From a virus: a stretch of DNA of 22,026 nt. Numbering within the stretch: the first letter of the stretch is position 1; each line of letters starts with the position of its first letter. The translations under genes were made by a program, and so were the position numbers. Under the pieces are notes generated by a model. That model ran no database searches, was not told the origin of the DNA, and saw only the letters and a list, made by a program, of their open reading frames with translations. Shown one piece after another: positions 1 to 22,026 of this stretch. The DNA is taken from the IMG/VR virus record IMGVR_UViG_3300049737_000217, positions 1-22,026 of that record. One strand, given 5' to 3'.

Positions 1-289
1 CCAATGCCTCTTCATCTGTAGCCTTGATCTGCCTCATTCTCTCAGTCATCTCTTTAGAATTGTCAAATACTTGCTTAACATTTCTAGTAAAGACCTTGTG
101 CAGTTTAGTTGCCAGTTCTAGGTAAAATGAATCAGTTATAATCTCATTCTGAGCATATCTTTTACTGGCTAAGATTCTTTGTTGTTTGAATAACTTATCT
201 AGGGTTCTAGTGAGATTACCACTTAACTTAGCGTATAATCTTAATGATTCTCTGTAATACTTGCGTTTATCTATCTTTACTTTAGCCAT
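1..289 (-). CDS. Partial head-associated protein (N-terminal 96 residues)
   Basis: This reading frame opens with ATG at 289 and runs off the left edge without a stop, so only the N-terminus is visible. The visible part is highly basic and helical: it begins MAKVKIDKRKYYRES and contains many Lys/Arg and Leu residues with no membrane segment. It overlaps the end of the HNH gene by 13 bp, consistent with the tight coupling seen elsewhere. A gene directly after portal in HK97-like phages is often a minor head (SPP1 gp7/Mu gpF-like) protein or the head maturation protease. The lysine-rich helical start fits a minor head protein better, but I see no diagnostic motif. The family call is inference from position. 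Confidence 0.55.
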   Translation of the reverse strand, partial: MAKVKIDKRKYYRESLRLYAKLSGNLTRTLDKLFKQQRILASKRYAQNEIITDSFYLELATKLHKVFTRNVKQVFDNSKEMTERMRQIKATDEEAL

Positions 290-558
290 TGCAGTGTTTC
301 ATTTAAGAGTTCAGTCTGAGTGCCAAAGGTTTGAGTGAACCATAAAGGATTCTGATGATACGATTCTTTTGATGTTCTGTGATGATATGGACAGAGTGGA
401 ATTACATTGAAATGACTTGATCGTTTTCCCATAGCTCCACTTGAAATATGATGAAGTTCTGCTGGTGTATCATAGTGACCCAGCTTTCTACACGCAATAC
501 AACCTAATTCTGCAACTTTTTGCATATGTTTCTTCTCTGCCAATGTTTTGGACTTCAT
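277..558 (-). CDS. HNH endonuclease, RecA-dependent nuclease (Ref)-like
   Basis: This 93-residue protein carries a compact HNH/treble-clef core: CIACRKLG with two cysteines, ELHHISSG with the His pair, and IPLCPYHHRTS supplying the second metal-binding set. The spacing and the G-K-R-S-H element between the motifs resemble the phage P1 Ref family of HNH nucleases, which cut DNA near RecA filaments. HNH proteins beside terminase and portal are also known partners of packaging in HK97-like phages. An upstream in-frame ATG at 597 would overlap the portal gene by 29 bp. The ATG at 558 is preferred because AAGAAAG lies just upstream and overlaps the portal stop codon. Nuclease identity is well supported; whether it serves packaging or recombination is open. 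Confidence 0.85.
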   Translation of the reverse strand: MKSKTLAEKKHMQKVAELGCIACRKLGHYDTPAELHHISSGAMGKRSSHFNVIPLCPYHHRTSKESYHQNPLWFTQTFGTQTELLNETLQWLK

Positions 559-568
559 TATAACTTTC

Positions 569-2704
569 TTAGTCTTTAGAAGATAAAGGGTGTCCACTTG
601 GCAATAAGTCTAAGTCAAACTTGCCACCTGAAAATTTACCTGTTCTCACAGCAGATAAAAAAGCATTAACTCTAGCAAACGCCCATCTATCCTCGCCACC
701 TTGCTGTCTAACTGATGGTCTGACAGATTGAGGGTTAGTTCTATAAGCGCCTATGCCTCTCTTAAATACACGAGCCAACATACCCACAGTCACTTTCTTT
801 CCCTTTTTATCTCCATGCTTTTTATTGTGTTCTTCTACTTTATCCTCTAATGCTTTTAGAGTAGAGCCTGTCACTCCAGCAACCTTTTCTTCCAGCTCAA
901 GGTCTATATTCTTATTTCTTTCTCTTTCAATCTGATTCCTTTTCTTAGTAGACCAGCTAAATCCTGCATCTCCACCCCACAGCGCCCATGCGATTCTACC
1001 TGCTGATGGATAACCTTTCTCTCCTTGATTAAACCCTTGTCCTTGTTTATCGACTTCATGTCTTGAAAAGAAACTATACATTCTTAAAACAGTATCTACT
1101 GATAAGGATTCTTTATTAACGAGTTGATTAGCTCGTGCAACACCTACTGATGTTCCACCTCTATTAAACTCTTTACGCCAATTTAAGCCTCTCTGAGCCT
1201 CTGATGCCATGCTATCAGTTGGTTTTGTATCAATATCGCTTAATGCTTTACCATCTGCTAGTAATGATTCATATTCTCTATGGGTCTTGCAAGGCATGTA
1301 AACTGTTTGACCATCTCTATCATGAGAGTGTATGCCCTGACAACCTATCTCTTCTGCTCGTTCTTCTGCCTCTTCTTCTGTGGTAAAGGTATCAACATCT
1401 ACCCTTGCTTTAGTTCCATAGGCTAGATCATAGAGTTTCTCGTTATCATCATCTTCCAGTGGAGTATCATCATCTTTCTCACCTATTGGGAATAGATTAG
1501 ATGGTATATATAACTCATCAGCGCCATCAATAGGTTCTAGTCCTAGTTTCTCCCTAGCCTCGTTTCTAGTAATAATACCTGCTGTTACTGCCTGACTTAC
1601 ATCTAAATACACTTGTTTGGTCTTTTCTGCCATAGCAGGAATACTGTCTAAGTCGTATTTGATATGGATATCCTCATTGTATAGAGGCGTTAAGAATTCA
1701 TTTAGATCAGACTCTACTCTTGTGAGCAAAGGTATAATGGTTTCTTCATACATACCTAGTTTAGCTGTTTCCATGTTGCTGTATGTATTAGCCTCAGGTA
1801 TTCCAAGCATCTGAGCTGGAACACCAAACGCCAATGCTATCTCTCTTGCAGATAGGTTTAGCAGTTCTAAGAAGTCCATATCTTTAGGGTTTAGTCCTAA
1901 TTGCTTGTATTCAAAGTTGCCCTCTAACAACATAGGTCTGCCTGAGTTATGAGAGCCTTGAAATCTAAATTCTAAGTCCTCTAACAATCTTGCTCTTTGG
2001 TCATCTGTCAATGATGCACTAGCGCCTGTTTCATCTGTTGGCTCGAACTTCAACATACCACTAGGCGTACAACCATTCTTTAGTAACGCTACATTGTGCA
2101 GTCCAGCTAAGTTGTGCTGATCTACATTGTAAGCACTAGCCATTAAAGGTGATAAACCATAGTAATCATCTAGTGGCGACCATAGTTTAATTTGTTTTAT
2201 TTGTGATTGACCTGTTGTTTGGTCTACTGGATATGAATTAGTAACCATTCCATTGATAATATAATCGTATTGAGCAGGTATGATGCTGTTACTAGCCTTA
2301 ATCTCCATGCGATCAGGTCTTAATAGATATAATTCTTTTGGTGGTGTAAAGTTTTCAGAATCTCTAAGTAAATAAGAGTTTCCTGATATTAATAGATATG
2401 AATACAAAGATGCAAAGTATTCTACTCCACTTTGTAGAGGATTAGGTCTTTCTAATAAAGATAATAGCTCATGAGATTCTAACTTCTCATCACCTTGATA
2501 TACACATAACTTAACAGCACTTGATGAATCTGCTATTAGTTTTACGCATCTGTGTACTATCGCATTGTCTTGATATCCCTCTTTAGCATAAGACTTGTAT
2601 GTCTTGTTAGTCTTACCTGCATAGGCATCTAACTTGTTAATCATTATCTTTGGAGCATCTTTTTTGCTCATCTTCTGCTTTTTAAAAATATCAAATAATC
2701 CCAT
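569..2704 (-). CDS. Portal protein fused to C-terminal phage polyprotein-type domains
   Basis: The first ~430 residues look like an HK97-family portal, the dodecameric ring through which DNA enters and leaves the head. Typical features are the DNAIVHRCVKLIADS segment, LLERPNP, the KLWSPLDDYYGLSPL clip-region motif and ALAFGVPAQMLGIP. After an acidic linker (DDDTPLEDDDNE) the protein, 711 residues in all, continues far beyond the usual ~400-450. One extra block contains RGLNWRKEFNRGGTSVGVARA, SFFSRHEVDK and SAGRIAWALWGGDAG. A second contains VTVGMLARVFKRGIGAYRTN and WAFARVNAFL, like the DUF5824 type. Such domains occur in phage polyvalent proteins. The start at 2704 is chosen over 2740 because GAGG sits five bases upstream and the alternative overlaps terL by 29 bp. 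Confidence 0.9.
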   Translation of the reverse strand: MGLFDIFKKQKMSKKDAPKIMINKLDAYAGKTNKTYKSYAKEGYQDNAIVHRCVKLIADSSSAVKLCVYQGDEKLESHELLSLLERPNPLQSGVEYFASLYSYLLISGNSYLLRDSENFTPPKELYLLRPDRMEIKASNSIIPAQYDYIINGMVTNSYPVDQTTGQSQIKQIKLWSPLDDYYGLSPLMASAYNVDQHNLAGLHNVALLKNGCTPSGMLKFEPTDETGASASLTDDQRARLLEDLEFRFQGSHNSGRPMLLEGNFEYKQLGLNPKDMDFLELLNLSAREIALAFGVPAQMLGIPEANTYSNMETAKLGMYEETIIPLLTRVESDLNEFLTPLYNEDIHIKYDLDSIPAMAEKTKQVYLDVSQAVTAGIITRNEAREKLGLEPIDGADELYIPSNLFPIGEKDDDTPLEDDDNEKLYDLAYGTKARVDVDTFTTEEEAEERAEEIGCQGIHSHDRDGQTVYMPCKTHREYESLLADGKALSDIDTKPTDSMASEAQRGLNWRKEFNRGGTSVGVARANQLVNKESLSVDTVLRMYSFFSRHEVDKQGQGFNQGEKGYPSAGRIAWALWGGDAGFSWSTKKRNQIERERNKNIDLELEEKVAGVTGSTLKALEDKVEEHNKKHGDKKGKKVTVGMLARVFKRGIGAYRTNPQSVRPSVRQQGGEDRWAFARVNAFLSAVRTGKFSGGKFDLDLLPSGHPLSSKD

Positions 2705-2711
2705 GTAGTCC

Positions 2712-4001
2712 TCAACTAATTCTAAATACTGCTTTACCACTATTCTGTAAAGATGATAACGCCCAAACTAAAGCATCAATTCTGTCATCATGTTGTGATT
2801 TTACACTAATACCAGTGAATTGGCACATTTGTTCTTCTAATTCTTTAAATACATTCATATGATGTACTCGACCTTGTTCATAGAGTGCTGATATGGGTTC
2901 TGCTCTAACCATCTTACCTCTACTTGCTCTAACGCTTGTGTAAGGTATTGTTTCATCTTGTGTACGCAAAAGTCTTTCAATTAGATCACCACCATTATTA
3001 ACCTCTGCTACTATCCTATCGCACTCATATCTTTTATACAAATCTATAGCTGTTTTGACCCATATATCAGGACTGGATATCTGACTAGAATCATTAAGGA
3101 TATAGAAGTGATTATTCTCATCTCTACCTGCAACTATTATTCCAGTTTCATCTGAGTCTTTGTTGCTAGTTACAGCAGGGTCAATGGCAACTACTATTCT
3201 CTGTAGTGTTGGGTGGGAATTTAACCTTGCCTGTTCTATATCTTTATAATTAAACAGCGCACCCTCTACATCTTCAAGAATCTCACCATAGATTTCTTGT
3301 CTGCCAATGCGAGTACCCTCGTATCTTTCTTTAAACATTTCAACAGTTGACTGAGCCAAGTTGTCTACATTCTCAAAGGTAGAGCCTTTTATGACCTCAA
3401 CATCATCTCTTTTTGCAAGTTCTCTTATCAGTGGTATGGGTCTTGGTGTAGTGGTTATTATGCACTTAGGGTTATCTCCTATTCTTAGCGCCATGATTAA
3501 GTTATCAAACGCCTCTCTGTAGTTCCAAGATGCTAACTCATCACACCATGCTCTTGAGATGTTTAGTCCTCTAAGTCGATCATAGGACTCAGCAGGAACG
3601 CCAACAATCGTTGAGCCATTGTAAAAGGTTATGGTGCTGTCTGACTTGTTGTAGCCTTTATCTGATAAGAGTTCAGGTGGAATAATCTTTATTAATCCTG
3701 ATTCACCTGCAAAGACTACTCTCTTTAAATCTCCATAGGTAGGCGCTACTACTGCTGTAGTTACACCAGCATTTAGTAAACAGTATTCTATAAGGTCATA
3801 ACTGCCACTGAGAGTCTTGCCAAATCCTCTACCAGCAATGATTAGATGTATATTGTATTTAGGGTCTTTTGAGATAATCTGTTTATCTCTTGCTTTATCC
3901 CACCATTCAATGAGCAAGTTCAGTGCTATCTGATTCTGAGAGCCTATGATCTCGAATTCTCTGTGCCAATTCTTTGAATCGTTGGTTTTCTTCTGTAGCA
4001 T
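2712..4001 (-). CDS. terL: Terminase large subunit
   Basis: This 429-residue DNA-packaging motor has an N-terminal ATPase and a C-terminal RNase H-like nuclease. Walker A is AGRGFGKT at about residues 56-63 and Walker B is AWCDELA with D154/E155. The nuclease carboxylates are likely D274 (VVAIDPAV), E333 (VAEVNNGG) and the D405/D409 pair (HDDRIDALVW). Length and motif spacing match the phage large terminases of the COG5323 type. The start at 4001 is backed by AGAGG six bases upstream and gives a 95-bp overlap with terS. Dropping to a later start would remove part of the adenine-binding region before Walker A. The stop TGA is embedded in the Shine-Dalgarno of portal, linking their translation. 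Confidence 0.96.
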   Translation of the reverse strand: MLQKKTNDSKNWHREFEIIGSQNQIALNLLIEWWDKARDKQIISKDPKYNIHLIIAGRGFGKTLSGSYDLIEYCLLNAGVTTAVVAPTYGDLKRVVFAGESGLIKIIPPELLSDKGYNKSDSTITFYNGSTIVGVPAESYDRLRGLNISRAWCDELASWNYREAFDNLIMALRIGDNPKCIITTTPRPIPLIRELAKRDDVEVIKGSTFENVDNLAQSTVEMFKERYEGTRIGRQEIYGEILEDVEGALFNYKDIEQARLNSHPTLQRIVVAIDPAVTSNKDSDETGIIVAGRDENNHFYILNDSSQISSPDIWVKTAIDLYKRYECDRIVAEVNNGGDLIERLLRTQDETIPYTSVRASRGKMVRAEPISALYEQGRVHHMNVFKELEEQMCQFTGISVKSQHDDRIDALVWALSSLQNSGKAVFRIS

Positions 4002-4290
4002 CTTTAACCTCTATGGTCTGCGTTTCTTTCCAGTTAGCCTGAGTCTTTAGCCAAAATATACTTGCTGTTACTGCCTCTCTACCCTCACCAGTAGCCATTC
4101 TAAAGAGATTCTGAGCAACCTTAGTATTAGCCTCTGCCTTGCCAGTGTTAAGCTCATCTTGATAGTATTTATACAGGGTAGGTTTACTGATCTTAAGTAC
4201 AGAACATATCTGCTCATGAGTTATGCCAAGACCTGATAACATAGTTACCATATCTGACTTTTCTGCATCTTTGTTTACTATTTTAGGCAT
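3907..4290 (-). CDS. terS: Terminase small subunit (HTH DNA-recognition subunit)
   Basis: This 127-residue protein has an N-terminal helix-turn-helix (about residues 18-42: LGITHEQICSVLKISKPTLYK) followed by YYQDELNTGKAEANTKVAQNL and FRMATGEG, then AVTASIFWLKTQANWKE. This signature is common in small-terminase-like HTH proteins next to terL in alphaproteobacterial phages. It would recognise the packaging site and load TerL. AAGGA lies just before the ATG. It is the first gene after the terminator at 4313-4342, so it should be transcribed from its own promoter in the 4291-4312 gap or by anti-terminated read-through. Its last 31 codons overlap terL in another frame. Confidence 0.88.
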   Translation of the reverse strand: MPKIVNKDAEKSDMVTMLSGLGITHEQICSVLKISKPTLYKYYQDELNTGKAEANTKVAQNLFRMATGEGREAVTASIFWLKTQANWKETQTIEVKDATEENQRFKELAQRIRDHRLSESDSTELAH

Positions 4291-4312
4291 ATATCCTTTT
4301 TATACAGTAAAT

Positions 4313-4342
4313 AAAAAAAAAGAGCAACCATTTGGCTACTCT
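4313..4342 (-). terminator. Rho-independent terminator between early operon and terS
   Basis: On the minus strand AGAGTAGCC, loop AAAT and GGTTGCTCT form a 9-bp stem with a T-G and a G-T wobble, followed by nine T residues. It lies 3' of the 71-residue gene and 5' of terS, so it should end the leftward early transcript. Any late read-through into the packaging genes would need anti-termination or a promoter downstream of it. Confidence 0.88.
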
Positions 4343-4363
4343 TCTTCTTAGGGAGAATTGATT

Positions 4364-4579
4364 TTATTGTTTTATGCAAACTGAATCATCAAACCCTGAC
4401 TCTTTTCTTGCATCAAGTAAGTTTCTAGCATAAGTTTTATATCTTTTATCAGTAGAAGATATTATACCCAAAATACCAATCTTGTCTTTATTGTTAAGAC
4501 AACCTAATAATCTTCTGTTGCTATGAGAATCAATCCAATCAGTAGTTTCTTGATCTAAAGTAGTTCTGATTTTTTCCAT
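4364..4579 (-). CDS. Small hypothetical protein (71 aa)
   Basis: I do not recognise this protein. It begins MEKIRTTLDQETTDWIDS, ends in SVCIKQ, is mixed-charge and soluble, and has no membrane segment. Its ATG is preceded by GAGG with an 8-base spacing inside the sequence TAACGAGAAACGAGG, which also precedes the next gene upstream (65 aa) at exactly the same spacing. It is the last gene of the leftward early operon, directly before the strong terminator. Coding status rests on the shared ribosome-binding leader, the uninterrupted frame and its position; function is unknown. Confidence 0.7.
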   Translation of the reverse strand: MEKIRTTLDQETTDWIDSHSNRRLLGCLNNKDKIGILGIISSTDKRYKTYARNLLDARKESGFDDSVCIKQ

Positions 4580-4587
4580 GTTTTTAT

Positions 4588-4602
4588 CCTCGTTTCTCGT
4601 TA
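4588..4602 (-). repeat. Repeated ribosome-binding leader, copy 1
   Basis: TAACGAGAAACGAGG is identical to the copy at 4859-4873 and ends in GAGG, eight bases before the ATG at 4579. It contains an internal ACGAG-AA-ACGAG tandem. It probably acts as a duplicated translation initiation leader. Confidence 0.75.
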
Positions 4603-4652
4603 ATTTTTTGTTTTGGGTGGTTTAAGTGACACCCACACCATTAATTATTTGT

Positions 4653-4850
4653 TTATCTGTTGTTATGATTTGTACTATTTACAATATCGTTCAATTTTTT
4701 AACAAAAATTTTAGCCTCTGCCTCTGTTCTAAAATTAATAAGAGAGCCATTTTCAGTTAAATATTCCTCGTTAGTGTAATGATTAATAGTAATCAACCAG
4801 TTATCCTCATCACTACCCATCATTACTTTAAAAGTTTTTTTGTCATACAT
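4653..4850 (-). CDS. Small hypothetical protein (65 aa)
   Basis: I do not recognise this protein. It starts MYDKKTFKVMMGSDEDNW and contains ITINHYTNEEYL and EAEAKIFVKKLNDIVN. The pattern of alternating beta-like strands followed by an amphipathic helix suggests a small alpha/beta fold. It has no transmembrane segment or cysteines. The GAGG of the repeated 15-base leader lies 8 bases before its ATG. It is the first gene downstream of the candidate promoter at 4906-4933, so it and the 71-aa gene could be expressed separately from the helicase upstream. Confidence 0.72.
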   Translation of the reverse strand: MYDKKTFKVMMGSDEDNWLITINHYTNEEYLTENGSLINFRTEAEAKIFVKKLNDIVNSTNHNNR

Positions 4851-4858
4851 ATTATTTT

Positions 4859-4873
4859 CCTCGTTTCTCGTTA
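4859..4873 (-). repeat. Repeated ribosome-binding leader, copy 2
   Basis: Second perfect copy of TAACGAGAAACGAGG, again with GAGG eight bases before the start codon (ATG at 4850). The flanking bases are not conserved, so the repeat is limited to the leader element. Confidence 0.75.
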
Positions 4874-4905
4874 TATTTAAGAGTTTTTATCAACTCCATA
4901 TATAC

Positions 4906-4933
4906 ATATTAACATATACCCATAATGGGTCAA
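4906..4933 (-). promoter_or_regulatory. Candidate leftward promoter with palindromic operator
   Basis: The minus strand reads TTGACC, a 16-base gap, then TAATAT, a plausible sigma70-type promoter. The perfect palindrome ACCCAT-A-ATGGGT at 4918-4930 overlaps the -35 box. The stretch CATTATGGGTATATGTTAAT closely resembles the elements at 12634 and 13826 in front of rightward genes. It lies in the 125-bp gap between the helicase and the 65-aa gene and points at the latter. The palindrome is likely a repressor or activator site; the protein that binds it is not shown by the sequence. Confidence 0.6.
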
Positions 4934-4975
4934 CATATATTTACAATTATTTGCAATTATTTACATTAGTATTTG

Positions 4976-5842
4976 CTAATATATAAACCCTGTATCTTCA
5001 TAACATCTAGTTTGAGGGTTGAATTTAAGGGTACACTCACCAATAGAGCCTTGTATGGTATCTTCTCTGACCTTACATATCCTGACTTGTGTTACATGGT
5101 TCTCAAAATCTCTTGTAACAATGGCTATGGTATCTCCTTTATTGTTGAACATTGCTCCACCACTAATATCATAGGCACTCTTGACTTCAAACTTGCCCTC
5201 TGCATTTCTGATCTGCTTGGTTGGGTGCGCTACAAGGAATGTTATGGTGTTAGTTTCTCGGTTAAATCTTTTGATCTTACTGATTAGCATACTGATATGC
5301 TCATCTTCTCTTAGGGTTCTCATAGGACTCAGCTCGTTGTATGGGTCGATTAGCAATCCATCTATGCTGTAGTTGTCTACGCAAAACTTGGCTCTTTCTA
5401 AAATCCAGTCAACATCAGGGAGTCCACCTTTTCTATCTACAAAGAAGAAATGTTCTTGTATAAATGCCAGTGCCTCTACAACTTCGTTTTCTGTGGCTCT
5501 GTTTGGGAATACTGAGGCAAAGGGTTTGTGCAGATATTTCTCTATAACCCTCTGTAGGTTAACACCTAGCTCACTCTCAGGAGAGAATAACAAAAACTTC
5601 ATATTATCGCTTTTGGCTAATCTCATCATGATGTCCAATGTTAGTGAACTCTTGCCTGAGTTTGGTGTTCCAGTGAATATGTTAAAACTTGGTTTTAATA
5701 TCTTTAAATAAGGTTCTAGGTCTTTGAAACCTACACTGTATTGCTTGAATGTCTTACCAGCATATAAATCCATAACATCTGTATATAAATCTCTTGCTGT
5801 GTAAATCCCATCTATTTTTAGCTCGTTTTTTTTATCTGTCAT
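4976..5842 (-). CDS. Replicative DNA helicase, Twinkle/DnaB C-terminal type
   Basis: This is a RecA-fold hexameric-helicase core of about 288 residues. Walker A is GTPNSGKSS (about residues 58-66) and Walker B is LLIDPYNEL (163-171). LVAHPTKQ follows, with the sensor His at about 206, and YDISGGAMFNNKGDTI is the DnaB/Twinkle H4-like element. SPESE after the first beta strand and IEKYLHKPF also match the Twinkle/T7 gp4 C-terminal half. No zinc-binding or TOPRIM primase domain is attached, so priming must come from the host or another gene. An upstream ATG at 5881 is in frame, but the ATG at 5842 forms an ATGA overlap with the preceding 46-aa gene and is preferred. It should unwind DNA at the phage origin. 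Confidence 0.88.
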   Translation of the reverse strand: MTDKKNELKIDGIYTARDLYTDVMDLYAGKTFKQYSVGFKDLEPYLKILKPSFNIFTGTPNSGKSSLTLDIMMRLAKSDNMKFLLFSPESELGVNLQRVIEKYLHKPFASVFPNRATENEVVEALAFIQEHFFFVDRKGGLPDVDWILERAKFCVDNYSIDGLLIDPYNELSPMRTLREDEHISMLISKIKRFNRETNTITFLVAHPTKQIRNAEGKFEVKSAYDISGGAMFNNKGDTIAIVTRDFENHVTQVRICKVREDTIQGSIGECTLKFNPQTRCYEDTGFIY

Positions 5843-5979
5843 TTTTGTCTGCACCTCTTTGAGTTTGGTTTCCTTTTGCATCTGTATGTTCCATGTGAAA
5901 CATTCTTGGTTGATTTAATTAATTTACCACTGGCATCTTTTTTTGGTTTAGGTGCAGTTGGTACTGGTGATTTGCTCAT
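5839..5979 (-). CDS. Small basic protein (46 aa)
   Basis: This gene runs from ATG at 5979 to TGA at 5839 and encodes about 46 residues. The N-terminus is Pro/Lys-rich (MSKSPVPTAPKPKK) and the C-terminus strongly basic (YRCKRKPNSKRCRQK) with two cysteines. AGGA lies about nine bases before the ATG, and the stop overlaps the preferred helicase start as ATGA. The basic tail suggests nucleic acid binding. Its place between initiator and helicase raises the possibility of a helicase loader or adaptor, but no homology supports that. It could simply be a leader for helicase translation. Confidence 0.6.
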   Translation of the reverse strand: MSKSPVPTAPKPKKDASGKLIKSTKNVSHGTYRCKRKPNSKRCRQK

Positions 5980-5985
5980 AATATT

Positions 5986-6420
5986 TTATCCTGCTAAAAA
6001 GTTTCTATTTTTTTTACCTCTAATCTTAAACTCTCTTGTTTTTTGAGGTTTAGTTATATTAGTATACTGAGCAATATTTGCACATTGGTCTGTCGTTTTT
6101 TGCTCATTGGGTGTTGTTTTTTGCTCATTGGATATTCCATTGTGCAATATTTTCTCATTGGAGATATTGATAGTGTAAATGTTGTTTACTTTTAAACCAT
6201 TACTGATCTTGTTTATTTTTATAAACTTCTTCTTCTCCAGTTGTTTAATGTATGTGTTTATCGTTCTCCTGTTGCAATGACATAAAGTAGATAAATGATC
6301 TTGACTTGGAAAACAAGTGTTCTCCTCATCAGCATAATTACATAACATCATCAGCAGTAGTTTGCTGGTAGAGTTTCCAGTGTTCTGCTCACTAGCCCAT
6401 TTCAGCGCTGTGAAACTCAT
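5986..6420 (-). CDS. Replication initiator-like helix-turn-helix protein
   Basis: The first ~75 residues match the HTH_36 type of phage replication and RepO-like proteins: MSFTALKWASEQ, LLLMMLCNYADEENTCFPSQDHLSTLCHCNRRTI, then YIKQLEKKKFIKI. The rest is a low-complexity Asn/Lys/Thr-rich tail that includes the repeat NEQKTTPNEQKTT. In DNA that tail is a set of iterons (6071-6161), the same arrangement as lambda O, whose gene contains the origin. It is coupled to the upstream regulator by ATGA at its start and lies before the helicase. It probably binds the origin and recruits the helicase. The HTH is clear; the initiator role is inferred from context. Confidence 0.72.
   Translation of the reverse strand: MSFTALKWASEQNTGNSTSKLLLMMLCNYADEENTCFPSQDHLSTLCHCNRRTINTYIKQLEKKKFIKINKISNGLKVNNIYTINISNEKILHNGISNEQKTTPNEQKTTDQCANIAQYTNITKPQKTREFKIRGKKNRNFLAG
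6071..6161. repeat. Iteron array inside the initiator gene (candidate origin)
   Basis: Four copies of TTTGCTCATTGG or close variants start at 6077, 6099, 6120 and 6150. The middle two belong to a 21-bp tandem (6091-6111 and 6112-6132) differing at two positions. The outer two belong to an 18-bp direct repeat, GCAATATTTGCACATTGG at 6071 and a 16/18 match at 6144. The surrounding DNA is AT-rich. Tandem sites of ~21 bp, two helical turns, inside an initiator gene are the classic form of a theta-type phage origin. Confidence 0.7.
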
Positions 6421-6605
6421 TTTAAGTAGAAATCATTTGGCTCTACAGTACCCTCAGTAACATGATAAATTTTAACCATATTGTCTTTTGTTGGTATTCT
6501 AGTTCCATATTTATATTTAGACATAGTAGTTTTGGGTATACCACAATCATCACTAAATGATGCTAATGTCTTATTGTTTACATTAAGATAATCTCGTAAG
6601 TGCAT
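6417..6605 (-). CDS. XRE/Cro-like transcriptional regulator (62 aa)
   Basis: This small single-domain HTH protein contains LRDYLNVNNKTLASFSDDCGIPKTTMSKYKYGTRIPTKDNM: helix, turn with CGIP, recognition helix KTTMSKYK and the following G-x-R-x-P. This is the compact Cro/CI-like layout. An upstream TTG would extend it by 16 residues. The ATG at 6605 is preceded by AAAGGA at good spacing and is preferred. It is the first gene of the leftward operon, is coupled to the initiator by ATGA, and faces the divergent control region. It is a strong candidate for the protein that binds the repeated operators, although that assignment is inference. No large CI-type repressor is visible nearby. Confidence 0.8.
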   Translation of the reverse strand: MHLRDYLNVNNKTLASFSDDCGIPKTTMSKYKYGTRIPTKDNMVKIYHVTEGTVEPNDFYLK

Positions 6606-6664
6606 ATTAATCCTTTGTTTATTGTTAATTATTGCATATTCCTTTAGAAACAATGCTTGGAGAA

Positions 6665-6693
6665 ATCATAATTTATATGACCCATATTGTCAA
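6665..6693 (-). promoter_or_regulatory. Leftward early promoter, near-consensus sigma70
   Basis: The minus strand has TTGACA at 6693-6688, a 17-base spacer and TATGAT at 6670-6665. That is a consensus -35 and a 5/6 match at -10 at ideal spacing. The spacer includes ATGGGTCATAT, a form of the recurrent operator motif, so a bound regulator would block RNA polymerase. Transcription would start near 6658 and reach the regulator ATG at 6605 after a ~50-base leader. Confidence 0.8.
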
Positions 6694-6700
6694 TTAAAGG

Positions 6701-6757
6701 TTGCAATTAGTTTTCATGGGTTCATAATGGGTGACAAGTTAGACAGTTTGTGTCTGA
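6701..6757 (+). promoter_or_regulatory. Candidate rightward promoter and operator
   Basis: On the plus strand TTGCAA (6701-6706) and CATAAT (6723-6728) are separated by 16 bases. The -10 merges with ATAATGGGT, a copy of the recurrent operator. Downstream at 6739-6757, TTAGACA, five bases, then TGTCTGA form an imperfect inverted repeat with one wobble pair, a likely second operator. Together these would drive the rightward recombination operon at 6778. The -10 and -35 are weaker than those of the divergent promoter, so the exact boxes are uncertain. Confidence 0.5.
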
Positions 6758-6777
6758 CATAATAAACGAGTATTGAT

Positions 6778-7059
6778 ATGAAAGACTTTATAACATACTA
6801 CAAAAATTTTTTAGGAGATGATAAGTATTGGATTGATGATTTTCTTAACAACAAAATACTTAGAATATTCTTAGAAAAACACCAAGAAAATCCTATTGAC
6901 ATTGATGCTAGATATCATATGCAACAGGACTTAGGTGTTCAAAACAAGGCAGACTATTTAATGGTTGAGTTTATCAGGAGTGATATATTTAAAGATGCTC
7001 CTATAGATGATATCAATAAAGAGTTATTTATATATAAATTGACTAGGAGATTACAATAA
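6778..7059 (+). CDS. Hypothetical protein (93 aa), first gene of rightward operon
   Basis: I do not recognise this protein. It is acidic, rich in Asp/Asn/Ile/Phe, starts MKDFITYYKNFLGDDKYW and ends in KLTRRLQ, and appears all-helical. No metal-binding or membrane motif is visible. The ribosome-binding site is weak (ACGAG). It ends in TAATG, overlapping the next small gene. First genes of such operons often encode small anti-host or regulatory proteins, but nothing in this sequence shows that here. Confidence 0.75.
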   Translation: MKDFITYYKNFLGDDKYWIDDFLNNKILRIFLEKHQENPIDIDARYHMQQDLGVQNKADYLMVEFIRSDIFKDAPIDDINKELFIYKLTRRLQ

Positions 7060-7211
7060 TGAGCATAAAATCCCTTTTAACAGGAATATTTGTATCTTTG
7101 TTAGCGATTAATTATTACTTATATGTAGGTAATATTATTTCTGATGCAGAGGCAGGTGGCTCTTGTGGTCACAAAAAAACTAAACCATGCTATGTAAAAA
7201 TAGTTAGATAG
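7059..7211 (+). CDS. Small single-pass membrane protein with Cys pair (50 aa)
   Basis: This gene runs from ATG at 7059, overlapping the previous stop as TAATG, to TAG at 7209-7211. The Shine-Dalgarno AGGAG is about nine bases upstream. The product has an N-terminal hydrophobic helix (LLTGIFVSLLAINYYLYVG) that could be a signal or anchor. A short tail follows with SCGHKKTKPCYVKIVR, two cysteines seven apart and a basic end. Its topology suggests a periplasm-facing tail with a possible disulfide. I do not recognise the family. Confidence 0.65.
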   Translation: MSIKSLLTGIFVSLLAINYYLYVGNIISDAEAGGSCGHKKTKPCYVKIVR

Positions 7212-7224
7212 GAGATAAAATAAA

Positions 7225-7761
7225 ATGAGCAATCAAATAAAAGAAGATACTCCAATTAAGGAGTTAATCAAGAAAGGAGAAAAGGCTAATCATCATCTAA
7301 TAGCACTTTTAAATGCTAGAAAAGAAATTCATGAAACTGGGTTTGGTGAAGATAAAAAAGGTCATTTCAAGAATAAATATATTCCAATAGATATAATTGT
7401 TAAGACTTGTGAACCCATACTTCTTAAACATGATCTATTGAGTGAATGTACTGAAGTACCAAACTCTAGTGACCCTGAGCATAGAGATAGATGTAGGTTT
7501 AGACTTACCATAACTTATGTTAAAACTATGGAATCTGTGTCATCTGAGATAACCTTATACGCTGAGAATAAATCTATATGGGCTAAACAGTCTGCATACA
7601 CTTATGCTAAAAGAAGTCTTTTCTCTTCACTGTTATCATTACCAACTGAGAAGAATGAAGATGATGATGGCACTGGCGCAGTAGAAGAAAACCAAAAAAG
7701 TCTATTACAGGGCAGAGAAAATAAAACAACTAATAAATCAACATCAAGAGGTTTTGAATAA
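7225..7761 (+). CDS. erf: ERF-family single-strand annealing recombinase
   Basis: The 178-residue protein matches the ERF type of single-strand annealing proteins: HHLIALLNARKEI, GHFKNKYIPIDIIVKTCEPILLKHDL, then the core RFRLTITYVKTMESVSSEITLYAEN. It continues with KQSAYTYAKRSLFSSLLSL and the acidic EKNEDDDGTG. The C-terminal ~35 residues are low-complexity. ERF proteins form rings that anneal complementary strands, serving phage recombination and genome circularisation. AGGAG lies about ten bases before the ATG. The gene ends in TAATG, overlapping the next gene, whose product ends in an SSB-like tip. No exonuclease partner is seen nearby. Confidence 0.87.
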   Translation: MSNQIKEDTPIKELIKKGEKANHHLIALLNARKEIHETGFGEDKKGHFKNKYIPIDIIVKTCEPILLKHDLLSECTEVPNSSDPEHRDRCRFRLTITYVKTMESVSSEITLYAENKSIWAKQSAYTYAKRSLFSSLLSLPTEKNEDDDGTGAVEENQKSLLQGRENKTTNKSTSRGFE

Positions 7762-8357
7762 TGAAAAAAATAACATATGAAAATGGCAGACTACAAGACC
7801 CTAAAGAAGATCAACTTCTTATGAGGGTAGGTAAGATTAATTTTGAGCCTATAGAACCTGAGCAAGAGGGAGAAAATAAGACCTTAAACGAGCTAGAATC
7901 TCAACTAAGGAAACATAATCTTCCTGAGCAGGAGAGAACTGATCTCAAACAGCAAGTGCAACGACTTAAATATGGTCAAAAACTTCTTGTGGCTCAGTTT
8001 ACCAGCACCAAAACAACGACTCAGGGTGAGCAAGTAACCAGTAATTATTATCCAATTTATGCTGAAGTAGGTACTTTGTTTGTGCCTAAAGATTTTAATA
8101 CTGGAAAACCTGTGGAAAAAACATATGCTCTTGAGGGAAATATAACTATTGATGATAAAGAATTGAAAGTATATGCTTATAAGAGTGAAGATACTGATTG
8201 GAGTACAGGGAATATGAACCTTTCCTTTCATACTAAAAATGAAATGAATGGTGTACCTGAGAAAAAGAACACTGAACTTCCAGCAAAAGTACAGGAGTTC
8301 AAAGAAAAAGTAGATGAGGTATTAGTTAATAAAACATCTGAAGAGATACCTTTTTAG
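7761..8357 (+). CDS. Putative single-stranded DNA-binding protein (SSB-like C-terminal tip)
   Basis: The 198-residue protein is encoded directly after ERF with a TAATG overlap. It has an N-terminal region with a charged helix (about residues 40-70), then a beta-rich middle: KLLVAQFTSTKT, NYYPIYAEVGTLFVP, YALEGNITIDDKELKVYAYK, MNLSFHTKNE. It ends in TSEEIPF, close to the acidic tip of bacterial SSB (DDDIPF) that recruits repair and replication proteins. I do not recognise the N-terminal fold as a standard OB domain. The SSB function is inferred from the tip, the beta-rich core and the ERF neighbour. Confidence 0.6.
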   Translation: MKKITYENGRLQDPKEDQLLMRVGKINFEPIEPEQEGENKTLNELESQLRKHNLPEQERTDLKQQVQRLKYGQKLLVAQFTSTKTTTQGEQVTSNYYPIYAEVGTLFVPKDFNTGKPVEKTYALEGNITIDDKELKVYAYKSEDTDWSTGNMNLSFHTKNEMNGVPEKKNTELPAKVQEFKEKVDEVLVNKTSEEIPF

Positions 8358-8389
8358 ATTTTTCCTCGCACCCCCCTATGGTGCATTTA

Positions 8390-8420
8390 GTGGGTAGGTT
8401 TCATGATTTATCCTACCCAC
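8390..8420 (+). promoter_or_regulatory. Hairpin enclosing the first start codon of the oxygenase gene
   Basis: GTGGGTAGG (8390-8398) and CCTACCCAC (8412-8420) form a perfect 9-bp inverted repeat. The 13-base loop contains ATG at 8403, and the TAGG ribosome-binding element lies inside the stem. In RNA this would hide the first start, limiting translation or directing it to the ATG codons at 8427 or 8439. A smaller GCACC/GGTGC hairpin lies just upstream (8369-8383). Confidence 0.6.
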
Positions 8421-9014
8421 ACTTTTATGAGAAACGATATGAGTATACACCCAATGAAAGATAAGTATTTTGAAGAACATAAACCTGATCTGAGCTTAGA
8501 CCCTCAATATGGCATTATTCAAAGACATGCTCCTATTGTGCCTGAATCAGAAATGCTTAAAAAAATGGGTGATAAAACAGAGGCTAGGGTTAATTCTAAA
8601 GAGGGTGGAATTAGATCAGTGGACTGTTGGAGATTACCTATTGACTCTATTGTAGGTACTGAAATTAAAGTTCAATCTACAAGATTTAATTCTATTTTTA
8701 ATTACAAAATATCTAGCATAGGTGATATTCAATATCTTGAGTATAAGAAAGGCGATTATTATAACTGGCACTCTGACATCAGTGATGGCATAGCCTCTAC
8801 TAGAAAAATTAGTATTAGCTGGTTGCTTAATAATGATTTTACTGGTGGAGAACTGGTCTTTCAACATGGTGGAGATGAGTTTGTAGCGCACTCAGGAACA
8901 GGTAAAACTAATTTGATAGGTTTTACTAGTTTCTATACTCATAAAGTCAACCCAATTAAATCAGGCGTAAGGAAATGTATTGTTGCTTGGGTTCATGGAG
9001 AATCTTGGAGATGA
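8403..9014 (+). CDS. 2-oxoglutarate/Fe(II)-dependent oxygenase (prolyl 4-hydroxylase type)
   Basis: This protein belongs to the double-stranded beta-helix oxygenases that couple 2-oxoglutarate decarboxylation to hydroxylation. The iron triad is visible: HSD gives H123 and D125 (NWHSDISDG), and H180 lies in FYTHKVNPI. R190 (SGVRKCIVAWVHG) is the expected 2-oxoglutarate salt bridge. LLNNDFTGGELVF matches the conserved strand before the distal histidine. About 200 residues is usual for phage versions. Substrate is not predictable; protein or nucleic acid modification are both possible. The start at 8403 lies in a hairpin loop, and ATG at 8427 or 8439 could serve instead. The stop overlaps the next tiny gene as ATGA. 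Confidence 0.87.
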   Translation: MIYPTHTFMRNDMSIHPMKDKYFEEHKPDLSLDPQYGIIQRHAPIVPESEMLKKMGDKTEARVNSKEGGIRSVDCWRLPIDSIVGTEIKVQSTRFNSIFNYKISSIGDIQYLEYKKGDYYNWHSDISDGIASTRKISISWLLNNDFTGGELVFQHGGDEFVAHSGTGKTNLIGFTSFYTHKVNPIKSGVRKCIVAWVHGESWR

Positions 9015-9091
9015 TGTACGAGTTTATAATATGGTTGTTTGGGTTTTGTACTTGTGCAGTCATATTTAGTTTAATAATTTTTTGGAGATAA
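9011..9091 (+). CDS. Tiny hydrophobic single-TM protein (26 aa)
   Basis: An ATGA overlap with the oxygenase stop starts a 26-residue frame that is almost one membrane helix: MMYEFIIWLFGFCTCAVIF and a short tail ending FWR. It ends six bases before the next gene's ATG, with that gene's GGAG inside it. The overlap on one side, the close spacing on the other and the membrane composition support a real micro-protein. With only 26 codons a chance frame cannot be excluded. Confidence 0.45.
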   Translation: MMYEFIIWLFGFCTCAVIFSLIIFWR

Positions 9092-9096
9092 AAAAA

Positions 9097-9333
9097 ATGA
9101 GTGATGTAAATATAAGTGAAGTAATACAGACATTAAAATATAGAAACAATCAGCAAAAAACAGATGCGTTGAAAAATATTTTTAAGGATATAGTTTCAAT
9201 GGTAGAAACAGGTATAACAGATGATAAGTTAGATAATTGTTTAAAGAAAATGTCTGCTGTTGAAACCATTGGAGCAAGGTCACAATTTTTAAATGAATTG
9301 ACTAATCCTAAGTTAAGAGAATCACTTAAATAA
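9097..9333 (+). CDS. Hypothetical helical protein (78 aa)
   Basis: I do not recognise this protein. It starts MSDVNISEVIQTLKYRNN and is all-helical by appearance, with charged heptads (LKNIFKDIVSMVETGITDDKLDNCLKKM). It has one cysteine and no membrane segment. GGAG lies nine bases before the ATG; an upstream in-frame TTG at 9082 is less likely because it would overlap that site. It closes the rightward operon, and its last 12 bases overlap the convergent minus-strand gene ending at 9322. No terminator is visible at this junction. Confidence 0.7.
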   Translation: MSDVNISEVIQTLKYRNNQQKTDALKNIFKDIVSMVETGITDDKLDNCLKKMSAVETIGARSQFLNELTNPKLRESLK

Positions 9334-9558
9334 AGGATTGGAGCTTTTCAAGTCTAATCTTTCGACTTTAAGTTCGATCAGCTCAACTCTTTTATCCACA
9401 TTGTTGAGCTGGTCGTTTAAGGGTTTCAGATCAGGCATACTTCTTGACTCAAGTTTAGCTACTTTTTCAAGTATAGTGCCTTGTTGAACTGCAAGACCAC
9501 CTAAAGTAAATAGTAAACCTATAATGCCAAGCCACTCTTTTATACCTAGATCACCCAT
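9322..9558 (-). CDS. Small membrane protein with coiled coil (78 aa)
   Basis: The N-terminal 30 residues contain one membrane helix (WLGIIGLLFTLGGLAVQQG). The rest is a charged coiled coil with heptad leucines and isoleucines (ILEKVAKLESR, LNDQLNNVDKRVELIELKVERL). This membrane-anchor-plus-coil form is seen in small phage lysis-region proteins such as holin accessory or spanin-like proteins, but there is no family-specific motif. It is the last gene of the coupled six-gene minus-strand set, starting one base after the stop of the 527-residue secreted protein. Confidence 0.72.
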   Translation of the reverse strand: MGDLGIKEWLGIIGLLFTLGGLAVQQGTILEKVAKLESRSMPDLKPLNDQLNNVDKRVELIELKVERLDLKSSNPLFK

Positions 9559-9559
9559 A

Positions 9560-11143
9560 TTAATTTCCCTCTAAAATCCTAATTTTATCATTAATTTCTT
9601 GTAGTTTTTCTTGATGCTCATTGAGAGGGTCAAAATATGTACCCTCATTCTGAGCCACCAAATTTCTTTCATCAATGTATTTTCTCGTTTCATAAAATTC
9701 ACCGCCATCAAATCTTCGTTTATTAAAGACATTATTATCTGACTTGTAATAGCTGTCAATGTTTAAGTTGCTGACCATTGCTTTAGCCAGTATTTGCTGG
9801 GTTGCAATTAATCTTAGATCAATCCTTGTAATGGTAGCATTTACCTCTTTTATCATATCCTCTACTGAAACCAGCTCCTCACTTTCTGTTTGATCTGTAT
9901 TTCCACTATCTGCAACTGCCTCATCATCAGTATTAGATGTTCTTTCATTTTCTTCCACAACTGTATCATCTTCATTTTGCTCCTGTGGGTTATCTTCTGT
10001 GACTGTATCAGTTTCCTCTGCTCTTCCCTCTGATTCGCTATCATCAGGTCTTTCTGCAACTGGCTCATTAGATGATTGTTCTTCTGAGTTACTTGTTTCA
10101 AGTCTAGGCTCTTCATCAGACTCTCTTTGGTTTCTTTCTGATACTGGCTCATCTTCTCTTCTTGGCTCTTCCTGAACTTCTGTTTCTCGCAATGCGACTG
10201 TATCGCTTTCTCGAATGGGTTGCTCTGTAGTTCCTGTTTCAAAGTTTGTTTCATAGGTGTCCTCGTTAATTTTTTCTCTTGTTGTTTCTGTTGTTGTAAT
10301 TTCTTGGATTTCTCTTGTTTCAAAGACAATTTCTTGCTCTTGGAAATCTGTTGAGATCGTTTGCTCTTGCGTGTTATTGTCATAATTAACCTCTTCTATT
10401 TGAAAAACATCAATAATTCCTCTGTTAATATCTTCAACAGTATCAACAGGCATGATGCTTATATCTTCTGTAACATATACTTCTGTTTGTATTATTGGCT
10501 CAAAAGTAACTTCTTCTATTGATGCAATAGGCGTAAATTCTATTTCTTGTACTGTATCTTTAAAAGTTGAGTTTATTGTATTTAATTCTTGTACTTGATT
10601 TGCGTTTAGTAAACTGTGTTCTACTATTAGTGTAGGGTTTTTTAAATCTATGGCTCTATGAGAAGTAGATTGAGATGATTCACTAAAGTTGAATCTCACT
10701 TTAATGGTGTAGTTATTTTGATTATTAATTCCTTGTATGTAGCTATCAGTATAAGTTTCATAACCGCCACAATTATATCCATTACAACCTGATATAAATA
10801 CATCTCTTTTCTGAGTAGTAACTGAACCACTTGAATCAGTTATAGTTTGAATCATCTCTATTTGTTGGTCGTATTGATTCCAACCCCACATATCAGCGCC
10901 CAATGTAGATGTCCAACCACCATTCATTTGCGATTGATTAAGTGTATCACCCAGCGTGATAGTGTTTTCTATAAAATCACCATGAACACCAGCTACAATG
11001 CTGTTTCCATGATTATGAGATGGGTCTGTGCAAGTCCAACCATTGTGTTCTTGACCATTGTTAAAAAACTGTTGAGGTAATAAATTATTAGTAGTTTCTG
11101 CTAACAAAGTTATAGGAAATAATAAAGGTATCAAATATTTCAT
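9560..11143 (-). CDS. Large secreted protein with acidic stalk and C-terminal coil (527 aa)
   Basis: The N-terminus is a signal peptide (MKYLIPLLFPITLLAETT) with likely cleavage after LLA. Residues ~20-170 form a beta-rich globular region that starts NNLLPQQFFNNGQEHNGW, is rich in Asn/Gly/Trp and contains GCNGYNCGG; it resembles a carbohydrate-binding jelly roll. A long Glu/Thr/Ser-rich acidic stretch (~280-420) follows, then a helical coiled-coil tail ending KIRILEGN. The whole suggests a periplasmic or surface protein with a flexible acidic stalk. The start overlaps the lipoprotein-like gene as ATGA. No specific family is recognised, and the codon bias of the acidic region creates a long spurious frame on the same strand. 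Confidence 0.8.
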   Translation of the reverse strand: MKYLIPLLFPITLLAETTNNLLPQQFFNNGQEHNGWTCTDPSHNHGNSIVAGVHGDFIENTITLGDTLNQSQMNGGWTSTLGADMWGWNQYDQQIEMIQTITDSSGSVTTQKRDVFISGCNGYNCGGYETYTDSYIQGINNQNNYTIKVRFNFSESSQSTSHRAIDLKNPTLIVEHSLLNANQVQELNTINSTFKDTVQEIEFTPIASIEEVTFEPIIQTEVYVTEDISIMPVDTVEDINRGIIDVFQIEEVNYDNNTQEQTISTDFQEQEIVFETREIQEITTTETTREKINEDTYETNFETGTTEQPIRESDTVALRETEVQEEPRREDEPVSERNQRESDEEPRLETSNSEEQSSNEPVAERPDDSESEGRAEETDTVTEDNPQEQNEDDTVVEENERTSNTDDEAVADSGNTDQTESEELVSVEDMIKEVNATITRIDLRLIATQQILAKAMVSNLNIDSYYKSDNNVFNKRRFDGGEFYETRKYIDERNLVAQNEGTYFDPLNEHQEKLQEINDKIRILEGN

Positions 11144-11331
11144 TTTCTTTCAGGTGCGTATATTTCTTGCTCATTGCTACCATGAACAATCATATCGCCT
11201 AAAGTAATTGAGTGCCTTGAACAAGCATTTAAGGTAAAAACTGCAATTATCATTAAAATCAATGTTGCAGATTTGATCTCTCGTGCATTTCTATAAAGTT
11301 TACTGGGCAATTCTACACAGAACTTAATCAT
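11140..11331 (-). CDS. Small lipoprotein-like membrane protein (63 aa)
   Basis: A basic N-terminus of about 22 residues precedes a hydrophobic helix (SATLILMIIAVFTLNAC) that ends in LNAC, close to a lipobox. A short polar tail follows (SRHSITLGDMIVHGSN), ending EIYAPERK. If processed, C37 would be lipidated and the tail would face the periplasm, like a small outer-membrane spanin subunit. If not, it is a single-pass membrane protein. The basic leader is longer than usual for a lipoprotein. It overlaps both neighbours by ATGA, so it sits in a strict translational chain. Confidence 0.7.
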   Translation of the reverse strand: MIKFCVELPSKLYRNAREIKSATLILMIIAVFTLNACSRHSITLGDMIVHGSNEQEIYAPERK

Positions 11332-11939
11332 TTTTTATTCCAAGTCATTGATGGTTTGCTATCGACCTTTGTTTTATTTTTTTCTTTCATGTTTAATATC
11401 TTCATAGCCTCTTCACCAATATAACTTTTCCCCTCATGCAAAAGTGGACAAGGCGTTCCACTCACCCTTAGCGCATTTCTCACCATAGGCATTTCTTCAC
11501 AGAGCAAGGCAATACTGGCTATGGATAAACCCATTTGTTTTAAAAGTTTTGCTGTTTTTCTAACAGAACATTCTTTATCCTCAACATAAGTTCCAATAGC
11601 AATGCCTAAAGATATTGTACTGGTTGAGCCTGTGATTGGAATTAAACAACTATCCTGCCCATAACTAGACATTGATGGAGCAATAGCTGAGTTAACAGCA
11701 GTTTTTGTTTGTGCGTTTGTAGTATTTGTGGTGGTACTGTTGCTGGAACTACCTGATTGATAGGTCGTTGTTTCTTCCTGACTGTAGCCACCACTTATAC
11801 TAGTATTCGTGCCACTTTGATTAGTTTGGTTCAGATCAGTAGCGCCACTTGAAGTCGTGTCTGCTCTAGCCTCTATAGATAACAATAGGCACATAATTAA
11901 AATTATTCCCATGCCTTTTAAAATAAATTTCCAATCCAT
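11328..11939 (-). CDS. Secreted Ser/Thr-rich protein with conserved-looking Cys domain (203 aa)
   Basis: The start at 11939 is chosen because AGGAG lies five bases upstream; a frame opening at 12050 would overlap the previous gene by about 100 bp. A signal peptide ends at ARA (LILIMCLLLSIEARADTT). Residues ~28-95 are Ser/Thr/Asn/Gln-rich, like a glycosylation-prone linker. The C-terminal half has four cysteines in SCLIPITGS, KECSVRKTAKLLKQMG, ALLCEEMPMVRNAL and GTPCPLL, suggesting two disulfides. The layout resembles secreted Cys proteins that I associate with alphaproteobacterial phage lysis regions, but I cannot name a family. It ends in an ATGA overlap with the lipoprotein-like gene. Confidence 0.75.
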   Translation of the reverse strand: MDWKFILKGMGIILIMCLLLSIEARADTTSSGATDLNQTNQSGTNTSISGGYSQEETTTYQSGSSSNSTTTNTTNAQTKTAVNSAIAPSMSSYGQDSCLIPITGSTSTISLGIAIGTYVEDKECSVRKTAKLLKQMGLSIASIALLCEEMPMVRNALRVSGTPCPLLHEGKSYIGEEAMKILNMKEKNKTKVDSKPSMTWNKK

Positions 11940-11947
11940 ATAAGCTC

Positions 11948-12379
11948 CTATGAATTCTTGGAAATCGAACTTCCCATATATAAACCGATAATTGATATCA
12001 CGACATTTTTGTGCATTTCTAAGAATGGCATACCATGTACTTCTTTCCATACAGTGTTTGTAGTTTCTGTGCTAAACAAAAACCAATCTGAACCAGTAGT
12101 AACTTCTGTTTGAATATATATTGGTACTTGGAATAAACCAGCTAACATTGGCAATAATATAATTGAGAATATGCAGGTCAAGGCAATGATACGCCTTGTC
12201 ATGCTAAAGAAGTTTGGATTTCCCATCTGTCTAATCTTATCTCTAGATTTTTCTACAAAGTCTGCTCTTTGCATTAACATCTTCTGTTGTTCTTGTTGAG
12301 CATTGGCTCTAGCACCCATGATCTGCATTATGCCACCCAGCAATGAACTACCTAAAAGATTTAAAATTTCAAAACTCAT
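11948..12379 (-). CDS. Holin-like integral membrane protein (GTA 3TM-holin resemblance)
   Basis: The 143-residue protein begins with a glycine-rich hydrophobic helix (ILNLLGSSLLGGIMQIMG). A charged helix follows (RANAQQEQQ to KSRDKIRQ), then NPNFFSMTRRIIALTCIFSI leading into a strong membrane segment, and a last membrane helix (VVISIIGLYMGSSI). This topology and the aromatic-plus-basic entry to the second helix resemble the GTA-type three-helix holins. The ATG at 12379 forms an ATGA overlap with the upstream 59-aa gene and has GGTGG upstream. The ATG at 12391 lacks a ribosome-binding site. Holin function is plausible but not proven, as no endolysin lies beside it. Confidence 0.7.
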   Translation of the reverse strand: MSFEILNLLGSSLLGGIMQIMGARANAQQEQQKMLMQRADFVEKSRDKIRQMGNPNFFSMTRRIIALTCIFSIILLPMLAGLFQVPIYIQTEVTTGSDWFLFSTETTNTVWKEVHGMPFLEMHKNVVISIIGLYMGSSISKNS

Positions 12380-12555
12380 GAATTCCACCATGTTAAAAAT
12401 GCTATACCAACAGTTCCAAGAAATGCTAATGTCTTGAATACGCCTCTACCTTGAGCTACTATTTGTTTTAGCTCAACGATATCTTTTGTATTTAGATCGA
12501 CTGATTTTTTAAGACCAATAATCTCACGCATTAATATTTCATTTGTTACTTTCAT
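12376..12555 (-). CDS. Small coiled-coil plus single-TM protein (59 aa)
   Basis: The product starts MKVTNEILMREIIGLKKSVD, with charged heptads continuing through NTKDIVELKQIVAQGRG. One membrane helix follows (FKTLAFLGTVGIAFLTWW) and it ends NS. It heads the six-gene minus-strand envelope set and overlaps the holin-like gene by ATGA, which also fixes that gene's start. Small soluble-coil/C-terminal-TM proteins of this kind are common in phage lysis regions. No strong Shine-Dalgarno is seen before the ATG. Function is not established. Confidence 0.7.
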   Translation of the reverse strand: MKVTNEILMREIIGLKKSVDLNTKDIVELKQIVAQGRGVFKTLAFLGTVGIAFLTWWNS

Positions 12556-12583
12556 ATAGAAAGTCTATCTGATTTACAGGCAT

Positions 12584-12611
12584 AAAAAAAGAGCCACATT
12601 GTTATAACTCT
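12584..12611 (-). terminator. Possible terminator or attenuator ahead of the envelope operon
   Basis: The minus strand has AGAGTTA, an 8-base loop and TGGCTCT, a 7-bp stem with two T-G wobbles, followed by seven T residues. It lies upstream of the 59-aa gene, so it would stop leftward read-through from the 14-22 kb tail operon or attenuate a promoter lying beyond 12612. The stem is weaker than that at 4313-4342. Confidence 0.55.
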
Positions 12612-12633
12612 GCTTTTGTATGATGTCCTAGCA

Positions 12634-12667
12634 CATTATGGGTACAATGTCAATAAAAAAAATAATT
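12634..12667 (+). repeat. Promoter-like repeat, copy 1
   Basis: This 34-bp element begins CATTATGGGTACAATGTCAA and ends in an A8 run plus TAATT. It aligns with 13826-13858 at about 29 of 34 positions with one gap. TACAAT could be a -10 box. On the minus strand the same bases supply TTGACA followed by ACCCATAATG, which would suit a leftward promoter for the envelope operon. It therefore may be bidirectional. Confidence 0.6.
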
Positions 12668-12709
12668 TAAATTCCTTTATAAATCAATAACTTACATAGC
12701 AAAATAAAT

Positions 12710-12738
12710 TTGCTAATGTTACCCATATCGTATATACT
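12710..12738 (+). promoter_or_regulatory. Candidate promoter for the leader RNA and HxxxH gene
   Basis: TTGCTA (12710-12715), a 17-base spacer, and TATACT (12733-12738) give a good sigma70-like match. The spacer contains ACCCATAT, again a form of the recurrent operator motif. The expected start is near 12745, which would make a ~190-base untranslated leader before the ATG at 12935. Confidence 0.6.
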
Positions 12739-12742
12739 TATA

Positions 12743-12900
12743 TATAAGAGTGAGAAAAAGATACTCTATAAAAAGTCGTTGGGAGTTAGAACATATGCCT
12801 GATAGCAACTGGTGAGGAGTAGCGACCTACAAGGCTAAAAGATTCCATAGTCCAACACTATTTAAAGTAAGTCCATAAATGGCTATGGATACTGCTTTAA
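12743..12900 (+). ncRNA. Structured untranslated leader / candidate cis-regulatory RNA
   Basis: This non-coding stretch has several possible helices. TATAAGAGT pairs with ACTCTATA around 12743-12770 with one bulge. GTTGGG (12778-12783) pairs with TCCAAC (12851-12856), closing a domain that holds GCCT/AGGC (12797-12800 with 12832-12835) and GTAG-CGAC-CTAC (12819-12830). TTTAAAGTA (12861-12869) pairs with the GCTTTAAA strand near 12894-12901, enclosing TCCATA-AATGGC-TATGGA (12872-12889). TATGGA can alternatively pair with TCCATAG at 12844-12850. The competing pairs resemble an expression switch. It matches no riboswitch, ribozyme or intron class that I can name; group I introns were considered and not supported. 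Confidence 0.5.
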
Positions 12901-12901
12901 A

Positions 12902-12918
12902 GATTTGGTTGGTGATTT
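12902..12918 (+). repeat. 17-bp inverted repeat, left arm
   Basis: GATTTGGTTGGTGATTT is the perfect reverse complement of 13776-13792. It lies 16 bases before the ATG of the HxxxH gene, just upstream of its AGGAG ribosome-binding site, so pairing of the arms would loop out the whole coding region. Confidence 0.85.
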
Positions 12919-12934
12919 TTTACTAGGAGCAAAA

Positions 12935-13771
12935 ATGCAAATACAAAAAATCATAAATAAAAAAGTAGACCGAGAGGACTACGATCAATTTATTAATCCT
13001 ATTCATCAAAAAATGAAAGATGAAAATGATAACAAGAAACCAACATTCAAAGAATGTATTTCAGTTATCAAAAGACTCTATCGTTTAGAGATGAATAAGC
13101 CTTTACCAAAACATTACGAGTTCAAAACCACATCAGGTAATAGACATACTTGGTGCAGATCAAGAACTTGGAAAATAAATTCTCAAACTACTTGGGAAGA
13201 TATTATCCACAAGTCTTGTCATTGGATTGAGTATCGTAAGTATGGCTCAGATGCTAAGATACATAATCTTAATTCATTTAGAATGGAAAAAAGATTTGTT
13301 GAATATGCTTATAAACATAAGTGGCACTTGGGTGCTTTGATAAAGGCGACCAAAACAAAAGTTGAAGTCAACAAAGATGCTTTGATGATTGACAGACTTG
13401 AGAAAAATATAATTTCTTGGGAAAAGAAAATCAAAAAGGCAAATACTTTCATCAAGAAGTATTCTAAACAATTAAAATACTACAAGAAGAAAGTTGCCAA
13501 TGGCATTGTTGCTAAACCTAAAGCCAAAGGATATAAGATAGAATCTTATAAACAGAAAGCTGAAAGGTTGCTTGAACTTAATCCTGAGATTAGTTTACAA
13601 CCATTTTATGAAATGGAAGATACGAATAAGTTTTTTCCATGTAAAATACTTCAAGTAAACGATAAAGATTGGGATTATGACAACGACATGGAATGGTGTA
13701 GTGCAGATCACGAACACTATTCTTGGAAACCATTATATGAAGAAATACTTTTATATAGTGTAAATAAATAA
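12935..13771 (+). CDS. HxxxH metalloprotein-like phage protein (278 aa)
   Basis: After a basic helical N-terminus, the core has RHTWCRSRTWKIN, then TTWEDIIHKSCHWIEYRKYG with an HxxxH pair (H92, H96), then KIHNLNSFRMEKRFVEYAYK with H110 and E118, and KWHLGAL. The order W-x-D-x-x-H-x3-H, H, ME resembles zincin-like phage proteins of unknown substrate; metal binding is likely but not shown. Residues ~150-190 are a basic coiled coil (RLEKNIISWEKKIKKANTF). The C-terminus is Trp/Asp/Tyr-rich. AGGAG with CAAAA spacing supports ATG at 12935, not the earlier in-frame TTG at 12905. A perfect 17-bp inverted repeat flanks it and a structured leader precedes it. Confidence 0.8.
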   Translation: MQIQKIINKKVDREDYDQFINPIHQKMKDENDNKKPTFKECISVIKRLYRLEMNKPLPKHYEFKTTSGNRHTWCRSRTWKINSQTTWEDIIHKSCHWIEYRKYGSDAKIHNLNSFRMEKRFVEYAYKHKWHLGALIKATKTKVEVNKDALMIDRLEKNIISWEKKIKKANTFIKKYSKQLKYYKKKVANGIVAKPKAKGYKIESYKQKAERLLELNPEISLQPFYEMEDTNKFFPCKILQVNDKDWDYDNDMEWCSADHEHYSWKPLYEEILLYSVNK

Positions 13772-13775
13772 AATC

Positions 13776-13792
13776 AAATCACCAACCAAATC
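13776..13792 (-). repeat. 17-bp inverted repeat, right arm
   Basis: AAATCACCAACCAAATC lies four bases after the stop of the HxxxH gene and is a perfect reverse complement of 12902-12918. No duplicated target bases flank the two arms. Confidence 0.85.
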
Positions 13793-13802
13793 AATAAATA
13801 CA

Positions 13803-13832
13803 CATAATGGGTTTGACCTATAACCCATTATG
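13803..13832 (+). promoter_or_regulatory. Operator palindrome with overlapping promoter for DUF3310 operon
   Basis: CATAATGGGTT, eight bases, and AACCCATTATG form a perfect 11-bp inverted repeat. TTGACC (13813-13818) straddles the end of the left arm and the centre and is a candidate -35. TGTAAT or TAATGT just downstream (13834-13841) could be the -10. This is the most complete copy of the motif also seen at 4918, 6680, 6724 and 12634. It would control the rightward operon starting at 13875. Confidence 0.7.
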
Positions 13833-13858
13833 GTGTAATGTTAATAAAAAAAATTATT
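13826..13858 (+). repeat. Promoter-like repeat, copy 2
   Basis: This element starts CATTATGGTGTAATGTTAAT and ends in an A8 run plus TTATT. It is nearly the same as 12634-12667 and sits directly upstream of the AAAGGAG ribosome-binding site of the 51-aa gene. It overlaps the right arm of the operator palindrome. Confidence 0.6.
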
Positions 13859-13874
13859 ATAAAGGAGCAAAATT

Positions 13875-14030
13875 ATGGATTTTGATAAAATTATAAACGA
13901 GTGCAGGAACAGATGTATCTTATACAAAGGTGGGAAACTACCAAAAGAAAACTACAACGAGAAAGATTACCAGTCTGATTCTGATGTAGCTGATTACTAT
14001 ACAAGATTAAAAGAGAGAAAAAATGTCTAA
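13875..14030 (+). CDS. Small hypothetical protein (51 aa)
   Basis: ATG at 13875 follows AAAGGAG with good spacing, and the frame ends at TAA 14028-14030, overlapping the DUF3310 start by eight bases. The product is charged and Tyr/Asp-rich: MDFDKIINECRNRCILYKGG, then ADYYTRLKERKNV. It has two cysteines four apart near the N-terminus. I do not recognise it. The strong ribosome-binding site and position as first gene after a promoter region support it as real. Confidence 0.72.
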   Translation: MDFDKIINECRNRCILYKGGKLPKENYNEKDYQSDSDVADYYTRLKERKNV

Positions 14031-14253
14031 TAGCCCATTTGATGATGATGAAGATTTAATTAATAAACCCAATCACTATAATCAAGGCAGGATTGAGGTG
14101 AGTGATTTTATTTTAGATCAGAAGATGAATTTCCTAGAGGGTAACATAATTAAATATGTTTCTAGGTATAAAACAAAGAATGGCATTGAGGATTTAAAAA
14201 AGGCTCGGTGGTATTTGAACAAACTTATAAAAGAGGCAAACGAGAATGAGTGA
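14023..14253 (+). CDS. DUF3310 protein (T7 gp1.7 C-terminal type)
   Basis: The 76-residue protein carries the whole DUF3310 signature: NKPNHYNQGRIEVSDFI, then FLEGNIIKYVSRYKTKNGIEDLKKARWYLNKLI. The family occurs widely in phages and is related to the C-terminal part of T7 gp1.7, a nucleotide kinase involved in dTMP metabolism. On its own this short form has no P-loop, so its activity is uncertain. It overlaps the genes on both sides by eight bases and is likely co-translated with them. Confidence 0.88.
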   Translation: MSNSPFDDDEDLINKPNHYNQGRIEVSDFILDQKMNFLEGNIIKYVSRYKTKNGIEDLKKARWYLNKLIKEANENE

Positions 14254-14554
14254 AATAAAATCTGATGGAGAGATAAAACAAATTTTTAATATATTTAAAG
14301 ATATTGTGACTGATTATGGTTGTGATAAAAAAGATATTGAAAAAACTAACTATGATAGAAAACTTAAAAGACTATTAAGAAATTACCATATTGAAAATAT
14401 TGAGAGAGCAATTATAGATTGTGAATATTATTTAGACTCTGATTATTTAGATAAAAGGAATATTATTTTTGAAGATAATATAAAAAAACTTAATAACTAT
14501 CTTAGTAAAATAGGTGGAACTTTATATAACAGAAAATTTAATAGAGAGTATTAA
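14246..14554 (+). CDS. Hypothetical charged helical protein (102 aa)
   Basis: I do not recognise this protein. It is rich in Asp, Lys, Ile, Asn and Tyr, with GEIKQIFNIFKDIVTDYG at the start, NYHIENIERAIIDCEYYL in the middle and NNYLSKIGGT near the end. It is probably all-helical, with no membrane or metal motif. It overlaps DUF3310 by eight bases and is followed after one base by the HTH gene. Its base composition is very AT-rich, like its neighbours. Confidence 0.7.
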   Translation: MSEIKSDGEIKQIFNIFKDIVTDYGCDKKDIEKTNYDRKLKRLLRNYHIENIERAIIDCEYYLDSDYLDKRNIIFEDNIKKLNNYLSKIGGTLYNRKFNREY

Positions 14555-14555
14555 G

Positions 14556-14765
14556 ATGAAATCACAAAATGAGAAAATATTAAAAGACTTGCTGAAAGGT
14601 AAGAAAATAAACCCAATGATAGCATTATCTAAATATGGTTGTTTTAGGTTAGCCAGTAGAATAAATAACCTTAGATCAGATGGATATAATATTGTGACAA
14701 GAATGATATCGAATCCTGATGGTAAACAGTTTGCTGAGTATTATATAGAGGGCAAAACAAAATAG
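14556..14765 (+). CDS. Small HTH protein (HTH_39-like, 69 aa)
   Basis: The sequence LKDLLKGKKINPMIALSKYG, then CFRLASRINNLRSDGYNI, followed by a short beta wing ending GKQFAEYYIEGKTK, matches the HTH_39 winged-helix type common in phages. It probably binds DNA, possibly as a late regulator. The ATG at 14556 follows the previous stop after one base. A GTG at 14514 in frame would overlap the previous gene by 41 bp and lacks support. It is the last rightward gene before convergence with the tail operon. Confidence 0.75.
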   Translation: MKSQNEKILKDLLKGKKINPMIALSKYGCFRLASRINNLRSDGYNIVTRMISNPDGKQFAEYYIEGKTK

Positions 14766-14777
14766 GGTATATTGTTA

Positions 14778-14797
14778 GCCATTTATAATAAAATGGT
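14778..14797. terminator. Hairpin at convergent junction, weak terminator candidate
   Basis: GCCATTT, loop ATAATA, then AAATGGT form a 7-bp stem with one wobble between the convergent gene ends at 14765 and 14811. Neither strand has a proper T tract after the stem, so intrinsic termination is doubtful. It could still slow polymerases or protect 3' ends. Confidence 0.35.
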
Positions 14798-14810
14798 CAA
14801 AAACGAGCTA

Positions 14811-15437
14811 TTAGAGAGCCTCAGAGCAACTAAAAGATATACCATAAAGAGATACTTTATCAGCGTTCCATGTTAGATCATTAGCGTCCATTCTCATAAT
14901 TGCTTGAGCATTGGTGTATATAATAGCTGAATCATTAGCTAAAGCGCTTTTTAATGGTGGCTCTATCTCTACTGTAGCTTGTCCACTTCCATTGGAAGTG
15001 CAGTTTGCTGTAACCATATGTAGTTTTTGGGTAGCTCCTGAACCAAACTGTATGTAATCACCAACCTTGAATATTAAGGTACTAGCATTAGCGCCCTCAA
15101 TAGCAATACTATATGCGCCTACATCATGTGCGCCATTGACATTAATTGTAGAGGTTAATCCACCTCTGATCGTTTTAGCATCAGGGTCGCCAAGTTTAAA
15201 TGTTCCTAATCTCCCATGTAACTGCATAAAAAATACTTGCCATGCAACAGCATCTTCTCTTAGCATAGGTGGTAATTTAACTGTTGTAGCCCATTGAGAA
15301 CCACCAAAATCTGATGCTTGAGAACCATAAGTAAATGGAGATGTGCTAACAGCTACAGTTCTTCTAATAGTCCATTCACTAGTCGTAAAATTACTTGGAC
15401 TATTAGGAAGATTTAAAGGATAACTAGGTTGAGTCAT
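14811..15437 (-). CDS. Tail protein downstream of tape measure (distal tail/hub candidate)
   Basis: The 208-residue protein starts MTQPSYPLNLPNSPSNFTTS and contains FTYGSQASDFGGSQWATTVKLP, then AVAWQVFFMQLHGRLGTFKLGDP. The pattern is typical of a tail protein directly after the tape measure gene in alphaproteobacterial siphophages. Beta-rich Gly/Ala/Ser segments continue to the end. By analogy it may form the distal tail ring or hub, but the family has no confirmed function that I can cite. Its ATG overlaps the tape measure stop by one base (TAATG). Confidence 0.7.
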   Translation of the reverse strand: MTQPSYPLNLPNSPSNFTTSEWTIRRTVAVSTSPFTYGSQASDFGGSQWATTVKLPPMLREDAVAWQVFFMQLHGRLGTFKLGDPDAKTIRGGLTSTINVNGAHDVGAYSIAIEGANASTLIFKVGDYIQFGSGATQKLHMVTANCTSNGSGQATVEIEPPLKSALANDSAIIYTNAQAIMRMDANDLTWNADKVSLYGISFSCSEAL

Positions 15438-17290
15438 TATGCACCAAACGCCCTAGAAAACGCACCACCACGAGTTCTTGCCTCTGCAACAGCAGTTACA
15501 GTTTCTTCTTTGATCTGTGGCATTAAATTCATTACTTCTGCTCTCACTGTTGGTACAACTCCTGTGCTAAAGTTTAAATGTTGGTTTATTGTAACACCTT
15601 GACCACCCATTTGGTTATTTGGAATGATATGTCCACCACCAGTAGGCATAAACATCTCTGCTCCTCTTTCTCCTACCATAACTGGAACATTAGGAGCTAC
15701 ATAGCCACCTGTTGCCAAACCTTTTAAACTACCAGTAACCTCAGTGATATTATGTCCATCTACCACTGATGAAGTTGAAGTTGCTCCACCAAATAAATTA
15801 CCACCAAGAACTGCTCCTGCAACATTAGCTATCACACCACCTATACCAAGACTTCCACCACCAGTTAATCCTGATAATGATTCTTTTAAACTTCTTATCA
15901 TAGGCTCAATTATTAAGATTTGAGCAATGGTTGCTACTATTTCAGAGGCTACATCTCTAAATATGGTTTTCATTGCATCACCAAATTTTTCACCCTCTAT
16001 AACTGATTTACCAAACGCTTTAGAAATATCTTCTCCTGCATCATCAAAAGTTTTACCAACTTTATCTGTTATATCTTTGATTTGATTCTCTGTAGCAATA
16101 ATAATTTCAAATTGTTCGTTAGTTTTTGCTACTGATTTTCCTACTGAATCCATTACCATTAAATAATCACTAAAAGTTTCAAAAACATTTTGCAACTCTT
16201 CATTTTCTAAATTTAGTGCTTTTGCACTTCTCTTATATTGTTCTTCTGCTTTTCTATCAAACTCTTGTATTTTTTCCACTGCACCTGATAATTCATTATA
16301 TGCTAGAATTAAACCAGTTAATGATAGCGCAAGTTTATTTGAATTTTTGATAAGGTTAAATATTGCAACTCCAACCGCACTTGTTAATAATAAACCTAAT
16401 CCCTTTAGTGCTGTGGTAAGTTCTTCAACATTATCTACTATAAATGTTAAAGCATCACCTAATTTTCTACCTATACTTTTTCCTAATTCTTCTATTGCTT
16501 TTGATGATTCATCAAAAGATTTATTTAATTCTTTAAAGTTTTCTTTTAATACAACTGTAAATTCATCTGATATTGCTTTTCTAAACTGAAATAGTTTATC
16601 CTCAAGCATTGATAAAGTACCTGTCAAGGTATTAGCTAAGTCATTGGTAACATTCCCAAACTCACCACCTTTACCAAATTTTTCTTTAAATGCTCTTATG
16701 GTTTCACTAGCTGAAACTTCTGCTCCTGCTTGAAAACCAAGCATTGATCTAACGCCTCGTTCCCTAAATACATCTGCTGAGGCAATTCCTCCAGCAAACG
16801 ATCTTTGTATTTGCTCTGCTGTCTGTGTAAAGTCTAGTCCAGTTGCACCTGCAACATTACCTGTGATTTCTAATATTTCTGCTAGTTCTTCTGCATCTTT
16901 AGATACAACAGCTAAGTTTCCTGATGCTTGTTGTATATCATTTAGAGTAAAAGGAACACGACCTGCAAATTTGACCATTACATCAAACGCTTTTGCACCC
17001 TCTTGTGCTGTGCCAAATAATGCTTTTAACCTAACTTGTAAATCTTCAATCTGTCGACCAACATCTACAACTTTTTTAATCTGAATAGCACCAAACGCAC
17101 CAGCTATTAAACCGCCAAAAACAATAACTCTCTTGCCTACTCTATCAAGAGTATTGCCTAATTGATTAAAGGAATTACTCATCTTGCTTGAAGATGATTT
17201 GATTTGATTGTTTGCTTTATTTAGACCTTTTTTAAGGTCGCCTAAATCTGCCTCAATCTTTACTACTAGTTTATCTAATTCTGTTGCCAT
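15437..17290 (-). CDS. Tail tape measure protein
   Basis: This 617-residue protein has the usual layout. An N-terminal coiled coil (KLVVKIEADLGDLKKGLNKA) is followed by a hydrophobic segment near residue 55 (VIVFGGLIAGAFGAI), long helices and a second hydrophobic stretch near 300 (LGLLLTSAVGVAIFNLI). Gly-rich segments come next (GGSLGIGGVIANVAGAVLGG), then the C-terminal element GGYVAPNVPVMVGERGAEMFMPTG seen in many tape measures. It sets tail length; at roughly 0.15 nm per residue a tail near 90 nm would be expected. It lies just downstream of the tail assembly chaperone pair, as in most siphophages. Confidence 0.93.
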   Translation of the reverse strand: MATELDKLVVKIEADLGDLKKGLNKANNQIKSSSSKMSNSFNQLGNTLDRVGKRVIVFGGLIAGAFGAIQIKKVVDVGRQIEDLQVRLKALFGTAQEGAKAFDVMVKFAGRVPFTLNDIQQASGNLAVVSKDAEELAEILEITGNVAGATGLDFTQTAEQIQRSFAGGIASADVFRERGVRSMLGFQAGAEVSASETIRAFKEKFGKGGEFGNVTNDLANTLTGTLSMLEDKLFQFRKAISDEFTVVLKENFKELNKSFDESSKAIEELGKSIGRKLGDALTFIVDNVEELTTALKGLGLLLTSAVGVAIFNLIKNSNKLALSLTGLILAYNELSGAVEKIQEFDRKAEEQYKRSAKALNLENEELQNVFETFSDYLMVMDSVGKSVAKTNEQFEIIIATENQIKDITDKVGKTFDDAGEDISKAFGKSVIEGEKFGDAMKTIFRDVASEIVATIAQILIIEPMIRSLKESLSGLTGGGSLGIGGVIANVAGAVLGGNLFGGATSTSSVVDGHNITEVTGSLKGLATGGYVAPNVPVMVGERGAEMFMPTGGGHIIPNNQMGGQGVTINQHLNFSTGVVPTVRAEVMNLMPQIKEETVTAVAEARTRGGAFSRAFGA

Positions 17291-17293
17291 ATA

Positions 17294-17515
17294 TTAATAA
17301 TCAGGATATCTTTCCTTTAATTTTTCTAGTTCTGACCTAGTCATTGGTTCAGATTTCTTACCTGTATTATATTCTTTAAAACCATTTATGGCTATAGTGA
17401 TTTCTTTTATTGACATATTCCATACCTCTGAGGGTGGTAAGTGCATCATTCCAATCAGAATTTCTAGCCACCTATCAACAGGTAAGTATTCATCTGTGGC
17501 TAATTTTTTTTTTAT
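17294..17515 (-). CDS. Second tail assembly chaperone frame, no canonical start
   Basis: A 73-codon open frame precedes the tape measure gene, in the -1 frame relative to the 112-aa chaperone. It includes DEYLPVDRWLEILIGMMHLP, SEVWNMSIKEITIAINGF and a Lys/Glu-rich end (RSELEKLKERYPDY). The W-x-x-x-x-G-x-x-x-L-P-P-x-x-x-W pattern resembles GTA-type small tail chaperones. No ATG, GTG or TTG precedes this block; the first ATG pair, at 17449, would cut off its front. The frame starts at ATAA overlapping the upstream stop, followed by an A10 run. It is therefore likely made by frameshift or unusual restart. Confidence 0.6.
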   Translation of the reverse strand: MKKKLATDEYLPVDRWLEILIGMMHLPPSEVWNMSIKEITIAINGFKEYNTGKKSEPMTRSELEKLKERYPDY

Positions 17516-17850
17516 GATGAGGATTCTTCAGAAGATTCAGAGGCGTTTAAACCAAGAGCAATTAATTCTCCTGTTATTTTTATACCCTCAATAATACCTA
17601 TTTGATCTACAATGCGTTTAATATCATTATCTTTTACATCATTACCACCTGCTCTTATTGCAAGGGTTAATATGCTGATACATTCAGTTAAAGTTAGATC
17701 ACCACCTGCTAATCTATTACCTAATTTAAGAAGAGAGCAACCTAATGCGTTCTCAATTCTTATCATAGTGTCCAATGACATACGAGCTTTATAGCTTACA
17801 TCATTTGGAAAGTTTAGTAGTTTTTCTGCTTTGATTGGATTTATGCTCAT
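17512..17850 (-). CDS. Tail assembly chaperone (TAC_11/GTA gp10-like)
   Basis: The 112-residue protein starts MSINPIKAEKLLNFPND and contains ARMSLDTMIRIENALGCSLLKLGNRLAGGDLTLTECISILTLAIRAGG, then IDQIGIIEGIKI-like helices and an acidic Ser/Glu end. This matches GTA-like tail chaperones that coat the tape measure during assembly. GAGG and AAAGG lie close upstream of the ATG, inside the end of the 81-aa gene (50-bp overlap). Its acidic tail and stop TAA run into an A10 tract where the second chaperone frame begins. Confidence 0.82.
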   Translation of the reverse strand: MSINPIKAEKLLNFPNDVSYKARMSLDTMIRIENALGCSLLKLGNRLAGGDLTLTECISILTLAIRAGGNDVKDNDIKRIVDQIGIIEGIKITGELIALGLNASESSEESSS

Positions 17851-18046
17851 TTACCTTTACCTCAATTTTAATTGTTTCATCTCTATCACCCACATTATCT
17901 AAAGATAATACAGGTGATGTCTTTCCATCAATAGTTACTTCAAGAGTGTTTTCATATCCTTTAAAAAAAGGAATTTCAATTTCATTGCCATTGACAAGGC
18001 AAGTATGTTCCTTTTCATTAATAGATACTTTCTTTTCAATCCACAT
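17801..18046 (-). CDS. Hypothetical protein between major tail protein and chaperone (81 aa)
   Basis: This gene starts one base after the major tail protein stop and overlaps the chaperone by 50 bp. The product starts MWIEKKVSINEKEHTCLVNG and continues IEIPFFKGYENTLEVTIDGK, then a Lys/Asn/Ser-rich tail. It appears to be a small beta-sandwich-like protein with a basic tail. Its position suggests a tail-tube-associated or chaperone-related role, but I do not recognise the family. Confidence 0.72.
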   Translation of the reverse strand: MWIEKKVSINEKEHTCLVNGNEIEIPFFKGYENTLEVTIDGKTSPVLSLDNVGDRDETIKIEVKVNEHKSNQSRKTTKLSK

Positions 18047-18047
18047 A

Positions 18048-18461
18048 TTAGACTGTCGCTATTGTTACTGCACCAGCAGATTCAAAGCTCATAGAATATT
18101 GAACTGCATCATTATAAGTACCACTGTATTCAATAGCTGTTACTTGGAACGCACCAGTAAATGTATTGTAATCAGGTACTAAGAATTGAAAATTACTAAA
18201 TGTTGATGCTGAAAATGCTGTCAAAACAGATTGCTCAGACGCCCCATCTGTAAATACTCCACTTCCTGAAATAGAAAATGATTTAATTCCTGCGTTTGCT
18301 AGAAGAGTTCTCACTCTTGCTGAATCTTTATTTGTTACATCAATAGTTTCAGAATTGATAGATATACTTGTATCTCTTAGACCTGCTACAGTTGTAAAAG
18401 TTTCAGGTGAACCAGCGTTACCAATTTTGACTAATAATGCACTACCTTTTTGTACTGCCAT
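18048..18461 (-). CDS. Major tail (tube) protein, TP901-1 type
   Basis: The 137-residue protein shows the tail-tube pattern of the Phage_tail_2/TP901-1 family. It has MAVQKGSALLVKIG, VAGLRDTSISINSETIDVTNKD with the conserved D-x-T, KSFSISGSGVFTD, FQFLVPDYNTFTGAFQVTAI and YSMSFESAGAVT at the end. Hexamers of this protein stack to form the tail tube. It lies between the DUF3168 tail terminator and the chaperone region, exactly as expected for a long-tailed non-contractile phage. Confidence 0.92.
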   Translation of the reverse strand: MAVQKGSALLVKIGNAGSPETFTTVAGLRDTSISINSETIDVTNKDSARVRTLLANAGIKSFSISGSGVFTDGASEQSVLTAFSASTFSNFQFLVPDYNTFTGAFQVTAIEYSGTYNDAVQYSMSFESAGAVTIATV

Positions 18462-18478
18462 TTATATTACCTCTTAAA

Positions 18479-18889
18479 TTAACTATCAAATATAGTAAAA
18501 TCTACATTCACTATACCATGTCTTGTTATCCCATCAACCTCTGTTAATGTGACTGCGTTTACAACATAGCTCATAACACTATCCGAATCGCTTACGCCTA
18601 TTGTAGCATTATTTAGTAGGTTGTAAATTCTTTCCATTATTTCCTTGATCTCTTTCTGTCCACGATATTGTGACCATACATCAATATCAACATTGTAAAC
18701 ATTACCATCAAGGGTTTTTGTGCCAACATCTCTCATTGTTTCAAGACCAATAATTACATATGGATATGCTGTGTCTTGAGGCGCTATGCTGTCAAATATT
18801 TTATTATTACCTATTAGACCATCTAAGGTGCTATCTCCTGATAACAGAGAATATATAGCTGATTGTAGATCGAATGAATGATATCCCAT
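18479..18889 (-). CDS. DUF3168 tail completion/terminator protein
   Basis: The 136-residue protein has the DUF3168 features: LQSAIYSLLSGDSTLDGLIG near the N-terminus, IFDSIAPQDTAYPYVIIG, DVDIDVWSQYRG-like strand (here NVDIDVWSQYRGQKEIKEIM), and a C-terminal strand ending DFTIFDS. Members cap the tail tube end that joins the head. It is coupled to the preceding gene by a one-base overlap and is followed by the major tail protein. Confidence 0.88.
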   Translation of the reverse strand: MGYHSFDLQSAIYSLLSGDSTLDGLIGNNKIFDSIAPQDTAYPYVIIGLETMRDVGTKTLDGNVYNVDIDVWSQYRGQKEIKEIMERIYNLLNNATIGVSDSDSVMSYVVNAVTLTEVDGITRHGIVNVDFTIFDS

Positions 18890-19362
18890 TATCTAACCTT
18901 TGCTGGTGCAACCTTAATTGGTTTAAATTGTTTATCTATAGAAACTTGTTTAGCAATTTTATTAGCAAATACTCTTGCTTTAAGGTATGCAATAGACTCA
19001 TCTCCCATAAATGGTCTATCTAAAACAAGTTCTAGTCTTGCTGAATAGTCCATATTAGAGATAACTGTGGCACTAGGTTTATTACTTGCTGTTGCAAGTT
19101 TAGTCGTAATAGAGTTAATTAATCTACCAGTATCAATAGCTGGTGGATTACCTTGTGAAGATGCAACATGAGTTTTCTTGCCTCTTGGGTATTCTCTACC
19201 ATCTTTAGGTGTTTGTTGCATACTTCTCATAATATCGTTTCTAAAATTAGTTGCTACTCTGTTTACATGCCTTGAGGCATTTAACTGATAAAGTTTTTCA
19301 GCTTTTATTACATTTTTCTCTATGTTAGAAAACATAGAAACTTTTATACCTTGTTTAGCCAT
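18889..19362 (-). CDS. HK97 gp10-like head-tail/tail protein
   Basis: The 157-residue protein has a helical N-terminus (IEKNVIKAEKLYQLNASRHV), then IMRSMQQTPKDGREYPRGKK and GNPPAIDTGRLINSITTKL. The D-T-G-R-L-x-x-S-I block is characteristic of the HK97 gp10 family, placed here between head closure and tail terminator genes. C-terminal strands include YSARLELVLDRPFM and a basic end. Overlap by one base on both sides indicates a single translated chain of joining proteins. Confidence 0.85.
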   Translation of the reverse strand: MAKQGIKVSMFSNIEKNVIKAEKLYQLNASRHVNRVATNFRNDIMRSMQQTPKDGREYPRGKKTHVASSQGNPPAIDTGRLINSITTKLATASNKPSATVISNMDYSARLELVLDRPFMGDESIAYLKARVFANKIAKQVSIDKQFKPIKVAPAKVR

Positions 19363-19688
19363 TATGTAGCTACTCCCTCAGTTGCTATTATTTCTTGATA
19401 TCTCTCTTTGCCCTCATCAACAATTTGTATGCTGGTGATATCAAACGCCTTAGACCTATAATATAACCTATATTTAGGTGTTAGTGCTGAATAGTACCTG
19501 ATTGTGAACTTAAATCCTTGTGTTGCCCTTAATTGATCTCCAAATAGACCCTCTGAGCCTGATAATGGCTCTACTTTAGACCATACTGTTGCTTGTGTTG
19601 AATAGGTTGATGATTGACCACCACCTGCATCTGTAGACCCACCGAGAGTTTGCAAAGCGACTCTATTTCTAAACTCGCCTAAATACAT
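19362..19688 (-). CDS. Head-tail adaptor / head closure protein
   Basis: The 108-residue protein matches the Phage_H_T_join (SPP1 gp16-like) type: GEFRNRVALQTLGGSTDAGG, then WSKVEPLSGSEGLFGDQLRA, TIRYYSALTPKYRLYYRSKAFDI and EIIATE. It closes the filled head and provides the docking face for the tail. The N-terminal FRNRV and the central V-x-P-L-S-G-x-E are typical. It lies between the connector and the gp10-like gene. Confidence 0.9.
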   Translation of the reverse strand: MYLGEFRNRVALQTLGGSTDAGGGQSSTYSTQATVWSKVEPLSGSEGLFGDQLRATQGFKFTIRYYSALTPKYRLYYRSKAFDITSIQIVDEGKERYQEIIATEGVAT

Positions 19689-20356
19689 TATCTCATTCCA
19701 CCATAATGTGAAGTGCCTCTGTATGGATTAGTGGATAATTGTCTTACTACAAAAGGTTGTAGCAATGCTGTTGCTGAATAAGGAGCTTTGATTGCTTTAT
19801 CATCATCTCCTCTTCTTTCAAATAAATAACTTCCATATATTAAACACGCTTGTTTTATTTGCATAGGAACAGCAGTGTTATCTCCATAACCAGCAGTATA
19901 TTTAATTTCAATACCATTCACTGGTCTTAATCCAGTTGGATAAGATACTCCAGTCTGTAAAGTAAATTTACTAGGTTGACTGGCATTATCTAGTCGATAA
20001 TTAGAAGTAGCCCATGTTGTTGCGCTATCATCATCAGCATAATATTTAACATGATTAATTGCTGATACTGGTGATTTAGGCAATATAATGTTTCTTCTTG
20101 AAAAGTCTTGATCTATTCCTAAATAAGAACCCTCTTGCACTCTTACATCAACATCATAAACAGTATCTATAAAAAGTTCATAAACAGTCGTGCATAAAGT
20201 TCTATTAGTATATTCTTTAGCCCAAGAATCTACTGCCTGTTTTATAATATTTAAAACAGTATCATCATCACTAGAATCTACTTTTAGATATGCTTTCAAT
20301 TCAGTTAAAGTAATTGCTGAATCTGTTTGAGCTGTATTTACTTTAAGTCCTGCCAT
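19688..20356 (-). CDS. Head-tail connector (HK97 gp6-like)
   Basis: The 222-residue protein starts MAGLKVNTAQTDSAITLTEL and has LKAYLKVDSSDDDTVLNIIKQAVDSWAKEYTNRTL, the usual helical N-terminus of gp6-like connectors. It continues SPVSAINHVKYYADDDSA, then YTAGYGD and QIKQACLIYGSYLFERRGD. It forms a ring under the portal. Preceded by GAGGTAA-type ribosome binding at about 20359-20365 in the gap to the DUF7483-like gene, and overlapping the closure gene by one base. Confidence 0.9.
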   Translation of the reverse strand: MAGLKVNTAQTDSAITLTELKAYLKVDSSDDDTVLNIIKQAVDSWAKEYTNRTLCTTVYELFIDTVYDVDVRVQEGSYLGIDQDFSRRNIILPKSPVSAINHVKYYADDDSATTWATSNYRLDNASQPSKFTLQTGVSYPTGLRPVNGIEIKYTAGYGDNTAVPMQIKQACLIYGSYLFERRGDDDKAIKAPYSATALLQPFVVRQLSTNPYRGTSHYGGMR

Positions 20357-20385
20357 AATTTACCTCTGTTCGCTGGTAACTTTCA

Positions 20386-21501
20386 TCAAAATGCTGTTCC
20401 TAATACTTTGTTAGTTGCAACCATAGGCATTTTTCCAAAAGCAATATAGACATAGTGATTCCCCTCACCATTACTTTTGCCATCAGTTGTAGCAGTTGCA
20501 AAACCATTACTATAAAATTGAATAGTGTCTTGTGCCTGTTCCTGTGTGTCGACGTCCATTTGCAGATTTTTTTCAATGTTGTTTCCATGATTTGCACCAC
20601 TTGAACTTGATGCACTTCCATCTTTATCAGTAAACAATGAAATTTGACTTTTATATGACCACGATTCATCAGCAGAATCATATTTATGTATTATAATTGC
20701 TTGTGGTTGAAATCCTGTAAAAACAAAAGTGCCATGCGAATTGCCATTACCTTGATATGTGCCACTTCTCATAAAACCATTTCTGTTAGAAAAACAATAT
20801 GCTATAAAACTTTTACTGGTTTTATTTGTACCATCATCATTACCTACTGAAAACACACTAGATGTTGGTTTAGTGTCATTCCAAAATGCAGAAGAAGTTT
20901 GTTGTTGAGCTGTATCCCACAAGTCTACTTGATTATCCTCACTCATAGTATTTGATTGACCTGAACGATTACCACCATGCCAATATGACCTCCAATGCTG
21001 TGTATCTGTTCTATTTTTAACCCATATACAATCAGGTGCAGTTGAAAGCCCATGACCAATCGTACCAGCACTTCCTGTTCCAGTCCATTCTACTATTGAG
21101 ATACCACCAGTATCATTTGCTTGGACTGTGCTTGTAATACTGCCATCTGAATTACTTGAAGTTGAGGCATTGCCACCTTTTAAAAATGTACCTATATAAC
21201 CAGTAGCACTTCCATTAACTGTTTGAGCACTTGTCAATGTAAGACCATTACTATCTCTTGATGTTACAATAGATGTGGTTGCCTCTGGGTCATTTTCTGA
21301 TGCACCATAAACTAAATTTTTACCTATACCCATAGTTGAGTTTTGTGAAAACCATTGACTGTTTCCATCTCTTGCTTTGAGCCACCATATATCAGGGCTA
21401 AAAGATAATCCTGTTATTGCTTGACTACTTCCATTACCTACATAAACTTTATCTTCAAAATGATCTGTATTTTTTGCTATTGTTGAAAAGACTGCCATCA
21501 T
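20386..21501 (-). CDS. DUF7483-like repeat protein (virion surface/fibre candidate)
   Basis: The 371-residue protein is made of beta-rich repeats of a kind common in marine phage fibre-type proteins: VYVGNGSSQAITGLSFSPDIWWLKARDG, GHGLSTAPDCIWVKNRTDTQHW, SFIAYCFSNRNGFMRSGTYQ-GNGN and FTGFQPQAIIIHKYDS, then FYSNGFATAT. The recurring W-x-K-x-R and G-N-G elements fit DUF7483. It likely contacts host surface or glycans. ATG-ATG occurs at the start; the second (21498) has GGAGG at ideal spacing. It lies before the connector, not after the tape measure, so it may decorate the head. In related proteins this domain usually follows an SPRY domain in one chain. Confidence 0.75.
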   Translation of the reverse strand: MMAVFSTIAKNTDHFEDKVYVGNGSSQAITGLSFSPDIWWLKARDGNSQWFSQNSTMGIGKNLVYGASENDPEATTSIVTSRDSNGLTLTSAQTVNGSATGYIGTFLKGGNASTSSNSDGSITSTVQANDTGGISIVEWTGTGSAGTIGHGLSTAPDCIWVKNRTDTQHWRSYWHGGNRSGQSNTMSEDNQVDLWDTAQQQTSSAFWNDTKPTSSVFSVGNDDGTNKTSKSFIAYCFSNRNGFMRSGTYQGNGNSHGTFVFTGFQPQAIIIHKYDSADESWSYKSQISLFTDKDGSASSSSGANHGNNIEKNLQMDVDTQEQAQDTIQFYSNGFATATTDGKSNGEGNHYVYIAFGKMPMVATNKVLGTAF

Positions 21502-22026
21502 TAACCTCCACTTGATTGAATGTTATCGCTACATAAAGCTAAGAAACCACTAGGCGGAGAAAATTCAAAGATTCCTTTACCATTACCATCTGCATTTGCT
21601 GATGCTACTGCTGTAGTTCCAAAAAACCCATGTCCAAAATTTATATCTATTGTTCGATTTGTTGAATCTGAGTTTCTTCCACCGACATAAAAACTATATA
21701 ATTCATTATCATTATTTGTTAATGTTTTGCCACTATCATTTGCTCCTGTCGCTGGATTACCGACATTTGAAGTGCTAGGTGCATTAAACCAAGTTCCATT
21801 TCTACCTGTCCATACTTTGCCTGTTGCAGAATCAAAAGCGAACATAATAATATCGCCATCACTTATTCCTGTACCATAGCTAGTTGTAGTGTTTCCCATC
21901 TGTATTAAAGATGATGAACCAGCTAAGAAACTCAATGCTCCATTACCACCAACAGTTGCAGTCTGTAGAGCCAAGTCTGCATTAAATTGTTCTATTCTTT
22001 TTCCTGATGTTGCATCTGTAAGATAA
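21501..22026 (-). CDS. Partial SPRY/concanavalin-like domain protein
   Basis: The frame is open through the right edge of the window, so the N-terminus is missing. The first visible residues are YLTDATSGKRIEQFNADL. The visible part has GDIIMFAFDSATGKVWTGRNGTW, ATGANDSGKTL, DINFGHGFFG and FEFSPPSGFLALCSDN, an SPRY-type beta-sandwich as found in marine phage fibre proteins. The end SPPSGFLALC is the usual junction to a DUF7483-type domain, here encoded by the next gene. The TTG at 21974 could start a shorter form but the reading frame continues upstream. The stop overlaps the next ATG as TAATG. Confidence 0.75.
   Translation of the reverse strand, partial: YLTDATSGKRIEQFNADLALQTATVGGNGALSFLAGSSSLIQMGNTTTSYGTGISDGDIIMFAFDSATGKVWTGRNGTWFNAPSTSNVGNPATGANDSGKTLTNNDNELYSFYVGGRNSDSTNRTIDINFGHGFFGTTAVASANADGNGKGIFEFSPPSGFLALCSDNIQSSGG

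Follow-up and report, generated by a model that had tools for sequence, protein, structure and literature searches.

The window analyzed here, the whole stretch of 22,026 bases, is a virus record that carries genes of the terminase, tape-measure, DnaB-like, ERF, and DUF3310 types. Positions 12743-12934 are flanked by a - strand gene cluster and a + strand ORF of 278 codons. They make up the structured 5′ leader of a phage gene cassette that is complete in itself, with a promoter of its own (Table 1). The original prediction had placed a structured, untranslated leader behind a promoter here, and this part of it is upheld. The promoter-like site recurs at the same position in two relatives, as TTGACA-17-TATACT in L003 and as TTGACA-17-TATAAT in L005, with promoter-like matches in the window scan being no more frequent than in shuffles. 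The cassette would read, in order, promoter, 5′ hairpin, structured leader, RBS, ORF, and a closing sequence past the stop codon. Its 5′-terminal hairpin probably protects the 5′ end. The idea that the leader might instead be a separate small RNA is unlikely, because the window scan found nothing resembling a terminator between leader and ORF. Imperfect direct repeats (about 85%) at 12629-12667 and 13821-13858 bound the promoter-leader-ORF cassette in the window, which suggests insertion or duplication of the cassette through recombination.

Table 1. Features of the leader and cassette, in window coordinates.
Feature	Position	Strand	Basis or remark
Sigma70-like promoter, TTGCTA-17-TATACT	12710..12738	+	9/12 matches; same place in L003 and L005
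5′-terminal hairpin	12747..12767	+	Folding; 12747-12752/12762-12767
Long irregular hairpin domain (P1, P1a, P2, P3)	12778..12856	+	Helix check in the window, L003, and L008
P1	12778-12783/12851-12856	+	Helix check
P1a	12794-12797/12846-12849	+	Helix check; other complementary pairs in L003
P2	12803-12806/12834-12837	+	TAGC/GCTA becomes TGGG/CCCA in L003
P3	12819-12822/12827-12830	+	Helix check; other complementary pairs in L003
Second hairpin (TTTAAAG hairpin)	12861..12901	+	12861-12869/12893-12901 and 12871-12877/12884-12890
5′ arm, GATTTGGTTGGTGATTT	12902..12918	+	Extended to 12896-12918; stops 6 nt short of the Shine-Dalgarno
Shine-Dalgarno, AGGAG	12925..12929	+	Position relative to ATG checked across all loci
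278-codon ORF	12935..13771	+	No family in profile libraries (Pfam, PHROG, NCBIfam, PADLOC) or PDB sequences
3′ arm, AAATCACCAACCAAATC	13776..13792	+	5 nt past the stop codon; extended arm 13776-13798
Hairpin CATAATGGGTT/AACCCATTATG, 3′ of the cassette	13803..13832	+	Terminator-like on the - strand only

The ORF was found in 11 viral contigs, a set that was then extended with profiles, and is absent from most related phages fetched via a neighboring tail gene. The window showed no DNA similarity to known phages, and protein relatives were found neither in plasmids nor in one genome per prokaryotic species. An AlphaFold model of the 278-residue protein (mean pLDDT 70) predicts a zincin/SprT-like fold followed by a coiled coil. 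Structure comparison gave a weak likeness to small zincins, with SprT-like and IrrE-like phage proteins among the matches; selecase in the PDB was not significant. In the aligned members, an HxxxH with H and E after it is invariant, which resembles a zincin, but all of them are missing the catalytic glutamate of HExxH. A weak, distant relative is an unannotated ORF of Erythrobacter phage vB_EliS-L02 (OL955261.1 85516-86193, - strand; L147:1890-2567). The leaders were sorted into class A (the window = L001 = L002; L003 = L004; L008), class B (L005 = L006 = L007; L141; L142; L145), class C (L010 and L143), and class D (L159). In classes A to C, a promoter-like site stands just upstream of the leader wherever this was read.

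At -44.6 kcal/mol (z = -1.76), the fold of the leader is equaled by 9 of 200 shuffles, so folding energy alone is just modestly unusual. In class A, all three sequences (window, L003, and L008) retain the long irregular hairpin and the second hairpin. Because the helices were picked with these sequences in view, and because P1a overlaps P1 by two bases in L003, we take this as support rather than as a blind test. The second hairpin, which had been proposed from the window, has a pair probability of about 0.9 in the leader ensemble and covaries among the class A relatives: L008 has a double change from C-G to U-A, G-U changes (two in all) occur in L003 and L008, and no pair is broken. The loop of this hairpin is conserved. 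Class B has a comparable single long hairpin made of different letters. The view that the leader matches no recognized RNA class also stood, as Rfam covariance models assigned the leaders to no family (riboswitch, sRNA, ribozyme, or intron) at gathering score, and permissive E-values up to 10 returned chance-level matches only. A conserved leader peptide, which would speak against an RNA reading, was rejected: MPDSNW is common to the window and L008 and is replaced by another sequence in L003.

The end of the leader is complementary to a segment just past the stop codon. In the window, 12902-12918 and 13776-13792 can form 17 uninterrupted pairs, and the extended arms are the top inverted repeat around the ORF. 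A complementary arm pair is present in all nine loci having both sides present; it appears as an inverted repeat at the same position in L005, L008, L010, and L141, and by duplex analysis in L003, L142, L145, and L159. Stem length ranges from 14 to 27 pairs across loci. The letters of the arms differ between lineages and both arms change together, including, within class B, U-A to C-G between L005 and L141, L142, and L145. Judged by sequence comparison, this ORF-closing pairing is kept in related marine phages despite the differing letters. Leaders form duplexes of -21 to -43 kcal/mol with their own trailers and mostly of -8 to -24 kcal/mol with trailers swapped between lineages, the exceptions being swaps within class B and those joining the L005 leader to trailers of class B or of the window. 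When the flanks of 3045 ORFs in 244 loci were scanned, the 278-codon family and the L159 genes were among the top, scoring 31.5-46.5, where the 99.9% quantile of the null was 29.5.

Folding of the full-length message gave the stem a maximum pair probability of 1.0 in seven of eight loci. L010 reached 0.78, and its minimum-energy fold does not contain the stem. A gapped duplex measure is weak in both L008 and L010, with 55 and 69 of 2000 shuffles, respectively, being as good. The evidence base amounts to about six independent lineages. Where the distant protein relatives L147 and L166-L168 were read, they showed no arms of this kind, so the protein family can do without the stem. The original prediction missed the stem, the strongest feature of this region, because finding it needs the 3′ side, which lies outside the stretch that it covered.

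We lean toward a reading in which the leader end would base-pair across the ORF with the segment past the stop codon, leaving the RBS and ORF as the loop of one long-range stem in the messenger RNA. Such a stem would form in the cell once the message is complete, and would close or protect the message, not by hiding the Shine-Dalgarno but by keeping both ends in structure and shielding the 3′ end from exonucleases. A cut by RNase III at a defined place would be possible as well, as a stem of 14-27 pairs allows cleavage. We infer that the stem serves to protect the message or to process it. Until the 3′ side has been transcribed, the arm would pair inside the leader and weaken P1, and completion of the message would free it. 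Predictions for the leader alone have the arm pairing locally, displacing P1 in the window, L005, and L145, whereas those for the full message have it pairing across the ORF, with P1 formed. Because the local partner of the arm differs from locus to locus, we do not claim this rearrangement between nascent and complete message as a conserved switch.

The predicted replacement of local pairing in the full message would also suit a translation switch like those in type I toxin messages (hok, AapA1/AapA3) or icaR, in which the 3′ side hides the RBS until processing or a signal. The topology is shared with these precedents: in Staphylococcus aureus icaR mRNA, pairing of the 5′ and 3′ UTRs around the ORF covers the Shine-Dalgarno and blocks translation (PMC3868564), and in the AapA/IsoA type I toxin message a 5′-3′ long-distance interaction hides the Shine-Dalgarno (PMC6733600). 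We nevertheless consider a translation switch unlikely here. In the loci read, the 5′ arm stops 6-9 nt short of the Shine-Dalgarno and leaves it uncovered. The predicted accessibility of this site shows no consistent trend when the partial message is compared with the full one, so a simple on-off switch is not supported. The product, moreover, is a soluble-looking protein of 278 residues and not a small membrane toxin.

The ORF-closing stem differs from that of icaR in ending before the Shine-Dalgarno, with which its 3′ arm does not pair, in hugging both ends of the ORF, in being longer, and in changing its letters between lineages while the pairing stays. Like hok/Sok and AapA/IsoA, the phage messages are predicted, from sequence and covariation, to have their ORF enclosed by a long-range stem between the message ends and to pass through transient local structures first. 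Unlike them, they encode no toxin-like peptide (278 codons, predicted zincin-like plus coiled coil) and do not occlude the Shine-Dalgarno. The sequence gives no sign of an antisense RNA, with promoter-like sites fewer than in shuffles. Because icaR and AapA hide the Shine-Dalgarno and the phage stem does not, it appears to belong with neither and to be a new form of 5′-3′ UTR pairing.

The leader itself could be the functional element, a ligand- or protein-binding cis-regulatory RNA (riboswitch-like, or the target through which the 278-residue protein regulates its own gene), to which the closing stem would be secondary. Its compact, covarying hairpin domain and the conserved loop of hairpin 2 would fit, as would its constant association with the ORF: exact matches to two leader motifs all fell in contigs carrying the ORF (5/5 and 6/6). 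A loose gapped motif scan, which returned 119 stretches, mostly chance, was set aside. We find a primarily cis-regulatory leader improbable, however, given that Rfam had no matches and that the domains of classes A, B, and C look unlike one another. Model R1, built from the class A leader, missed all leaders of classes B and C and gave no hits in the group's other phages; it is the closing stem, not the leader domain, that is common to all. The HK022 put RNA, which acts on RNA polymerase over distance (PMC9378689), is likewise a structured RNA directly behind a phage promoter. Unlike the phage stem, put has no partner past a stop codon, and class B cassettes differ from it in holding just one gene, with a convergent gene coming after it.

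The arms might alternatively work at the DNA level, as terminal inverted repeats or recombination sites at the ends of a mobile ORF cassette. The cassette does occur in differing neighborhoods and is missing from most of the related phages found, the direct repeats in the window sit at its bounds, and phages of the L159 type swap ORFs between copies of an intergenic module. The manner in which the arms deviate from perfect complementarity points elsewhere. With G-U scored as a mismatch and one locus taken per lineage, 12 deviations are G-U in the sense strand (five each in L005 and L145, one each in L010 and L159) and one in all is A-C, making pairing of the sense RNA likely rather than DNA ends. 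The window arm contains no G-U pair, so this argument rests on the other lineages. The arms also differ by lineage, the promoter and leader that travel with the ORF lie outside them, and no transposase-like protein was recognized within the cassette. Nor do the ends resemble those of a terminal-inverted-repeat transposon, as the arms are not conserved in sequence and inspection revealed no direct repeat immediately outside them. We therefore regard DNA-level ends as a doubtful explanation at best.

Two other kinds of genetic element invite comparison. Phage morons usually end in an intrinsic terminator. The cassette resembles a moron in placing a lone gene and its promoter at varying positions among other phage genes, and differs in that its end is the partner of its leader. 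In group I and II introns, intron-encoded ORFs sit in peripheral loops. An ORF with its own RBS in the loop of an RNA stem is a shared trait; unlike in these introns, no catalytic core was recognized on either side of the ORF, and there was no Rfam match.

L159 has an operon of six consecutive genes, all with arms. Around the first (546-794) lies a long inverted repeat, 498-532/872-906, and the other sister genes have TCGGCAGGGTGTAA before and TTACACCCTG..GA, or a close variant, after. The last, which belongs to the 278-codon family, has TCGGCAGGGCATGAC and GTCATGCCCTGTCGA as arms instead. The two have changed in concert, and downstream there is no strong partner for the 3′ arm. If intergenic hairpins, such as processing sites, were simply repeated, any ORF between two copies would look flanked. 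This holds for the inner L159 genes, where each intergenic region contains a CCCTG..GA/TCGGCAGGG hairpin and the arms can form local intergenic hairpins too. As an account of the whole family, such a by-product is very unlikely, being contradicted for classes A to C: a search for local partners found no strong one for either arm in eight of nine loci, L159 being the exception. Even there, the last gene has changed both arms flanking the ORF, and its local hairpin is mismatched beyond the common core.

Operons of small genes parted by a repeated hairpin module lie at L159:546-3489 and L247:2824-4271. In the L159-related loci L244, L245, and L247, different ORFs stand between the copies of this module, so the modules may be exchange points too. 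Between two genes of the phage in L244 there is also a probable hammerhead ribozyme (1998-2080, - strand; RAGATH-1-hammerhead, E 0.0038, scoring 31.9 bits where the gathering score is 56.3), with the core CTGATGA..GAAAC..GTC and a GTTATA/TATAAC stem. On the reverse complement of L244, at about 6498-6821, a ~324-base noncoding leader is predicted to be highly structured (-90 kcal/mol, without shuffle comparison), with a promoter-like site before it and a gene starting MNHIKTRFLPATDTRGERIK after it.

The switch first proposed for this leader, in which TATGGA (12884-12889) alternates between TCCATA (12872-12877) and TCCATAG (12844-12850), has almost nothing left in its favor, for although the strings are where they were reported and both pairings are possible in the window, the alternative has a probability of about 0.08 in the ensemble, two of its seven pairs are broken in each of the independent class A relatives L003 and L008, and 12846-12849 may instead pair with 12794-12797, as in L008.

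To our knowledge, few cases of 5′-3′ pairing inside bacterial messages have been described. The examples compared here, icaR and AapA, hide the RBS, whereas the phage stem would tightly enclose the ORF and leave the Shine-Dalgarno unpaired by it. It is possible, and we suggest it only tentatively, that one phage group packages individual genes as separate RNA loops, each ORF and its RBS being closed by a co-evolving stem of their own. If so, the loops would follow one another serially along an operon in one lineage, and each gene would be an independent structural unit of the message. The arms are short, so they could easily be mutated and compensated in a reporter, and the stem family would lend itself to testing whether phages use closed-loop messages, end protection, or per-gene processing.
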